Shown one piece after another: positions 1-64,000 of a stretch of DNA of 64,000 bases (its first letter is position 1; each line of letters opens with the position of its first letter). The DNA comes from Clostridioides difficile CD160 (GTDB lineage Bacteria > Bacillota > Clostridia > Peptostreptococcales > Peptostreptococcaceae). The stretch is from positions 1 through 64,000 of the forward strand of contig NZ_AVHW01000048.1 in NCBI RefSeq assembly GCF_000449425.2. The letters are read 5' to 3'. The notes beneath the pieces were generated by a model. That model ran no database searches. It was not told the DNA's origin and was given only the letters and a program-made list of their open reading frames with translations. Made by a program: the position numbers and the translations under genes.

Positions 1-410
1 TAATAAAATAAAATTTAAGTCATTTACATATATAAATGAATTGAGCAAAGCACTAAATTGTTTTTATAGAGGTATATATTAAGAATTTTTAGTTAATTTT
101 GAAATATAAGTATGTTTACGTGGATACTAGCAACTGCAAAGTTTAAGTAAGTTGGAAGTTAGAAAATAATTACGATGAAGAAAAGTAAGATTGTAAATCA
201 TAATAAGGAATTTTCAGAAAAAACGATTTCAAGCATAAAAAAGAAGTGAAAAATCTATAGGTGTAGAACGGTTATTCAATAAAATTAGGAGTTAATTTAG
301 CAAAATAAATACAAAATCCTACAAGAATTAACGTAAATAAGAGTTGTGACAAAAGGAAAACGATTTTTTAGATATCATAATTTTGAAAATTTAAAAAATT
401 AAAAATCATA

Positions 411-439
411 TTGACGGCTTTTTTTTAGAATTATATAAT
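411..439 (+). promoter_or_regulatory. Sigma-A promoter, distal brnQ promoter
   Basis: TTGACG at 411-416 and TATAAT at 434-439 are separated by 17 bases, which is 11 of 12 consensus positions at optimal spacing. Transcription would start near 446 and give a leader of about 410 bases before brnQ. Confidence 0.6.
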
Positions 440-715
440 AAACACAAAATATTTAAAATTTAAACTGAATTAAAAAGATTATATAAAAATAGTAAGGAGG
501 GTGATATACAGTATTACATAAAGCAACTTAAATTAGGAATAATTCAAAAAATGGTAAAATTTAGAAAATTCAAAAAAGTTAGAATTTTTAATTTTGTCAA
601 GAAAACTTAGTAAAAAAATGAAAAACCAGTCATGTTTAAAGTATACAGGTTGATTTTATTTAATTAAGAAAGTTGTATTAAATATTGCGAAGATTTTATA
701 AATTATGAAACATAA

Positions 716-744
716 TTGACAAGTTTAAGTCAAAAATGTATAAT
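716..744 (+). promoter_or_regulatory. Consensus sigma-A promoter, proximal brnQ promoter
   Basis: TTGACA at 716-721 and TATAAT at 739-744 have a 17-base spacer, a perfect consensus match. Transcription would start near 751, about 105 bases before brnQ. The -35 lies in a short inverted repeat (TTGAC 716-720, GTCAA 729-733), a possible operator. Confidence 0.7.
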
Positions 745-855
745 TAAATAAAATCTCGTCAAAAGGTTTTCATTTAAGAAGAGATTGGACTTATTTTTTA
801 GTAAAATGTAGTAGAAGGTAAAAAAAGTAGTAAAATTCAAATGGGGGTGCTTTAA

Positions 856-2148
856 ATGGGTGAGAAACAAATCAAGTTTAAAGATGTAATTGTAATTGGA
901 TTTGCACTATTTGCAATGTTTTTTGGTGCTGGGAACTTAATATTCCCTCCATATCTAGGAGTTTTATCCGGAAGTAGTTGGCTAGTAGCTTTCATAGGAT
1001 TCCTTTTCGCAGATGGTGGTTTGGCATTATTAGCAGTTATAGCAGCAACTAAGTTCAATGGAGACACATCAAAGATGTTCTCAAGAGCAGGTAAAGGATT
1101 AAGTATTGCATTAGGATGTGCAATGGTAATCTGTATAGGTCCACTTTTGGCAATACCTAGAACAGCAGCAACAACTTATGAGATGGGTATATTACCTACA
1201 ATAGGTTCAGGAATAAGCCCAGTAATATTTTCTATAGTATTCTTTGCTATAGTATTACTTCTAACAATAAGACCATCAAAAGTTGTAGATATAGTTGGGT
1301 CAATATTAACTCCAGCTTTACTTATAGCTTTAGCAGTATTAATCGTTAAAGGTATCATATCTCCATTAGGAGAAATAAGAGACAGTTCTTTAATACAAAA
1401 TGTATTTGCAGAAGGTATAACTCAAGGTTATCAAACAATGGATGCATTAGCAGCTAGTGTATTTGCATCAATTATAATCATGTCAGTAATAGCTAAAGGG
1501 TATACAGGTGAAAAAGAAAAGATGAAAGCTACAGTAAGCGCAGGTGTTATTGCAGTAATAGGTATGGCACTAGTTTATGGTGGATTATGTTATCTTGGAG
1601 CAACTGTATCTCAAGCATATGGACAAGATGTTCAACAAACAGCTTTAATAGTTGCAATAACAGCATCTTTACTTGGAACTACAGGTAAAATCTTATTAGC
1701 TATTATAGTTGCATTAGCATGTTTAACAACAGCTATAGGACTTTCTTCAGCAGCAGGTCAATATTTCTCAACACTTACAGATGGGAAATTAAAGTATGAG
1801 CATATAGTTATAGTAGTTTGTGTGTTTAGTGCAATCATATCAAACTTTGGAGTAAGTACAATAATAAAATTCTCTTCTCCTATATTAAGTATGGTATATC
1901 CAGCAACTATAACTCTAGTTATACTAGCATTATTTAGTAACCAAATTAAAAATGACAATGTATACAAATGTGCTGCATATATGGCATTATTAGTAAGTGT
2001 GTTAACAGTTGCAACAAGCTTTGGTGTAAATATTCCTCTAGTTAATAGCTTACCATTCGCTTCATTAGGATTTAACTGGATAGTTCCAGTTGTAATAGCA
2101 GGAATAATAGGAAACTTTATTCCATCTAAAAGCAGTAAAACTGCATAA
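856..2148 (+). CDS. brnQ: Branched-chain amino acid carrier BrnQ
   Basis: This is a 430-residue polytopic membrane protein of the LIVCS family, which imports leucine, isoleucine and valine by cation symport across the cytoplasmic membrane. The N-terminal stretch with FAMFFGAGNLIFPP (about residues 19-32) is the family hallmark, and about 12 hydrophobic helices run through to the end. Length is normal for BrnQ. The ATG at 856 follows a GGGGGTG ribosome-binding site. It is transcribed alone between two promoters upstream and a strong terminator downstream. Branched-chain amino acids are effectors of CodY, also encoded in this window, and CodY-like boxes lie upstream, so CodY control is a reasonable inference. 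Confidence 0.93.
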   Translation: MGEKQIKFKDVIVIGFALFAMFFGAGNLIFPPYLGVLSGSSWLVAFIGFLFADGGLALLAVIAATKFNGDTSKMFSRAGKGLSIALGCAMVICIGPLLAIPRTAATTYEMGILPTIGSGISPVIFSIVFFAIVLLLTIRPSKVVDIVGSILTPALLIALAVLIVKGIISPLGEIRDSSLIQNVFAEGITQGYQTMDALAASVFASIIIMSVIAKGYTGEKEKMKATVSAGVIAVIGMALVYGGLCYLGATVSQAYGQDVQQTALIVAITASLLGTTGKILLAIIVALACLTTAIGLSSAAGQYFSTLTDGKLKYEHIVIVVCVFSAIISNFGVSTIIKFSSPILSMVYPATITLVILALFSNQIKNDNVYKCAAYMALLVSVLTVATSFGVNIPLVNSLPFASLGFNWIVPVVIAGIIGNFIPSKSSKTA

Positions 2149-2172
2149 TAATAAAGAATAATTGATAATTAT

Positions 2173-2208
2173 GGAATTGCCTTTAAATTATAGAGGCAAT
2201 TCCTTTTT
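2173..2208 (+). terminator. brnQ terminator
   Basis: GGAATTGCC (2173-2181) pairs perfectly with GGCAATTCC (2195-2203) over a 13-base loop and is followed by TTTTT. It lies 25 bases after the brnQ stop. Confidence 0.85.
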
Positions 2209-2481
2209 ATATTTGTAATATTTGCAAGTATTATTAAATTGCTTAAGATTGAAAATATGTTATTTGTTTAATTTTATAACATTAGCAGTAATATGATTTA
2301 TAATAGCATGTAAAATAAAAAGGATGATTTAAAACTATAAGTAAAATAAAATTATATTTACTAAAAATATTTAATGTAAATGTAAATTATTGCCATATAT
2401 ATATAAAGAAAAAATAAAGAATTTATTATTTAGATACTTATTAATTAATAAAAGTTAAAACAATAAAAACATAAAAAATAT

Positions 2482-2524
2482 AAAGTATATAAAAGTAGAA
2501 TTGGACTTTTATATACTTTTTTAT
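2482..2524. terminator. Orphan bidirectional hairpin with T run
   Basis: A 15-bp perfect stem, 2482-2496 with 2505-2519, has an 8-base loop and is followed by a T run. It sits mid-way through the 571-bp gap between brnQ and nrdJ, after brnQ already has its own terminator, so no known gene needs it. The rest of the gap (2209-2481 and 2525-2719) shows no gene; TTGAAT (2587-2592) and TATTAT (2611-2616) make a plausible nrdJ promoter with an 18-base spacer. Confidence 0.55.
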
Positions 2525-2719
2525 ATTATTTTTGATTTTTTTAAGAAATTGTTTTAAAAGTTGAGAGAACTATAAGGAGTGTTATATTGAATATAAAATA
2601 GTATAATATATATTATGCTAGATAATTAATCTGAAAAAATACAAACATATAAAAAAGTTTGTTTAGAGTTATAGTTAATAGGTGTATTAATTTAATACTA
2701 ATTTATTGGAGGTCTAAAA

Positions 2720-4912
2720 ATGAAGTACATAATAAAAAGAGATGGTACAAAAGAACTTTTTAGTAAAAGTAAGATTGAAGATGCTGTCTATAAGGCTAGT
2801 ATAAATAGTGAAGGTGGAGTGGATAGAGATTTAGCATATGATATATCAAGAAAAATAGCTAAAGATTATAATTCTATGGAAAAATGCTTATCCGTAGAGG
2901 AAATCCAAGATATAGTTGAAGTATTACTTATGGAATCAAATAGAAAAGATATAGCAAAACACTACATATTATATAGAGAAAGACGTTCTGAAATAAGAAC
3001 TAAAGCTTGGGAGTTTGATGAACTGCAAAAATCAATATGGAAGAATAAGTATAGAAATAATGGTGAGAGTTTTGATGAGTGGATAAAGAGAATCTCAAAT
3101 AATAGTCCTAGAATCTCAAAATTAATAAGACAGAAAAGATTTCTATTTGCTGGAAGGATTTTAGCAAATAGAGGATTGCAGAAAGAAGGTAAAAAAGTAA
3201 CATATTCTAATTGTTATGTAATAGAGCCACCAAAAGATAGTATAGAAGATATTTTCGATACTGCAAAAAAACTTGCTAGAACATTTAGCTATGGTGGAGG
3301 CGTTGGAATTGATATTTCAAAGTTAAGACCAAAAGGAGCAAAAGTTAATAATGCTGCAAAACACACGACTGGAGCAGTTTCTTTTATGGAACTTTACAGC
3401 ATGACAACTGGTTTGATTGGTCAAAGAGGAAGAAGAGGAGCTCTTATGATTTCTATGGACGTAAACCACCCAGAGATAGAAGAGTTTATAGATATAAAAA
3501 CAGATTTAGAAAAAGTTACTAAAGCAAATATTTCTGTAAGAGTAACAGATGAATTTATGCAAGCTGTAAAGGAAAAGAAACTGTATAACTGTACTTTTGA
3601 AGTTGAAACTACTGGAGAAAAAATAGTCAAGATAGTAAATGCATATGATTTGTTTAATAAATTTGTGAAAAATAACTGGGATTATGCAGAACCAGGTATA
3701 TTATTTTGGGACAAAATAAGAACTTATAATTTTATGAGCGAAGATAAGAATTTTTGCTTTTCAGGAGTAAATCCTTGTGCAGAAGAGCCACTTCCAAGTG
3801 GAGGAAGTTGTCTGCTTGGTTCAATAAACTTGTCAGAGTTTGTAATACAACCATTTGGTGAACATGCTACCTTTGATATTAATAAATTAAAATCTTGCGT
3901 TAGAGAAGCTGTGGTAGCTTTAAATGATGTGTTAGATGAGGGATTAAACTTACATCCATTACAAGAGCAAAGAGATAGTGTACATAAATATAGACAGATA
4001 GGTTTAGGAGTAATGGGTATAGCTGATATGCTTATAAAGATGGGAATAAGATATGGTTCTGATAAATCTTTGGAATTATGTGATTTAATTGGTAAAACTA
4101 TGTTGAATGAAGCTGTAAAGCAATCAGCCTTAATTGCCAAAGAATATGGAACTTTTAGTGAGTATAAATATGAAAATATATCCAAGTCTAAGTTTTTTAT
4201 AGAAAATTTAAATGATGATACTAAGGAAATGGTTAAAAAATATGGGCTTAGAAATTCACAACTATTAACTATACCTCCTACAGGTTCTATATCTACAATG
4301 ATAGGAATTAGTGGTGGAATAGAACCTATATTTAATCTTTCATATATAAGAAAAACTGAGAGTTTACATGACGAAGATGTATATTACAAAGTATATACTC
4401 CAATCGTTAAAGAATATATGGATAAAAAAGGTATTACAGATGAAGAATGTTTACCAGAGTTCTTTGTAACTGCAATGAATATAGGATACGAAGAAAGGAT
4501 AAACATGCAAAAAGTATGGCAAAAATATATTGATGCTTCTATATCATCTACAATAAATATTCCCTTTGAAACTACAGTTGAAGATGTTTTCAATATATAT
4601 ATTAAGGCATGGCAGGCTGGTCTTAAAGGGGTGACAATATTTAGAGATGGATGCAAAAGGAGTGGAATTTTAATAAATGAAAAAAAGGAAGAAAACAATA
4701 AAGAAAATAATAAAAAAGAAGATAATAAAAAAGAATGTTATAAAAATAATAAAAAAGAAAAAGATAATAAAGATGAAGAATCCAAAAAAATAATAAATAA
4801 AAATTTTGAAGAAGATGAGAAATTTGTGTGTCCTGAGTGTGGAAGTGAAGGAATTGCACATACAGGTGGTTGTAGTATATGCTTAAAATGTGGATATAGT
4901 GGATGTAATTAA
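2720..4912 (+). CDS. nrdJ: Adenosylcobalamin-dependent (class II) ribonucleoside-diphosphate reductase
   Basis: The 730-residue enzyme reduces ribonucleotides to deoxyribonucleotides using coenzyme B12, so it needs no oxygen. An ATP-cone domain occupies about residues 1-95. The catalytic barrel carries the redox pair C165 and C364, and the finger-loop N351-P-C353-A-E355 with the thiyl-radical cysteine. The C-terminus has a cysteine-rich tail (CPEC, CSICLKC, CN) typical of NrdJ, which re-reduces the active site. Between barrel and tail, about residues 653-700 are an unusual run of Lys, Asn and Glu. The start follows GGAGG. It stands alone between two gaps. Confidence 0.9.
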   Translation: MKYIIKRDGTKELFSKSKIEDAVYKASINSEGGVDRDLAYDISRKIAKDYNSMEKCLSVEEIQDIVEVLLMESNRKDIAKHYILYRERRSEIRTKAWEFDELQKSIWKNKYRNNGESFDEWIKRISNNSPRISKLIRQKRFLFAGRILANRGLQKEGKKVTYSNCYVIEPPKDSIEDIFDTAKKLARTFSYGGGVGIDISKLRPKGAKVNNAAKHTTGAVSFMELYSMTTGLIGQRGRRGALMISMDVNHPEIEEFIDIKTDLEKVTKANISVRVTDEFMQAVKEKKLYNCTFEVETTGEKIVKIVNAYDLFNKFVKNNWDYAEPGILFWDKIRTYNFMSEDKNFCFSGVNPCAEEPLPSGGSCLLGSINLSEFVIQPFGEHATFDINKLKSCVREAVVALNDVLDEGLNLHPLQEQRDSVHKYRQIGLGVMGIADMLIKMGIRYGSDKSLELCDLIGKTMLNEAVKQSALIAKEYGTFSEYKYENISKSKFFIENLNDDTKEMVKKYGLRNSQLLTIPPTGSISTMIGISGGIEPIFNLSYIRKTESLHDEDVYYKVYTPIVKEYMDKKGITDEECLPEFFVTAMNIGYEERINMQKVWQKYIDASISSTINIPFETTVEDVFNIYIKAWQAGLKGVTIFRDGCKRSGILINEKKEENNKENNKKEDNKKECYKNNKKEKDNKDEESKKIINKNFEEDEKFVCPECGSEGIAHTGGCSICLKCGYSGCN

Positions 4913-4982
4913 ACTTTGTGTTAGCAAAATTTTAATAGATTTAAAAACTTATATTTTTACAAATGAAAGATGAGGGAATTGT

Positions 4983-5750
4983 ATGCAGAATAAAAGCGTG
5001 AGGGAGATTAAGGAAATAATTGAGACTTTAGAAGTAGAAAAATATATGCAATATATAGAACTATTGAGAGTCGATGACAGAAAATCTGTTCAAAGCTTAG
5101 CTGTAAAACTAGCTAAAAAATTAGACAATATTAGAAGAGAAGAAGAAAGATTAGAAACTATAAATATATTTGAAAATGAAGGTTACAATAAAGGTTATTT
5201 ATATATTGGAGGAATTGATGAAGCGGGAAGAGGACCTCTTGCTGGACCTGTTGTAGCTTCTGTAGTAGTATTTAAAAAAGACACAAAAATAGAAGGCGTA
5301 AATGATTCTAAAAAACTAAGTGAAGCAAAAAGAGATGAACTTTTTGAAGTAATAAAAAGAGAAGCATTAGACTATGGAATAGGTATAGTAAATAATGAAG
5401 AAATAGACGAATTTAATATATTGAATGCTACCTATATGGCAATGAAAAAAGCTATAAATTGTTTAAAACAAGCACCTGATTATCTATTGGTTGATGCAGC
5501 GACAATACCAGGGATTGACATAGCTCAAAATCCAATTGTAAAAGGAGATTCAAAATCTATATCAATAGCAGCAGCAAGTATATTGGCTAAGGTTACTAGA
5601 GATAGTATAATGTATCAATATGATAGGGTCTATCCAGAATATGGTTTTAAATCTCATAAAGGGTATGGGACTAAAGAACATTATGAAGCCATTGAAAAAC
5701 ATGGGATAACTCCTATACATAGGAAAAGTTTTTTGAAAAATATACTGTAA
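4983..5750 (+). CDS. rnhB: Ribonuclease HII
   Basis: This 255-residue nuclease cleaves the RNA strand of RNA-DNA hybrids and removes single ribonucleotides misincorporated into DNA. The acidic catalytic residues are visible: D79 and E80 in GIDEAGRGP, D171 in LLVDA and D189 in KGDS. About 70 N-terminal residues precede the catalytic core, as in other Firmicutes RNase HII proteins. The ATG follows GAGGGA at a normal distance. In many Firmicutes rnhB is directly followed by yraN and the comM-dprA-topA cluster; here about 7.5 kb of other genes intervene before yraN. Confidence 0.95.
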   Translation: MQNKSVREIKEIIETLEVEKYMQYIELLRVDDRKSVQSLAVKLAKKLDNIRREEERLETINIFENEGYNKGYLYIGGIDEAGRGPLAGPVVASVVVFKKDTKIEGVNDSKKLSEAKRDELFEVIKREALDYGIGIVNNEEIDEFNILNATYMAMKKAINCLKQAPDYLLVDAATIPGIDIAQNPIVKGDSKSISIAAASILAKVTRDSIMYQYDRVYPEYGFKSHKGYGTKEHYEAIEKHGITPIHRKSFLKNIL

Positions 5751-5807
5751 ACACAATATGATATAATGTATATGATATAAATTACTATAATAAATGGGGG
5801 ATTAAAG

Positions 5808-6824
5808 ATGGAGTATAATGAATTATTAAAAAATGCTAGAGAAAATTTAAATGGAAGTTGTAAAGTTTGTAAGGTTTGTAATGGAGTTGTTTGTGCAGGG
5901 GAAGTTCCTGGTATGGGAGGTAAAGGAAGTGGTTCTTCTTTTATAGAAAATAGTAAGAGTTTAGAAAAAGTAAAAGTAAATATGAGAGTAATACATGATG
6001 TCTCAAATCCTGATACATCTATAGAGATATTTGGGAAAAAAATGAGTGCACCTATATTTGCAGCTCCAGTAACAGGAACTACCTTGAATATGGGTGGAAA
6101 AATTAGTGAAAGAGATTACATAGAACCAGTAGTTGCAGGATGTGCAAAAAGTGGGATTTATGCAATGGTTGGAGATACAGCAGTAGATGCTTTTTTAATG
6201 GAAAATTTAGATGTAGTTAAAAAGTATAATGGTGATGGGATTGTATTTATTAAGCCTTGGGATAATGAAAATATTATAAAAAAGATAAGACTAGCTGAAG
6301 AAGCTGGTGCATTTGCAGTTGGAGTTGATATAGATGCTTGTGGTCTAGTGACTTTATCGCTACATGGAAAGCCAGTACTTCCTAAAAATGTTGAACAAAT
6401 AAAAGAATTGGTGAACTCTACTAAACTACCATTTATATTAAAAGGAATAATGACTGTTGAAGATGCGTTAATGGCAGTTGAAGCAGGTGTAGATGCCATA
6501 GTTGTATCAAATCATGGAGGAAGAGTATTAGATTGTACACCAGGAGCATGTGAAGTTTTACCAAAGATTGCTGATGCTGTTAAAGGCAAAGTTACAATAC
6601 TTGCAGATGGTGGAGTTAGAACAGGATTAGATGTATTAAAGATGATAGGTCTAGGAGCAGATGCAGTATTAATAGGAAGACCTTTTGTGACTGCTTCATT
6701 TGGTGGAGCAACTGATGGTGTAGAAACTTATGTAAATAAGCTTCAATCAGAACTAAGTGGTTCTATGATATTAACTGGATGTCAAACTATAAAAGATATT
6801 GATGGAAAAGTTATATACAAATAA
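5808..6824 (+). CDS. FMN-dependent 2-hydroxy-acid oxidoreductase family protein
   Basis: The 338-residue protein belongs to the lactate oxidase/glycolate oxidase/LldD superfamily of FMN-binding TIM barrels. The catalytic pair H236 and R239 sits in SNHGGR, K212 in LKGI contacts flavin, and DGGVRTG (267-273) and IGRPF (289-293) form the FMN phosphate site. Unlike classical members it begins with a cysteine cluster (C18, C21, C24, C29), which could bind a metal or Fe-S cluster. The substrate cannot be told from sequence. An extended -10 (TGATATAAT, 5759-5767) lies upstream, and GGGGG precedes the ATG. It is probably monocistronic or paired with the following small gene. Confidence 0.8.
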   Translation: MEYNELLKNARENLNGSCKVCKVCNGVVCAGEVPGMGGKGSGSSFIENSKSLEKVKVNMRVIHDVSNPDTSIEIFGKKMSAPIFAAPVTGTTLNMGGKISERDYIEPVVAGCAKSGIYAMVGDTAVDAFLMENLDVVKKYNGDGIVFIKPWDNENIIKKIRLAEEAGAFAVGVDIDACGLVTLSLHGKPVLPKNVEQIKELVNSTKLPFILKGIMTVEDALMAVEAGVDAIVVSNHGGRVLDCTPGACEVLPKIADAVKGKVTILADGGVRTGLDVLKMIGLGADAVLIGRPFVTASFGGATDGVETYVNKLQSELSGSMILTGCQTIKDIDGKVIYK

Positions 6825-6889
6825 AATTTTATACAAAAAAGAGGAAAAATCATTTTAATGTAGAATAATTGTACAAAGGGGGAATTTAT

Positions 6890-7138
6890 ATGAGTAAAAA
6901 AGCTTATGAAGAAGCCTTAGTAGAATTGGAGAAATTTATTAATGAAAGAAAAGAAATAATTAAAAGTGCGGAGGGCTGTATTGATAAGTACATAGTTGAC
7001 AGAACGCTACCTTTTGATTACAAAGATAAATGTGTGGAATGGCAACAAGAGTTACTTGATATTGCAGAGGCACAAGTTTTAGAAGCAAATGAGTTAGGTG
7101 TGTTATTACAAGAAAAAAAAGAACTTGCAGAAGATTAA
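6890..7138 (+). CDS. Small hypothetical protein, 82 aa
   Basis: I do not recognise this protein. It is an 82-residue, acidic, mostly helical soluble protein with no signal peptide or membrane segment and two cysteines (in EGC and DKC). The ATG at 6890 is preferred because AAGGGGG lies 8 bases upstream; an in-frame TTG at 6869 has no ribosome-binding site. A strong terminator follows directly, so it is a real, probably separately ended, gene 65 bases after the flavoenzyme gene. Codon use matches the neighbours. Confidence 0.6.
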   Translation: MSKKAYEEALVELEKFINERKEIIKSAEGCIDKYIVDRTLPFDYKDKCVEWQQELLDIAEAQVLEANELGVLLQEKKELAED

Positions 7139-7148
7139 ATTTTATTAA

Positions 7149-7189
7149 CTAAGAGTAAATCAAAAATATGATTTGCTCTTAGCTTTTTT
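7149..7189 (+). terminator. Terminator of the 82-aa gene
   Basis: A 14-bp stem with one G-T pair, 7149-7162 with 7169-7182, and a 6-base loop is followed by CTTTTTTG. Confidence 0.85.
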
Positions 7190-7275
7190 GTTTGAGTATA
7201 AACTTCAATCTAATTAAGAGAATTTTATCAATAATAGATTAGGCAGTTTAAAGTAAAAGAGAGTGCTTTACGTGC

Positions 7276-7770
7276 TTAATTTTTATTCAAATTTAGTATA
7301 TGTTTTTTCATTTCATCTAATACGATTGTATAGGACTTGGATTGAGCTGCAGCTAATTCTGATAAAGCAAACCTTTGAGCCTTATTTAGAAAGTCCTTAT
7401 CTGTACTACATAATTGCTTTGAACAATCTTGTATCATAAGCATCTTAATCAATTTTACAATCTCAAAAACATCTCCTGAATGAAATTTATCTTGGTATAA
7501 TTTAAGTCGCTTCTTTCTATCAAAAATCCATACACCATCTGTTTTATCAATAGATTGCATAAAATCATCAACTTCATTTTCATTCATAACTGGACGTATG
7601 CCAATCTTGCCAGCACTTATAACTGGAATCAAAATTTTAAGATTGCTATTGAAAATAACAGTCAATTCATAGTATTTCTGTATATTATGATTTATTTCCT
7701 TTGTTACAATATCACTTACATAGCAAGCACCTTCTTTTGGATACATCACACTTTCGCCAATATTATACAT
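7276..7770 (-). CDS. CarD/CdnL family transcriptional regulator
   Basis: A 164-residue protein whose N-terminal 60-70 residues match the CarD/TRCF RNA-polymerase-interacting domain: GESVMYPKEGACYV, YYELTVIF and LKILIPV are the characteristic strands. The remaining C-terminal part is helical and basic, as in CdnL proteins that bind DNA just upstream of the -10 element and stabilise open complexes. Family knowledge suggests a role in promoter opening at stable-RNA or stress genes; the targets here are unknown. GGAGG precedes the ATG. It is transcribed alone on the minus strand from a near-consensus promoter. Confidence 0.82.
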   Translation of the reverse strand: MYNIGESVMYPKEGACYVSDIVTKEINHNIQKYYELTVIFNSNLKILIPVISAGKIGIRPVMNENEVDDFMQSIDKTDGVWIFDRKKRLKLYQDKFHSGDVFEIVKLIKMLMIQDCSKQLCSTDKDFLNKAQRFALSELAAAQSKSYTIVLDEMKKHILNLNKN

Positions 7771-7842
7771 ATAGTTATACCTCCAAACTGAATTTTAGAT
7801 ATTGCAATTTGGGTACAATGCTTTAATTATCTAATACTCAAT

Positions 7843-7871
7843 ATTATATCACAAAATACTTGACAAGTCAA
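7843..7871 (-). promoter_or_regulatory. Promoter of the carD-like gene
   Basis: On the minus strand TTGACT (7871-7866) and TATAAT (7848-7843) have a 17-base spacer, 11 of 12 consensus positions. The -35 is part of the inverted repeat TTGAC-TT-GTCAA (7871-7860). Confidence 0.75.
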
Positions 7872-8008
7872 AAATATTAATATATAATATTAAGTTTATG
7901 ATGAATAAATATAAAATAACTATAAAAATATAAGATAAAATGATTTAACGTATTGAAATATTATGTTAGTTTTTTATAAAACTGTACATTAACTATGCTT
8001 AGTAATTA

Positions 8009-9073
8009 TTAATTTTTAGCAAAATCTCTTAACTTAAGACTTCCAGCTGTTACAAAGACCATTCCAATAAAAATTAAAACAATTATATTTATTAATATGT
8101 TGTCATTATTAATAGCGTCTATAGTCCAATAAAATGGTGTAAGCTTTGAAAGATTAACCATAAAGGATAATTTATCAAGTGATGGTATTAGACTAGATAT
8201 AGATATAGCTAAACCTATTAAAGAATAAAATGTAGACATAAGACTTATAGAACTTTCACTTTTAGTTACTCTAGCTATCCAAAATACAAATCCAGTAGCA
8301 ACAAAACTATTTGCTAGTACAATCATTAATGTGTTTAAAGTCAATTTAAAATCACTTATAAATGAGAAGCATACTAAAGTTAAGGTGTATATAATTGCTT
8401 GAATAAAAAATAACCCTAAAAATATGCTGAAAATGATTTTTATATCTTTATGTCTTGTAGAAACAAGTCTTTTTAAGGTATTAGATTTTTTTAATGCGAA
8501 TAAATCAGAAGCAAGATGTGCTGCATTAATATACATAAAATAACATATTAAGAAGACTATTAAAAATGAATTTTTATTCTTATTTGGACTGTTATCAATT
8601 ATATTTGTCCTTGTCAATTTATCATCTATGTTTCTATCTATTTTTAATTTTAATGAATTAGTAATAAAAGATTCTATTTGTGATTCTGCCCAAAGACTAC
8701 CTCCACCGTTTTCGGTTTTAAAACATTTAACTACAGGTCGTTTTAAGTTATCTATATTGTTTGAAAAATTTTCATCTAAAATGAAGACAGCAGAAACTTT
8801 ATTATTTTTTAATAAATTCATAGCCTTATCCTGTTCGTCTAATCCAAATGAGTTTTCTTTTAATTTAGAACCATCTATTAACTTATGTTCATATTTTCCA
8901 GAAGAATTAGATACAATTGCTACTGGAGAAAAGTACATTGATTGATTTTCTGAGTTACCAGTAAAAAAGTTAAGAGAAAACATTAATAATATAACAGGAA
9001 ACAGAACCATGTTAACTAAAAGAGCATGATTTTTTATATATCTTTTTATGTTTGCAATAATTAATCTAATCAT
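8009..9073 (-). CDS. ABC-2 type transporter permease
   Basis: A 354-residue membrane subunit with the ABC-2 layout: one N-terminal membrane helix (about residues 15-38), an extracytoplasmic loop of about 130 residues, then five or six C-terminal helices. It should pair with the next-upstream permease and ATPase to form an exporter in the cytoplasmic membrane, of the type used for drug, peptide or lipid export. The ATG at 9073 is chosen because GGAGGGAG lies 8 bases upstream. Its start is only a few bases from the end of the preceding permease gene, which indicates translational coupling. It is the last gene of the minus-strand cluster; no clear terminator was found after it. Confidence 0.82.
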   Translation of the reverse strand: MIRLIIANIKRYIKNHALLVNMVLFPVILLMFSLNFFTGNSENQSMYFSPVAIVSNSSGKYEHKLIDGSKLKENSFGLDEQDKAMNLLKNNKVSAVFILDENFSNNIDNLKRPVVKCFKTENGGGSLWAESQIESFITNSLKLKIDRNIDDKLTRTNIIDNSPNKNKNSFLIVFLICYFMYINAAHLASDLFALKKSNTLKRLVSTRHKDIKIIFSIFLGLFFIQAIIYTLTLVCFSFISDFKLTLNTLMIVLANSFVATGFVFWIARVTKSESSISLMSTFYSLIGLAISISSLIPSLDKLSFMVNLSKLTPFYWTIDAINNDNILINIIVLIFIGMVFVTAGSLKLRDFAKN

Positions 9074-9075
9074 TA

Positions 9076-10173
9076 TTAAATCTCCCTCCATTTATATTTT
9101 TCTTTTACAATAGAAAGTGCAATCAATATTGTAGATGCAATTAGACATATAAAAATTAAGTTTCCTATTGAATCGATAGTTTTAAATGTCTCATAATTAC
9201 TGAATAATGTTCCTATTAAATAAGTAGGAGATAAACTTGTAAACTTAGTAAATATATCATTTACCATGCTGAGAATACCTCCAAAAACTGTCTGTAAGAA
9301 GAGTAATGTGTAAACAATAACTGTACCATATTTCTTACTAAAAAAGGCGGTTACAAAAGTAGATATTGAAGTCATAAAATAAGAAGATAAAGCACAAAGT
9401 AAAATTAATATGGCAAAGTTACCTTTAAATGTTATCCCAAGTATTCTAAAGAATAAAACATATAATAACAAGAAGATAAATGAATAAATCCACAATCCTA
9501 CAAAATCATAAATTAAGAATTGTACTCTAGTAATAGGCATAGAGTAAAGTCTTTTTGAAAGTCCTTTTGATTCACTTACGTAATTTGCTAAAATATTATT
9601 CATTATAAAAATTATTACAAGAAATCCCAGAGAAACTAAAGCAAAGTACTCATAAGAGTTTTGTCTGACATTATTTTTTATTATAGAAGTATCAATAGAA
9701 TTCTTGTTAAATAATTTAGAGAAATCTTCTGAACTTAGTTTTTGCGAATTATTTAAATATAATTTTTCATGATAAGTATCTAATATGTCTTGAAGTAATA
9801 TTGCAATATCATCGCGAGTTCCAAGTTTTTCTACACTTAAAATATTTGATTCTTCATTTAATAAATTACTCTCATATCCTTTAGGTATAGTGAGTTTTAA
9901 ATCTGCATTAGAACTATCTTTTTGAACTGTTAATATAGAAGATAAGTCATTTTTTAAGTATCTTGTCAGATTATTTGATAGCTTTGTATCATCTTTGTCA
10001 TATATAACAATTGATGTCAAATCTGTTTTTATAGGGTTTTGAAACATGCTTTCTGTCACCATTCCAAGAAACCCAGCTAAGACTAGAGGTAAGGCTAAGA
10101 AATATATTAAATTAAGTATAAAAGAGCTTTTTAAACCTTTTAGCATAGTTTTTACACTAATGTATAATCTCAT
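9076..10173 (-). CDS. ABC-2 type transporter permease
   Basis: A 365-residue permease with the same topology as its downstream neighbour: a first helix (about residues 18-40), a long extracytoplasmic domain to about residue 175, then five or six helices. The two permeases are divergent paralogues and probably form a heterodimer. The ATG follows GGAGGTGATTTT. It lies 13 bases after the ATPase gene. No substrate can be inferred from sequence; the adjacent two-component system suggests an envelope-stress or antimicrobial-response role, as for LiaRS- or DesKR-type modules. Confidence 0.82.
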   Translation of the reverse strand: MRLYISVKTMLKGLKSSFILNLIYFLALPLVLAGFLGMVTESMFQNPIKTDLTSIVIYDKDDTKLSNNLTRYLKNDLSSILTVQKDSSNADLKLTIPKGYESNLLNEESNILSVEKLGTRDDIAILLQDILDTYHEKLYLNNSQKLSSEDFSKLFNKNSIDTSIIKNNVRQNSYEYFALVSLGFLVIIFIMNNILANYVSESKGLSKRLYSMPITRVQFLIYDFVGLWIYSFIFLLLYVLFFRILGITFKGNFAILILLCALSSYFMTSISTFVTAFFSKKYGTVIVYTLLFLQTVFGGILSMVNDIFTKFTSLSPTYLIGTLFSNYETFKTIDSIGNLIFICLIASTILIALSIVKEKYKWREI

Positions 10174-10186
10174 AAAATCACCTCCA

Positions 10187-11122
10187 TTAATCTCTTAGAT
10201 TTTTACCTGTTAGATTTAAAAACACATCTTCTAGACTAGGTTCTTCATAAGAAATTCGTACTATTTTTGAATTATTTTTCTCAACAACAGATAGCACATC
10301 TGTAAGTTGCAATTTTTTATCTATATCCAATTCTACTAATGAATTATTTTCTAAAACAGATATCACACCTTTGATATTTTTTAAATCGAATATAAGTTGA
10401 GCATTTATATTTTTAATTTCCATGATTAATTTTGTATGTGTAGATACTAATGATTTTAGATAATTATTATCTCCAAAAGCAATCTCCTTGCCTTCATCCA
10501 TAATAAAAATCTTAGAACAAAGATGTTCAACTTCTTCCATATAATGAGAAGTATATATTACCGTGGTTTTTTGTTTTTCAGATATATCTTTAATAAAATT
10601 GAAAATATGATTTCTTGATTGGGGGTCAACACCTACCGTTGGTTCATCTAATATTAATATTTTAGGATGATTTAAGAGTGCTATTCCAATGTTTAATCTC
10701 CTTTGCATACCACCAGATAATTTTTTTATTTTTTTCTTTTTAACATCAGTAAGTCCTGTGACTTCTAAGGCTTCGGTGATTCTCTCTTGAAGCAATTTTC
10801 CCTTTAAACCATAGTAAGCTCCGAAGTACTCTAAGTTATCAAAAGGAGTAAGGGTTTCCATAAGTGCTAATTCTTGTGGAACTAATCCTATTATAGACTT
10901 TGCTTTTATATAATCTTTTGACAAATCTAAACCATTGATTTGAATGTCACCACTATTTGGTAACATAAGATTTGTAATTATATTTATAAGTGTAGACTTA
11001 CCAGCCCCATTTGGTCCAATAAGTCCAAATATCTCCCCTTCTTTAACAGAAAAACTGATATTATCAAGTGCCAATTTATCGTTAAATCTTTTTGTTATGT
11101 TATTTACTCTGACTATATCCAT
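10187..11122 (-). CDS. ABC transporter ATP-binding protein (ABC-2 exporter)
   Basis: A 311-residue ATPase that powers the two downstream permeases. Visible motifs are Walker A GPNGAGKST (36-44), the Q-loop (VPQE), signature LSGGM, Walker B LILDEPTVGVD and an H-loop (TSHYMEE). The C-terminal 90 residues form the extension usual in DrrA/CcmA-type exporters. GGAGGG precedes the ATG. A 189-bp gap separates it from the response-regulator gene, and that gap holds two perfect palindromes, so this three-gene transporter unit probably has its own regulated promoter. Confidence 0.88.
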   Translation of the reverse strand: MDIVRVNNITKRFNDKLALDNISFSVKEGEIFGLIGPNGAGKSTLINIITNLMLPNSGDIQINGLDLSKDYIKAKSIIGLVPQELALMETLTPFDNLEYFGAYYGLKGKLLQERITEALEVTGLTDVKKKKIKKLSGGMQRRLNIGIALLNHPKILILDEPTVGVDPQSRNHIFNFIKDISEKQKTTVIYTSHYMEEVEHLCSKIFIMDEGKEIAFGDNNYLKSLVSTHTKLIMEIKNINAQLIFDLKNIKGVISVLENNSLVELDIDKKLQLTDVLSVVEKNNSKIVRISYEEPSLEDVFLNLTGKNLRD

Positions 11123-11163
11123 AATAATCCCTCCAAAAGTAATTTTGTATAAGCTAAAAATCT

Positions 11164-11199
11164 ATAATACTATAATAAAGAATTATGAATCATAATTCT
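11164..11199 (-). promoter_or_regulatory. Palindrome overlapping a possible ABC-operon promoter
   Basis: Positions 11179-11199 are a perfect inverted repeat of two 10-base arms (AGAATTATGA and TCATAATTCT) around one base. On the minus strand TATTAT (11169-11164) is a fair -10, and the matching -35 position (11192-11187) falls inside the palindrome. The -35 itself is poor, as expected of an activator-dependent promoter. The site is upstream of the ATPase start by 57-77 bases. Confidence 0.5.
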
Positions 11200-11206
11200 A
11201 TTACTA

Positions 11207-11239
11207 TAAGTCACTAAAAAAAGTGACTTAAGTCACTTT
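11207..11239. promoter_or_regulatory. 20-bp palindrome, candidate response-regulator operator
   Basis: Positions 11220-11239 read AAAGTGACTTAAGTCACTTT, a perfect 20-bp palindrome with no loop. The half-site AAGTCACT occurs again at 11208-11215, giving three half-sites in 32 bases. It lies between the regulator gene and the transporter it probably controls. The absence of a loop argues for an operator rather than a terminator, although T-rich sequence follows on both sides. Confidence 0.5.
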
Positions 11240-11311
11240 ATATTTTTATTTATTATAAATAAGTTTGTAAGTAAGAAATTTTTTAAGAGTATAGGTTTCT
11301 TACATATATAT

Positions 11312-11956
11312 CTATATTACAATTTTATTTTTGAAGGCAAATATAACTAGTTGAGTTCTATCACGAAGTCCTAGTTTTCCCAAGATATTAGTGATATTAT
11401 TCTTTATTGTACCTTCAGATAAGAATAATTCTTGGCTAATTTCTTTATTATTAAGTCCATTTGCAATTAATTTAATTATGGATATTTCTTTTTCTGTTAA
11501 ATTATACATATCAGAAATATGTTCTTGTCCTATAGTTTTTTCAGGGGACATGATTTTTTCAGCAACACTTTTATCAAGTACAATATTGCCAAAAAACGAG
11601 GAACGAATCCCCTCGTGTAATACTTCGTCCGAACTATCTTTTAAAAGATATCCTGAAGCTCCAAACTTCATAGCGTCTTTTATGTATTCATCATCATTAA
11701 AGGTTGTCAAAATTAATAACGCTATGGAACTATCGTATTCTTTTATAAGTCTTGTACCTAGAACTCCATCACAAACTTTCATTCTAATGTCCATAAGGAC
11801 TATGTCTACATCATTTTTTTTACAGAATTCTAATGCTTCATATCCGTTGGAAGCATCTCCTACAATTTCTAAATCGTCATAAGATGATAAAATAATCTTA
11901 AGACCTTTTCTAATCAATTTTTCATCATCTACTATAAGAACTTTGATTTTATTCAA
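11312..11956 (-). CDS. NarL/LuxR-family response regulator
   Basis: A 214-residue regulator with a receiver domain (acidic pair D10, D11; phospho-acceptor D56 in LMDIR; conserved LTTF and LLKD) and a C-terminal LuxR-type helix-turn-helix (LTEKEISIIKLIANG, NKEISQELFLSEGTIKNN). A TTG start at 11956 is chosen because GGAGGTG lies 6 bases upstream within the 3' end of the kinase gene. An upstream ATG at 12037 has no ribosome-binding site and would overlap the kinase by 89 bases. With the TTG start the overlap is 8 bases, typical of coupled kinase-regulator pairs. It probably controls the ABC genes downstream. Confidence 0.87.
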   Translation of the reverse strand: MNKIKVLIVDDEKLIRKGLKIILSSYDDLEIVGDASNGYEALEFCKKNDVDIVLMDIRMKVCDGVLGTRLIKEYDSSIALLILTTFNDDEYIKDAMKFGASGYLLKDSSDEVLHEGIRSSFFGNIVLDKSVAEKIMSPEKTIGQEHISDMYNLTEKEISIIKLIANGLNNKEISQELFLSEGTIKNNITNILGKLGLRDRTQLVIFAFKNKIVI

Positions 11957-13109
11957 AAAAATCACCTCCTGAAAATTTAGGAAAAGACGCTCTAATTGTG
12001 AATCCAGTATTAGAATTATCAAATTCAACTTTGCCATTTAATTCATATATTCTTTCGCTAATACTGCTAAGTCCATTTCCTTTTTTTATATTGTTACATC
12101 CTATACCATTATCACTGATAGTAATTATAAGATTTGAAGGATTAAATGTTATAAAAATTCTAATTTCAGTTGCTTTTCCATGTCTTGATGCGTTGGAAAG
12201 CGATTCCTGAACGAGTCTATATAAAGCGATAGATTGATTTCTAGATAGGTTCCAAGTATTTTTTGATATAGTTAATCTAACGTTGATATTTGTAAGCTTA
12301 ATAAAGCTTTTAACCAGTTCTTTGATTTTAAGTAAATTTTGATAATTTTCATATTCAACAGGTTTTAGTTCAGATATAGCTCTTCTTACATCTTGGAAAC
12401 TTTCAGTCACAAATTCTCTAAGTTCATGAACTAAATCAGAAATGAGAGGTTTGTCTTTTAAGAGTTTTTCTATAGCACTTAATTGAATTATTGTTGTAGA
12501 AAGAGAATGTCCAACACTATCATGTATTTCTCTCGATATACGGTTTCTTTCTTTCAAAATTGCTAATTCTTCTATAGAACTTGCATAAATCTCTAAATCA
12601 GCATTAGCTTTTTTTAATTCATCTTTAGAAACACGGAGTTTATCGTAAAGACTTTGATTGTATAATTTAGATAAATTCTCACTTTCTAGATACATAGAAA
12701 GTATAGTAATAATTAGTAATATAGAACTTGATTCTAGTGCTAAATATACACTTTTATCTAAACCAATAATAAAAGAAGATATTATAACTAAAAAGAATAA
12801 TATGTATTTATACTTTTCCTTTATTAAAAATGAGGCATCCAAAACTAAAGGAACAAAGTATAGTGAATTAAAAGTTTTTGTATAATTGTACAATATAAAA
12901 ATTAAAATAAGCTCTAAAAAATAAGAAATAAGTATAAATTTATTCTCATTTGATAAAGAAAAAAATCTGACTTGGTTATTTATTATTAGAAATAATATAA
13001 TTATTGTTATAACTGGATACAATGTATTTTCAGCATTATTCAAATAGCTTACAAGTAATATAAATAGAGATAAATATCGTATAAAAATAAATAATTTTTT
13101 TCTGTTCAT
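11949..13109 (-). CDS. Sensor histidine kinase, DesK/LiaS (HisKA_3) type
   Basis: A 386-residue membrane kinase. Five or six short hydrophobic segments fill about residues 1-150 with almost no extracytoplasmic sequence, so it likely senses the membrane itself. A coiled coil leads to the HisKA_3 dimerisation box with the phospho-histidine in REIHDSVGHS, then a HATPase_c domain with N-box QESLSNASRHG and G-box SDNGIGC and GNGLSSI. The ATG at 13109 lies 10 bases after GGAGG; an earlier ATG at 13181 lacks a ribosome-binding site. The following regulator gene overlaps it by 8 bases. Confidence 0.87.
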   Translation of the reverse strand: MNRKKLFIFIRYLSLFILLVSYLNNAENTLYPVITIIILFLIINNQVRFFSLSNENKFILISYFLELILIFILYNYTKTFNSLYFVPLVLDASFLIKEKYKYILFFLVIISSFIIGLDKSVYLALESSSILLIITILSMYLESENLSKLYNQSLYDKLRVSKDELKKANADLEIYASSIEELAILKERNRISREIHDSVGHSLSTTIIQLSAIEKLLKDKPLISDLVHELREFVTESFQDVRRAISELKPVEYENYQNLLKIKELVKSFIKLTNINVRLTISKNTWNLSRNQSIALYRLVQESLSNASRHGKATEIRIFITFNPSNLIITISDNGIGCNNIKKGNGLSSISERIYELNGKVEFDNSNTGFTIRASFPKFSGGDFFE

Positions 13110-13152
13110 TAAAGACATTCCTCCATAAAAATAAACTTTCCTTATGAAAACT

Positions 13153-13181
13153 AGCATAATATCATAAAAGAATAAAGTCAA
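13153..13181 (-). promoter_or_regulatory. Promoter of the two-component system
   Basis: On the minus strand TTGACT (13181-13176) and TATGCT (13158-13153) are 17 bases apart. Transcription would start near 13146, about 37 bases before the chosen kinase start, which supports that start over the ATG at 13181. Confidence 0.55.
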
Positions 13182-13293
13182 TAGAAGTATTTATTAATAT
13201 TAATGGAAATAAAATCAATCTCAAAAAATTGAATAGTTAAATTGTATACTGACGATAATTTAAACGTACAAATTTAATGTATTGGAGTAGATA

Positions 13294-13638
13294 ATGAATA
13301 ATAAAGAAAAAGGTGATTTTGGAGAAGAAATAGCAGTTAATTATCTGCTAGCAAAAGGTGCGAAGATACTAGAAAAAAACTACAGACTGAAGTTAGGAGA
13401 GATAGACATAATAGCAAATATAGGTAATGAAATTGTATTTGTGGAGGTGAAATCAAGGTCCAATATAAAGTATGGTTACCCTTGCGAATCTGTAGGTTTT
13501 AAAAAAAGAAAAAAGATAGTTGATGTAGCAAAATACTATATTATAAAAAATAATTTATATAATACTCCAATAAGATTTGATATTATAGAGGTCTATTTAT
13601 TGGAAAAGAGAGTAAATCATATAATAAATGCTTTTTAA
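13294..13638 (+). CDS. yraN: UPF0102 (YraN) endonuclease-like protein
   Basis: A 114-residue member of the YraN family, which has a restriction-endonuclease-like fold. The putative catalytic set is visible: the GEIDII aspartate followed by FVEVKSRS (E-x-K). The function in bacteria is not settled; a link to recombination or DNA processing is inferred from its constant position next to comM and dprA. Length is normal. The weak ribosome-binding site TTGGAG precedes the ATG. It begins a plus-strand run of DNA-processing genes. Confidence 0.88.
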   Translation: MNNKEKGDFGEEIAVNYLLAKGAKILEKNYRLKLGEIDIIANIGNEIVFVEVKSRSNIKYGYPCESVGFKKRKKIVDVAKYYIIKNNLYNTPIRFDIIEVYLLEKRVNHIINAF

Positions 13639-13668
13639 AAAATATAAAGTTTTTTGAAAGGATTAAAA

Positions 13669-15273
13669 ATGTTAAGTATTATTAATTCAAGTAATTTAGT
13701 AGGAATAGATAGTTTTTTGGTAAAGGTTGAAGTGGATATAAGTAATGGTATACCTAGTTTTAATATTGTTGGTCTTCCAAGTAAAGAAATTAAAGAAGCA
13801 AGAGAGAGAGTAAAATCAGCAATTCTTAATAGTGGGTATAAATTCCCAAGCACGAGAATAGTTGTGAATTTATCACCAGCAGATATAAAAAAAGAAGGCG
13901 CTTTTTTAGATTTATCTATAAGTATAGGTCTTTTAAGAGGATTAATAAAAAAAGACGAAAATTACATAAAAGAAAGTATGTTTATAGGAGAGTTATCATT
14001 AGATGGAAAGATAAGAAAAGTAAGAGGTATATTGCCTATCATTATAGGTGCAAAAAACCAAAATATAAAACGTATTTTTATACCAATTGAGAATACAAGA
14101 GAAAGTTTATTTATAGATGAAATTGATATAATCCCTGTTAAAAGTTTAAATGAATGTATTGATTTTTTAAATGAAGAAATAAAAGTCGATAAAGAAAGGA
14201 TAATGTCTTTTTTGAATGAGGAGCTAGAAATATATAATGGAAGATTAGAAAAGTATGATACTTATAAAGACTGTGAGCATACAAAGATTCACAGTATAAA
14301 AGAAAATAAATATGATGAAGACTTTAAAGATGTAAGGGGCAATTATTTTGTAAAGAGGAGTGCAGAAATTGCAGCAGCTGGTAATCATAATATCTTTATG
14401 ATTGGACCTCCAGGCTCAGGAAAAACTATGATTGCAAAAAGGATAAGGACAATTTTACCAGACATAAGTATAGAAGAAATGATAGAAGTAAGTAAAGTTT
14501 ATAGCATACTAGGTATGATAGATGAAACCAAAGGAATAATTGACAATAGACCTTTTAGGGCACCTCATCACACAACTACAAAGCAATCTTTGATTGGTGG
14601 CGGAGTAGATGCAAGACCTGGAGAAGTTGCTTTAGCACATAGAGGTATATTATTCTTAGATGAAATAGCTGAATTTGATAGAAAAATACTTGAGACTTTA
14701 AGACAACCTATAGAAGATGGATATGTAAATATATCCAGAGTGAAATATAATACAAAATATCCTTGTAGAGTATTGTTAATTGCAGCTATGAATCCATGTC
14801 CATGTGGTTACTATATGTCAGATACAGAATGTAGATGTAGGAGTAACGAAATTGATAAATACATAAATAAAATATCAGGTCCATTATTAGATAGGTTTGA
14901 TATTTTTGTAGAAGTTAATTCTATAAAATATGTTGATTTTAATTCTTCAAAACAAGAAGAAAGTTCTCAAAAAATAAAGAGAAGAGTAGAAAATGCTAGA
15001 AAAATACAAATAAATAGATTTAGAAAAGATAATATAAAAAATAATAGTGAAATTAAATCTTCTAATTTATTAAAATATTGTAAATTGGAAAAAGAAGCTT
15101 CAAAAACGGCTGAGACAATAATTAATAAATATAATCTCAGTAGTAGAAGTTATACAAAACTTTTAAAAATGGCAAGAACAATAGCGGATTTGGAAGAAAT
15201 AGAAACAATAAATTCGCAGTGTATTATAGAAGCTTTTTCATTTAGAAAGGCTTATTATAGTTATTTTAAATAA
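13669..15273 (+). CDS. comM: YifB/ComM family AAA+ ATPase (Mg-chelatase-like)
   Basis: A 534-residue protein of the ComM family, hexameric helicases that promote branch migration during integration of transforming DNA. The N-terminal ChlI-like domain (about 1-180) contains NIVGLPSKEIKEARERV and VNLSPAD. The AAA+ core has Walker A GPPGSGKT (about 246-253), Walker B ILFLDEIAEF and the cysteine-rich MNPCPCGY motif, with a C-terminal Mg-chelatase domain. The ATG at 13669 follows AAAGGA at a usable distance; an in-frame TTG at 13654 overlaps the Shine-Dalgarno region and is rejected. It is 30 bases after yraN and 18 before dprA. Confidence 0.9.
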   Translation: MLSIINSSNLVGIDSFLVKVEVDISNGIPSFNIVGLPSKEIKEARERVKSAILNSGYKFPSTRIVVNLSPADIKKEGAFLDLSISIGLLRGLIKKDENYIKESMFIGELSLDGKIRKVRGILPIIIGAKNQNIKRIFIPIENTRESLFIDEIDIIPVKSLNECIDFLNEEIKVDKERIMSFLNEELEIYNGRLEKYDTYKDCEHTKIHSIKENKYDEDFKDVRGNYFVKRSAEIAAAGNHNIFMIGPPGSGKTMIAKRIRTILPDISIEEMIEVSKVYSILGMIDETKGIIDNRPFRAPHHTTTKQSLIGGGVDARPGEVALAHRGILFLDEIAEFDRKILETLRQPIEDGYVNISRVKYNTKYPCRVLLIAAMNPCPCGYYMSDTECRCRSNEIDKYINKISGPLLDRFDIFVEVNSIKYVDFNSSKQEESSQKIKRRVENARKIQINRFRKDNIKNNSEIKSSNLLKYCKLEKEASKTAETIINKYNLSSRSYTKLLKMARTIADLEEIETINSQCIIEAFSFRKAYYSYFK

Positions 15274-15291
15274 GTTTTTGAGGTGGATTTT

Positions 15292-16392
15292 ATGGAAAAA
15301 AGAGATATCTATTTGTGGTTAAAATCAATTAGTGGAATAACAACAAAAACAATTGAAATAATAGAAAGTGAAATAGTAAATATTGAGGATATATTTGATT
15401 TTTCTGAAAAAGAAATATATAATTTAAAAAATATAAGCTTGAATATTAGAAAAAATATAGTAAAATATAGAGGTCACGCTTATTTAGAAAATATAAAAGA
15501 ACTTCTTTATAAAAAAACAATTAAATATATTTGTCAATATGATAAAGAATATCCTGAGAAATTAAAAAATATATACAATGCTCCAAAGTTATTATTCTAT
15601 AAAGGTGATATAAGTTTAGTTAATAATAATTTTAATATAGCTATAGTAGGTTCAAGAAAACCTACAGCATATGGAATTAATTGTGCAAAAACAATAAGTT
15701 GTCAACTATCCCAGTATGGGGTTAATATAGTAAGTGGATTAGCTATAGGAATAGATGCATATTCACACATAGGTTGTATGAATGGAAAATCTAAAACTAT
15801 AGCAGTGCTTGGCTCAGGAGTAGACAATCCTCTTCCAAAACAAAATTTATATTTATCAAATAAAATATTAGAAAATGGGGGATTATTATTATCAGAGTAT
15901 AATATTAACTCGACAGTAGCACCATATCATTTTTCTAATAGAAATAGGATTATTAGCGGATTAAGTGATGGAGTAGTGGTTGTAGAGGCAGCAATTAGAA
16001 GTGGTGCATTAATCACAGTGGATTTTGCTCTTGAACATGGAAAAAATGTCTTTGCAATACCTGGTAATATAAATTCCCAAATGAGTAGAGGTTGTCATAA
16101 AATTATAAAAGAAGGTGCAAAATTAATTGAAAATATAGATGATATTTTGAATGAATATAACATATTTAATATTATTGATAAAAAAATAAATCAAAAATAT
16201 GATAATATAAGTCTAAATGCCAAGTCTAAGCAAATAATAGAAGCTATAAAAAGAGAAGGAAACTTGCATATAGATAGTATTTGTGATTATACTGGTATAG
16301 AAATAAAGTATGTAAATTCAATAATCAATGAATTAGTACTAAATGAGTTAGTAGTAGAAATGAATAATAAAACGTACAGTTTAAATGTATAA
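15292..16392 (+). CDS. dprA: DNA-processing protein DprA
   Basis: A 366-residue protein that binds incoming single-stranded DNA and loads RecA during transformation. The Rossmann-like core carries AIVGSRKPTAYG, VSGLAIGIDAYSH, AVLGSGVDNPLP and FSNRNRIISGLSDGVVVVEA, all typical of DprA, and a winged-helix DprA_WH domain ends the protein (about 300-366). The ATG at 15292 follows GAGGTGG; the upstream in-frame GTG at 15283 lies inside that site. C. difficile is not known as readily transformable, so the gene may serve other recombination roles; that is inference. Confidence 0.93.
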   Translation: MEKRDIYLWLKSISGITTKTIEIIESEIVNIEDIFDFSEKEIYNLKNISLNIRKNIVKYRGHAYLENIKELLYKKTIKYICQYDKEYPEKLKNIYNAPKLLFYKGDISLVNNNFNIAIVGSRKPTAYGINCAKTISCQLSQYGVNIVSGLAIGIDAYSHIGCMNGKSKTIAVLGSGVDNPLPKQNLYLSNKILENGGLLLSEYNINSTVAPYHFSNRNRIISGLSDGVVVVEAAIRSGALITVDFALEHGKNVFAIPGNINSQMSRGCHKIIKEGAKLIENIDDILNEYNIFNIIDKKINQKYDNISLNAKSKQIIEAIKREGNLHIDSICDYTGIEIKYVNSIINELVLNELVVEMNNKTYSLNV

Positions 16393-16424
16393 ATTAAGAT
16401 TAGGTAGTGGGGGTGTGTGGTTTT

Positions 16425-18512
16425 ATGGCCAAAACATTAGTCATCGTAGAATCGCCTGCAAAAGCTAAGACCATAGAAAAATTTTTAGGAAAAAGTCATT
16501 ACACAGTGAAAGCATCAGTTGGTCATGTCAGAGATTTACCTAAAAGTAAATTAGGTGTAGATATAGAAAATAATTTTGAACCTCAATATATAAACATAAG
16601 AGGTAAAGGCGATGTAATAAAAGAATTAAAAAAAGAAGCTAAAAAGTCTAAACAAGTGTATCTAGCAACCGACCCTGATAGAGAGGGTGAAGCTATATCA
16701 TGGCATTTAGCTCATATACTAAATTTAGATGAATCTGAAGATTGTAGAATAGAGTTTAATGAAATAACTAAGGATGCAATTAAAAAAGCAATTAAGCATC
16801 CTAGAAATATTGATATAAATTTGGTTGATGCACAACAAGCAAGAAGAGTATTAGACAGACTTTTAGGTTATCAGATAAGCCCTATATTGTGGCAAAAGGT
16901 TAGAAAAGGTCTTAGTGCAGGTAGAGTACAATCTGTTACAACAAAATTAATTTGTGATAGAGAAAAAGAAATAAAAGCATTTATTCCAAAAGAATATTGG
17001 ACAATAGATGTGGAAGCAAAGACAGCAAAAGATAAGGATATAACTTTAAAATTTTATGGTAAGAATGATGAAAAAATCGAATTAGAAAATGAAGAAGCTG
17101 TAAACGAAATACTAAAAGAAATGGAAGGCAAAGATTTAAAAGTTGAGAAGATAGAATCTAAATCAAGACGTAAATCAGCTCCAAAACCATTTACGACAAG
17201 TATGCTTCAACAAGAAGGAGCAAATAAGCTATTCTTCACTACTAAAAAGACAATGATGATAGCCCAAGAATTATATGAAGGTATAGATATAGAAGGTGAA
17301 GGTACTGTTGGTCTTATATCATATATAAGAACTGACTCTAAGAGAATTTCTGATGAAGCAAGAGAAAAAGCCAAAGGTTATATAGTAAGTAATCTAGGCG
17401 AAAACTACTATAAAAATAGTAGTGATAAAAAAGAAAAAAAAGATACTAAAAAAGTTCAAGATGCCCATGAGGCAATAAGACCAACTTCTGTTGATAGAAC
17501 TCCAGATAGTATAAAAGCTTCACTGAGCAAAGACCAGTACAAGTTATATAATTTAATTTGGAGAAGATTTGTAGCTAGCCAAATGGAGGATTCAGTATTC
17601 GATATATTAAATGTAGAATGCAAAATAGGAGACCTTGTATTTAAAGCTACTGGTTCAAAAATGAAATTTGATGGTTACACTAAGGTATACAATTTTTCAG
17701 AGAGAGAAGATAAAATTTTACCAAGTATAGACAAAGGCGATATATTGAATATAGAAAATGTATTACCAGACCAACACTTTACACAACCACCAGCAAGATA
17801 TACAGAAGCTAGTTTGGTAAAAACATTAGAGGAATTAGGGATAGGTAGACCAAGTACGTATGCTCCAACTATAGCTACTATATTAAATAGAGAATATGTT
17901 GAAAAACAAGGAACGAGTTTATGTCCAACAGAACTTGGTATAATAGTTACTGACATTTTAGAAAATAATTTTAATAAATTTATAGATGTAGATTTTACCG
18001 CTGATATGGAAAGTAAACTTGATGTTATAGAAGACGGAAATACAGACTGGAAAGAGATTGTATCTGAATCATATGCTCCACTTAAAGAAGCTATTGAAGA
18101 AGCACTTGAAAATATAGAAAAAGTAAATATGGATGAAGAAACTGATGAAATATGTGAAAATTGTGGCTCTAATATGGTTATAAAATATGGTAGATTTGGA
18201 AAATTTATGGCTTGTAAAAACTATCCAGATTGTAAAACAACTAGACCAATTATGAATAAAATTGGTGTTAAATGTCCAAAATGTGAAGAAGGAGATATTA
18301 TACTTAGAAAATCTAAAAAAGGTAAAGCTTTTTATGGATGTTCTAATTACCCAAACTGTGACTTTGTAGCTTGGAATAAGCCGACAGGAGAGTTTTGTGA
18401 GAAGTGTGGTTCATATATGGTTGAAAAAGTGACTAAATCTGAAACAAAAACAGTGTGTTCTAATAAAGAATGTAATAAAGAGTCAAAAGAGCATAATGAC
18501 GGAAAAGAGTGA
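16425..18512 (+). CDS. topA: DNA topoisomerase I
   Basis: A 695-residue type IA topoisomerase that relaxes negative supercoils. The TOPRIM domain opens the protein (E9 in VIVESPAKAKT, DPDREGEAISWH), the catalytic tyrosine is Y300 in SYIRTDS, and two to three four-cysteine zinc ribbons form the C-terminus (CENCGSNM, CPKCEEGD, CEKCGSYM with partners). The ATG at 16425 follows GTGGGGGTG; the more upstream in-frame start at 16407 overlaps that site. It is 32 bases after dprA and precedes codY, the usual order in this bacterial group. Confidence 0.96.
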   Translation: MAKTLVIVESPAKAKTIEKFLGKSHYTVKASVGHVRDLPKSKLGVDIENNFEPQYINIRGKGDVIKELKKEAKKSKQVYLATDPDREGEAISWHLAHILNLDESEDCRIEFNEITKDAIKKAIKHPRNIDINLVDAQQARRVLDRLLGYQISPILWQKVRKGLSAGRVQSVTTKLICDREKEIKAFIPKEYWTIDVEAKTAKDKDITLKFYGKNDEKIELENEEAVNEILKEMEGKDLKVEKIESKSRRKSAPKPFTTSMLQQEGANKLFFTTKKTMMIAQELYEGIDIEGEGTVGLISYIRTDSKRISDEAREKAKGYIVSNLGENYYKNSSDKKEKKDTKKVQDAHEAIRPTSVDRTPDSIKASLSKDQYKLYNLIWRRFVASQMEDSVFDILNVECKIGDLVFKATGSKMKFDGYTKVYNFSEREDKILPSIDKGDILNIENVLPDQHFTQPPARYTEASLVKTLEELGIGRPSTYAPTIATILNREYVEKQGTSLCPTELGIIVTDILENNFNKFIDVDFTADMESKLDVIEDGNTDWKEIVSESYAPLKEAIEEALENIEKVNMDEETDEICENCGSNMVIKYGRFGKFMACKNYPDCKTTRPIMNKIGVKCPKCEEGDIILRKSKKGKAFYGCSNYPNCDFVAWNKPTGEFCEKCGSYMVEKVTKSETKTVCSNKECNKESKEHNDGKE

Positions 18513-18598
18513 AAATTGAAAAAAATCACATAATTCTCTTGAAAAAGGTTCCAATCTATGATAATCTTTCAAGTGTAAACAACTAATATAAAAAATAA

Positions 18599-18619
18599 AT
18601 TTTCATTAGAGATGAAAAT
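18599..18619. promoter_or_regulatory. Hairpin in the codY leader
   Basis: ATTTTCAT (18599-18606) and ATGAAAAT (18612-18619) form a perfect 8-bp inverted repeat 59 bases before codY. The ATTTTC and GAAAAT halves resemble halves of the CodY box but with the wrong spacing, so autoregulation is only a possibility. A weak promoter (TTGAAA 18539-18544, 17 bases, TAATCT 18562-18567) lies upstream. Confidence 0.3.
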
Positions 18620-18677
18620 AATATTAGAAAATATAAAAGGTTATTAAAAGGCCTAAATTTCATGAGGAGATGATTAA

Positions 18678-19463
18678 ATGGCAAGTGAAGTGTTACAAAA
18701 AACAAGGAAAATAAATAAAACATTACAAACAAGTGGTGGAAGTAGTGTCTCTTTTGATTTACTGGCCGGAGCATTAGGAGATGTTTTAAATTCTAATGTT
18801 TATGTAGTAAGTGCAAAAGGTAAAGTATTAGGTCTTCATTTAAATGATGCTCAAGACAGTTCAGTTATAGAAGATGAGTATACTAAACAAAAGAAATTTT
18901 CAGATGAATATACTCAAAATGTATTAAAGATTGATGAGACATTAGAAAATTTAAATGGTGAAAAGATATTGGAAATTTTTCCAGAAGAACATGGAAGATT
19001 ACAAAAATATACTACAGTAGTACCAATCTTAGGTAGCGGTCAAAGACTTGGAACATTAGTACTTTCAAGATATTCAGCTTCATTTAATGATGATGATTTA
19101 GTAATAGCTGAATACAGTGCGACTGTTGTTGGTCTTGAGATATTAAGAGCAATAGGTGAAGAGTTAGAAGAAGAAATGAGAAAGAAAGCTGTAGTTCAAA
19201 TGGCAATAGGCACTCTGTCCTACTCCGAACTTGAAGCAGTTGAACATATTTTTGCTGAATTAGATGGTAAAGAAGGTTTACTTGTTGCAAGTAAGATAGC
19301 TGATAGAGTTGGTATAACTAGATCAGTAATAGTAAATGCACTTAGAAAATTTGAGAGTGCAGGTGTGATAGAATCAAGATCATTAGGTATGAAAGGTACT
19401 CATATAAGAATACTTAATGATAAACTTACAGATGAATTGAAAAAATTAAAAAACAATCAATAA
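18678..19463 (+). CDS. codY: GTP- and branched-chain-amino-acid-sensing pleiotropic regulator CodY
   Basis: A 261-residue global regulator that represses many nutrient and toxin-related genes when isoleucine, leucine, valine and GTP are plentiful. The GAF-like effector domain covers about 1-155 ([22 protein letters not shown] at its end region) and the winged helix-turn-helix recognition segment is [23 protein letters not shown]. Length is the family standard. GAGGAGATG precedes the ATG. A compact terminator follows. BrnQ at the start of the window transports the amino acids that CodY senses. Confidence 0.97.
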
Positions 19464-19491
19464 TCTATATTTTTTATAGATTGAGATTAGG

Positions 19492-19523
19492 AAAGGTATC
19501 TATTTCAAATAGATACCTTTTTT
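19492..19523 (+). terminator. codY terminator
   Basis: A 14-base inverted repeat with a 1-base centre, 19492-19505 with 19507-19520, runs into TTTTTT. It is A/T symmetric and could work in both directions. Confidence 0.85.
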
Positions 19524-19581
19524 AGACGAATTATTGAAATAATTATAGAATAAGTATTTTAATCAAAAAAGGAGTGAGGAG

Positions 19582-20847
19582 ATGCCTTTAGCAGATAAAA
19601 TAAGACCAAAAACAATGAATGATGTAATAGGTCAAAGTCATATAATAGGTAATGGCAAAATATTGTCTAAGATATTACAATCTAATTTTTTACCAAATAT
19701 GATATTTTTTGGTCCTCCAGGTGTTGGTAAAACCACAGTAGCAGAAATAATAGCAGAAAAAAGCAATAAAAATTTCTATAAAATAAATGCTACGAATTCA
19801 TCTCTAGAAGATATAAAAAAGGTAATATCAGAACTTGGAAGTATAAATAATATAAATGGAGTTTTGTTATATATAGATGAAATACAAAGCTTTAATAAAA
19901 AACAACAACAATCAATATTAGAATTTATGGAAAATGGAAGTATAACCTTAATTGCTAGTACCACAGAAAATCCATACCATTATGTGTATAAAGCTCTTTT
20001 AAGCAGGTCTACTGTGTTTGAATTTAAACCTTTAGAGAAGTTTGATATAGAAAAAGGTTTGGAAAGAGCTATTGAAGTATTAAATGAAGAAAGTTATATG
20101 GATATTGAATGTAATAAGGATGCAATTGAAGATATAGCTATTCTTTCTGATGGAGATATGAGAAGAGCTTTGAATATTTTGGAAATGGTAGTTTATTCAA
20201 CTAAACCAAATAAAGATAATATAACTCATATAGATTCAGATGTAATACAGTCATCTACCTTTAATAAGATTATAAACTATGATAAAAATGGTGATAGTCA
20301 TTATGACATTTTAAGTGCATTTCAAAAATCTATAAGAGGAAGTGACCCTCAAGCGTCTATACATTATCTAGCAAGACTTATAAAAGGTGGAGATTTGATA
20401 AGTATATGTAGAAGACTTTTGGTAATAGCAAGTGAAGATATAGGTTTAGCTTACCCAAATGCTATTATGATTGTAAAGGCATGTGTAGATTCAGCTATGC
20501 AACTTGGATTTCCAGAAGCAAAAATACCACTGGCAGAAGCTACTATTCTTTTAGCTACATCTCCAAAATCTAATTCTGCATGTATAGCAATAATGAAAGC
20601 TATGGATGAATTGGATAAAGAGTTTGTTAAGGACATACCAAACAGTATAAAAGATGCACATTATTCTGGTTCTAAAGATATAGGTAGAGGTTGTGGGTAC
20701 AAATATCCTCATAACTTTAAAAATCATTATGTAAAGCAACAGTATTTACCAGATAGTATAAAAGATAGTATCTACTACATACCACAAGAAAATAAAACTG
20801 AGACAAATATAAAGAAATATTTAGAATATCTAGATAGTGATTTTTAA
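19582..20847 (+). CDS. rarA: Replication-associated recombination protein RarA (MgsA family AAA+ ATPase)
   Basis: A 421-residue clamp-loader-like ATPase that acts at stalled replication forks. LADKIRPKTMNDVIGQSHIIG opens the protein as in all RarA/WRNIP1 members, followed by Walker A GPPGVGKT (44-51), Walker B LLYIDEIQSF, sensor 1 IASTTENPYH and the C-terminal tetramerisation domain (SIRGSDPQASIHYLARLI, ASEDIGLAYPNA). The ATG follows AAAAAAGGAGTGAGGAG. It is monocistronic or grouped with the GNAT gene 30 bases downstream. Confidence 0.93.
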   Translation: MPLADKIRPKTMNDVIGQSHIIGNGKILSKILQSNFLPNMIFFGPPGVGKTTVAEIIAEKSNKNFYKINATNSSLEDIKKVISELGSINNINGVLLYIDEIQSFNKKQQQSILEFMENGSITLIASTTENPYHYVYKALLSRSTVFEFKPLEKFDIEKGLERAIEVLNEESYMDIECNKDAIEDIAILSDGDMRRALNILEMVVYSTKPNKDNITHIDSDVIQSSTFNKIINYDKNGDSHYDILSAFQKSIRGSDPQASIHYLARLIKGGDLISICRRLLVIASEDIGLAYPNAIMIVKACVDSAMQLGFPEAKIPLAEATILLATSPKSNSACIAIMKAMDELDKEFVKDIPNSIKDAHYSGSKDIGRGCGYKYPHNFKNHYVKQQYLPDSIKDSIYYIPQENKTETNIKKYLEYLDSDF

Positions 20848-20877
20848 ACTGAACGTTATGTATCGGGGGTAGATATT

Positions 20878-21648
20878 ATGATTATAAGACTTAATTCAAC
20901 TTACCATAGTAGAGTTATGAAATACTTAAAAAGAGAACCTGAGTACAATTTGTTTATAATAGGAGATATCGAAAGATATGGATATGGGCATAATTTTTTA
21001 AATATCTGGGGAGATATAGATGAAAAGGGTGAGATAAGGGCAATATTACTTAAATATTTTGAGTTTATGATGTTTTATTCTGATGGAGAATATGATGTTG
21101 AAGGTTTTTATAATCTACTTTGTAATACTAATTATGAAGAAATTTCTGGTAAAATATGTGTTGTAGGAGCTTTAGCTAATAGATTGGGACTTAATAATTT
21201 AAAGACAGTTGATTTTTGTAAACTTCAAACTAGAAAGTTTTTGGTGGATAATAACTGTAGTGAAAAGATAAAAAAGATTAGGCTGGGAAATCTTAAAAAG
21301 ACAGTAAGACTTTATGATTTGATAGATGAATTTCACAGTACGACTTTAGATAATTTAAAAAATGGATTGAGGACAGGTAGAGGGTATTGTATAGAGATTA
21401 ACAAACAAGTAGTATCCATGGCAAAGAGTACTTCAGAAAATAAAACTCATGCAATGATAATTGGAGTAGGTACACATCCAAAGTATAGAGCTAGAGGACT
21501 TGCTACAAAGTGCCTTATTAAACTATGTTCAGAACTCCTAAGAGAAAATAAAATACCTTGTTTGTTTTATGATAATGAAGAAGCTGGAAAGATATATAAA
21601 AAGCTAGGATTTGAGAACATTGGAAAATGGGGTATTTATTCAAAATAA
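20878..21648 (+). CDS. GNAT family N-acetyltransferase, two-domain
   Basis: A 256-residue protein. The C-terminal half is a GNAT domain with acetyl-CoA motif A (GVGTHPKYRARGLATKCL, about residues 200-217) and a following motif B (YKKLGFENIGKWGI). The N-terminal half is a second, degenerate GNAT-like domain as in FR47-type enzymes. The substrate is unknown. The start follows GGGGG. It is 30 bases downstream of rarA and probably shares its transcript. Confidence 0.78.
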   Translation: MIIRLNSTYHSRVMKYLKREPEYNLFIIGDIERYGYGHNFLNIWGDIDEKGEIRAILLKYFEFMMFYSDGEYDVEGFYNLLCNTNYEEISGKICVVGALANRLGLNNLKTVDFCKLQTRKFLVDNNCSEKIKKIRLGNLKKTVRLYDLIDEFHSTTLDNLKNGLRTGRGYCIEINKQVVSMAKSTSENKTHAMIIGVGTHPKYRARGLATKCLIKLCSELLRENKIPCLFYDNEEAGKIYKKLGFENIGKWGIYSK

Positions 21649-21665
21649 AAAATTTCAAATTAATC

Positions 21666-21720
21666 TTGACAAAATTAGTAGGGTATAATAAAATTATGTT
21701 GAAAGTAATTCCTACTAAAT
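21666..21720 (+). promoter_or_regulatory. isc operon promoter with flanking dyad
   Basis: TTGACA (21666-21671) and TAAAAT (21689-21694) are 17 bases apart. AATTAGTAGG (21673-21682), in the spacer, pairs with CCTACTAAAT (21711-21720) with one mismatch, so a dyad brackets the -10 and start site. This placement suits autorepression by the Rrf2-family IscR encoded next. The exact TATAAT at 21684-21689 is only 12 bases from the -35 and is not the likely -10. Confidence 0.6.
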
Positions 21721-21757
21721 CAGTATGAATTAGATTTCTATATAGAGGTGATAATAT

Positions 21758-22204
21758 ATGAAGTTGTCTACGAAAGGTAGATATGGATTAAAAGCAATGT
21801 TTGAATTAGCATTAAATCAAGATAATGGACCAGTATCATTAAAATTTATTGCTAAGAAACAGAAAATATCAGATCAGTACTTAGAACAAATATTTTCATC
21901 TTTAAAAAAATCAGGTCTAGTAAAAAGTGTAAGAGGTGCTCAAGGAGGATATTTGCTTTCAAAGAATGCTGAAGACATAACAGTAGGTGATATACTTGTA
22001 GTATTAGAAGGACCAGTTGCATTGTCTGACTGTGTACTAGATGAAGATGTATGTGAAAACTCAAACATGTGTGTAACGAAAATAGTTTGGGAAAAGATGA
22101 AAAAGGGTATAGAAGATGTTATAGATTCAATTACTCTAAAAGATATGATAAATGACTATAACAAAAATAAATTAGAAAATGATATAACAAATATTAAAAA
22201 ATAG
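21758..22204 (+). CDS. iscR: Rrf2-family Fe-S regulator IscR
   Basis: A 148-residue winged-helix regulator. The N-terminal MKLSTKGRYGLKAM and the recognition region ISDQYLEQIFSSLKKSGLVKSVRGAQGGY are classic Rrf2/IscR, and C92, C99 and C105 match the spacing of the IscR cluster-ligating cysteines. In the holo form such proteins repress Fe-S assembly genes. It starts the isc operon, 17 bases before iscS, behind a promoter with a dyad that could be its own site. Confidence 0.92.
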   Translation: MKLSTKGRYGLKAMFELALNQDNGPVSLKFIAKKQKISDQYLEQIFSSLKKSGLVKSVRGAQGGYLLSKNAEDITVGDILVVLEGPVALSDCVLDEDVCENSNMCVTKIVWEKMKKGIEDVIDSITLKDMINDYNKNKLENDITNIKK

Positions 22205-22221
22205 ATTTGGAGATGAATGTA

Positions 22222-23415
22222 ATGGAAAAAAGAAGATTGTATATGGATTATTCTGCAACAACACCTGTTAAAAAAGAAGTATTAGATGCAATGATGCCAT
22301 ACTTAACAGATTATTTTGGTAATGCATCTAGTTTTCACACATTCGGAAGAGAAGCAAAAGATGCATTAGATAAAGCAAGAGAACAAGTAGCAGACCTTAT
22401 AAACGCTGAACCTAGTGAAGTGTATTTTACAGCTGGTGGTTCAGAAAGTGACAACTGGACATTAGAAGGTGTAGCTTATGCTAATAAAAATAAAGGCAAT
22501 CATATAATAACTTCAAAGATAGAGCACCATGCGATACTTCATACATGTGAATACTTAGCAAAACATCACGGATTTGAAATAACTTATTTGGATGTTGATA
22601 GTGAAGGAAAAGTAGATTTAAAGGAATTAGAAGATTCCATAAAAGATACTACTATACTTATAAGTATAATGTTTGCAAATAATGAAATAGGAACTATACA
22701 ACCTATTAAAGAAATATCTGAGATAGCTAAAAAACACAAGATATTATTCCACACTGATGCAGTACAAGCTACAGGTAATATTCCAGTAGATGTTAAAGAA
22801 CTAGGAATAGACTTGATGAGTATGTCTTCACATAAAATATATGGACCAAAGGGTGTAGGAGCTTTATACATAAGAAAAGGTGTAAGACTTCATAACTTTG
22901 TTCATGGTGGAGCACAAGAAAAAAGTAAAAGAGCTGGTACAGAGAATATACCTGCAATAGTTGGATATGGAAAAGCAGCAGAATTAGCTAAAGCAAATAT
23001 GCAAAATCATGTAGAGACTTTAACTCGTCTTAGAAATAAGCTAATAGATGGTGTGTTAGAAAGAATACCTTATACAAGAATAAATGGTAGTTTAGAAAAT
23101 AGACTTCCAGGAAATGCAAACTTTGCATTTCAATTTATAGAAGGTGAAGGAATACTTTTATTATTAGATATGCTAGGAATTGCTGGTTCAAGCGGTTCTG
23201 CTTGTACTTCTGGTTCATTAGACCCTTCACATGTACTTCTTGCAATAGGTTTACCACATGAAATAGCACATGGTTCATTAAGACTTACAGTTGGAGATTT
23301 TACAACAGATGATGATATAGATTATATATTAGAGAATTTACCAAATGTTATAGAAAGACTTAGAAGTATGTCACCACTTTATGATGATGCGAAGAAACAA
23401 GGCTTAGTAAAGTAG
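22222..23415 (+). CDS. iscS: Cysteine desulfurase IscS
   Basis: A 397-residue PLP-dependent enzyme that removes sulfur from cysteine and passes it as persulfide to the scaffold protein and to tRNA thiolation enzymes. The PLP lysine lies in SSHKIYGPKG, the PLP-contacting histidine in EHHAILH, and the mobile active-site cysteine in GSACTSGS. The ATG at 22222 is chosen because GGAG lies 10 bases upstream; an ATG at 22213 lies almost on top of it. Besides iscU, MnmA encoded nearby is a likely sulfur acceptor. Confidence 0.95.
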   Translation: MEKRRLYMDYSATTPVKKEVLDAMMPYLTDYFGNASSFHTFGREAKDALDKAREQVADLINAEPSEVYFTAGGSESDNWTLEGVAYANKNKGNHIITSKIEHHAILHTCEYLAKHHGFEITYLDVDSEGKVDLKELEDSIKDTTILISIMFANNEIGTIQPIKEISEIAKKHKILFHTDAVQATGNIPVDVKELGIDLMSMSSHKIYGPKGVGALYIRKGVRLHNFVHGGAQEKSKRAGTENIPAIVGYGKAAELAKANMQNHVETLTRLRNKLIDGVLERIPYTRINGSLENRLPGNANFAFQFIEGEGILLLLDMLGIAGSSGSACTSGSLDPSHVLLAIGLPHEIAHGSLRLTVGDFTTDDDIDYILENLPNVIERLRSMSPLYDDAKKQGLVK

Positions 23416-23468
23416 ACAGAGAGATAAAACATAAAAAATAGACATAAATTGAGTAGGAGGAAAAAATA

Positions 23469-23909
23469 ATGCAATATAGTGATAAAGTTATGGAACATTT
23501 TATGAATCCAAGAAATATGGGAGAAATTGATAATGCAAGTGGTGTAGGTGAAGTTGGAAACCCTACATGTGGAGATATAATGAAGATATTTTTAGACATA
23601 GAAGGAGACATAATCAAGGATGTTAAGTTTAAGACATTTGGCTGTGGTTCAGCTATAGCAAGTTCTTCTATGGCAACTGAAATGATAAAAGGTAAAACTA
23701 TAGCAGATGCATTAGAACTTACAAATAAAGCTGTTGCTGAAGCTTTAGATGGTTTACCACCAGTAAAGATGCATTGTTCAGTTTTAGCAGAACAAGCTGT
23801 AAAAGCAGCTCTTATAGATTATGCTCAAAAGAATAATATTCATATACCAGAATTAGATGGATATGTTATAGATGATGCTCATGACCATGATGTTGAGGAA
23901 GAAGAATAA
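23469..23909 (+). CDS. iscU: Fe-S cluster scaffold protein IscU/NifU N-terminal type
   Basis: A 146-residue scaffold on which Fe-S clusters are built from IscS-derived sulfur. The three ligand cysteines are C34 (PTCGD, with the exchange-promoting aspartate D36), C59 (FGCGSAIASSS) and C103 (MHCSVLAEQA). It ends in a His/Asp/Glu-rich tail (HDHDVEEEE) not essential in the family. AGGAGG precedes the ATG. It is the last gene of the isc operon and is followed by the hairpin discussed for the downstream surface-protein gene. The symbol nifU is also in use for this gene. Confidence 0.94.
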   Translation: MQYSDKVMEHFMNPRNMGEIDNASGVGEVGNPTCGDIMKIFLDIEGDIIKDVKFKTFGCGSAIASSSMATEMIKGKTIADALELTNKAVAEALDGLPPVKMHCSVLAEQAVKAALIDYAQKNNIHIPELDGYVIDDAHDHDVEEEE

Positions 23910-23937
23910 AAATAAGGAATAATTTTCCAAAAATTGG

Positions 23938-23966
23938 TTTAAAACAATTTTAAAAAAGTGTATAAT
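23938..23966 (+). promoter_or_regulatory. Possible promoter reading into the switch region
   Basis: TTTAAA (23938-23943) and TATAAT (23961-23966) are 17 bases apart. The -10 is perfect, the -35 matches at three of six positions. Transcription would begin near 23973, ten bases before the left repeat of the candidate invertible element, and continue towards the surface-protein gene. Confidence 0.4.
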
Positions 23967-23982
23967 GATGTAGTAAAGAAAA

Positions 23983-24197
23983 ATAGCCGTTTTCACGAAA
24001 ATGGCTATTTTTTATTGCCAAGATTCCTTGTTTTAACCCGTTTTATAAATTAATTTAATAATAAAAAATATACACTTCTATAATCTCTAAACAATAAGAA
24101 TATAATAAATCCCAGCAAATCAATCGTTTAGAAGGTTTTCATATATAAATATATTTTCAAAGAAATTATCTAAAAATGCTATTTTCGTGAAAAAGGC
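23983..24197. repeat. Candidate invertible DNA switch with inverted recombination-like sites
   Basis: The left site (23983-24008) is ATAGCC-G-TTTTC, centre AC, GAAAA-T-GGCTAT, a 12-bp hairpin followed by TTTTT (24009-24013). The right site (24178-24197) is GC-TA-TTTTC, centre GT, GAAAA-A-GGC. The reverse complement of the left site matches the right over 20-21 bases with two mismatches; aligned directly there are five mismatches, including both centre bases. The centres are about 194 bp apart. The segment between holds no gene, only AT-rich sequence with weak -10-like elements on both strands. In the orientation given, the left site is an intrinsic terminator; inversion would replace its right arm with GAAAATAGCATTTTTA and shorten the stem to about six contiguous pairs. 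An alternative reading is simply an iscU terminator with a diverged copy. Confidence 0.55.
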
Positions 24198-24234
24198 ACA
24201 TTTCAAATTAAAAACACTATTAGGGGGAAAAATT

Positions 24235-27069
24235 ATGAAAGTACCAAAGAAAATAGCAGCAATTCTTACTATATCATTAGTAGTTAGCAGTGTAACAGTA
24301 GGCATATCAAATGCTCAAACGAACAGTGACACACTTAAAGGTTCTGGTAGATGGGAGACTGCTATACAAATAAGTAAAAAAGGATGGGATACATCTAAAA
24401 ATGTAATATTAGTAAATGATAATACTATAGTGGATGCATTGACTGCAACTCCTTTTGCAAGTTCTAAAAATGCACCAATTCTTTTAACACAAAATAATAA
24501 ATTAGATGATAGAACGAAGGCTGAAATAATAAGATTAAAAGCCGAAAAAGTATACTTAATAGGTGGAGTAAAAACTCTGGGTTCAGAAGTAGAAGCTCAA
24601 TTAAAATCTCTAAAAATTGATACAGAAAGAATATCTGGAAATGATAGGTATCAAACATCTTTAGAATTAGCTAAAAAATTAGATGAATCTCTTGGAAGAA
24701 AAACTACTAGTAATATTTCAAAAATAGTTGTTGTTAATGGTGAAAAAGGTCTAGCTGACGCAGTAAGTGTAGGAGCAGCAGCAGCTCAAAATAAAATGCC
24801 AATAATACTTTCTAGTCCAAATGAGGGTATAAAATTATCGAGTCAATTTATAAAAGATAAAGGTATAAAAACATCTTATGTAATTGGTGGTGTAAAGTCA
24901 ATCTCAGAAGCAACAAAAAATACTTTACCTAGTCCTAAAAGATTGTCAGGAAATGATAGAAATGAAACTAATGCTGCTGTTATAAGAGGTCTATACGAGA
25001 CAAAAGAGTTGAAAAATGCATATATAACAAAAGATGGTATGAATAAACAAGGTGACCTTATAGACTCACTAGCAGTAGGTTCACTAGCAGCAAAAAATAA
25101 TTCTCCAGTAGTTTTAGTTGGAAACAAGTTAAATAAAGAACAAGAAAAAGTATTGAATACTAAAAGCTTAAAAACAATCACACAGGTTGGAGGCTCAGGT
25201 AATGAAAATGCTTTTTCTGAAATAAAAAAATCACAATCTACAACAGTATATGAAGTTAAAAACTTAGAAGAATTAAAAACAGCCTTAGTTAAGGCTGATG
25301 CAAATGATGTTATAAATGTTAAGCCATCAGGAACTATATCAAATGATTTATCATTAAGTACTAATAATTCAATTTCTGTAAATTTAAACGGTACATATAC
25401 AGGGACTATAGTAGTAACTGCTCCAAATGCAGATATAGTTAATAAAGGGACAATAAGTAAAGTATTAGTTAAAGACAGTAAAGGTGGAACAATAATAAAT
25501 GAAAGTGGAGCAAAAATAGAAAAAGTAGAGATACAAAATAATTCTAGTAATGTTGTAGTTAAGAATAATGGTAAAATAACAAATATAAAAAATGATGCAA
25601 CAGGAACAAATATAAAAAATGAAGGAACAATAACTGATAAAGTAGAAGGTTCTCAGAGTCCAAGTATAGATGGTACTAAACCAGGTGGAAGTTCATCTGG
25701 AGGTTCTTCATCAAGTGGAGGTAGTTCAGGTGGTGGTTCGTCTGTAAAAGACAAATTGATAACATCAATAACAGCACTTGAAGATTCAATAAAAATTCAA
25801 AATGTAGAAAATGGAACAGAGTTAAGCAGACTAAACTTACCAAAAGAGCTATCAGCAACAGTATCTGGAGTAGCTAATACTAAAGTAGGGGTAACCTGGA
25901 AAAGTACACCAGAGTATAGTCCTACAACATCAGGAACATATGTATTCAAGGCCAATTTAGCAAATGGATATAAACTATCAGAAGGATTATCACTACCAAG
26001 TATTACAGTAAAAGTAGCTGAACCTGTTAAAGTTGAGACAATAAAAATTAATAATACTGCTACATTAGAAAAAGCACTTGATTTACAAGAAGATGGTCAA
26101 ATATGGGAAATAGATGGACAAATAAATGTCGAAAAGCCAATTGTTATAAATAAAAAAATAATTATAAATGGCATTAATGATGCTGAGCTAATAAAATCTG
26201 CAGAATTTACTGATACTATACCAGGATATGAAAATATAGTGACGTTAGACAGAATAGATAATGTAGAAATAAACAATCTAAAAGTAACTGGTTTAGATTC
26301 TGATAGGATAAATAAATCAGGAATGCATGTTTATTTATCAAAAAATATTAAATTAAATAATGTAACTTTGAATAACAATAAGGGTGCAGGTCTAATAGTA
26401 AATGGCTCATCAGTAACAGCTTCAAATCTTAGAACAAGTGGAAATGGATGGTATGGAGTAAATGTAGAATATGTAAAAGCTGATGGAGTTGCAAGTGAAA
26501 CTAACGCAAACTTAACTTTGACAGATAATTGTAATATAAGTGAATATACTCCAATACAAACAGATAATTATGATAAAGATAAAGTTGTTGTTAATGGATT
26601 TGGAGAGTGTAAACTATCACAAGATTCAAAAACTGCTACTTGGGGCAAAGCTTCTATCACTATGAATGAACTTGTTAATATAACACAAGAAAATAAAATA
26701 GATGAAAATCAAGATGGTAGTATACCTAAATTTGAAAATACTGAAAATAGAACACCAGTAGAGATTACGCTAAACAAAGGTAAAAATGATTATCAGAATG
26801 TAAGAGTAAAAATAAAAGAGGAAGATGGTTCAGCAGGTTTAGGTGGAATACAATTAATTGCCAAAGATAGCAATGGAAATTGGTTTAACATAGTAAACAC
26901 AGGATGGGGTCCAATGGAAGGATTTTCATTACAAGATGCAACAACACCAGTTTATCTAGTTGGAAATACAGAAGGTACTTATAAAGTAAAAATACAGCTA
27001 GTTGATGTTAGTAATTCTAATAAAATAATAACAGAAACAACAGCATCAGTAGATGTAGTTAAGAATTAG
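24235..27069 (+). CDS. Cell-wall-anchored surface protein with three CWB2 repeats and beta-helix region
   Basis: A 944-residue exported protein. A signal peptide (1-27, cut after SNA) is followed by three CWB2 (PF04122) repeats at about 34-132, 133-236 and 237-335, with RISGNDRYQT and RLSGNDRNET marking repeat starts; these anchor C. difficile cell-wall proteins to the anionic polymer PSII. Residues 336-478 are short Asn/Gly/Val repeats suggesting a beta-solenoid. A Gly/Ser linker (about 481-503) leads to an Ig-like domain (about 505-600), a right-handed beta-helix-like region (about 615-770) and a C-terminal beta domain. The ATG at 24235 follows AGGGGG; an upstream in-frame start at 24187 lies inside the right repeat and is rejected. 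Function is unknown; adhesion or immune-exposed variability is inference. Confidence 0.88.
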   Translation: MKVPKKIAAILTISLVVSSVTVGISNAQTNSDTLKGSGRWETAIQISKKGWDTSKNVILVNDNTIVDALTATPFASSKNAPILLTQNNKLDDRTKAEIIRLKAEKVYLIGGVKTLGSEVEAQLKSLKIDTERISGNDRYQTSLELAKKLDESLGRKTTSNISKIVVVNGEKGLADAVSVGAAAAQNKMPIILSSPNEGIKLSSQFIKDKGIKTSYVIGGVKSISEATKNTLPSPKRLSGNDRNETNAAVIRGLYETKELKNAYITKDGMNKQGDLIDSLAVGSLAAKNNSPVVLVGNKLNKEQEKVLNTKSLKTITQVGGSGNENAFSEIKKSQSTTVYEVKNLEELKTALVKADANDVINVKPSGTISNDLSLSTNNSISVNLNGTYTGTIVVTAPNADIVNKGTISKVLVKDSKGGTIINESGAKIEKVEIQNNSSNVVVKNNGKITNIKNDATGTNIKNEGTITDKVEGSQSPSIDGTKPGGSSSGGSSSSGGSSGGGSSVKDKLITSITALEDSIKIQNVENGTELSRLNLPKELSATVSGVANTKVGVTWKSTPEYSPTTSGTYVFKANLANGYKLSEGLSLPSITVKVAEPVKVETIKINNTATLEKALDLQEDGQIWEIDGQINVEKPIVINKKIIINGINDAELIKSAEFTDTIPGYENIVTLDRIDNVEINNLKVTGLDSDRINKSGMHVYLSKNIKLNNVTLNNNKGAGLIVNGSSVTASNLRTSGNGWYGVNVEYVKADGVASETNANLTLTDNCNISEYTPIQTDNYDKDKVVVNGFGECKLSQDSKTATWGKASITMNELVNITQENKIDENQDGSIPKFENTENRTPVEITLNKGKNDYQNVRVKIKEEDGSAGLGGIQLIAKDSNGNWFNIVNTGWGPMEGFSLQDATTPVYLVGNTEGTYKVKIQLVDVSNSNKIITETTASVDVVKN

Positions 27070-27130
27070 TAAATAAAAAATTAACCTTAAATCTTTTAAA
27101 ATTACTTAATAATATTATTTTTTTTAGAAA

Positions 27131-27183
27131 ATAGAGCAAGCTATATTTTAAATAAATACAATGCTTGCTCTATATGGTATAAT
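27131..27183 (+). promoter_or_regulatory. mnmA extended -10 promoter beside a dyad
   Basis: ATAGAGCAAGC (27131-27141) pairs with GCTTGCTCTAT (27163-27173) around 21 bases. No T run follows, so it is a poor plus-strand terminator for the surface-protein gene. Directly after it, TGGTATAAT (27175-27183) is a perfect extended -10 that should drive mnmA from about 27190. The right arm occupies the -35/-10 spacer, so the dyad may be regulatory. Confidence 0.45.
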
Positions 27184-27218
27184 AATAAGTAATGCAAAAG
27201 ATGAGGTGAAATTTGTTT

Positions 27219-28298
27219 ATGAATAAAAAAGTAATGATAGGTATGAGTGGAGGAGTGGATAGCTCTGTAGCTGCATATCTTTTAAAACAACAAGGTTATG
27301 ATGTCATTGGTGTTACTATGAAATTGTGGCAAGATGATGACGATGTTGAAAATGAAGGTGGTTGTTGCTCTTTATCAGCAGTTGAAGATGCTAGAAGAGT
27401 AGCAAATAAAATAGGTATACCATTTTATGTTCTAAATTTTAGAGAAGTATTTAAAGAAAAAGTAATAGATTATTTTATAGATGAATATTTAGAAGGAAAA
27501 ACTCCTAATCCTTGTATAGCTTGTAATAAGCATATAAAATTTAATGATTTTTATAAGAAAGCTAGACAAATAGGTTGTGATTATGTGGCTACAGGTCACT
27601 ATGCAAAGATAGAAAAGGATGAAAGTACAGGAAGATATTTGCTAAAAAAATCTGTTACGGATAAAAAAGACCAAACTTATGCACTTTATAATCTTACACA
27701 AGAACAACTAGAACATACTTTATTGCCAATAGGTGATTATGAAAAAGATAGAGTAAGAGAAATTGCTAAAGAAATGGGAATGGCAGTCCACAATAAGCCT
27801 GATAGTCAGGAAATTTGTTTTGTTAAAGATAATGACTATGCAAATTATGTAAAAAAACATTCTAAAAAGCGTATTGAAGAAGGTTTTTTTGTAGATACTA
27901 AAGGAAATATACTTGGAAAACACAAGGGTATACTATACTATACAATAGGTCAAAGAAAAGGTCTTGGAATTACCTTTGGGAAACCAATGTTTGTAATAGA
28001 TATAAATCCAATAAATAATACTATAATTCTTGGAGATAATGAAGAATTGTTTAAAAAAGAACTTATTGCAAAAGATGTTAACTTTATATCAATAAATAAA
28101 TTAGAAGAACCACTAAGAGTTCAAGCAAAAATAAGATATTCAGCAAAACCATCACCAGCGACTATTCACAAAATAGGAGAAGATACTATTAAAATAGTTT
28201 TTGATGAAGCTCAAAGGGCTATTACTAAAGGTCAATCTGTAGTAATGTATGATGGAGACCTTGTAGTAGGTGGAGGAATAATCGAGAAAAGTTTATAA
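27219..28298 (+). CDS. mnmA: tRNA-specific 2-thiouridylase MnmA
   Basis: A 359-residue enzyme that thiolates U34 of tRNAs for Lys, Glu and Gln using ATP and sulfur relayed from cysteine desulfurase. The PP-loop motif GMSGGVDSS is at 8-16; the catalytic cysteines are C99 in NPCIAC and C200 in [10 protein letters not shown]. The ATG at 27219 sits 10 bases after GAGGTG; an in-frame TTG at 27213 is closer and cannot be excluded. The proximity to iscS is functional, since IscS-type enzymes supply the sulfur, although a surface-protein gene now separates them. Confidence 0.95.
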
Positions 28299-28390
28299 AA
28301 ACATCTAAAAAATTAAAAAAATAAACAATAAAGTATATTAAAGTGGAATAAAGTTTATAAAATAAATTTATTGTATATGGAAATATAGTA

Positions 28391-28708
28391 TTGATTAATT
28401 TTGTAAAATTTAGTAATATAATTAGTATATTAATTAAAAAGCAAATACAGTGATAAGGAATAGTAAAATATTTGATGTCTTACAGAGAGAGGGAAAATGC
28501 TGGAAGCCCTTAGAATACAATATTTGAAGCAGCCTTTTAGTAGCAATCTTGAACAATTTATATTATGTAAAGAATATATAAGTAGAGATTGACGGTAGTT
28601 ACGTTATAGCTAAGGTTTTCCGAAGATATCATAGTTTTTATGATAATTAGGGTGGTACCGCGATTGTCCTCGCCCCTATAAATTTATTTATAGGGACGAG
28701 GTTTTTTA
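28391..28708 (+). promoter_or_regulatory. Alanine T-box riboswitch upstream of alaS
   Basis: The T-box sequence AGGGTGGTACCGCG is at 28649-28662 and is followed by a terminator stem (28668-28682 with 28687-28700) and a T run to 28707. Stem I shows the conserved AGAGAGGG and GCTGGAAG elements (28485-28507). The 3' side of the specifier loop reads GAAGCAGCC, placing an alanine codon GCA at 28529-28531. The residue after TGG in the antiterminator bulge is T, which pairs with the A discriminator base of bacterial tRNA-Ala. A promoter (TTGATT 28391-28396, 17 bases, TAATAT 28414-28419) starts it. Uncharged tRNA-Ala should allow read-through into alaS. Confidence 0.92.
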
Positions 28709-28747
28709 TTTAAACGAAAAAATAAAATTTATTAGGAGGAACATAAT

Positions 28748-31387
28748 ATGGAAAAGATGGGATTAAACGAAATAAGAAGTAAGTTTTTAGATTTTTTTGA
28801 GTCAAAAGGTCATTATGTAGCAAATAGTTATTCTTTAGTACCAAACAATGACAAGAGTTTATTACTTATAAATTCAGGTATGGCACCTTTGAAAAACTAT
28901 TTTTCAGGTGTAGAAGTACCTCCAAATGTAAGAATGTGTACATCTCAGAAATGTATAAGAACAGGAGATATAGAAAATGTAGGTATAACTGCAAGACACG
29001 CTACATTCTTTGAAATGATGGGTAACTTTTCATTTGGAGATTACTTTAAAAGAGAATCAATTAAATGGGGATGGGAATTTGTTACAGAATGGTTAAATAT
29101 ACCAGAAGATAAGATTTGGGTAACTGTATATGAAGAAGATGATGATTCTTATGATATATGGGCAAAAGAAATGAATTTCCCAGAAGAAAGAATGGTTAGA
29201 CTTGGGAAAGATGATAATTTCTGGGAAATAGGTACAGGTCCTTGTGGTCCTTGTTCAGAAATTTATTTCGATAGAGGAGAAGAGTATGGATGTGATAATC
29301 CAGATTGTAAACCAGGCTGTGATTGTGATAGATATTTGGAATTTTGGAACCATGTATTTACTCAATTTGATAGAGATGAAGAAGGAAACTATAGCTTATT
29401 AGAAAGTAAAAATATAGATACAGGTATGGGTCTTGAAAGAATGGGATGTATCATGCAAGGAGTTGATACTATCTTTGAAGTAGATACAATTAAGTCTATA
29501 TTAGAAGCAGTTGAGAAATTAACAGGAGTAAAATATGGAGAGAATCCAAAAAATGATATATCACTAAGAATAATAACTGACCATATAAGGGCTGTAACGT
29601 TCTTAGTTAGCGATGGAGTACTTCCATCAAATGAAGGAAGAGGATATGTTCTTAGAAGACTTCTTAGACGTGCTGCTCGTCATGGTAAATTATTAGGTGT
29701 AAAAGAATTATTTTTACAGAAACTAATAGATGAAGTTATAAAAGTAAATGATAAAGCATATCCAGTTTTAGTTGAAAAAGAAAGCTATATTAAAAAAGTA
29801 GTTGGTATAGAAGAAGAAAAATTCAATGAAACTATAGACCAAGGAACAGAAATATTAAATTCTTATATAGAAGTATTAAAAAGTGAAGGAAAAACTGTTT
29901 TAAGTGGTCAAGAAGCCTTTAAATTATATGATACTTATGGTTTCCCAATAGACTTGACTAAAGAAATCTTAGAAGAAGAACATTTATCTGTAGATGAAGA
30001 AGCTTTTAATGAAGAAATGGAAAAACAAAAAGAAAGAGCTAGAAATGCGAGAGGAAATATGGATGGAGAAAGTTGGAAGGAAGACCCTCTATCAAAATTA
30101 GAATCTACAGTTGATAGTATGTTTAATGGATATACTGAAATATATGGAGAAGGAATTATTGAAGCTATAGTTAAAGACGATGAGTTAGTTCAAAGTGCAA
30201 AAGAAGGCGATAAGGTATCTATAGTACTAGACAATACTACTTTCTATCCTGAAGGTGGAGGACAAGTTGGAGATTGTGGATTAATAACTAATGAAAACCT
30301 AGTTGTAGAAGTACTAAATACTAAAAAAGGAGCTAATAATAGTATAAAACATATAGGTGTAATAAAATCAGGAAAAATAAGCAATGGAGATAAAGTGAAG
30401 ACACTGGTAGATGGAGAAATTAGAATGGCAGCTGCAAGAAATCACAGTGCTACGCATTTACTTCATAAGGCATTAAAAGAAGTATTAGGAGACCATGTTA
30501 ATCAAGCTGGTTCTTTAGTTACTCCAGAAAGACTTAGATTTGATATTACTCACTTTGAAGCTATATCAAATGAAGAATTAAAAGTAATAGAAGAAAAAGT
30601 AAATAATGTTATTTTAGCGTCTTTAGACATAAAATGTGATATTATGAATATAAAGGAAGCTAAAGAAAAAGGAGCTACAGCACTATTTGGTGAAAAATAT
30701 GGTGATGAGGTAAGAGTAGTTTCTATGGGAGATTATTCTACAGAACTTTGTGGAGGAACTCATTTGACAAATACTTCTCAAGTAGGAATGTTCAAGATAT
30801 TATCTGAAGGTGGAGTAGCAGCAGGTGTAAGAAGAATAGAAGCAATAACAGGAAAAGCTGTTTATGAATATCTAAAAGAAAGAGACGGTATTATCTCTGA
30901 AGTTTGTGTAAGCTTAAAATCTAAGGAAGATAATTTAATTCAAAGAATAAGCTCTTTATTAGAAGAGAATAAAAATTTATCTAAAGAATTACATGATATG
31001 AAAGCTAAGATGAGTTTACAATCAGCTGATTCTATTTTTGATTCTAAAGTTGAAGTAAATGGAGTTAATTTAATAACTAATAAATTTGAAGGTATGGACA
31101 TGGATACACTAAGAGAAACAGCAGATAATCTAAGAGATAAGCTTGGTTCTGGTGTAGTGGTACTAGCAAATGTAGTAGATGATAAAGTTAACTTTGTAGT
31201 TACTGCCACTAAAGATGTATTAGACAAGGGAATACATTCAGGTAATATTGTTAGAGAAGTTGCAAAAATAGCTGGAGGAAAAGGTGGTGGAAGACCTAAT
31301 ATGGCACAAGCAGGAGCTAGTGATGTATCTAAGGTTGACCAAGCTTTAAGCTATGCAAGTGAGGTTATTAAGACACAAGTTAAATAA
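28748..31387 (+). CDS. alaS: Alanine--tRNA ligase
   Basis: An 879-residue class II aminoacyl-tRNA synthetase. The N-terminal catalytic core has motif 1 region RSKFLDFFESKGH, motif 2 with RTGDIENVG and TARHATFFEMMGNFSFG, and motif 3 GMGLERM. The editing domain carries HSATHLLH and the zinc-binding CGGTH. The C-terminal DHHA1-like domain ends with GGKGGGRPNMAQAG. AGGAGG precedes the ATG. Expression is controlled by the alanine T-box directly upstream. The following gene ireB starts 24 bases later. Confidence 0.98.
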   Translation: MEKMGLNEIRSKFLDFFESKGHYVANSYSLVPNNDKSLLLINSGMAPLKNYFSGVEVPPNVRMCTSQKCIRTGDIENVGITARHATFFEMMGNFSFGDYFKRESIKWGWEFVTEWLNIPEDKIWVTVYEEDDDSYDIWAKEMNFPEERMVRLGKDDNFWEIGTGPCGPCSEIYFDRGEEYGCDNPDCKPGCDCDRYLEFWNHVFTQFDRDEEGNYSLLESKNIDTGMGLERMGCIMQGVDTIFEVDTIKSILEAVEKLTGVKYGENPKNDISLRIITDHIRAVTFLVSDGVLPSNEGRGYVLRRLLRRAARHGKLLGVKELFLQKLIDEVIKVNDKAYPVLVEKESYIKKVVGIEEEKFNETIDQGTEILNSYIEVLKSEGKTVLSGQEAFKLYDTYGFPIDLTKEILEEEHLSVDEEAFNEEMEKQKERARNARGNMDGESWKEDPLSKLESTVDSMFNGYTEIYGEGIIEAIVKDDELVQSAKEGDKVSIVLDNTTFYPEGGGQVGDCGLITNENLVVEVLNTKKGANNSIKHIGVIKSGKISNGDKVKTLVDGEIRMAAARNHSATHLLHKALKEVLGDHVNQAGSLVTPERLRFDITHFEAISNEELKVIEEKVNNVILASLDIKCDIMNIKEAKEKGATALFGEKYGDEVRVVSMGDYSTELCGGTHLTNTSQVGMFKILSEGGVAAGVRRIEAITGKAVYEYLKERDGIISEVCVSLKSKEDNLIQRISSLLEENKNLSKELHDMKAKMSLQSADSIFDSKVEVNGVNLITNKFEGMDMDTLRETADNLRDKLGSGVVVLANVVDDKVNFVVTATKDVLDKGIHSGNIVREVAKIAGGKGGGRPNMAQAGASDVSKVDQALSYASEVIKTQVK

Positions 31388-31411
31388 CATTCACTTAAGG
31401 AGGTTTTTAAT

Positions 31412-31669
31412 TTGGAAAAAGATTTAGACTACACTATGAAATTTGAAGGGATACCAGAGGATAGAATGAGTGTAGGAGACACTATTGATTTTGTATATAA
31501 AGCACTAGTTGAAAAAGGATATAACCCTATAAATCAAATTATAGGGTATCTCCTTTCTGGTGATTCTAGCTATATAACTAGTCATAAAAATGCAAGAGCT
31601 ATAATTAAAAAATTTGAAAGAGATGAGATACTTGAAGAAGTAATCACGCACTATCTGAATAGAAAGTAG
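31412..31669 (+). CDS. ireB: IreB family regulatory phosphoprotein (UPF0297)
   Basis: An 85-residue protein of the IreB/YrzL family. In Enterococcus faecalis IreB is phosphorylated by the Ser/Thr kinase IreK and affects cephalosporin resistance. The family pattern MKFEGIPEDRMSVGDTIDFVYKAL and GYLLSGDSSYITSHKNAR is clear. A threonine pair at the N-terminal region is expected for the kinase; here the TMKF and DTIDF threonines are candidates. It starts with TTG after a perfect AGGAGG. Its place directly after alaS is conserved in Firmicutes; normally ruvX follows, but here an unknown membrane-protein gene comes first. Confidence 0.9.
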   Translation: MEKDLDYTMKFEGIPEDRMSVGDTIDFVYKALVEKGYNPINQIIGYLLSGDSSYITSHKNARAIIKKFERDEILEEVITHYLNRK

Positions 31670-31678
31670 GTCAAATAA

Positions 31679-33850
31679 ATGAGAAAAAAGATTATGTCAT
31701 TGTTTGCGGTAGTCATTATGATTTTTGTATCAACTGTCAGCTATAGTTTTGCTGAAGAAAAAGGCAAGGTTATATTTATTGATATGAATAGGACTAATCT
31801 TGGAAGTATGATGAATATTCCAATCTTAAAAAATGAGTTAGAAAAGAGAGGTTATATAGCTCTCATGAATATAAGAGGGGATCAAGGTACTGACGATAGA
31901 AGGTCTTATGCAAGTATGGGTGCAGGAACAAGAGCTAGTGTAACTACTGAAGACTATATCAATTTTCAAAAAGTAGACCAAGATACTTCTAAAGGTTTTG
32001 AAGTTGCAACAGGTCAAAAGGCTAAAGAAATAAATGATTTAAGTATTAATAAATCTATAAACGAAAATCTTGAGTATGGAGAGTATGGAGCAAACTTAGG
32101 TTCATTAGGGAAAACTTTATCTGAAAATGGTTTAAAGACATCTGTGATTGGAAATTCTGACATTATTGAAAATAATCAAGTAATTAAAAATAGAAATCTA
32201 TGTTTAGTTGCTATGGACCAATATGGAAGAATTGATTCAGGTAATATTGATGATATTAACAAGAAAGATTCTAAAATGCCATTTGGAATGTCTACAGACT
32301 ATAATAAGTTACTAGATGAGACTAAAAAATCTTATAATAATAGCGATGCTATATTTGTGGAACTTGGAGATACATATAGATTAGATATGTATAGATTGAA
32401 CCTAAATGATAATACTTATGCTACAATGAAGAAAAACATTGTAAAAAATATAAATAAATATCTTGAACAAGTATTTTCTATGGTTGGAGAAAATGACACT
32501 GTTTATATATCAAGTGCATTCCCAAGCGATTTAGATTATAAAAATAAAAGAAGACTTTCTCCAATAATAAAATTTAGTGGAGAAGGGAAAGGTCTATTGG
32601 AATCGGCCACAACAAGAAAGGCTGGGATTGTTGCAAATCTAGATGTTGGAGTAGATATATTAAATGAATTTGGTCTTAAAAATAAAGAGATGGTAGGCAG
32701 AAGTTACACTTTGGTAAACAAAGAAGACAATGCCAGTTATCTGAAATCACTTTATGAAAGGATAGTATCTATATCTTCAATAAGGTCAAGTATTATAAAT
32801 GGATTTGTAGGAGTGATATCTGCCTCTTGGGTAATTGCAATGTTTGCAGTTTTCTTTAGAAATCACATGCCACATAAAGAGCGTGTATTCAAAGTACTTA
32901 AAGAGTTTATAAAATTGGGTATAATAATGCCACTATCATTTATGTTAGCTCCTTTGATGAATTTTAAAACTCCACTTTCAATATCTCTAGGGATATTTGC
33001 TACTACATTAATATTATACTTACTGGGTAGAAAATTATTTAAAGACAATGATATAAAACACATGGGATTTTTTGCGACACTTACTATTTTGGTCATAGTT
33101 ATAGATTCTGTATTTGGAACATATTTAATGCAAAATAACATAATGAGTTATGATGCTGTTATTGGAGCTAGATACTATGGAGTAGGAAATGAATATGAAG
33201 GTGTAACTATAGCAAGTGCAGTATTTGGTTTAGCAGTACTATTACATTATAAGAAGGTCTCTAAAGCACTTGTTGTAATTTTTTCATTAATAATACTTAT
33301 AACTAGTGCATATCCTTCAATGGGGGCAAATGTTGGTGGAGCTATATCGGAATGTGTAGCATATTTGTTGTTTATAATGCTTATATATGATATTAAATTA
33401 GACTTTAAGAAAGTTCTATTACTGGCTATTTCAGCTGTGGTTGTCGTTTGTGCATTTGCAGCTTTAGATATAGTTTCAGGTAGTGAATCTCATTTAGGTA
33501 TGTTTGTACAGCGAATTTTCCTAAATGGGCCAGGAGAGATATTACAGACATTTGGAAGAAAAATTCAAATGAATATGCAATTAGCACAGACAAGTGTATG
33601 GGTAAATATTTTACTTGTAGGAATTGGAGTAATTGCAGTACTTATATTCAAGCCATCTAGACACTTTAGGAAGATAATGAACAACTTCCCAATCTTATTT
33701 AAAGGTTTTATTGCATCTATGGTTGGTTGTATAATTACTCTTTTAGTTAACGATTCTGGTATAGTTGCGGCATCTACAGCATCTATATATATACTTATAC
33801 CACTTATAATAATAAGTATAAATATGATAATATTTGAAAAAAATAACTAA
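31679..33850 (+). CDS. Large membrane protein with extracytoplasmic phosphatase-like domain, function unknown
   Basis: A 723-residue protein I cannot name. A signal-like helix (1-25) is followed by about 345 extracytoplasmic residues with alternating strands resembling the alkaline phosphatase/sulfatase core (VIFIDMNRTN near the start, AIFVELGDT, DTVYISSAFPSD), but the usual metal ligands cannot be assigned. From about residue 373 to the end there are about ten membrane helices, with the motif RYYGVGNEYEGV between helices and a second conserved-looking loop SAYPSMGANVGGA. It starts 9 bases after ireB with a weak ribosome-binding site, so it is probably translated from the alaS-ireB transcript. 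A large branched terminator follows. A role in envelope polymer handling is a guess. Confidence 0.7.
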   Translation: MRKKIMSLFAVVIMIFVSTVSYSFAEEKGKVIFIDMNRTNLGSMMNIPILKNELEKRGYIALMNIRGDQGTDDRRSYASMGAGTRASVTTEDYINFQKVDQDTSKGFEVATGQKAKEINDLSINKSINENLEYGEYGANLGSLGKTLSENGLKTSVIGNSDIIENNQVIKNRNLCLVAMDQYGRIDSGNIDDINKKDSKMPFGMSTDYNKLLDETKKSYNNSDAIFVELGDTYRLDMYRLNLNDNTYATMKKNIVKNINKYLEQVFSMVGENDTVYISSAFPSDLDYKNKRRLSPIIKFSGEGKGLLESATTRKAGIVANLDVGVDILNEFGLKNKEMVGRSYTLVNKEDNASYLKSLYERIVSISSIRSSIINGFVGVISASWVIAMFAVFFRNHMPHKERVFKVLKEFIKLGIIMPLSFMLAPLMNFKTPLSISLGIFATTLILYLLGRKLFKDNDIKHMGFFATLTILVIVIDSVFGTYLMQNNIMSYDAVIGARYYGVGNEYEGVTIASAVFGLAVLLHYKKVSKALVVIFSLIILITSAYPSMGANVGGAISECVAYLLFIMLIYDIKLDFKKVLLLAISAVVVVCAFAALDIVSGSESHLGMFVQRIFLNGPGEILQTFGRKIQMNMQLAQTSVWVNILLVGIGVIAVLIFKPSRHFRKIMNNFPILFKGFIASMVGCIITLLVNDSGIVAASTASIYILIPLIIISINMIIFEKNN

Positions 33851-33883
33851 AGAATTTTTTACTGTTTATATACTATTTAAATA

Positions 33884-33950
33884 AAAAATGCAATATGATT
33901 ACTAATGTAAACTGAACAGTTTACATCGAAAAATCATATTGCAATTTTTA
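33884..33950. terminator. Branched hairpin terminator
   Basis: The outer stem pairs 33887-33900 (TGCAATATGATT core) with 33932-33947 and ends in TTTTT. Inside it, TGTAAACTG and CAGTTTACA (33906-33925) form a perfect 9-bp inner hairpin, so the RNA should be a long stem with a near-coaxial tip. It ends the alaS-ireB-membrane protein unit and is AT-symmetric. Confidence 0.7.
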
Positions 33951-34003
33951 TGATTGATAATATGTATTTAACTTGTAGAATATAAATAAACAGAGGAGGC
34001 AAT

Positions 34004-34429
34004 ATGTTAGACGGAAGAATAATGGGGCTTGATGTTGGTGATAAAACTATTGGAGTTGCTGTGAGTGATTTAATGGGATTAACTGCACAAGGTGTAAAAA
34101 CAATAAGAAGAGTTGGTAAGAAAAAAGATATTGAAGAAATAAAAGCAATAATAAAAGAAAAGCAAGTAAATAAAATTGTATCAGGATTGCCAAAAAATAT
34201 GAATGGAACTCTAGGTCCACAAGGAGAAAAAGTAATCAAGTTTTGTGAGTTAGTAAAAGAAGAAACTGGTCTTGATGTAGATTTTTGGGATGAGAGACTT
34301 TCTACAGTAGCAGCAGAAAGATCTCTATTAGAGGCAGATGTAAGTAGACAAAAAAGAAAAAAGGTTATAGATATGTTAGCTGCAGTAATAATTTTGCAAG
34401 GATATTTAGATTTTAAAATAAATTCATAA
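34004..34429 (+). CDS. ruvX: Holliday junction resolvase-like protein RuvX/YqgF
   Basis: A 141-residue RNase H-fold nuclease family member. In several bacteria YqgF processes pre-16S rRNA, and it was originally proposed as an alternative Holliday junction resolvase. [16 protein letters not shown] at the N-terminus supplies the first catalytic aspartate, SGLPKNMNG the central motif and FWDERLST the glutamate. GGAGG precedes the ATG. It is normally linked to alaS-ireB; here it is separated from them by the membrane-protein gene and its terminator, so it must have its own promoter. Confidence 0.93.
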
Positions 34430-34506
34430 AAGAGCTATAAAATTGAATACTTATGATATATAATATAAATAATAAAAATAAAAATAAATTTGAGGTGAAT
34501 GACATT

Positions 34507-34794
34507 ATGGAAGAAAATATAATAAATTTAATAGACGAAAATGGCGTTGAAAGCCAATTTGAAATAATATTAACATTAGAAGCAGAAGGAAAAGAATATG
34601 CAATATTAATGCCTTTAGATGATGAAGAGGCTGAAGAAGCTTTAATCTTCAGAATTGATGAAGACGAAGAAGGTGAAATATTAATACCTTTAGAAAGTGA
34701 TGAAGAGTACGAAACTGTTGTAGCTGTATATACTGCTATAATGGAAGAAGAAGGTTTAAATTACGATGAAGATGACTCAAATGGACTTAACTAG
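34507..34794 (+). CDS. DUF1292 (YrzB family) protein
   Basis: A 95-residue very acidic protein of the DUF1292 family, of unknown function, that conserved gene order places after alaS, ireB and ruvX in Firmicutes. The pattern is NLIDENGVESQFEIILTLE then YAILMPLDDE and LIFRIDEDEEGE. The ATG at 34507 follows GAGGTGA; upstream in-frame starts from 34453 have no ribosome-binding site and would encode a low-complexity Asn/Lys stretch. A terminator-like hairpin lies downstream. Confidence 0.85.
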   Translation: MEENIINLIDENGVESQFEIILTLEAEGKEYAILMPLDDEEAEEALIFRIDEDEEGEILIPLESDEEYETVVAVYTAIMEEEGLNYDEDDSNGLN

Positions 34795-34822
34795 ATAAAG
34801 AATTAAGTTTGATATAAAAATT

Positions 34823-34897
34823 CAGATATTTATTATATTTGCTATAATTAAGATTTATTAATTATAAAAAGCATTTGTAGTATGTATCTGTTTTTTT
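34823..34897 (+). terminator. Probable terminator after the DUF1292 gene
   Basis: CAGATA (34823-34828) pairs with TATCTG (34885-34890) directly before seven T residues. Inside, TATAATTAA and TTAATTATA (34843-34866) form a perfect 9-bp hairpin. The remaining gap to fur is AT-rich without a gene. Confidence 0.5.
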
Positions 34898-35002
34898 ATT
34901 TTTTATTAAAAATATTAAAAAAATTATAGATTTTGGTGAATAATATATCTTTTATGGGTATATATTTATATTGTGAGAATAAATTAAATTTTTTCAAATG
35001 TC

Positions 35003-35055
35003 TTGACAAAAAATGAATTATCAATTACAATATTATTTAATAAAGATTATCAATT
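35003..35055 (+). promoter_or_regulatory. fur promoter with repeated Fur-like half-sites
   Basis: TTGACA (35003-35008) and TACAAT (35026-35031) are 17 bases apart. ATTATCAATT occurs at 35017-35026, inside the spacer, and again at 35046-35055, just after the likely start site. ATTATCA is one half of the Fur core TGATAATNATTATCA, so the gene may be autoregulated; the complete inverted repeat is not present. Confidence 0.6.
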
Positions 35056-35076
35056 GAAAATAGTAAGGGTGATGTT

Positions 35077-35535
35077 ATGGCAAACACAATGGATTTATTA
35101 AAAGACAAGTTAAAAGAAACTGGTTTTAAGATTACGCCACAAAGAAGAGCAATAGTTGAAATATTGCTTAAACATGACCATTCACATCTAAGTAGTGAAG
35201 AAATCTATGATTTAGTTAGGGTTGACTGTCCTGAGATAGGTTTAGCTACTGTATATAGAACAATGCAGTTGTTAGATGAAATAGGATTAATATCAAAACT
35301 AAACTTAGACGATGGATGTATAAGATATGAGATTAGTCTACATAAAGAAGACTGTCATAATCATCATCATCTTATTTGTAAAAATTGTGGAAAGATAATG
35401 GAAGCTAAAGAAGACCTTTTAGACAATATAGAAAAAGAGATACAATCATTGTACAAATTTAAAATACTTGATCATGATGTTAAATTTTATGGACTATGTG
35501 ATGAGTGTAATGGAATAAGCGACTCAGAAGAATAA
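35077..35535 (+). CDS. fur: Ferric uptake regulator family protein Fur
   Basis: A 152-residue metal-dependent repressor. The winged helix includes FKITPQRRAIVEILL and SSEEIYDLVRVDCPEIGLATVYRTMQLLDEIGL; the metal-binding part contains the HxHxx cluster DCHNHHHLIC, the CKNCG pair and the C-terminal CDEC pair, which together build regulatory and structural zinc sites. PerR or Zur cannot be formally excluded from sequence, but repeated ATTATCA half-sites in its own promoter and the gene's overall pattern favour Fur. A strong bidirectional terminator follows. Confidence 0.88.
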   Translation: MANTMDLLKDKLKETGFKITPQRRAIVEILLKHDHSHLSSEEIYDLVRVDCPEIGLATVYRTMQLLDEIGLISKLNLDDGCIRYEISLHKEDCHNHHHLICKNCGKIMEAKEDLLDNIEKEIQSLYKFKILDHDVKFYGLCDECNGISDSEE

Positions 35536-35555
35536 CCTTCTATTGCTTAATGTCA

Positions 35556-35607
35556 ATGGAAGAATAGTATAGAACTTTTATATTCTATGCTATTCTTCCA
35601 TTTTTTA
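35556..35607. terminator. Bidirectional terminator between fur and the ydjM-like gene
   Basis: A 19-bp stem with one G-T pair, 35556-35574 with 35583-35601, has an 8-base loop and runs into TTTTTT on the plus strand. It serves the convergent genes on both sides. Confidence 0.85.
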
Positions 35608-35651
35608 TTATAAATCAGTTATAAGATATAAATATATAATTTTCAAAGTGT

Positions 35652-36389
35652 TTATAGTTTTAATATCGAAAATATAATTAATCCTATAAGTATGAAAATG
35701 AATGATTTTTCTATAAAATTACTAAAGGGACCTCCAACTGTTAAAAAACCTAAAGAAATTTTTTTCTCGCTTAACGGATAAAAAATTGGTATTCCTTGTT
35801 TTGTAAATAAATCTCCTAAAAACATATGACTTGCATAACCAAGTGTCCCATAAAAAGATAAATTATTAATACTAGTGATTAATTCTATCTGTTTTAGTAA
35901 AAAATATATTATTATAGTTGCAAATATGCTATGAGAAAAACTTCTGTGCTTCAACCAGGGGAAAATTGACAACATTAGACAAAAAATTGTAAAATATATT
36001 TCAACTTCTATGATGTATAAGCATATAGCTAATAGTATAAATATTAATGATAGAAAAACTTTTCTAAGAAACGTGTGGGTTAGTTTTGCTTCAATAATTA
36101 TAATTGCAATAAATGTAATTATTGCACTTAAATAAAAATTATCATTTATATTTATTGAAATAAAGAAAATAATAATATTAACAGCATATATAAAAATTCT
36201 ATATATGTATTTGGATATATTGTTTTTTAGAATAAAATTTGAGACCATAGAATTAGATTTATCCAAATCGGGCAGTACAGCGAAAGTAGCTGAAACTAAA
36301 ATGTCAACTAAAGATATAGGAATTTTAAATATCAAAGACGTTTGGATAGCTGTTAAGATTCCTATTGCACAATGAGTTTTACCACGCAT
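35652..36389 (-). CDS. YdjM/DUF457-like membrane-bound putative metal-dependent hydrolase
   Basis: A 245-residue membrane protein. The family pattern is present: N-terminal RGKTHCAIG, the acidic LPDLDKSNS near residue 42, HRSFSHSI in the middle and SHMFLGDLFTKQGIPIFYPL towards the end, giving His and Asp residues that could bind a metal. About six membrane helices lie between. Members are often SOS- or damage-regulated in other bacteria, but no LexA site was identified here. AGGAGG precedes the ATG. It is convergent with fur and divergent from the RNase J gene. Confidence 0.78.
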   Translation of the reverse strand: MRGKTHCAIGILTAIQTSLIFKIPISLVDILVSATFAVLPDLDKSNSMVSNFILKNNISKYIYRIFIYAVNIIIFFISININDNFYLSAIITFIAIIIIEAKLTHTFLRKVFLSLIFILLAICLYIIEVEIYFTIFCLMLSIFPWLKHRSFSHSIFATIIIYFLLKQIELITSINNLSFYGTLGYASHMFLGDLFTKQGIPIFYPLSEKKISLGFLTVGGPFSNFIEKSFIFILIGLIIFSILKL

Positions 36390-36515
36390 AAATCCTCCTA
36401 AAATATCCGATATTAAATTATATAATATTTAGAGGATATCAAAATAAAATAGGTTTGTCAAAATAATACGTTAAATGTATTTTAAATATAGCTTAAAATA
36501 TGATACGAATTATGG

Positions 36516-36521
36516 TACAAT
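36516..36521 (+). promoter_or_regulatory. Extended -10 upstream of rnj
   Basis: TGGTACAAT (36513-36521) is an extended -10 element. No good -35 was found. Transcription would start near 36528, 84 bases before the chosen RNase J start. Confidence 0.4.
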
Positions 36522-36611
36522 AAGAATAACTGGTAGCGAGTGCGTGATTTGATATTATTTAGGATTGTAGAACGTGTTAAAAAATTAAATAGACAGAAGG
36601 AGATGATGCAA

Positions 36612-38282
36612 TTGTTCAAAAAGAACACCAACAAGATAAAGGTAATGGCCTTAGGTGGACTTAACGAAGTTGGAAAAAATATGACTGTTGTTGAGTATAA
36701 AGATGAAATAATTGTTATAGATGCTGGACTTAGTTTTCCAGAAGATGAAATGTTAGGGGTAGATATAGTTATACCAGATATAACTTATTTAGTCAAAAAT
36801 AGGGATAAAATAAAGGGTATATTTATTACACATGGACATGAAGACCATATAGGGGCTCTTCCATATATATTAAAGAAAATAAATGTGCCTGTGTATGGAG
36901 CAAGACTTAGTATAGGTCTTATACAAGTGAAACTTAAAGAACATAAGATGAATAATGTTAAGTTAAATGTCATAACTCCAAGACAAGTTATAAAACTTGA
37001 TAACATGGAAGTAGAGTTTTTGAAAAATAATCATAGTATACCAGATGCTTACTCTATTGCAGTACACACAGACCAAGGTATAATATACCATACAGGAGAC
37101 TTTAAGATTGATTTGACTCCTATTGATGGTGATGTTATGGATATGCATAGACTCTGTGAGTTAAGCAAAAAAGGAGTTCTTTTAATGCTAGCTGATAGTA
37201 CTAATGCAGAAAAACCAGGATTTACTATGTCTGAAAAGACTGTTGGAGTAGGTCTTGATGAATTATTTGCAAAAGGAAATGGCAGAAGGATTATAGTTGC
37301 TACGTTTGCATCCAACATACACAGATTACAACAAATAATAAATACAGCTGAAAAGTTTAATAGAAAAGTTGCTATATCAGGTCGCTCAATGGTCAATGTA
37401 GTTGGAGTTGCAAAAGAATTAGGATATCTAGATATTTCTGATGATATGCTTATAGATTTAAATGATATATGCAAATATGAAGATAGTGAATTAGTGATAA
37501 TAACAACTGGTTCACAAGGTGAACCTATGTCAGCTCTTGCTAGAATGGCTTTTTCAGAACACAAAAAAGTAGAAATAAAGAGTGGCGATTTAGTTATAAT
37601 ATCTGCTCATCCAATACCAGGAAATGAAAAATTAATATCAAGAGTAATCAATTTCTTATTTGAAAAGGGAGCAGAAGTAGTTTATAGCGATATAGCTGAT
37701 ATACACGTTTCTGGACATGCCTGTCAGGAAGAATTAAAATTGATACATGCATTAGTTAGACCTAAGTTTTTTATGCCAGCTCATGGTGAATATAGAATGT
37801 TAAAAAGACATGCTGAAATAGCTGAACAACTTGGTATGGACAAAGAAAATATTTTTGTCATGCAAACAGGAGATGTTTTGGAATTAGATAAGAATTCTGC
37901 TAAAGTAGCAAATCGTATACAAACAGGAAACATACTAGTCGATGGATTAGGTGTGGGCGATGTAGGTAATATAGTCTTAAGAGATAGAAAGCATTTATCA
38001 GAAGATGGTCTTATGATAGTTGTAGTGACTATTTCTAAGGATGAAGGTAAAGTTTTGGCAGGTCCAGACATAATTTCTAGAGGCTTTGTATATGTAAGAG
38101 AGTCAGAAGATTTAATGGATGGAGCAAAAGATATAATCAAGAATGTCTTAAATGAATGTGAAGAGAAAAATATTAAAGAGTGGGCTTATTTAAAGAATAA
38201 TATCAAAGAAAACTTAAAAGAATATTTATATCAAAAAACTAAACGAAATCCAATGATACTTCCTATAATAATGGAAGTGTAA
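36612..38282 (+). CDS. rnj: Ribonuclease J
   Basis: A metallo-beta-lactamase/beta-CASP ribonuclease with 5'-3' exonuclease and endonuclease activity, a main mRNA-decay and rRNA-maturation enzyme in Firmicutes. The zinc motif THGHEDHIGALP, beta-CASP motifs (TFASNIHRLQQI, SGRSMVN) and SGHACQEELKL with PAHGEYRML are all visible. A TTG start at 36612 is proposed because GAAGGAG ends 9-10 bases before it; the resulting length, 556 residues, matches typical RNase J (about 555). Upstream in-frame starts (36540, or the ATG pair overlapping the ribosome-binding site) give 24 extra residues unlike the family. Confidence 0.93.
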   Translation: MFKKNTNKIKVMALGGLNEVGKNMTVVEYKDEIIVIDAGLSFPEDEMLGVDIVIPDITYLVKNRDKIKGIFITHGHEDHIGALPYILKKINVPVYGARLSIGLIQVKLKEHKMNNVKLNVITPRQVIKLDNMEVEFLKNNHSIPDAYSIAVHTDQGIIYHTGDFKIDLTPIDGDVMDMHRLCELSKKGVLLMLADSTNAEKPGFTMSEKTVGVGLDELFAKGNGRRIIVATFASNIHRLQQIINTAEKFNRKVAISGRSMVNVVGVAKELGYLDISDDMLIDLNDICKYEDSELVIITTGSQGEPMSALARMAFSEHKKVEIKSGDLVIISAHPIPGNEKLISRVINFLFEKGAEVVYSDIADIHVSGHACQEELKLIHALVRPKFFMPAHGEYRMLKRHAEIAEQLGMDKENIFVMQTGDVLELDKNSAKVANRIQTGNILVDGLGVGDVGNIVLRDRKHLSEDGLMIVVVTISKDEGKVLAGPDIISRGFVYVRESEDLMDGAKDIIKNVLNECEEKNIKEWAYLKNNIKENLKEYLYQKTKRNPMILPIIMEV

Positions 38283-38310
38283 TATATAAAAAACTATAAA
38301 ATTGAAAATT

Positions 38311-38385
38311 AGACCTCTTATAATTTTTAAAATAATATCAAAAATCCAATTGATACTATCTTAAGAATTATAAGGGGTCTTTTTA
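38311..38385 (+). terminator. Terminator of the RNase J gene
   Basis: A 15-bp stem with one G-T pair, 38311-38325 with 38366-38380, encloses a 40-base loop and runs into TTTTAATTT. The large loop is unusual. Confidence 0.6.
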
Positions 38386-38489
38386 ATTTATCATGTTGAA
38401 AATATATATATTACATAAAATACCAATTATAACAATCTTTTATTAGTAAAAACTAATTATATATAAATTTTACTAATAGGAGGATTCTT

Positions 38490-38690
38490 ATGGATAATAT
38501 TTCAAGACAAAATGCTATAAAAGCTTTGAAACAAACTAAAATGGAAATAGCAGGAGAATATGGAATGAATTATGAAGATGCTTTTGAAATAATAGAAAAT
38601 GCATCTAATAAAGGTGTTTTAGAAGGTTATTTTAAAAAGCTTGAGAAGAAAAAAAATTTAGGTCAAGGTATATCTAGGCATTTAGAATAA
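38490..38690 (+). CDS. Divergent alpha/beta-type small acid-soluble spore protein-like
   Basis: A 66-residue protein. Residues 10-26 (IKALKQTKMEIAGEYGM) match the first conserved helix of alpha/beta SASPs, including a germination-protease-like site EIAGEY where typical proteins have EIASEF. The end, NLGQGISRHLE, is a weak counterpart of the second SASP helix (GGxITKRLV). The middle is diverged and longer than usual. SASPs coat spore DNA and protect it from UV. AGGAGG precedes the ATG. A -10-like CATAAAAT (38414-38421) could be a forespore sigma-G element, but its -35 is poor. Alternative: an unrelated small helical protein. Confidence 0.6.
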   Translation: MDNISRQNAIKALKQTKMEIAGEYGMNYEDAFEIIENASNKGVLEGYFKKLEKKKNLGQGISRHLE

Positions 38691-38743
38691 AAAAAGTTAA
38701 ATGTGAGAAAATAAGTTTAAATAAACTTTAAGAGGTGACATCG

Positions 38744-39907
38744 ATGAAAAAATTAGCTAGTACTGCTTTGGCTATATTACTTGCGTTTACTCCTTTAAGC
38801 TTTTCTTTTGCAAATAATAAGGAAAATGCTGATGCCAACCAACTAAATATATCTTCAAAATCAGCAATTTTGATGGATGTTGGCAGTGGACAAATTTTAT
38901 ATGAAAAGGATGCTCATAAAAAGCTTCCTCCTGCAAGTGTAACAAAGGTAATGACAATGCTACTTATCGTAGAAGCTTTGGATTCAGGTAAGGTTAAGCT
39001 TGATGATGAAGTTCAAGTAAGTGAAACTGCATCTAGTATGGGTGGTAGTCAAATATTCTTAGAGCCAGGAGAAACTCAAAAGGTTGATACATTATTAAAA
39101 GGTATAGCTGTTGCTTCAGCAAATGATGCCTGTGTTGCTATGGCTGAACATTTAGCTGGAAGTGTTGAAGGATTTGTTGATAGAATGAATGCTAAAGCAA
39201 AAGAGTTAAATATGAATGATACTCATTTTGCAAATACAAATGGACTTCCAGTTGCAAATCACTATACATCTGCTCATGATATAGCTTTAATGTCTAGAGA
39301 ACTGTTAAAGCATGAAATGATAAGTAAATACTTAACTACATGGATGGATAAAGTTGTAGTAGGAAAAAAACAAGTTACAGTAGGTCTTGCAAATACTAAT
39401 AAACTTATAAAGCATTATCAAGGAGCAACTGGTGTTAAAACTGGATTTACTCAAGAAGCAAAATACTGTTTATCAGCAGCTGCAAAGAGAGGTAATACTC
39501 ATCTGGTTGCAGCAACTTTGGGAGCAGAGACTTCTCCAGAAAGATTTAACGATGCATCTAGTCTTTTGAACTATGGATTTGCTAATTATGAAAGCGTTAA
39601 GCTATGCAGTAAAGGAGATAATATAGCAACACTTACATTGGATAAGGCTGATGAAAACAAAGTTAAATTAGTTGCTAAGGAAGATTTAAATGCTCTTATC
39701 AAAAAAGGAAGTTCTAAAGAATTTGAGAAGAAAATTGAAATAGTAAAAAATCCTAAAATGCCAATTAAAAAAGGAACTGTTTTAGGAAAGATAAAGATAT
39801 GTAAGGATAAAAAAGTAATAGGCGAAGTGGAATTAATAAATACTAAAGATATAAATAAGGCAAGCTATCTACAAATGCTTCAAAGAATAATTGATAATAT
39901 GATATAA
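38744..39907 (+). CDS. dacF: D-alanyl-D-alanine carboxypeptidase, DacF type (peptidase S11)
   Basis: A 387-residue low-molecular-weight penicillin-binding protein that trims the terminal D-alanine of peptidoglycan stem peptides outside the membrane. A signal peptide (1-23) precedes the serine-protease-like domain with S65-V-T-K68, S125-A-N127 and K232-T-G234. A PBP5-type C-terminal beta domain follows, ending in a short amphipathic helix (residues about 373-387) that may attach to the membrane. The ATG at 38744 follows GAGGTGA; an in-frame start at 38735 overlaps that site. DacF enzymes modify forespore or vegetative wall; which one applies is not visible. Confidence 0.92.
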   Translation: MKKLASTALAILLAFTPLSFSFANNKENADANQLNISSKSAILMDVGSGQILYEKDAHKKLPPASVTKVMTMLLIVEALDSGKVKLDDEVQVSETASSMGGSQIFLEPGETQKVDTLLKGIAVASANDACVAMAEHLAGSVEGFVDRMNAKAKELNMNDTHFANTNGLPVANHYTSAHDIALMSRELLKHEMISKYLTTWMDKVVVGKKQVTVGLANTNKLIKHYQGATGVKTGFTQEAKYCLSAAAKRGNTHLVAATLGAETSPERFNDASSLLNYGFANYESVKLCSKGDNIATLTLDKADENKVKLVAKEDLNALIKKGSSKEFEKKIEIVKNPKMPIKKGTVLGKIKICKDKKVIGEVELINTKDINKASYLQMLQRIIDNMI

Positions 39908-39943
39908 ATAATTACCAAATGATATACAACCATAATCCACATA

Positions 39944-39990
39944 AAAAATACCCGTATAGAATTATTTACTATAGGGGTATTTTTATTTAT
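39944..39990 (+). terminator. Terminator of the dacF gene
   Basis: AAAAATACCC (39944-39953) pairs with GGGTATTTTT (39975-39984), with TATAG and CTATA extending the stem inside, followed by ATTTAT. Confidence 0.75.
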
Positions 39991-40071
39991 TGTTTATAGA
40001 AGGATTTTATAATTTTATGTTTTTTATAGAGAGTTAGAAAAATATATAAAACTTAAAATATTATTTAATAT

Positions 40072-40494
40072 TTATCTAAGTAAAGGCATGCTACCAGTAA
40101 GTTTATTTACTTTCTTTTTGTTTCCATAGATTGCTATACCAAAATACTGTAGTTCATCTTCTGGTACATTAGCAATTCTTTGAATAAACTCATCATAAAC
40201 ATTACAGCTTTGTGCAACATCTGAAAAGTCTACAACAGTTAGTTCTTCAAAGTCAGTACTATATAGTTTTTTACGTAAATCTTTTATAAGTTCTTTGTTT
40301 CCTTTTAAAATAGGTACAGGAAGTTCGACTATTCCTAAGTGACTATTTCCTGTTTTATCAACCACATCTGAACCAACAGTTTCTGGTGCATATTTTCCTA
40401 GTGTGATTCCCATTATAGCTGCTGTATTTGATATAATTCCCATTGGTAAATTTTCATCTATTACCATAACACATTTTGAATTTTTAGTTTCCAT
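40072..40494 (-). CDS. DUF2000 family protein
   Basis: A 140-residue soluble protein of the DUF2000 family, which has a peptidyl-tRNA-hydrolase-2-like fold but no established activity. The N-terminal CVMVIDENLPMGIISNTAAIMGITLGK and the later ELTVVDFSDVAQ are the family landmarks. It is 20 bases downstream of an AraC-type regulator on the same strand and almost certainly co-transcribed; this pairing recurs in other bacteria and suggests the regulator controls, or is modulated by, this protein. A GGGG-type site lies before the ATG. Confidence 0.8.
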   Translation of the reverse strand: METKNSKCVMVIDENLPMGIISNTAAIMGITLGKYAPETVGSDVVDKTGNSHLGIVELPVPILKGNKELIKDLRKKLYSTDFEELTVVDFSDVAQSCNVYDEFIQRIANVPEDELQYFGIAIYGNKKKVNKLTGSMPLLR

Positions 40495-40514
40495 TTTTAA
40501 TTCCCCTTTTCGTT

Positions 40515-41351
40515 TTATTTGAAGTTGTTTTTGTCATTGTTTATAAATATGTTTTGATACTGCTTTGGTGTAAGACCAATAAAGTTCTTAAAGAAATTTG
40601 TAAAGTGACTTTGGTCTACAAATCCTGTCTGTATGGCAGCATCTATAGGTTCTACCCCTTTTTCCAAAAGTCTCTTAGCCTTATTTACTCGTATATTTTC
40701 TAAGTATCTATATGGTGTAATACCTTTTAATTTTGTAAAGTTGCGAAGTAATGAGTATTTATTCATTCCTGCTATAGTACTTAATTCATCAAGCAATATA
40801 TGTTCAGCATAATTGTTTTCTAAATAGTCACAGACTGCTTGGATTTCTATACTTGTTTTCTCTAAGTTAAATTGCAGATTTGGTTCTGTATATTCTTCAA
40901 TTAATTGTTCAATTAGAAAGAAAAAAAGTTCCTCTTTTTTAAAATCTAGTTCTTCTTCCATGATTATATGATGTAATTCTTGTAGTAGAGGTACTAGCTC
41001 ACTACGAAATATTACAGATTGATTAAACTTAGGTAAATAATTTTCACCCGTAATTTCAAATACAGTTTTTTTCATTATTTCTGGCTTAATATTTATACAT
41101 CTGTAATCGAGTACTTTGTTATCTATTTGTTCACAAGTATGACTATCAAAAGGGTTAAAAAGTAGTAAATCCCCAGTACTGGTAGTATACTCTTTATTTT
41201 TACAAGATAAATATCTTTGACCTTTTTCTATAAAACCAATTACATAATGTTCATGAAAATGGTTTGGGAATTTTTGCATTATACCTTTAAATCTATATGC
41301 TTCGACTTTCAATTCTTTATCAAAACATACTGTGCGCTCTTCTTGTTTCAC
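40515..41351 (-). CDS. AraC family transcriptional regulator with N-terminal cupin
   Basis: A 278-residue regulator. The N-terminal half is a cupin-type effector domain (FPNHFHEHYVIGFIEKG and LLLFNPFDSHTCEQ), and the C-terminal hundred residues are the double helix-turn-helix of AraC proteins (LDELSTIAGMNKYSLLRNFTKLKGITPYRYLENIRVNKAK, then GFVDQSHFTNFFKNFIGLTPKQY). It starts with GTG after GGGAGG. Upstream on its strand are a TATAAT (41379-41374) and a GTGTTACAC palindrome (41396-41388) that could be an operator. It precedes the DUF2000 gene in a two-gene operon. Confidence 0.88.
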   Translation of the reverse strand: MKQEERTVCFDKELKVEAYRFKGIMQKFPNHFHEHYVIGFIEKGQRYLSCKNKEYTTSTGDLLLFNPFDSHTCEQIDNKVLDYRCINIKPEIMKKTVFEITGENYLPKFNQSVIFRSELVPLLQELHHIIMEEELDFKKEELFFFLIEQLIEEYTEPNLQFNLEKTSIEIQAVCDYLENNYAEHILLDELSTIAGMNKYSLLRNFTKLKGITPYRYLENIRVNKAKRLLEKGVEPIDAAIQTGFVDQSHFTNFFKNFIGLTPKQYQNIFINNDKNNFK

Positions 41352-41441
41352 TTAAGTAACCTCCCTTCACATTATACAAAGTGTAACACATATTTTTTTG
41401 TAGTTCTTGTATGATATTGACTAAAATCTAAATATGAATAA

Positions 41442-41482
41442 AAAAATAGCAACTTTATCTATTTTAGTTGCTATTTTTATTT
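41442..41482. terminator. Bidirectional terminator
   Basis: AAAAATAGCAACT (41442-41454) pairs perfectly with AGTTGCTATTTTT (41466-41478) over an 11-base loop, with A and T tracts on both sides. It ends the minus-strand GNAT gene. Confidence 0.8.
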
Positions 41483-41491
41483 ATATGTAAT

Positions 41492-41986
41492 TTATTTTGC
41501 TAAATTATTAAGTGTATCTCCAGCAATTCTATATACTGTCCAATCTTTCATTGGCTCTGCACCCATTGATATGTAAAAATCTATACTTGGTTTGTTCCAA
41601 TCTAGGCACCACCACTCCAAACGACCACATCCACGTTCTATGGCGATGCTTGCTAATTTTTTTAAAAATGCTTTACCATATCCTTTACCACGAAACTCTG
41701 GCTTAACATATAAGTCTTCTAAATAAATTCCTGCACGACCAAGAAAAGTCGAAAAATTATGAAAAAATAGAGCAAAGCCTATAGCTTTATTATCATATTC
41801 ACCAATCAGAACCTCAGCTTTTTTCTTTACAAATAGACATTCATTGAGTATCTCTTCTGTAGCAACAACTTCATCTAACAGATTCTCATAAGAAGCAAGT
41901 TCCTTTATGAAATTTAGAATAAGATGTGTATCTGATTCAACTGCATATCTAAATTTAAGTTCATTTTTTCCCACAATATTGTTCAT
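41492..41986 (-). CDS. GNAT family N-acetyltransferase, SSAT-like
   Basis: A 164-residue single-domain GNAT enzyme resembling the spermidine/spermine and thialysine acetyltransferase group: LRFRYAVESD-like opening (FRYAVESDTHLILNFIKELASYE), ALFFHNFSTFLGRAGIYLEDLYVKPEFRGKGYGKAFL as motif A, and LEWWCLDWNKPSIDFY as motif B. The substrate is likely a small polyamine or diamine, by family. The ATG at 41986 is chosen because AAAGGAG lies 7 bases upstream; an earlier start at 42037 has no such site. It is a single gene. Confidence 0.84.
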   Translation of the reverse strand: MNNIVGKNELKFRYAVESDTHLILNFIKELASYENLLDEVVATEEILNECLFVKKKAEVLIGEYDNKAIGFALFFHNFSTFLGRAGIYLEDLYVKPEFRGKGYGKAFLKKLASIAIERGCGRLEWWCLDWNKPSIDFYISMGAEPMKDWTVYRIAGDTLNNLAK

Positions 41987-42245
41987 TTTAGTACTCCTTT
42001 CATCAGTGATACATAAATAAAATAACAATAATGTCAATTCATGTCAACATAATATTGTATTTACAGTAGGCGTAATTATTATATTTTCACAATGAATATG
42101 ATATAATAATAAAAGTTATAAAATAAAAAGTGAATTTTAATTTTATGCTGATATGTTAAAATTATTATAATATAAAATAATTTTGATTATAAGTTATTTA
42201 ATTGTTATAATAGTATTAAAAATTTAATTTAGGAGATGTACATTA

Positions 42246-42842
42246 ATGTTAAGTATGAATATAGGAGAAATAGTAGCAAGTTTAGTTGGTATAGCTATGG
42301 CAATATCAATACATGAGTTTGGCCATGCTTATTCAGCTCACTTATTGGGAGATGATACAGCTAAATCTTATGGTAGAATGACATTAAATCCTGTAAGACA
42401 TGTTGACCCAATTGGTCTTTTGGCTATGTTTATTCTTAGAATAGGATGGGCAAAGCCAGTACCAGTAAATCCAAATAACTTTAAAAACTACAAAATAGGA
42501 AATCTGATAGTTTCACTTGCAGGTGTTTTTTGTAATCTTTTGACTGCCATACTTTGTGTAATTATAAATAAGTATGTGCATATGTATGCGATAAACACAA
42601 TAGCTGAATATGTGTTTTTATATAGTATTGGATTTGCAGCGTTTAATTTGCTTCCAATACCACCACTTGATGGATGGGGAGTTATATCTACATTTGTACC
42701 ATATAAATGGAATGAATATGTGTACAAATTTGAAAGTATGAGTTATATAATTTTATTAATTGCTTTATTTACTGGTATATATAGAATAATATTAACTCCA
42801 ATATATGCTGTACTACTAAAAATAGTATATTTATTCGTTTAA
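42246..42842 (+). CDS. Site-2 protease family (M50) membrane protein
   Basis: A 198-residue intramembrane metalloprotease homologue of the short YwhC/SpoIVFB-related type. The zinc motif HEFGHAYSAHLLGD is in the first third and the second motif NLLPIPPLDGWG supplies the third ligand aspartate. Five or six membrane helices are evident. Its substrate is unknown. In many clostridia a gene of this family precedes scpA-scpB, as here (29-base gap), so it probably heads this operon. Confidence 0.87.
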   Translation: MLSMNIGEIVASLVGIAMAISIHEFGHAYSAHLLGDDTAKSYGRMTLNPVRHVDPIGLLAMFILRIGWAKPVPVNPNNFKNYKIGNLIVSLAGVFCNLLTAILCVIINKYVHMYAINTIAEYVFLYSIGFAAFNLLPIPPLDGWGVISTFVPYKWNEYVYKFESMSYIILLIALFTGIYRIILTPIYAVLLKIVYLFV

Positions 42843-42871
42843 TACAATAAATAGATTAAAGAGGGATTGGT

Positions 42872-43591
42872 ATGAAGTATAATATACAATTGCAAGTCTA
42901 TGAGGGGCCATTAGATTTACTGTATGATTTAATAACAAAACATAAAATAGACATAAAGGATATATCTATAATAGATATAACCAAGCAGTATCTAAATTAT
43001 CTGAAAGTGTTAGATAAAATGGATTTAGAAATAACTAGCGAATTTATAACTATGGCATCAAAACTCCTAGAGATAAAATCCAAATATCTGCTTTATAAGC
43101 AAAAGGATGAAGAGGAAGACCCAAGAATAGAACTTATGGAAAAGTTAGAAGAATATAGAAAGTTCAAGATGGCATCACAAGATATAAAAGAAAATATAAC
43201 TTATATCAATGAGAGATTTTATAGAAATAAAGAAGAAATAATTATTGATGATAATGTAGATTTAGAAGATATATCAATAGAAGCAATAAAAAATATACTT
43301 CCATACATATTTAAAGTTAAAACATCACAAATTGAAAATTCTAATGATGAGAAACTAGATAAAATAGTAAGGAAGAAGATAATATCTGTAGAAGAAAAAA
43401 TATTATATATAAGAGATATTATAAAAGAGAAGCTTGAAGTTACTTTTACAAATATCATAAAATCATATGAAAATGATGAAATAATTGCTACATTTTTATC
43501 TATATTAGAGCTAATAAAAGAAAAAGAAATAGTAGTAGTGCAGGATATATTTTTTGACGATATTCTAATAAGAAAAAGTTCGGAGTGTTAA
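42872..43591 (+). CDS. scpA: Segregation and condensation protein A
   Basis: A 239-residue kleisin that bridges the SMC dimer in the condensin complex which compacts and segregates the chromosome. The N-terminal YEGPLDLLYDLITKHKIDIKDI is diagnostic, as is EFITMASKLLEIKSKYLL; the C-terminal winged helix (about residues 190-235) binds the SMC head. GAGGGATTG precedes the ATG. scpB follows after one base, so the two are translationally coupled. Confidence 0.94.
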   Translation: MKYNIQLQVYEGPLDLLYDLITKHKIDIKDISIIDITKQYLNYLKVLDKMDLEITSEFITMASKLLEIKSKYLLYKQKDEEEDPRIELMEKLEEYRKFKMASQDIKENITYINERFYRNKEEIIIDDNVDLEDISIEAIKNILPYIFKVKTSQIENSNDEKLDKIVRKKIISVEEKILYIRDIIKEKLEVTFTNIIKSYENDEIIATFLSILELIKEKEIVVVQDIFFDDILIRKSSEC

Positions 43592-43592
43592 A

Positions 43593-44132
43593 ATGAAAAG
43601 AGAAGATATAAAGTATATTATAGAATCTGTTATGTTTGCATATGGAGAACCAATAAGTATAAAAGAATTAAACTATATAATAAATGAAGAACTTTCATCA
43701 AAAGAGATAGAGATTATGTTAAATTCACTTATTGAGGAATATAGAGAAAAAAATAGAGGTATCCAGATAATTAAGTTAGAAAACAAATACCAAATGTGTA
43801 CAAATAAAGATTATGCAGAATATATAAAGAAGATTATTGAACCAAAGAAAAAGAAAAGTTTGAGTCAAGCTACATTAGAAACTCTTACTATAATTGCTTA
43901 TAAACAACCAATAACAAAAGTGGAGATAGAAGATATAAGAGGAGTAAAATGTGATAAGGTACTACAAACTTTATTTGAAAATGAGCTTATAAGAGAGGCT
44001 GGGAGGCTTAACAAGATAGGCAAACCGATAATTTATAAAACAACGGATGAATTTTTAAAATTATTGAATATAGAAACTCTTGAAGAGTTACCTCCTATAG
44101 AAAATTATCAAGAAGTAGCGACAAATGAATAA
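43593..44132 (+). CDS. scpB: Segregation and condensation protein B
   Basis: A 179-residue dimeric winged-helix protein that binds the ScpA kleisin and regulates SMC ATPase activity. YIIESVMFAYGEPISIKEL opens it as in the family, and LSQATLETLTIIAYKQPITKVEIEDIRGV is the most conserved stretch. The C-terminus ELPPIENY is also typical. The ribosome-binding site GGAGTG lies inside the end of scpA. A terminator lies downstream. Confidence 0.95.
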   Translation: MKREDIKYIIESVMFAYGEPISIKELNYIINEELSSKEIEIMLNSLIEEYREKNRGIQIIKLENKYQMCTNKDYAEYIKKIIEPKKKKSLSQATLETLTIIAYKQPITKVEIEDIRGVKCDKVLQTLFENELIREAGRLNKIGKPIIYKTTDEFLKLLNIETLEELPPIENYQEVATNE

Positions 44133-44170
44133 AATGTTATATATGTATAGTGATAGTATTAAAATTAAAA

Positions 44171-44242
44171 AACACAATGATTTAGTTTGCAATTTTAAAT
44201 TTTTAAGGATTTAAAAGGCTCTAAGTTATTGTGTTTTTTTAT
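44171..44242 (+). terminator. Terminator of the scpAB operon
   Basis: A 15-bp stem with two G-T pairs (44171-44185 with 44221-44235) and a 35-base loop is followed by a T run to 44240. Confidence 0.7.
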
Positions 44243-44322
44243 GTAAATACAAAATTAGAATTATATCGAAATAAATATGGATAATTAAGTATAAATAGTA
44301 ATTTTTTGATGATAATATAAAC

Positions 44323-44955
44323 ATGGAGTTTAATGAATTATTTAATTTTAAGTATTTAATAATAGCTATAATTTTTATAATAAGTATACTTATATTGATT
44401 TTAATGTCACATATAAACATCTTATTAATAGCTGATATAAATAACAACGATATTCTTCTAACAATTAATATAAAATACATGTTTAATTTAATAAATATAA
44501 ATAGACAACTTTATCCAGCTGAAAATAGTAAAAATAATGATAAAAAAGAAGGGATGAAGAATAATATAGATTCAAGTATATTATTAGCTGATGACCTTTT
44601 AAGCGTTTATAGACTATTAAAAAAAATAAAAATACATGAACTTTATTCAAATATTAATTTTGGAACTGAAAATATCGGCTTAACATCTTCTGTGTATGTA
44701 TTAATAAATACGCTATATGGAAATTTATTTAATATAATTGATGCAGAAAAAATGTATTTAAATGTAAATCCGGATTTTACAAAAGATTATGTTTTGGGAA
44801 ATATAAGGATACATATAAGGTCAAGAATAAAAGATTTATTTCGCACTATAATAATGATTAATAAAATTATGAATAAGAATAAAGGAAATTATAAGGAAGG
44901 TGATAGTAATGAGAGCAACAGGTTCGATACAAAGTCTTATGGAAACAACTCTTGA
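44323..44955 (+). CDS. DUF2953 family membrane protein
   Basis: A 210-residue protein with one strong N-terminal membrane helix (about residues 11-33) and a cytoplasmic or external remainder. It matches the DUF2953 pattern only loosely, but in sporulating Firmicutes a DUF2953 gene sits directly upstream of ytfJ/gerW, as here, and this context is the main support. No clear ribosome-binding site precedes the ATG at 44323. Its 3' end overlaps the next gene by 47 bases, an unusually long overlap. A sporulation role is inferred from the partner. Confidence 0.65.
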   Translation: MEFNELFNFKYLIIAIIFIISILILILMSHINILLIADINNNDILLTINIKYMFNLININRQLYPAENSKNNDKKEGMKNNIDSSILLADDLLSVYRLLKKIKIHELYSNINFGTENIGLTSSVYVLINTLYGNLFNIIDAEKMYLNVNPDFTKDYVLGNIRIHIRSRIKDLFRTIIMINKIMNKNKGNYKEGDSNESNRFDTKSYGNNS

Positions 44956-45343
44956 AACAATTAAAGGTTCTATAGATGCAAATACTATTATAGGAGACCC
45001 TATAAAAACAGATACTACAGTAGTTGTACCTATATCAAAGGTTACGATTGGATTTGGTATAGGAGGAGGAGAATACTCAAAAGGATATGAGGAGAAAGAT
45101 AAAGAAATTGAATCAAAAAATGAAAAAGCAGATACGAATTTTGCTGGAGGTAGTGCAGGTGCTATATCTGTGCAACCAGTAGCATTTGTAGTTGTTGAAA
45201 GTGGAGAGACTAGAATAATGAGTTTAGATAGTAACATTAATCTTGTAGATAATATATTATCTATAACTCCTAGAGTATTGGAGAAAATTCAAAATATATC
45301 TCAAAGCAATAAAAATCAAGATAAAAACAATATGCAAAAATAA
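44909..45343 (+). CDS. gerW: GerW family sporulation protein (YtfJ)
   Basis: A 144-residue protein of the YtfJ/GerW family, found in the spore and needed for normal germination in Bacillus subtilis. The motifs SLMETTLETIKGSIDANTIIGDPI, VTIGFGIGGGEY and FAGGSAGAISVQPVAFVVV are diagnostic. The ATG at 44909 follows GGAAGGTGA and lies inside the end of the DUF2953 gene in another frame. The C-terminal Asn/Lys tail is probably disordered. It ends the pair; a weak terminator follows. Confidence 0.9.
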   Translation: MRATGSIQSLMETTLETIKGSIDANTIIGDPIKTDTTVVVPISKVTIGFGIGGGEYSKGYEEKDKEIESKNEKADTNFAGGSAGAISVQPVAFVVVESGETRIMSLDSNINLVDNILSITPRVLEKIQNISQSNKNQDKNNMQK

Positions 45344-45383
45344 GATAAAATATTTACAAATATAGATGTGCTTACAAATAAAG

Positions 45384-45413
45384 TAGTGGGATTAGTATAA
45401 ATCCCACTATTTT
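45384..45413 (+). terminator. Terminator after gerW
   Basis: TAGTGGGATT (45384-45393) pairs with AATCCCACTA (45400-45409), 6-base loop, followed by TTTTG. The T run is short. Confidence 0.65.
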
Positions 45414-45591
45414 GCTGTGTAATTTAAACGTTTATCTTTAGTAAGATTTTAGTTTAAAACAATTTAAATAGATAATAAAGTTGATATATAGTATAATTAT
45501 AAAAAGAAAAGAAAGTATTATGTTATAGATATATAAACGTATTTGAGGATATAAGAGGGAGTTATAAATCATTAGTTTTGAGGTGAGTGTT

Positions 45592-46032
45592 ATGAACGAT
45601 AAAGAGTTATCTATTTTGTTGTTAGAAAGTATGAATAACTTTCATAATTTAATAAAAATTATTAATAATGAAAGATATAAAAAAAGCAAGATGCTTACAG
45701 AAAGACAATTTTTTGCTTTAGTAAAAATAAGAAAACATGATAAAATAGAGCTTAAAAATTTAAGTAGAGATTTGCATGTATCTACTTCTAGTTTATGTAT
45801 ACTACTTAATAAATTGGTTGAACAAGATTATGTGTATAGGGAAGAAGATAGTAGAGATAGACGAAATACATTTTATGGCATAACTAAAAATGGAGAAAAG
45901 ATATTAGATGATGAAATATTAAAGTTTGTTTCTATAATAAGTGATAAAATGGACTGCTTAGATATAGATAATAAAGATAAATTATTTGCTTCTTTAGAAG
46001 AATCCAAAAACATAATAGAACAATTATTTTAA
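45592..46032 (+). CDS. MarR family transcriptional regulator
   Basis: A 146-residue winged-helix regulator. The MarR pattern is clear: LTERQFFALVKIRKHDKIELKNLSRDLHVSTSSLCILLNKLVEQDYVYREEDSRDRRNTFYGITKNGEKIL, with the wing arginines DSRDRR. The effector and targets are unknown. The ATG at 45592 follows GAGGTGAG. The leucyl aminopeptidase gene starts 15 bases after its stop, so the two are probably one transcript. Confidence 0.87.
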   Translation: MNDKELSILLLESMNNFHNLIKIINNERYKKSKMLTERQFFALVKIRKHDKIELKNLSRDLHVSTSSLCILLNKLVEQDYVYREEDSRDRRNTFYGITKNGEKILDDEILKFVSIISDKMDCLDIDNKDKLFASLEESKNIIEQLF

Positions 46033-46047
46033 AAAGGAGAATTTAGT

Positions 46048-47499
46048 ATGAAGATAAAATGCTCTAAAGAAATATTAAAAAACCTAGAGAATGCTATAAC
46101 AGTAGTAGCAATGTTTGATGGTGAAGATGTTTCTACAACATTTGAAGAATTAAATACTGTAAGTAAAAACTTTAAAGCTAAAGAGAATAATATAGATACT
46201 GTAACATTACTTGAAAATGGTAATTTAGTAAGTATTTGTTTTGTTGGTTTTGGTAAGAGGGAGTTATTAAATAGAGAAAAAATTAGAATCATAGGTGGAA
46301 ACTTATGTAAGAAGTTAAAAAATATATTGAAAAATAAAGAATACAAGAGTAATAACATTAATATACTGAATCTTGATTTAAATAGCGATGAAATTGGTGC
46401 TTTTACAGAAGGTGTATTACTTGGAAATTATAAGTTCGATAAATATAAGACAAAAGACAAGGATTCTAAAAAAAGAGAAATTGATAATATAATTATATTT
46501 ACTGATAAGGAAGCTGAATGTCAAATTGAAAAATCAATGGTGTTAGCTAATTCAAATATAATAGCTAGAAACCTAGTCAATGAACCATCAAATATAATCT
46601 ATCCAAAAACATTAGCAATAGAAGCAATTAGACTTGGTGCAGAGTTCGGATTTAATGTTGAAGTTTATGAAGAAGAAAAAATAAAAGCATTGGGAATGGA
46701 AGCTTTTTTTGCTGTTTCAAGAGGTTCTGTTAATAAACCAAGATTTATAGTGATGCGATATTTTGGGAATAAAGAAAGTAAAGATATACTAGGATTAGTA
46801 GGTAAAGGATTGACTTATGATACAGGTGGATATTCTTTAAAATCAAATGCTTCTATGTTAGACATGAAAACAGACATGGCTGGTGCTGCAAGTGTCATAG
46901 GCGCTATGTGTGCTATATCTCAAAATAAACTAAAGAAAAATGTTATATCAGTAATAGCTGCATGTGAGAATTCTTTATCAGGAGGCTCATATAAACCTGG
47001 GGATATAATTAATTCTATGGCAAAGAAAACTATTGAAGTTTTAAATACAGATGCAGAAGGTAGACTTACATTAGCTGATGCAATATATTACATTATAAAT
47101 AATGAAAAAGCAACAAAGGTAGTTGATGTAGCTACATTAACTGGTGCTGCTTTAACATTATTGGGTAATGTTGCAACTCCTGTAGTTACAAATAATGATG
47201 AATTCTATTGTGAATTAGAAAAAGCATCTACTTTGTCTGGAGAAAGAGTATGGAAGATGCCAATTTATGATGAATTTATAGATATGATAAAAGGAGAAGA
47301 AGCAGACCTTAAAAACATAGGAGGTAAAAATGCTGGGTGTATAACAGCCGGAGCTTTTATTGGTGAATTTGTTGGTGATACTCCATGGATACATATGGAT
47401 ATCGCCGGAACAAGTACATCATCAAAATCAATTGGATACAAATCAAAGGGAGCAACAGGAGAACCTGTTAGAACTTTGTACTATTTAGCAGAAATGTAA
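46048..47499 (+). CDS. pepA: Leucyl aminopeptidase (M17 family)
   Basis: A 483-residue cytosolic hexameric aminopeptidase that releases N-terminal residues from peptides, using two metal ions. Metal and catalytic motifs are visible: VGKGLTYDTGGYSLK (lysine and aspartate ligands), MKTDMAGAA, and NTDAEGRLTLADA with the second Asp-Glu pair. The N-terminal macro-like domain is about residues 1-160. AAGGAG precedes the ATG. Relative to classical PepA the first motif has Tyr-Asp-Thr where Phe-Asp-Ser is usual, a conservative variation. It follows a MarR regulator and ends at a strong terminator. Confidence 0.9.
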   Translation: MKIKCSKEILKNLENAITVVAMFDGEDVSTTFEELNTVSKNFKAKENNIDTVTLLENGNLVSICFVGFGKRELLNREKIRIIGGNLCKKLKNILKNKEYKSNNINILNLDLNSDEIGAFTEGVLLGNYKFDKYKTKDKDSKKREIDNIIIFTDKEAECQIEKSMVLANSNIIARNLVNEPSNIIYPKTLAIEAIRLGAEFGFNVEVYEEEKIKALGMEAFFAVSRGSVNKPRFIVMRYFGNKESKDILGLVGKGLTYDTGGYSLKSNASMLDMKTDMAGAASVIGAMCAISQNKLKKNVISVIAACENSLSGGSYKPGDIINSMAKKTIEVLNTDAEGRLTLADAIYYIINNEKATKVVDVATLTGAALTLLGNVATPVVTNNDEFYCELEKASTLSGERVWKMPIYDEFIDMIKGEEADLKNIGGKNAGCITAGAFIGEFVGDTPWIHMDIAGTSTSSKSIGYKSKGATGEPVRTLYYLAEM

Positions 47500-47525
47500 A
47501 GGAACAATCATAAAATATAACTTAT

Positions 47526-47577
47526 AAAGCCACATAGATAATTTTTATATATAAGATTATCCATGTGGCTTTATTTT
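47526..47577. terminator. Terminator of marR-pepA
   Basis: A 17-base inverted repeat with one mismatch (47526-47542 with 47556-47572) is followed by ATTTTT. The convergent minus-strand gene may also use it. Confidence 0.8.
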
Positions 47578-47591
47578 TGAATTTAAATAAA

Positions 47592-48260
47592 CTATTTACT
47601 CTTTTTCTTTTTTTCAAGTATAAAAGTATCTCTATTAGATAAAAGAGCGGGTATGTACATAATACTAGTAACAAAAATAAATGTAAAAATAGCAGTTATA
47701 CTATGGCTTAAAAATCCATAATAGTATTGTGAATTTGTAAATGTGTTTAGTAAAAATATGAATGAAAAATAAATTAAACAAATAGCTAAATTATCTCTAA
47801 GTGCGTATCTGTTAACTTTAAATTTTCTAACATCGACCATATAGATGTTTGCATAAATTATCAGACACTTAGAAAAGACAAATATAAAATATATTAAGCT
47901 AGGAAATTCATAACCCAAGTTTTTAGAAAAAATGAGTTCTCCAACTGAACAAACTAAACTCCAAGAAAAAAAGATGTTAAAAAGATGATACTGTTTAAAA
48001 ACAAGTATAGCTATACACAGGTATATGCAGATATAATTAATTCCAATTGGTAAAGAGTTTAGAGTACTATAATTACCAGAAGAAATAATTAAGAATTGCT
48101 CTAAAGCCATAACTATTACCATTAATGTACAAATTATCTTCTCAACGGTGTAGCTATAAGGTAAAATATTTTTTGTTAGTTTTGGACAATAGTATAAAAA
48201 CAATCCAAATATAAAGAGGCTTACAAATTGTTCACTAGAAAAAAGAAAAATTTTAAACAT
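47592..48260 (-). CDS. Polytopic membrane protein, possibly YwaF/TIGR02206-like
   Basis: A 222-residue protein with about seven hydrophobic helices and a basic C-terminal tail (EKKKKSK). Its layout, including a short LPIGINYICIYL segment in the third helix and the VDVRKFKVNR loop, loosely recalls the YwaF family of integral membrane proteins, whose role is unknown; the match is not strong and I would not assign a function. A weak AGGAGA-like site precedes the ATG. It is a single minus-strand gene facing pepA. Confidence 0.6.
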   Translation of the reverse strand: MFKIFLFSSEQFVSLFIFGLFLYYCPKLTKNILPYSYTVEKIICTLMVIVMALEQFLIISSGNYSTLNSLPIGINYICIYLCIAILVFKQYHLFNIFFSWSLVCSVGELIFSKNLGYEFPSLIYFIFVFSKCLIIYANIYMVDVRKFKVNRYALRDNLAICLIYFSFIFLLNTFTNSQYYYGFLSHSITAIFTFIFVTSIMYIPALLSNRDTFILEKKKKSK

Positions 48261-48530
48261 ATAATATTCTCTCCTATAATAAATTTTAATATGTATCTAT
48301 ATAAATATATTCATTATCTCTCAATTTAATATATAAAAAATTTAATAATAGTTAGATTTTTTATAGAAATTTTGATAATTAAAAACATTCTATTGTTTTG
48401 TAGATATATTCTAATCATGTCAAAAAATAAAAAAATTTTTATTTACTAGAGTTTTTGGAAATAATAATAACAAATATTAGAACTAATTAACAGTTTTTGT
48501 AAGTATTTGACAATAGAGAGGGTGTAACAA

Positions 48531-48671
48531 ATGGGAATAATAGAGTCAGCATCAAAATTGGCTGAGATGGTTCATTTATTAGCTGTTGAAAAGGGGATAG
48601 ATGATATAGAAGCATGGGATGAAGCTGTGGAAGAATACAGTAAACTTTATGAAGAAAGGCGAAAGGAATAG
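48531..48671 (+). CDS. Small hypothetical protein, 46 aa
   Basis: A short reading frame with good signals: GAGAGGGTG lies 8 bases before the ATG. The product, starting MGIIESASKLAEMVHLLAVE and ending EERRKE, is acidic, fully helical in character and has no membrane segment or cysteines. I do not recognise it. A terminator hairpin follows about 80 bases later and no other gene uses it, which supports a real transcription unit. The upstream gap 48261-48530 is very AT-rich with no other gene. Confidence 0.55.
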   Translation: MGIIESASKLAEMVHLLAVEKGIDDIEAWDEAVEEYSKLYEERRKE

Positions 48672-48754
48672 GGTAATAAAAACTTGATGGTAAAAGTAAA
48701 TTTACTTAAAGAATTTTAAATTTTTATAAAAATATTAAAAATGATATAAATAAA

Positions 48755-48808
48755 AAAGATGGTATTTCAAATGTAAGTAAAAAATCATTTTGTGATACCA
48801 TCTTTAAA
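48755..48808. terminator. Terminator after the 46-aa gene
   Basis: AAAGATGGTAT (48755-48765) pairs with ATACCATCTTT (48795-48805), and the stem extends inwards with mismatches (TTTCAAATG against CATTTTGTG). Orientation-symmetric, so it may also serve the minus-strand MazG-like gene. Confidence 0.65.
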
Positions 48809-48857
48809 TATTTACTTCAATAATGTACAAGCAATAAAAATGTACAAACAATAAATC

Positions 48858-49178
48858 TTACTTATCTATATTTTTTATGTAGCCTCTTTTTTCTAACTTA
48901 CTTATATGTTCTTTGCGTATTTCATCAAGATTAATACCATATTGCTCTTCTAGCTTAAACATCATAGTAACACATGTCTGAGCTACATCCATTAGCTCCT
49001 TAGCAGTTTTCTTTATAATATCAACTTCATCTAAGTCATTATTTTCTCCACTTAGATTTCTGAATTTACCTATACATTCAGCTAATTCACCTTGTTCTTC
49101 ACCCATTTTGATAAATGTAGATTCTAGTGTTGGGTCTAAATTATTAAGTTCTGGTAAGGATATAGTTTTTAGTTTCAT
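48858..49178 (-). CDS. MazG-like nucleotide pyrophosphohydrolase family protein
   Basis: A 106-residue all-helical protein with the metal-binding pattern of the MazG/dUTPase-2 superfamily: EEQGELAE in one helix and KELMDVAQTCVTM in a later one (ExxE plus ExxxD). Such proteins hydrolyse non-canonical or excess nucleoside triphosphates to monophosphates; the exact substrate is unknown. AAGGAGC precedes the ATG. It is followed at a distance of 120 bases on the same strand by no further gene; the sirtuin gene lies upstream but with its own start region. Confidence 0.78.
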   Translation of the reverse strand: MKLKTISLPELNNLDPTLESTFIKMGEEQGELAECIGKFRNLSGENNDLDEVDIIKKTAKELMDVAQTCVTMMFKLEEQYGINLDEIRKEHISKLEKRGYIKNIDK

Positions 49179-49298
49179 AAAAAGCTCCTTTCAAGTTATT
49201 CATATTTTTACTAAAACATCATAACAAAGATAATACTAAAAATAAACTTTAAATTCAACATAAAAACTCATATATATAGTAAAAATAGTGAAATAAAT

Positions 49299-50036
49299 CT
49301 ACATTTGTCTTAATACAGCATCATATAAAACTTCTCCAATAGGCTTATTTATTACAAGAGAAGCTGATTTATCATAAACTGTATTTGCTTTATTAATAAG
49401 AGCTATATAGTTACCTTTATAATAATCTATAAAACTTGCAGCTGGATATACAGCTAATGATGTACCCCCTATGATTAGTAAGTCAGCATTACTTATAGCA
49501 GAGATTGTTTTAGTAATAACATCATTGTCGAGAGCTTCTTCATAAAGCACTACATCAGGTTTTACTATAGAACCACAGTTGTCACAGTAAGGAATATTAC
49601 CACCTAAGTTTAACATAGCTTCTAAATCAAAAAACTTACCACATTTAGTGCAATAATTTCTGTGTACAGAGCCATGTAATTCTAAAACATTTTTACTTCC
49701 AGCCATTTGATGAAGACCATCAATATTTTGAGTTATCACTGCTTTAAGCTTACCCATCTCTTCTAGTTTTGCTAAAGCTATGTGAGCATTGTTTGGCTTT
49801 GCATTAGGATATATTAATTTATCTTTATAAAATTCAAAAAAATCTTCTGGGTATCTAACAAAAAAAGTATGTGAAACTAATTGTTCAGCAGTAAATTGTT
49901 TATTAAGTTTCTGACTAAACAGTCCAGTAGAACTTCTAAAGTCTGGGATATTAGACTCAGTTGACACACCAGCTCCACCAAAAAATACTATATTGTTATG
50001 ATTAGCTATCAATTCTTTTAAGTTATTTGCATCCAT
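49299..50036 (-). CDS. cobB: NAD-dependent protein deacylase, SIR2 family
   Basis: A 245-residue sirtuin that removes acyl groups from lysines at the expense of NAD, giving nicotinamide and O-acyl-ADP-ribose. The NAD motifs GAGVSTESNIPDFRS (21-35) and TQNIDGLH (102-109), the catalytic H121 in ELHGSVH and the structural zinc cysteines C129, C132, C151 and C154 are all intact. GGAGGTG precedes the ATG. It is a single gene; no partner acetyltransferase is adjacent, though two GNAT genes lie elsewhere in the window. Confidence 0.94.
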   Translation of the reverse strand: MDANNLKELIANHNNIVFFGGAGVSTESNIPDFRSSTGLFSQKLNKQFTAEQLVSHTFFVRYPEDFFEFYKDKLIYPNAKPNNAHIALAKLEEMGKLKAVITQNIDGLHQMAGSKNVLELHGSVHRNYCTKCGKFFDLEAMLNLGGNIPYCDNCGSIVKPDVVLYEEALDNDVITKTISAISNADLLIIGGTSLAVYPAASFIDYYKGNYIALINKANTVYDKSASLVINKPIGEVLYDAVLRQM

Positions 50037-50278
50037 AGTTACACCTCCAAATTATTATATATAAATTGTACTACATATTAGGATGTTTATGTTACTTTAT
50101 TAGAACTCAGTGTTTTTAAAATAAGTTTGGTATTCTCAAAATAAATTTATGTGGTAATCACATGTAACATTACAAGTACTATAAAAAAAATCTATTTTCA
50201 TATTTAAAAAACCTATAGCTTAATAAGAAGAATAAAGAATTTATAAAAAGAATGTATACAAAATGTAAATAGACAATA
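50037..50278. other. Gene-free stretch between cobB and acd
   Basis: Together with the promoter region this gap is 314 bp. It is AT-rich, holds the minus-strand cobB start region and the plus-strand acd promoter, and shows no gene, riboswitch or strong hairpin that I can recognise. Confidence 0.5.
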
Positions 50279-50307
50279 TTTACTAAAATCACAAGTTGTC
50301 GTATAAT
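50279..50307 (+). promoter_or_regulatory. acd promoter
   Basis: TTTACT (50279-50284) and TATAAT (50302-50307) are 17 bases apart. Transcription would start near 50314, 37 bases before the GTG start. Confidence 0.6.
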
Positions 50308-50350
50308 TATATTAAAATTGTTTTAGTGTATAAGAAGGGCGGGGAAGTAC

Positions 50351-52186
50351 GTGAAGAAAAAAGCAGCGTTAGCAACATTAGCTGTATTACCCTTAAGTAT
50401 GATAAATGCACATGCTGATGGTGATGTAGGTATAGTGACTATAAATTATTTAAATGTAAGAAATGAGCCAACTGCCGAAAGTAGTATAGCCTTTGTTGCT
50501 AAGAAAGATGACAAGGTTTTGATTAAAGACTCTTCTGATGGATGGTATAAAATAAAAGCTGAATCTGGACAAGAAGGTTGGGCTTCGTCAAAATATATAG
50601 CAAAATCAAATGGTGATTCTTTAAGAACATCTACAAATAAAGAAAAACAAGTTACTTCAAATAGTTTAAATATGAGAAATGGAGCAGGTACAAGTTATAG
50701 AATAATAACTGTATTAAAAAAAGGACAAAAGGTAGAAGTAATATCAGAGAGTAATGGATGGTCTAAAATCAAATATGATGGAAGATTAGGATATGTATCT
50801 AGTTCTTATTTAGGAGATGTTTCAAACTCAACTAATAACTCAAAAACTAAACAAGTAAATACAACTTCACTAAATGTAAGAAGTGGGCCGAATACAAGTT
50901 ATGGTTTATTAGGTAAGTTACCAAAAGGAAGTAAAGTGGAAGTACTTTCAGAGAGTAATGGATGGTCTAAAATAAAGTATAATGGAAAAGATGCATATGT
51001 ATCTAGTATGTACTTATCAGATGTAAGCCAAAGTAATTCAGATAATTCTAATCAAAATAATGATAAAAAAAATACTGACAAAGTTGTAAATACAGCTTCT
51101 TTAAATGTAAGGAGTGGACCTGGTTCTACATATAGTAAGTTAGGAAAGGTTTATAAAGGAAGTAAAGTAGAAGTACTATCAGAAAGTAGTGGATGGGCTA
51201 AAATTAATTTTAATAATAAAGAAGCCTTTGTAGTAGGTAATTATTTATCCAATTCAACAGGCAATGACAATTCGAATAATGATAACTCGAATAATGATAA
51301 CTCAAATAGTAATTCTAATAATAGTGGAAATAATTCATCATCATCAGGTCAAGTAAATGGAATGTCTGGTATAAGTGGAGCTAAAATTGATTATAAATCT
51401 TTGAGTTATACTTTAGCATCTCACATAAGTAAACAAGTTGAGAAAGCAGCAGCAGGAGGAAATGTAGTAGCACCAGGAAATAGAAAAAGCACTCCAAGTC
51501 CTGAATATAGTACTTTTTCAGCCCAGAGAACAAGTTCATTTGTAAATGCAAGTTCAAGTGATATAGAGTATTATTTAAATCCTAAAAACTTTACAAATAC
51601 TACTAAAGGTATGATGCAGTTTTTGAAGATTAATAGTTATAGAGGAGGTATTTCAGAATCGAGTTTAAACTCATATCTTAATGGTCTATCTTCTAGTATC
51701 TTTAAAAATCAAGGAGCAGCATTTGTAAATGCTGCTAAGAAGTACAATATAGATGTTGTATATCTGGTATCACATGCTATGTGGGAAACTGCCTATGGCA
51801 AATCTACACTTGCACAAGGTCAGACACTAACATCTTATAAAGGACAACCTCTTAGTAAACCAGTTAAAGTATACAATTTTTTTGGAATAGGAGCAATAGA
51901 TAAAAGTGCTAATGTTTCAGGGTCAGAAGCAGCATATTCTAATGGATGGACTAGTGTAGAAGCTACTATAGATGGTTCTGCAAAGTGGATATCTCAAAAT
52001 TATATAAACAGTTCTAAATATAATCAAAATACTATTTACAAGATGAAGTGGAATTATGATTATACATGGCATCAATATGCAACTGATGTAAATTGGGCGA
52101 ATGGAATTTCTGGGATTATGGAAAATCTAATTGGTCTTTATGGAGGAGGAAGCAGTTTAGTTTTTGAGGTTCCTCAATACAAGTAA
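50351..52186 (+). CDS. acd: Autolysin with four SH3b domains and a glucosaminidase domain (Acd-like)
   Basis: A 611-residue secreted peptidoglycan hydrolase. A signal peptide (1-22, cut after AHA) is followed by four bacterial SH3 domains (about 25-92, 98-160, 168-230, 245-305), each with the Y/SLNxRxGPxxxY motif, which bind the cell wall. A Ser/Asn-rich linker (about 306-340) leads to a GH73 endo-beta-N-acetylglucosaminidase domain (about 420-605) with the catalytic glutamate likely E479 in MWETAYGKST. It starts with GTG after AAGGGCGGGG. This architecture and the position before polC fit Acd of C. difficile. The linker DNA contains a short in-frame tandem repeat (51264-51305). Confidence 0.92.
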   Translation: MKKKAALATLAVLPLSMINAHADGDVGIVTINYLNVRNEPTAESSIAFVAKKDDKVLIKDSSDGWYKIKAESGQEGWASSKYIAKSNGDSLRTSTNKEKQVTSNSLNMRNGAGTSYRIITVLKKGQKVEVISESNGWSKIKYDGRLGYVSSSYLGDVSNSTNNSKTKQVNTTSLNVRSGPNTSYGLLGKLPKGSKVEVLSESNGWSKIKYNGKDAYVSSMYLSDVSQSNSDNSNQNNDKKNTDKVVNTASLNVRSGPGSTYSKLGKVYKGSKVEVLSESSGWAKINFNNKEAFVVGNYLSNSTGNDNSNNDNSNNDNSNSNSNNSGNNSSSSGQVNGMSGISGAKIDYKSLSYTLASHISKQVEKAAAGGNVVAPGNRKSTPSPEYSTFSAQRTSSFVNASSSDIEYYLNPKNFTNTTKGMMQFLKINSYRGGISESSLNSYLNGLSSSIFKNQGAAFVNAAKKYNIDVVYLVSHAMWETAYGKSTLAQGQTLTSYKGQPLSKPVKVYNFFGIGAIDKSANVSGSEAAYSNGWTSVEATIDGSAKWISQNYINSSKYNQNTIYKMKWNYDYTWHQYATDVNWANGISGIMENLIGLYGGGSSLVFEVPQYK

Positions 52187-52204
52187 TACATAAGTAAAAA
52201 ATAC

Positions 52205-52252
52205 AGACTATGGGTAGTTTTCATTTTATTTAAATTATCTATAGTCTTTTTG
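52205..52252 (+). terminator. acd terminator
   Basis: AGACTATGGGTA (52205-52216) pairs with TATCTATAGTCT (52236-52247) with two G-T pairs, followed by TTTTTG. Confidence 0.7.
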
Positions 52253-52399
52253 TATATAATTTACAAGGTATAAAGTTAATATTAGCAAAATTTTTATGTT
52301 ATAATATTAATTCTAAGTAAAGATAAGTGAATAATAGATAGAAATAGATAAAAAGTGGTAATAATATATAAAAGATAATTTTGAGAAAGGAGGATATAC

Positions 52400-55300
52400 A
52401 TGGAAAGTATTAAGGAATATTTAGATAAGTTGGAGATTAACAATAGTGGTCTTGGAAAGCAACTTAAAGAAGTTTACATAAATAGAGTAGTTTATTTTAA
52501 AGAAGACAAGATAGTTTACTTTTACCTAACTTCTAAAGATATTGTTTCTCATGAGCTTTTAGATAAATTTAAAGAGGAATTGATGTATAAACTCGATTAC
52601 TTTAAAGATATGAGAATGAAGATAAGGTTCACTGGTTTTGAAAGAAAATCTAATAAAGATGTCATAAAAAAATATTGGAATAATATATTGTATATATTGA
52701 AGTATCTTTGTCCATCTATAGCAGGATGGTATAAACAAGTAGAATTTCTTTGTTTAGATGAAGAACTAAAAATAAAACTTCCCAAAGGTATATTTTATGA
52801 GCGATTAATGAAAAAAAATGTAATTTATGTGCTTAGAACTGTGCTTAGTGAAGAGCTAGGATTAGATTTAAATATAACAATTGAAAAGGCTGTTGATGAA
52901 AAGATAAATAAAGAGAGACTTATAAGAATTAATGATAGAGAGATGGAAGAAAAAATTAGAGCTTTAGAAATTGGAAAGATTAATAATTGTGAAGAACATG
53001 AAGAAGAAAGTTATGTCATTAAGTCTGAAGTAGATGAAAACTTAGTCTATGGAGATAATGCAAATGCCATGATTGAGAATATAGCTGAATTAAACTCATC
53101 TTCTGGAACAGTTGCAGTTGTTGGGGATATATTTGATGTTGAAACTAAGGAACTTAAAAACGGAAAAATACTTATGATAGCATCAATTACAGACTATACG
53201 AGTTCAATAAGTTGTAAACTATTTTTAACAGACACAAATAAAGATGGAGTACTTGAAAATGTTAAAAAAGGAGCATATTTAAAAATCAAAGGTGACATAG
53301 TTTATGATACATATCAAAGAGAAATTAGTATGATGATTAGTGGGATAAGAAAAGAATCTAGGCCAGAGAGAGAAGACAAATCAGAAGAAAAAAGAGTAGA
53401 ATTACATGCACATACACAAATGTCTTCTATGGATGCTATTTGTTCTGTCAAAAAGCTTGTAGAACGTGCAGCTAAATGGGGACATCCTGCTATTGCTATA
53501 ACAGACCATGGTGTCGTACAAGGATTTCCTGATGCTATGAATGCAGGTAAGGCAAATAACATAAAAATACTTTATGGAGTAGAGGGATACTTGGTTGAAG
53601 ATGATTCTCTTATTATAGAGGATGCAAATGACAAAGAACTTTCACAAACATTTGTTGTATTTGATATAGAGACAACTGGATTTTCCAATACAAATGATAA
53701 AATAACTGAAATTGGTGCTGTAAAAATAGAAAATTTTAAGATTGTAGATAGATTTAGTGAATTAATAAATCCAGAAAAAGATATTTCTTATAAAATACAA
53801 GAATTAACAGGAATAACTAATGAGCTAATAAAAGACAAGCCAACCATTGAAGAGGTTCTCCCTAAGTTTATGGAATTTGTTGGAGATAGTGTATTAGTAG
53901 CACATAATGCAGAGTTTGATACAGGATTTATATCACAAAAGTGTAGAGAACAAGGTTTATTATACAATAACAAAAAAGTAGATACTCTTATGTTGGCAAG
54001 AGTCATGTTGCCAAAATTAAAAAGACATAGATTGAATCTTGTTGCTAAAGAGCTTGGTATACCTCTTTTGAATCACCATAGAGCAGTAGATGATGCTGAG
54101 GCTACAGCACTTATATTTAATAAATTTTTACAGATACTTACAGAAAAAGGTGCAAAAACTTTAAGTGATGTAAACAATGTACTTGGGAAAATTGATTATA
54201 CAAAGCTTAGCACAAATCATATAACCTTAATAGCAAAAAATTCTGTAGGTATAAAAAACTTATATAAAATAATTTCAGATGCACATGTAAATCATTTTTT
54301 CAGAGCTCCAAGAATACTTAGAAGTGTATTGAATGAATATAAAGAGGGCTTGATAATTGGTTCAGCATGTGAAGCAGGAGTAGTTTTTCAAGCTGTAAAG
54401 AAAAATGTGCCTGATGACGAAATGAAAAAAATAATAGATTTATATGACTATATTGAAGTAATGCCTATAGATAATAATAGATTTATGATTGATAAAGGAG
54501 AAGTCAAAGACGAAGAAGAGTTAAGAGAACTTAATAGAAAGCTAATTGATACAGCTAAAAAATTTAATAAAATTCCAGTAGCCACTGGAGATGTTCATTT
54601 TTTAGATAAACATGAAGCAGTGTTAAGAAAAGTTCTTAAGTATTCTCAAGGTTTTAAGGTAGATGAAGAAGAAACTTATTTACATTTTAGAACAACAGAT
54701 GAAATGTTGGAAGAATTTGGTTATCTTGGTGAAGAATTGGCATATGAAGTTGTAGTGGAAAACAGTAATTTAATTGCTGATATGGTTGAAGATATAAAAC
54801 CTATACCAGACGATACCTATCCACCAATTATAGAAGGTTCAGATGTAGAATTAAGAGAAATGTGTTATGAAAAAGCTAGACGAATCTATGGGGAACCAAT
54901 ACCAGAAATAGTTCAAAAAAGACTAGATAGGGAATTAAATTCGATAATAAGTAATGGATATGCAGTCATGTATATTATAGCTCAGAAACTAGTTGCAAAA
55001 TCTCTTTCAGATGGTTATCTAGTTGGTTCAAGAGGTTCAGTTGGGTCGTCTTTTGCAGCGACAATGAGTGATATAACAGAAGTTAATCCTCTTCCAGCAC
55101 ACTATATTTGTGAAAATGAAGATTGTAAATATTCATTCTTTTATGAAATAGGTGAATGGGGTTCAGGAGTTGATTTACCAGATAAAGATTGCCCAAAATG
55201 TGGAAGAAAGCTTGCAAAGAATGGTCATGATATACCATTTGAAGTATTTTTGGGTTTTGAAGGTGATAAAGAGCCAGATATAGACCTAAATTTCTCTGGA

Positions 55301-56698
55301 AATTATCAGCCGATAATTCATAAATACACAGAAGAATTATTTGGGGAGGGGTATGTATATAGAGCAGGTACCATAGGTACTGTAGCAGAGAAAACAGCGT
55401 TTGGATATGCAAGAAAATATGTAGAGGAAAATAATATAAGCGTACCAAATGCAGAAGTACTCAGACTTTCAAATGGTTGTACAGGAGTAAAAAGAACTTC
55501 AGGACAGCATCCAGGAGGAGTTATGGTTATACCAGATTATAAAGATGTGTATGATTTTACACCTATTCAATATCCAGCAAATGATACTTCTTGTGGTGTA
55601 ATAACTACTCACTTTGATTATCATTCAATAAGTGGTAGAATACTGAAATTGGATATACTTGGACACGACGGTCCTACCATAATAAGAATGCTTGAAGATA
55701 TTACTGGAATAAATATAACAGAAATACCATTAGATGATGAAGAGACTATGTCTTTATTTACATCTACAGAGGCATTGGGAGTTACTCCAGAAGAGATAAA
55801 TTGTCCAATAGGTTGTCTTGCTGTACCTGAGTTTGGAACTAAATTTGTACGTCAGATGCTACTTGACACAAAGCCTACTACATTTGCTGAGCTTGTACGT
55901 ATATCTGGTCTTTCCCATGGTACAGATGTTTGGGTAAACAATGCACAAGATTTAGTTAGAGAAGACATAGTTGGGTTAAAAGATGTTATATCAACACGAG
56001 ACGATATAATGAACTATTTAATATTTAAAGGATTACCTCCAAAAATGAGTTTTACAATAATGGAGAGTGTAAGAAAAGGTAAAGGTCTAAAGCCAGAACA
56101 TATTGAAGAAATGAAGAAAAATGATGTTCCAGAGTGGTATATAGGTTCATGTAAAAAGATTAAATACATGTTCCCAAAAGCACATGCTGTTGCTTATGTT
56201 ATGACATCATTCAGAATTGCATATTGTAAAGTTCACTATCCAGAAGCATTTTATGCAACTTATTTTACTACAAAAGTTGAAGATTTTGATGCAGATTTAA
56301 TTGTTAAAGGTCTAGATTCTATAAAATCAAAAATAAATGAAATTGAAGCATTAGGGAACGATGCAACTACGAAAGAAAAAGGTATGTTAACAGTATTAGA
56401 AGTTGCTCTTGAAATGTATGCTAGAGGAATAAAGCTATTGCCAGTTGATATATACAAATCAGATGCGACTGATTTTATAGTAGTGGGAGAAAAGACATTA
56501 CTTCCACCAATGGCAGCAATACAAGGCCTTGGAGGTAATGCTGCTATAAATATTCAAAATGAAAGAAAAAATGGTGAATTTATATCAAAAGAAGATTTGA
56601 GAAAGAGAACGAAAATATCAAAAACGGTAATAGAAACTCTTACTAATCATGGTTCACTTGAGAATATGAGTGAGAGAAATCAATTGTCACTGTTTTAA
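52400..56698 (+). CDS. polC: DNA polymerase III subunit alpha, Gram-positive PolC type
   Basis: The 1432-residue replicative polymerase of Firmicutes. Order of domains: N-terminal domain, OB fold (about 220-320), PHP domain split by the 3'-5' exonuclease (ELHAHTQMSSMDA at about 334; FVVFDIETTG exonuclease start at about 418, with HNAEFD and HRAVDDAEAT), then the polymerase core with GSRGSVGSS, a four-cysteine zinc segment (CENEDC and CPKC, about 903-935), the catalytic PDIDLNFSG at about 957 and the fingers, ending in a beta-clamp-binding QLSLF. AAAGGAGG precedes the ATG. Length is normal and no lesion is seen. Confidence 0.98.
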   Translation: MESIKEYLDKLEINNSGLGKQLKEVYINRVVYFKEDKIVYFYLTSKDIVSHELLDKFKEELMYKLDYFKDMRMKIRFTGFERKSNKDVIKKYWNNILYILKYLCPSIAGWYKQVEFLCLDEELKIKLPKGIFYERLMKKNVIYVLRTVLSEELGLDLNITIEKAVDEKINKERLIRINDREMEEKIRALEIGKINNCEEHEEESYVIKSEVDENLVYGDNANAMIENIAELNSSSGTVAVVGDIFDVETKELKNGKILMIASITDYTSSISCKLFLTDTNKDGVLENVKKGAYLKIKGDIVYDTYQREISMMISGIRKESRPEREDKSEEKRVELHAHTQMSSMDAICSVKKLVERAAKWGHPAIAITDHGVVQGFPDAMNAGKANNIKILYGVEGYLVEDDSLIIEDANDKELSQTFVVFDIETTGFSNTNDKITEIGAVKIENFKIVDRFSELINPEKDISYKIQELTGITNELIKDKPTIEEVLPKFMEFVGDSVLVAHNAEFDTGFISQKCREQGLLYNNKKVDTLMLARVMLPKLKRHRLNLVAKELGIPLLNHHRAVDDAEATALIFNKFLQILTEKGAKTLSDVNNVLGKIDYTKLSTNHITLIAKNSVGIKNLYKIISDAHVNHFFRAPRILRSVLNEYKEGLIIGSACEAGVVFQAVKKNVPDDEMKKIIDLYDYIEVMPIDNNRFMIDKGEVKDEEELRELNRKLIDTAKKFNKIPVATGDVHFLDKHEAVLRKVLKYSQGFKVDEEETYLHFRTTDEMLEEFGYLGEELAYEVVVENSNLIADMVEDIKPIPDDTYPPIIEGSDVELREMCYEKARRIYGEPIPEIVQKRLDRELNSIISNGYAVMYIIAQKLVAKSLSDGYLVGSRGSVGSSFAATMSDITEVNPLPAHYICENEDCKYSFFYEIGEWGSGVDLPDKDCPKCGRKLAKNGHDIPFEVFLGFEGDKEPDIDLNFSGNYQPIIHKYTEELFGEGYVYRAGTIGTVAEKTAFGYARKYVEENNISVPNAEVLRLSNGCTGVKRTSGQHPGGVMVIPDYKDVYDFTPIQYPANDTSCGVITTHFDYHSISGRILKLDILGHDGPTIIRMLEDITGINITEIPLDDEETMSLFTSTEALGVTPEEINCPIGCLAVPEFGTKFVRQMLLDTKPTTFAELVRISGLSHGTDVWVNNAQDLVREDIVGLKDVISTRDDIMNYLIFKGLPPKMSFTIMESVRKGKGLKPEHIEEMKKNDVPEWYIGSCKKIKYMFPKAHAVAYVMTSFRIAYCKVHYPEAFYATYFTTKVEDFDADLIVKGLDSIKSKINEIEALGNDATTKEKGMLTVLEVALEMYARGIKLLPVDIYKSDATDFIVVGEKTLLPPMAAIQGLGGNAAINIQNERKNGEFISKEDLRKRTKISKTVIETLTNHGSLENMSERNQLSLF

Positions 56699-56712
56699 GT
56701 TAGTTCAAAAAG

Positions 56713-56741
56713 TTGCAAATAAAAGAATTTTATGATATCAT
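56713..56741 (+). promoter_or_regulatory. Possible promoter between polC and its terminator
   Basis: TTGCAA (56713-56718) and TATCAT (56736-56741) are 17 bases apart, and TGA precedes the -10, giving an extended -10. Transcription would start near 56748 and meet a terminator about 25 bases later before reaching rimP. Confidence 0.45.
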
Positions 56742-56772
56742 AGTATAGAAAATAGTATACTTTGCAGAAACT

Positions 56773-56806
56773 AAGAGTGAGACAGCTGTTCTCACTCTTT
56801 TATTTT
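56773..56806 (+). terminator. Terminator or attenuator before rimP
   Basis: AAGAGTGAGA (56773-56782) pairs perfectly with TCTCACTCTT (56790-56799) around CAGCTGT, followed by TTATTTT. It ends polC transcripts, and may attenuate transcripts from the promoter just upstream. Confidence 0.8.
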
Positions 56807-56899
56807 AAATATATTATTAAAACCAGTTTAATTTTATTAAATATGTTTTATTTAAAATTATAGTAACTGGTCATTTACAATTGAATAGGAGGAAATTTA

Positions 56900-57361
56900 A
56901 TGAAAAAAAATTTAGAAGCTACAATTGAAGAGATTGTAACTAAAATAACAGATGAACATGGATTTGAAATGGTTGATGTTGAATATGTAAAAGAAGCGGG
57001 AGAATACTACTTAAGAGTATACATAGATAAAGAAGAAGGAATATCTTTAAATGAATGTGAATTAGTTAGTAGAGAATTAAGCCCAATATTAGATGAAAAA
57101 GACCCTATAAAGGAGAATTATTTTTTAGAAGTATCTTCTCCAGGACTTGATAGAGCATTAAAAAAAGATAGAGATTTTGTAAGATACCAAGGTAGAGATG
57201 TAGATTTAAAACTATATAAAGCATTAAATGGATGTAAACAATTTGAAGGTGAACTTGTAGGACTAACAGAAGATAATAATATAAAAATCATTGTAAATAG
57301 TGAAGAAATGGAATTTAATAGAAAAGATGTTGCTATTGTCAGATTAGCAATAAAGTTTTAG
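56900..57361 (+). CDS. rimP: Ribosome maturation factor RimP
   Basis: A 153-residue factor needed for 30S subunit maturation. EIVTKITDEHGFEMVDVEYVKE, YLRVYIDKEEGISLNECELVSRELSPILD and YFLEVSSPGLDRALK are the conserved blocks of the two-domain fold; the C-terminal SH3-like domain is about 85-153. AGGAGG precedes the ATG. It heads the operon rimP-nusA-rnpM-L7Ae-infB-rbfA, in the order conserved across Firmicutes. Confidence 0.96.
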   Translation: MKKNLEATIEEIVTKITDEHGFEMVDVEYVKEAGEYYLRVYIDKEEGISLNECELVSRELSPILDEKDPIKENYFLEVSSPGLDRALKKDRDFVRYQGRDVDLKLYKALNGCKQFEGELVGLTEDNNIKIIVNSEEMEFNRKDVAIVRLAIKF

Positions 57362-57391
57362 TGGTATATTAAATAGGGAGGAAATAAAAAA

Positions 57392-58546
57392 ATGAATCAT
57401 GAATTTATGGAAGCACTAAACGAATTAGTGGTTGATAGAGGTATAGATAAAGAGATACTTATAGATACTATAGAACAAGCTCTTTTAACTGCATATAAGA
57501 AAAACTTTGGTTCAGCACAAAACGTTAGAGTTGAATTTGATAGAGACAAGGGAGATATAAAAGTATTTTCTCAAAGAGTTGTTGTTGATGAATCAGATTT
57601 ATATGATACTTTCTTAGAAATAGAGTTAGCAGATGCTAGAGAGATAAACCCTAATTATGAATTGGGAGATATTATAGAGCATGAAGTTACTCCTAAAAAC
57701 TTTGGAAGAATTGCAGCTCAGACAGCAAAACAAGTAGTTGTTCAAAGAATAAGAGAAGCTGAGAGAGAAATAGTGTATAATGAATTTATAGAAAAAGAAA
57801 ATGAAATAGTTACAGGAGAGGTTGCTAGAGCAAATAAAAACATTGTTTATGTAAACCTTGGAAGAATAGAAGGTATAATGACTCAAAGTGAGCAAATACC
57901 ATTTGAGAATTATAAAGCAGGTCAAAAAATAAAATTCTATATACTTGAAGTTAAAAAGACTAATAAAGGACCTCAAATAGTTGTATCAAGAAGTCATCCA
58001 GGTCTAGTAAAGAGATTGTTTGAAGAAGAAGTTCCTGAAATATATGAAGGAATAGTTCAAATAAAATCTGTAGCAAGAGAAGCAGGGTCAAGAACTAAAA
58101 TGGCAGTAAGGTCTATAGATGAAAAAATAGACCCAATTGGAGCTTGTGTTGGACCAAAAGGACTTAGAGTAAAAAATATAGTGGATGAACTTGGTGATGA
58201 AAAAATAGATATAATAAAATATAGTGAAGACCCAGCAGAGTTTATATCAGCAGCACTTAGCCCATCAAAAGTTGTTAGAGTAGATATAAATGAAGATGAA
58301 AAATCTGCCTTAGTAATTGTTCCAGATTATCAGTTATCGCTTGCTATAGGTAAAGAAGGTCAAAATGCAAGACTTGCAGCAAAATTGACTAACTGGAAGA
58401 TAGATATTAAGAGCGAATCTCAAGCAGAACAAGAAATGTTAAATCTTGAAAATTCCAGAGAAATAGAAGATGAGGATGTTAAAGCTGAATCTATCAACCA
58501 AGAAGAGTTAGATACTTCAGATGATACTTTTAGTGAAGAAGAGTAA
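57392..58546 (+). CDS. nusA: Transcription termination/antitermination factor NusA
   Basis: A 384-residue RNA polymerase-binding factor that modulates pausing, termination and antitermination. An N-terminal polymerase-binding domain (about 1-125), an S1 domain (about 134-200, ending near VVSRSHP) and two KH domains (IGACVGPKGLRVKNI and LAIGKEGQNARLAAKLTNW) are visible, followed by an acidic tail (about 350-384). AGGGAGG precedes the ATG. Length is as usual for Firmicutes NusA without the E. coli C-terminal acidic repeats. Confidence 0.97.
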   Translation: MNHEFMEALNELVVDRGIDKEILIDTIEQALLTAYKKNFGSAQNVRVEFDRDKGDIKVFSQRVVVDESDLYDTFLEIELADAREINPNYELGDIIEHEVTPKNFGRIAAQTAKQVVVQRIREAEREIVYNEFIEKENEIVTGEVARANKNIVYVNLGRIEGIMTQSEQIPFENYKAGQKIKFYILEVKKTNKGPQIVVSRSHPGLVKRLFEEEVPEIYEGIVQIKSVAREAGSRTKMAVRSIDEKIDPIGACVGPKGLRVKNIVDELGDEKIDIIKYSEDPAEFISAALSPSKVVRVDINEDEKSALVIVPDYQLSLAIGKEGQNARLAAKLTNWKIDIKSESQAEQEMLNLENSREIEDEDVKAESINQEELDTSDDTFSEEE

Positions 58547-58558
58547 GGAGGGATGATT

Positions 58559-58834
58559 TTGAAAAAAGTAAAAAAAGTGCCTCAAAGAAAATGCATAGCA
58601 TGTCAAGATAGAGACTCTAAAAAAGAGCTTATAAGAATAGTTAAAAATAAAGAAGGAAAAATATTTTTAGACCAAACAGGAAGAGCTAATGGAAGAGGAG
58701 CATATGTATGTAAAAGCTCTGAATGTCTCAAAAAGGCTATCAAAAGCAAAGCATTAAATAAAGCTTTTAAGATAGATGTTCCTGATGAAGTCTATGATAA
58801 TCTACTTATGGAGTTAGAAGAATATGAAAAATAA
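58559..58834 (+). CDS. rnpM: RNA-binding protein RnpM/YlxR (DUF448)
   Basis: A 91-residue basic protein. The family hallmarks are RKCIACQ near the start and GRGAYVCKSSECL in the middle. In B. subtilis YlxR (RnpM) binds the RNase P RNA and modulates it. A TTG start at 58559 is chosen because AAGGAGGG ends 6 bases before it; an in-frame ATG at 58553 is too close to that site. It starts 12 bases after nusA, and its 3' end overlaps the next gene by 11 bases. Confidence 0.87.
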   Translation: MKKVKKVPQRKCIACQDRDSKKELIRIVKNKEGKIFLDQTGRANGRGAYVCKSSECLKKAIKSKALNKAFKIDVPDEVYDNLLMELEEYEK

Positions 58835-59135
58835 TAAAGAAAAAATACATTCATTCTTAGGGCTCGCAACTCGTGCAGGGAAAATAGTGTCTGGTGATGA
58901 CTCAACTTTGCTTGACTTGAAAAAAGGAAAAGTAAAGTTGGTTTTAATAGCAGAAGATGCATCAAATAATACTAAAAAACTTTTTAAGGATAAATCAACT
59001 TTTAGAAATATTCCATATCTATTTTTTTCAACAAAAGAGGAAATAGGATTTGCAATAGGAAAATCTCCAAGAGCAGTTGTAGGAGTAAAAGATGAAAATT
59101 TTTCTAAAAAGATAATTGAACTAATAGAAGTTTAA
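58824..59135 (+). CDS. L7Ae/YlxQ family ribosomal-type RNA-binding protein
   Basis: A 103-residue L7Ae-like protein, expected to bind kink-turn RNA. FLGLATRAGKIVSGDDSTLLDLKKGKVKLVLIAEDASNNTKKLF contains the conserved core, with the later PYLFFSTKEEIGFAIGKSPRAVVGVKD. It overlaps rnpM by 11 bases and infB follows 21 bases later. The position between ylxR and infB is constant in Firmicutes. Its RNA target is not known. Confidence 0.9.
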   Translation: MKNNKEKIHSFLGLATRAGKIVSGDDSTLLDLKKGKVKLVLIAEDASNNTKKLFKDKSTFRNIPYLFFSTKEEIGFAIGKSPRAVVGVKDENFSKKIIELIEV

Positions 59136-59156
59136 AATAAAATAGGGGGTGATCTT

Positions 59157-61097
59157 GTGTCAAAAACAAGAGTATACCAAATAGCAGAAGAATTAAATAT
59201 ATCAAATGAAGAGCTTATGAATAAGTTAACTGAATTAGATATAAATGTAGCTGATAAAGATTCAGTATTAGAAGGAGAAGAATTAGAATTAGTATTAGAA
59301 TTCTTAAATGAAGCTTCATCTAAAGAAAATGAAAATGTTATAGAGATAGATGGAAAGCTAACAGTTCAAGCATTAGCAACAGAGTTAGATAAATCTCCAT
59401 CAGAAGTAATTATGAAGCTCATGAAAATGGGAACTATGGCAACAATAAATCAAGAGATAAGTTTTGAAATTGGTGCTTTAGTTGCAAAAGACTATGGATT
59501 TGAACTAACAGTAGCTGAAAGTGATGATACAGAAGCTTTAGAAATAGAAGCTTTAATGGAAATTGAAGAAGATAAAGAAGAGGATTTAAAATCTAGACCA
59601 CCAGTTGTTACAGTTATGGGACATGTTGACCATGGTAAAACATCTCTACTAGATGCAATAAGAAAAACTGATGTAATTTCAGGTGAAGCAGGAGGAATAA
59701 CTCAGCATATAGGTGCTTCAGAAGTTAAAATTAATGGACAAAAAATAGTATTTTTAGATACTCCAGGACATGAGGCTTTCACATCAATGAGAGCAAGAGG
59801 AGCACAAGTTACAGATATAGCAATATTAGTGGTTGCAGCAGATGATGGTATAATGCCTCAAACAGTAGAAGCTATAAACCATGCTAAAGCAGCAGGAGTA
59901 CCTTTAATAGTTGCTATCAATAAAATAGATAAACCAGGTGCAAATCCAGATAAAGTAAAACAAGAATTAGCAGACCAAGGATTATTAGTTGAAGACTGGG
60001 GTGGAGAAGTAATAGCAGTTCCAGTATCAGCTAAGAAAAAAGAAGGAATAGATACACTTTTAGAAATGGTATTATTGGTTGCTGAAATGGAAGAATTAAG
60101 AGCAAATCCAAATAAAAGAGCAGTAGGAACTGTTATAGAAGCTGAGCTTGATAAAGGAAGAGGTCCAGTTGCAACAGTACTTGTTCAAGGTGGTACTTTA
60201 ACAGTAGGTGACCCAATCGTTGCAGGTGCTGCATGTGGTAAAGTTAGAGCAATGATAAATGCAAAAGGGAAAAGAGTAAAAACAGCAGGACCATCTACAG
60301 CAGTTGAGATATTAGGTTTATCAGAAGTTCCACAAGGTGGAGACCAATTTGTTGAGGTTCCAACTGACAAAATTGCTAGAAGTGTAGCAGCAAGAAGACA
60401 GCAAATAGTCAGAGATGAAATGTTAAAATCAACTCAAAGATTATCACTAGATGTTTTATTTAGTCAAATGAGTGAAGGTTCTATAAAAGACCTTAATATA
60501 GTTATAAAAGCAGACGTACAAGGTTCAGTACAGGCAGTTAAACAATCTTTAGAAAAACTATCAAATGAAGAAGTTCAAGTTAAAGTAATACATGGAGGTG
60601 TTGGAGCTGTAACAGAATCAGATATATTACTTGCAGCAGCTTCTAATGCAATAATAATAGGATTCAATGTAAGACCAGTTCCAGGTGCAGAATCTCTAGG
60701 AGAAAAAGAAAATGTTGATATAAGAACATATACTATAATATACAAAGCCATAGAAGATATACAAGCTGCTATGACTGGTATGTTAGACCCTGAATATGTT
60801 GATGAAGAAACAGGAAAAGCTGAAATAAGAGAAATATATAAAATATCTGGTGTTGGAACAGTAGCTGGATGTTATGTAACTAATGGTAAGATATTTAGAA
60901 ACTGTAAAGTTAGATTAGTTAGAGATAGTATAATAATACATGAAGGTGAACTTGCAGCACTTAAGAGATTTAAAGATGATGTAAAAGAAGTTAATTCTGG
61001 ATACGAATGTGGTATGAGTTTTGTAAATTATAACGATATAAAAGAAGGCGATGTAGTAGAGGCTTATATAACTAAAGAAGTAGAAAGAAAATTATAA
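59157..61097 (+). CDS. infB: Translation initiation factor IF-2
   Basis: A 646-residue GTPase that brings formylmethionyl-tRNA to the 30S subunit and promotes subunit joining. The N-terminal IF2_N motif [19 protein letters not shown] is followed by a second such helix bundle, then the G domain with G1 GHVDHGKT (about 158-165), [10 protein letters not shown] and NKIDK, and domains II-IV with the C-terminal tRNA-binding domain. It starts with GTG after GGGGGTGAT. The N-terminal region is short compared with enterobacterial IF-2, as usual in clostridia. Confidence 0.97.
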
Positions 61098-61139
61098 ATT
61101 CGTATCAAAGAAAATCAGTTAGTAAAGAAGGTCGATGGT

Positions 61140-61520
61140 ATGGCATCATATAATAGAACAAGAAGAATAGCAGAAGAAATAAGAAAAGTAGTAAGTACTA
61201 TGCTTATAAATGGAGTAAAAGACCCTAGAATAACATCTATGGTAAGTGTAACTGATGTAGAAGTTACAAATGACCTAAGATACGCTTATGTATATGTAAG
61301 CATTTTAGGTGGAGATGAAGAATCTACACTAACAGGACTTAAAAGTGCTGGAGGGTATATAAGAAGAGAAGTAGGAAAAAATATAAAACTTAGATATATT
61401 CCTGAAATAATGTTTAAGCTTGATGATTCAATAGAAAAAGGAATGTATATGGATAGCCTTATAAAAAGAGTTAATGAAAAAAATACTCAAAAAAATGAGG
61501 ATGAAAATTATGATGAATAA
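61140..61520 (+). CDS. rbfA: Ribosome-binding factor A
   Basis: A 126-residue KH-fold protein that helps process 16S rRNA and mature the 30S subunit, notably in the cold. RTRRIAEEIRKVVSTMLINGVKDPRITSMVSVTDVEVTNDLRYAYVYVS and LRYIPEIMFKLDDSIEKGMYMDSLI are diagnostic. The C-terminal tail is Asn/Glu-rich. It overlaps nrnA by 11 bases. A weak AAGGTCG site precedes the ATG. Confidence 0.95.
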   Translation: MASYNRTRRIAEEIRKVVSTMLINGVKDPRITSMVSVTDVEVTNDLRYAYVYVSILGGDEESTLTGLKSAGGYIRREVGKNIKLRYIPEIMFKLDDSIEKGMYMDSLIKRVNEKNTQKNEDENYDE

Positions 61521-62484
61521 TATTGATAGTATTATAAACCATATTTATGAGGGTGACTATTTTATAGTTACCTCTCATATTAGCCCAGATGGAGATAATA
61601 TTGGTTCTACACTTTCGATGTATTATACATTAAAAAACTTAGGGAAAAAAGTATATTATGTACTTGATGATGAAGCACCATTAAATTTAAAGTTTTTGGT
61701 TGAAGACGTAAAAATTTATAAGTCTAATGAACTTGATATGAATCAGTATTCTCTAATAGCACTTGATTGTGGAGATGAAATGAGAATATGCGTAAGTGAT
61801 GAAATCAAAAGTAATGCATCAAAAGTAATCTGTATTGACCATCATGCTAGTAATGATTCATATGGGGATTTAAATTATGTAGATATGGATGCATCCTCTA
61901 CATGTGAGCTAGTTTATAATTTATTGATTAGATTCCAGCAAATAAAAGATATTGAGATTATAAATAAAGATATAGCAACATGTTTATATACAGGTCTTGT
62001 AACTGATACTGGAAACTTTTCATATTCAAATGTGCATGCAAGTAGTTTTGAAATGGCAAAAAATTTACTTGTTTTAGGTGCAGAAAAAAATACTATAATA
62101 CAAAATATATATCAAAGTAATTCTTCTGATTACTATAAATTATTAGGAGAAGCTTTAAAATCTTTGGAAATATTTGATTCAAAAGTATCTAGTATAGTTT
62201 TAACTCAAGACATGATGAATAGAAATAATACAAGTTTCAACGATGTTGATGGAATAACAACATATACAAGAGATATAAAAGGAATTGAAGTTGGAATTCT
62301 ATTTAAAGAGAAAAAACAAGATGAAATTAAAGTAAGTTTTAGGTCAAAAAATTATGTTGATGTAAGTGAAATAGCCAAGTTATTTGGCGGTGGTGGTCAT
62401 GTAAGAGCTGCTGGATGTACTATTAGAGATAATGTTGAGAATGCAAAAAAAATGGTATTAGAGGCAGTGTTAAAATCAATTTAA
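61510..62484 (+). CDS. nrnA: DHH family phosphoesterase NrnA-like (nanoRNase / pAp or c-di-AMP phosphodiesterase family)
   Basis: A 324-residue DHH-DHHA1 phosphoesterase. Such enzymes degrade short RNA oligonucleotides and 3'-phosphoadenosine 5'-phosphate, and some cleave pApA made from c-di-AMP. The motifs are VTSHISPDGDN, ALDCGD, the signature CIDHHASN, TDTGNF and the C-terminal FGGGGHVRAAG. GAGGATGA lies 5 bases before the ATG at 61510, so that start is preferred to one at 61474 that lies deeper in rbfA. It overlaps rbfA by 11 bases and precedes truB, the usual clostridial order. Confidence 0.9.
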   Translation: MMNNIDSIINHIYEGDYFIVTSHISPDGDNIGSTLSMYYTLKNLGKKVYYVLDDEAPLNLKFLVEDVKIYKSNELDMNQYSLIALDCGDEMRICVSDEIKSNASKVICIDHHASNDSYGDLNYVDMDASSTCELVYNLLIRFQQIKDIEIINKDIATCLYTGLVTDTGNFSYSNVHASSFEMAKNLLVLGAEKNTIIQNIYQSNSSDYYKLLGEALKSLEIFDSKVSSIVLTQDMMNRNNTSFNDVDGITTYTRDIKGIEVGILFKEKKQDEIKVSFRSKNYVDVSEIAKLFGGGGHVRAAGCTIRDNVENAKKMVLEAVLKSI

Positions 62485-62496
62485 GGTGACAGTAAA

Positions 62497-63402
62497 ATGA
62501 ATAAGATTATAAGTATATTGAAACCTACAGGTATGACATCTCATGATGTTGTAAGTAGAGTGAGAAAGATTTTAAATATAAAAAAAGTCGGTCATACAGG
62601 TACTCTTGACCCAGATGCTTCAGGTGTTTTACCAATCTGTATAGGAAAAGCTACAAAAGTATGTGAAGTTATTTTAAACAAAGATAAATCATATATATGT
62701 GAGCTTACTTTAGGTATAAGTACAGATACTTATGATGCCTCAGGTGAAATTTTAAAAAAAGTTGATGATTTTAAGTTGAGTAATGAAGATATAGAAAAAG
62801 CTTTTGATACACAAAGAGGAGAAATAAGTCAGCTTCCTCCAATCTATTCAGCTTTAAAAGTAAATGGAAAGAGAATGTGTGATTTAGTAAGAAGTGGTAG
62901 ACAATCTGAAATTACTTTAAAAACTAGAAGAGTGAATATAAAAGACATAAAAATACTCAGTATAAAAGGTAACAAAGTAATGTTTTATGTTGAGTGTTCT
63001 AAAGGGACTTATGTAAGAAGTATTTGTCATGATATAGGAGAATACCTAGGTTGTGGAGCACATATGTCATTTTTGAATAGAACATCTTCTGGTAAATTTG
63101 ATTTAGATAATTCAATAACATTAGAAGAACTAGAATCATTTTATGAAAATAAAACTTTAGACAAACACTTATATGATATAGATTATGTACTTGATTCATT
63201 TAATTATATTGTATTAAATCCTAATGCTATAAAATATTATAGCAATGGTGGTTCAATAGATGATAAAAGATTTTTGAAAGATAATCTCAATAAGAATGAT
63301 GAATTTGTAAGGGTGTATAGCACAGATAACTTCTTAGGATTAGGAAAATTATCAAAACATAATAATACAATAAGTGTTAAAAGTGATAAGATGTTCATAT
63401 AA
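62497..63402 (+). CDS. truB: tRNA pseudouridine(55) synthase TruB
   Basis: A 301-residue enzyme that makes pseudouridine 55 in the T-loop of nearly all tRNAs. KPTGMTSHDVVSRVRKIL and GHTGTLDPDASGVLPICIGKATK contain the catalytic aspartate (D42 region); KGTYVRSICHDIG is the second hallmark. The C-terminal PUA-like domain is about 230-301. AAGGTGA precedes the ATG by 8 bases. It is 12 bases after nrnA and is followed by a hairpin. Confidence 0.95.
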   Translation: MNKIISILKPTGMTSHDVVSRVRKILNIKKVGHTGTLDPDASGVLPICIGKATKVCEVILNKDKSYICELTLGISTDTYDASGEILKKVDDFKLSNEDIEKAFDTQRGEISQLPPIYSALKVNGKRMCDLVRSGRQSEITLKTRRVNIKDIKILSIKGNKVMFYVECSKGTYVRSICHDIGEYLGCGAHMSFLNRTSSGKFDLDNSITLEELESFYENKTLDKHLYDIDYVLDSFNYIVLNPNAIKYYSNGGSIDDKRFLKDNLNKNDEFVRVYSTDNFLGLGKLSKHNNTISVKSDKMFI

Positions 63403-63424
63403 TTAATGTATTTAAAAGAATTCC

Positions 63425-63471
63425 AAAAGAGATAGTACTATAATAACTTCTATAGTCTATCTCTTTTACTT
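63425..63471 (+). terminator. Terminator after truB
   Basis: AAAAGAGATAG (63425-63435) pairs with CTATCTCTTTT (63457-63467), and ACTATA with TATAGT extends it inside. The T run is short, so ribF may receive partial read-through. Confidence 0.7.
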
Positions 63472-63533
63472 ATGCTATAATAGTTTGTGAATAAGTTAAG
63501 AGTAAATTATAATTTTAGCGGGGAACATTTATT

Positions 63534-64000
63534 ATGGTGATTATAAAATCTATAGCAGAAATAGCAAACATAAAAGAAAGCGTCATTACCATAGGAAACT
63601 TTGATGGTGTACACAAAGGACATCAAGTTCTTATAAAAAAAACAGTTGAATATGCAAAAAAACAAAATATACAAAGTATTGTATTTACCTTTGCAAATCA
63701 TCCTGTAAATTACTTTAGACCAAACTCAACAAAAAATATTATAAGCAATAATGACAAGATAAAATTATTAGAAGACTTGGGAATAGATATAGTTGTAATC
63801 ATACCATTTGATGAGTATATGACTAAAATACCTGCAAAGGATTTCGTAGACGAGATACTAGTAAAAAAATTAAAAGCTAAAAAAATAGTAATTGGCCATG
63901 ACTTTACATTTGCAAGAGCAAAAGAAGGTAATGTTAATCTATTAAAAAGCTTAGAACATGAATTTGGTTTTGAGGTAGAAGTAATAAAACCAATCAAAAT
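63534..64000 (+). CDS. ribF: Bifunctional riboflavin kinase/FAD synthetase RibF, 5' part
   Basis: The first 155 codons of a gene cut by the window end. RibF phosphorylates riboflavin to FMN and adenylylates it to FAD. The visible N-terminal FAD synthetase nucleotidyltransferase domain has TIGNFDGVHKGHQVL (HIGH-like motif), FANHPVNYF, FDEYMTKIPAKDFVDEIL and IGHDFTFARAKEGN. GCGGGGAAC precedes the ATG. It lies downstream of truB, a conserved order. The kinase domain lies outside the window. Confidence 0.93.
   Translation, partial: MVIIKSIAEIANIKESVITIGNFDGVHKGHQVLIKKTVEYAKKQNIQSIVFTFANHPVNYFRPNSTKNIISNNDKIKLLEDLGIDIVVIIPFDEYMTKIPAKDFVDEILVKKLKAKKIVIGHDFTFARAKEGNVNLLKSLEHEFGFEVEVIKPIK

Follow-up and report, generated by a model that had tools for sequence, protein, structure and literature searches.

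Does the DNA between iscU and a large cell-wall protein gene of Clostridioides difficile CD160 contain an invertible segment that switches the surface protein ON and OFF? The region lies in a window of 64,000 nucleotides, which is the whole stretch of DNA analysed here and belongs to a genome assembly (G000) of 4.76 Mb over 114 contigs. The locus is ordered iscR-iscS-iscU, candidate region, gene for a CWB2 protein of 944 amino acids, mnmA and alaS; the gene names follow homology. The open reading frame of iscU (Fe-S scaffold), the last gene of the iscR-iscS-iscU run, occupies 23469..23909 on the plus strand. The gene for the CWB2 cell-wall protein, defined by its open reading frame and by domain matches, follows on the same strand at 24235..27069 and is preceded by the sequence of a ribosome-binding site (AGGGGG, 24222..24227, plus strand). 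Our answer is that 23996-24187 is, with a probability of about 0.7, a site-specific inversion switch of the cwpV type which acts through transcription termination and has been assembled in the OFF orientation.

The left inverted-repeat arm (LIR, 23986..24011, plus strand) and the right arm (RIR, 24172..24197, minus strand) are 85% complementary (22 of 26 positions) with 160 nucleotides between them, and the 13 bases of the core are identical in both (23990-24002 and 24181-24193). A preliminary description of this DNA had claimed inverted repeats of about 20 bases with two mismatches and asymmetric centres, AC on the left and GT on the right; both are borne out, the repeats as an 18/20 core. 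The distance between the centres, given there as 194 bp, was close to the mark, a cut at the site centres yielding 192 bp; this is the predicted invertible segment (23996..24187, no strand assigned). A switch of the cwpV type is characterised by imperfect inverted repeats of about 20 bp around about 150-230 bp of intergenic DNA, and the pair described here, which encloses about 192 bp between iscU and a CWB2 gene, agrees with this. The pair is unique in the 64-kb window at a match of at least 18/20 and a spacing of 120-330 nucleotides, and 18/20 was equalled in one of 1,000 dinucleotide shuffles of 23910-24234, both of which count against a chance repeat. The two arms are near-palindromic and AT-rich, which makes chance matches easier.

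The left site is at the same time a terminator. The hairpin at 23979..24012 (plus strand), the iscU terminator and the putative OFF-state terminator of the switch, has 15 pairs, one of them G-U, a loop of four bases and a T run that overlaps the 3' arm of the stem. A hairpin with T run had been described here before with 12 pairs; the hairpin and the T run stand, the number of pairs had to be raised. In a scan for a stem and a subsequent T run the structure reached -12.6 kcal/mol; it was not listed by a simple consensus terminator scan, probably because that scan counted the T run into the long A-T stem. In the four genomes that carry the gene, the left junction as assembled gave -12.6 (G000), -12.6 (G002), -13.8 (G001) and -16.5 kcal/mol (G004) for stem and T run. 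In-silico inversion exchanges the right arm of the hairpin in the way the preliminary description had set out, and left no terminator at this junction in G000 and G002 and residual values of -1.7 and -3.2 kcal/mol in G001 and G004, respectively. The predicted terminator is thus present in one orientation only, being gone or nearly gone after inversion in all four carriers. In G004, the inverted right junction contains a new hairpin with T run (-6.8 kcal/mol), which could lower ON expression in this genome. Taken alone, the hairpins showed no two-sided change.

Under the inversion reading, transcription would start at the promoter-like site at 23938-23966, outside the segment, or would read through from iscU. 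In the assembled orientation, the hairpin and T run at the left site would stop transcription and the gene would be OFF. Strand exchange within the core common to both sites would be the work of a recombinase, most probably one of the tyrosine type, whereupon the left hairpin would take over the inner arm of the right site and lose its stem and T run. The inverted segment would then be transcribed through into the gene, which would be ON in a part of the cells only.

A comparison of eight Clostridioides genomes, that of the window and seven others, in all of which the order of the iscS and iscU frames is kept, shows where the two sites occur. In four genomes (G000, G001, G002 and G004), iscU has the gene and the two sites as its neighbours. 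The four others have an ordinary spacer and mnmA after the iscU terminator, and no protein of these genomes exceeded 59% identity to the query half. The 20-base site pattern, with at most one mismatch, has precisely two occurrences per carrier and none in the four non-carriers, the same division of the genomes as for the gene; a dispersed repeat or MITE was rejected on these counts. An origin from phages or plasmids was rejected as well, since the switch DNA matched neither collection and the C-terminal protein region matched no phage (E 1e-5 for all searches). Aligned to the window, the empty iscU-mnmA spacer can be followed up to 24106, 24164 or 24186 in different genomes, with gaps in the last part, and close identity resumes at about 27115. 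The right site lies inside or at the edge of this part missing from the non-carriers (about 24107-27115), and right site, leader and gene together form an approximate cassette (24107..27115, plus strand) with an uncertain left edge. All four non-carriers have a hairpin at the position of the left site, with a different and shorter loop, and the left site is thus the old terminator. The identity of the left site with the iscU terminator and the lack of the cassette in half of the genus were both absent from the preliminary description. In a tree of iscS-iscU, the non-carrier G005 was placed among the carriers (support 0.91-0.98), which speaks against plain vertical descent of the cassette and makes it likely that the cassette was lost or transferred at least once.

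Within the carriers the right site is better conserved than its surroundings, with 30 of 32 columns invariant in 24172-24203, whereas the interior has 110 of 159 and the adjoining downstream stretch nine of 16 (Fisher p 0.004 for each contrast, the borders having been picked after viewing the alignment). The cores differ between two lineages of carriers: in G000 and G002 the left core reads TTTTCACGAAAA, and this sequence recurs, reversed, in the right core; G001 and G004 contain TTTTAAAGAAAA in both. This difference (CAC/AAA) is shared by both copies, and the only two varying columns of 24172-24203 pair, base for base, with the changed bases of the left core. A concerted change of this kind would be expected if two recombination sites exchanged sequence; the covariation represents one lineage split (two genomes against two) and its score was reached by 17 of 500 shuffles, so that it supports exchange and does not prove it. 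With a repeat pair that occurs only together with the gene, two arms better conserved than the DNA around them, a concerted core and the predicted loss of the terminator in 4/4 carriers, the reading as an inversion switch acting through termination has gained in weight.

It might also be possible to explain the same anatomy without any inversion, if the left site does nothing but terminate iscU transcription and the right site folds, as an RNA element, into a hairpin in the leader of the gene; the likeness and the concerted change of the two would then be due to RNA pairing or to a shared binding protein. We consider this explanation, which survives best among the alternatives, unlikely. It agrees with the terminator-like hairpin of all four non-carriers, which lack the gene, with the folding of the right arm into a hairpin of its own (85% of its cells paired), with the capacity of left and right arm to pair across most of the 26 positions, and with the orientation of the segment, which is identical in all four carrier assemblies. 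However, the left hairpin would be expected to terminate transcription before the right arm is transcribed, and since it forms first, pairing between left and right could not easily regulate termination. The left loop matches the right core in the carriers only and is different in the non-carriers, and the concerted change lies in the loop of the terminator, where hairpin function demands little. No Rfam family was hit here with E values up to 1 (stretch 20000-30000), which also argues against an RNA element and led us to reject a riboswitch or other known RNA. The only Rfam match between 20000 and 30000 was a T-box in front of alaS. Finally, the layout repeats that of cwpV.

The promoter-like sites bear on the sense in which an inversion switch would work. 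The TATAAT at 23961-23966, already pointed out in the preliminary description, was found again, now with TTTAAA 17 nucleotides upstream; this TTTAAA-17-TATAAT site (23938..23966, plus strand, 10/12 matches to the consensus) is located outside the invertible segment. Among the four carriers, 26 of its 29 columns are invariant and the TATAAT is wholly so. The four non-carriers have a one-base gap within this hexamer, and in two of them (G005 and G006) another TATAAT is found a few bases downstream, so that the outer promoter cannot be called a feature of the carriers alone. Inside the segment and directed at the gene, we found TTAATA-18-TATAAT (24055-24084, 10/12) and two further sites with 9/12 matches (24033-24062 and 24127-24155). 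An inversion switch of the opposite sense could be built on these, in which the inner promoter now drives the gene (ON) and inversion turns it away, and internal promoters are indeed used in C. difficile by the switches of cmr and pdcB, as stated in the available sections of PMC9286219. However, the inner TATAAT (24079-24084) is altered to CATAAT in G004 and to CATGAT in G001, whereas the outer one is invariant in the carriers, and the eight promoter-like matches of the region compare with 5.3 (sd 2.5) expected from shuffles. We therefore see little chance for a switch of the opposite sense. Since the outer TATAAT is kept in the carriers and the inner site is not conserved, the segment most likely acts after initiation, as has been proposed for cwpV (PMC2784873). 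If transcription started near 23973, the hairpin would be located almost directly downstream, and read-through from iscU would also be stopped.

The cwpV gene itself served as a control. Of the 76 CWB2 matches in the genus we fetched 30 loci, six of which were cwpV (G000, G001, G003, G005, G006 and G007), identified by the cleavage sequence, TFVNY in four loci and TFINY in two; no cwpV was among the loci fetched from G002 and G004. TFVNY is the cleavage sequence published for CwpV (PMC3080850, available sections). According to the available text of PMC2784873, the cwpV repeats have 21 bp, are 195 bp apart and lie 57 bp before the start; in G000 the interior measures 203 bp, and 56 nucleotides separate the end of the right repeat from the ATG, near the published position. 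Repeats with at least 17/20 matches were present upstream of 4/4 genes of the window type and 5/6 cwpV genes (that of G001 is weaker). No such pair was found upstream at the 20 other CWB2 loci, four of which (L059-L062) were represented by a stretch that is not surely the leader. Of the six assemblies, G006 alone has the interior of cwpV inverted. In-silico inversion removed or weakened the cwpV terminator in G000, G001, G005 and G007 and created one in G006, and in G003 the terminator is weak as assembled (-4.1) and absent after inversion; by prediction, five of the six loci behave as expected. The parallel to cwpV drawn in the preliminary description holds for the anatomy, which is the same at the cwpV loci of six genomes, the carriers G000 and G001 among them; the termination it had called established is a model proposed from predicted RNA structures, as far as the available part of PMC2784873 goes.

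The control is also informative for a last alternative, namely that a former inversion switch is now locked in one orientation, a view that overlaps partly with the others. All four carrier assemblies are alike, and the arms show fixed left/right differences in the carriers (GCCG versus GCCT and TGGC versus TAGC, with CGGC in G004 as an exception), which agrees with a locked switch. The concerted core and the conserved right arm point instead to exchange or constraint after the separation of the lineages, and because cwpV is expressed by about 5% of the cells in culture (PMC2784873, available text), four assemblies in the OFF state are not surprising. Locking is thus improbable in our view.

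Taken together, the candidate switch resembles that of cwpV (Cdi1, Emerson et al. 2009) in its imperfect repeats of about 20 bp, 190-230 bp apart, between a promoter, putative in our case, and a CWB2 gene, in a left repeat overlapping a predicted intrinsic terminator in one orientation only, in a right repeat near the ribosome-binding site and in a protein with a Ser/Gly linker. Unlike cwpV, it is located between iscU and mnmA, its gene is present in 4/8 genomes, its inversion is predicted and its left repeat goes back to the terminator of a housekeeping operon located upstream. The flagellar switch (Cdi4), with 21-bp inverted repeats around 154 bp of leader DNA (PMC5386303), is similar to the predicted switch in its control after initiation (PMC9286219) and different in being reportedly mediated by Rho (PMC7446863), according to the available sections of these papers; its repeats are present in some of the genomes of the genus. 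The switches of cmrRST (Cdi6) and pdcB (Cdi2) also work by inversion and depend on RecV wholly (Cdi6) or partly (Cdi2), as described in the available part of PMC5903667. They differ in having an invertible promoter (PMC9286219, available sections), whereas the better conserved promoter-like site of the window is outside the segment. In size the segment falls among known switches, for which PMC5903667 gives 154-230 bp.

Which recombinase would act at these sites? Matches to tyrosine recombinases number nine to 16 per genome of the genus, and none of the 16 in G000 is located on the contig of the window (C47). All eight genomes encode a short tyrosine recombinase (193-codon frame), which was read in six of them; it is a candidate for RecV. 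The tyrosine that is probably catalytic lies at position 170 in G000, counted from the first ATG, compared with Tyr176 given for RecV in the available text of PMC3080850, and the name is unproven for this reason. The sites of the window showed no likeness beyond chance to the cwpV and flagellar repeats of G000 (the best matches were equalled by at least 46 of 500 shuffles), and we rejected a shared motif on this basis. Because of this unlikeness and of the lack of a tyrosine recombinase match on the contig, no particular enzyme is implied.

The product of the gene is a CWB2 protein as the preliminary description had stated, with three stretches matching PF04122 and one Big_4 domain in Pfam. 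It is composed of a signal peptide (seen by eye), the three CWB2 stretches, a middle domain, a Ser/Gly linker (residues 484-503; 25684..25743, plus strand, from sequence comparison), the Big_4 domain and an unassigned C-terminal region. A CWB2 anchor followed by a Ser/Gly linker is a trait of the CwpV family; the linker was found in the four orthologues and the six cwpV genes and in none of the 20 other CWB2 loci, some of whose proteins are partly covered. A close paralogy to CwpV, suggested by a 52% match and the linker, was rejected: 27 of the 30 proteins, that of the window included, gave a match to the middle domain, and in a tree of the CWB2 region the window protein and its orthologues form a clade of their own (100/100), which groups weakly with other CWB2 paralogues (80/49) and not with cwpV, the deep forks being poorly supported. 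Two further traits of the CwpV family are the TFVNY cleavage site and repeats at the C-terminus; TFVNY does not occur in the four orthologues, and no tandem repeat was found in the C-terminal coding DNA (25600-27069). For these reasons we describe the protein, judged by its sequence, as having a CwpV-like frame and do not file it as CwpV. The C-terminal regions of three orthologues are 79-88% identical to that of the window; outside the genus, weak partial matches to this region were found in two of the 55 genomes of the family searched. The AlphaFold model of the region is poor (mean pLDDT 60).

The preliminary description knew of no switch at the iscU-mnmA locus, and our literature searches for it and for phase variation in the cryptic lineages listed no report of one. 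For R20291, the available sections of PMC5903667 give seven switches, and the iscU-mnmA locus is not among them; one review mentions eight inversion sites (PMC10889297, available part). In the literature examined, inversion that makes or breaks an intrinsic terminator has been proposed for cwpV alone. The locus described here would apparently be a second switch of the cwpV type, grown, to judge from the genomes compared, out of a housekeeping terminator. More tentatively, and as one possible history, the isc terminator may have become a recombination site when the surface-protein cassette arrived, the flip to ON would remove the stop of isc and couple expression of the gene to isc transcription, the specificity of the recombinase may be one hitherto undescribed in the genus, and switches of the cwpV type would have originated repeatedly through terminator capture.

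If the inversion reading is true, the logic of termination by inversion would be reusable with unlike repeats and in lineages beside the C. difficile strains studied so far. It would also help to find out by comparison which features the recombinases recognise, a question made difficult by known repeats that for the most part have unrelated sequences (PMC5386303 and PMC5903667, available sections). Furthermore, it would show a route by which a switch is born, in which a terminator that already exists becomes one of the two recombination sites. In strains for which our literature searches gave no published list of switches, the product of this gene is a candidate for ON/OFF expression at the cell surface.

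The cwpV switch, which is a known inversion switch of the genus and served here as a positive control, was assembled inverted, that is in the ON orientation, in the Clostridioides genome G006 (L037), and differed in this from the five other genomes from which a cwpV locus was fetched. In one of these, G003 (L039), the interior of the cwpV leader has the same orientation as in OFF strains, and the left arm reads GGATAC, as does the right arm, in place of GGCTAC. Because of this difference in the left arm, the terminator stem of the leader is weak, with a computed energy of -4.1 kcal/mol. The GGATAC in the left arm is possibly due to arm conversion or to a mixture in the assembly.

The repeats of the flagellar switch upstream of flgB are present in several of the genomes, and a pattern search together with an inverted-repeat scan did not find them in G001 and G004 (L096, L097), two carriers of the window-type gene.

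The window also contains a T-box leader (Rfam RF00230, 28441-28680), located 5' of alaS. Outside the genus, a gene in G015 (L009 / L110) resembles the window gene at its start and in a C-terminal stretch; it lies close to a contig end, so that its leader is hardly readable.

A comparable inverted pair, with repeats matching at 17/20 or better, was present upstream of none of the 20 CWB2 loci that are neither window-type nor cwpV (L041, L044-L062), with the stretch taken for L059-L062 being unsure as a leader. Thus, the inverted-pair arrangement is not general to the CWB2 family.
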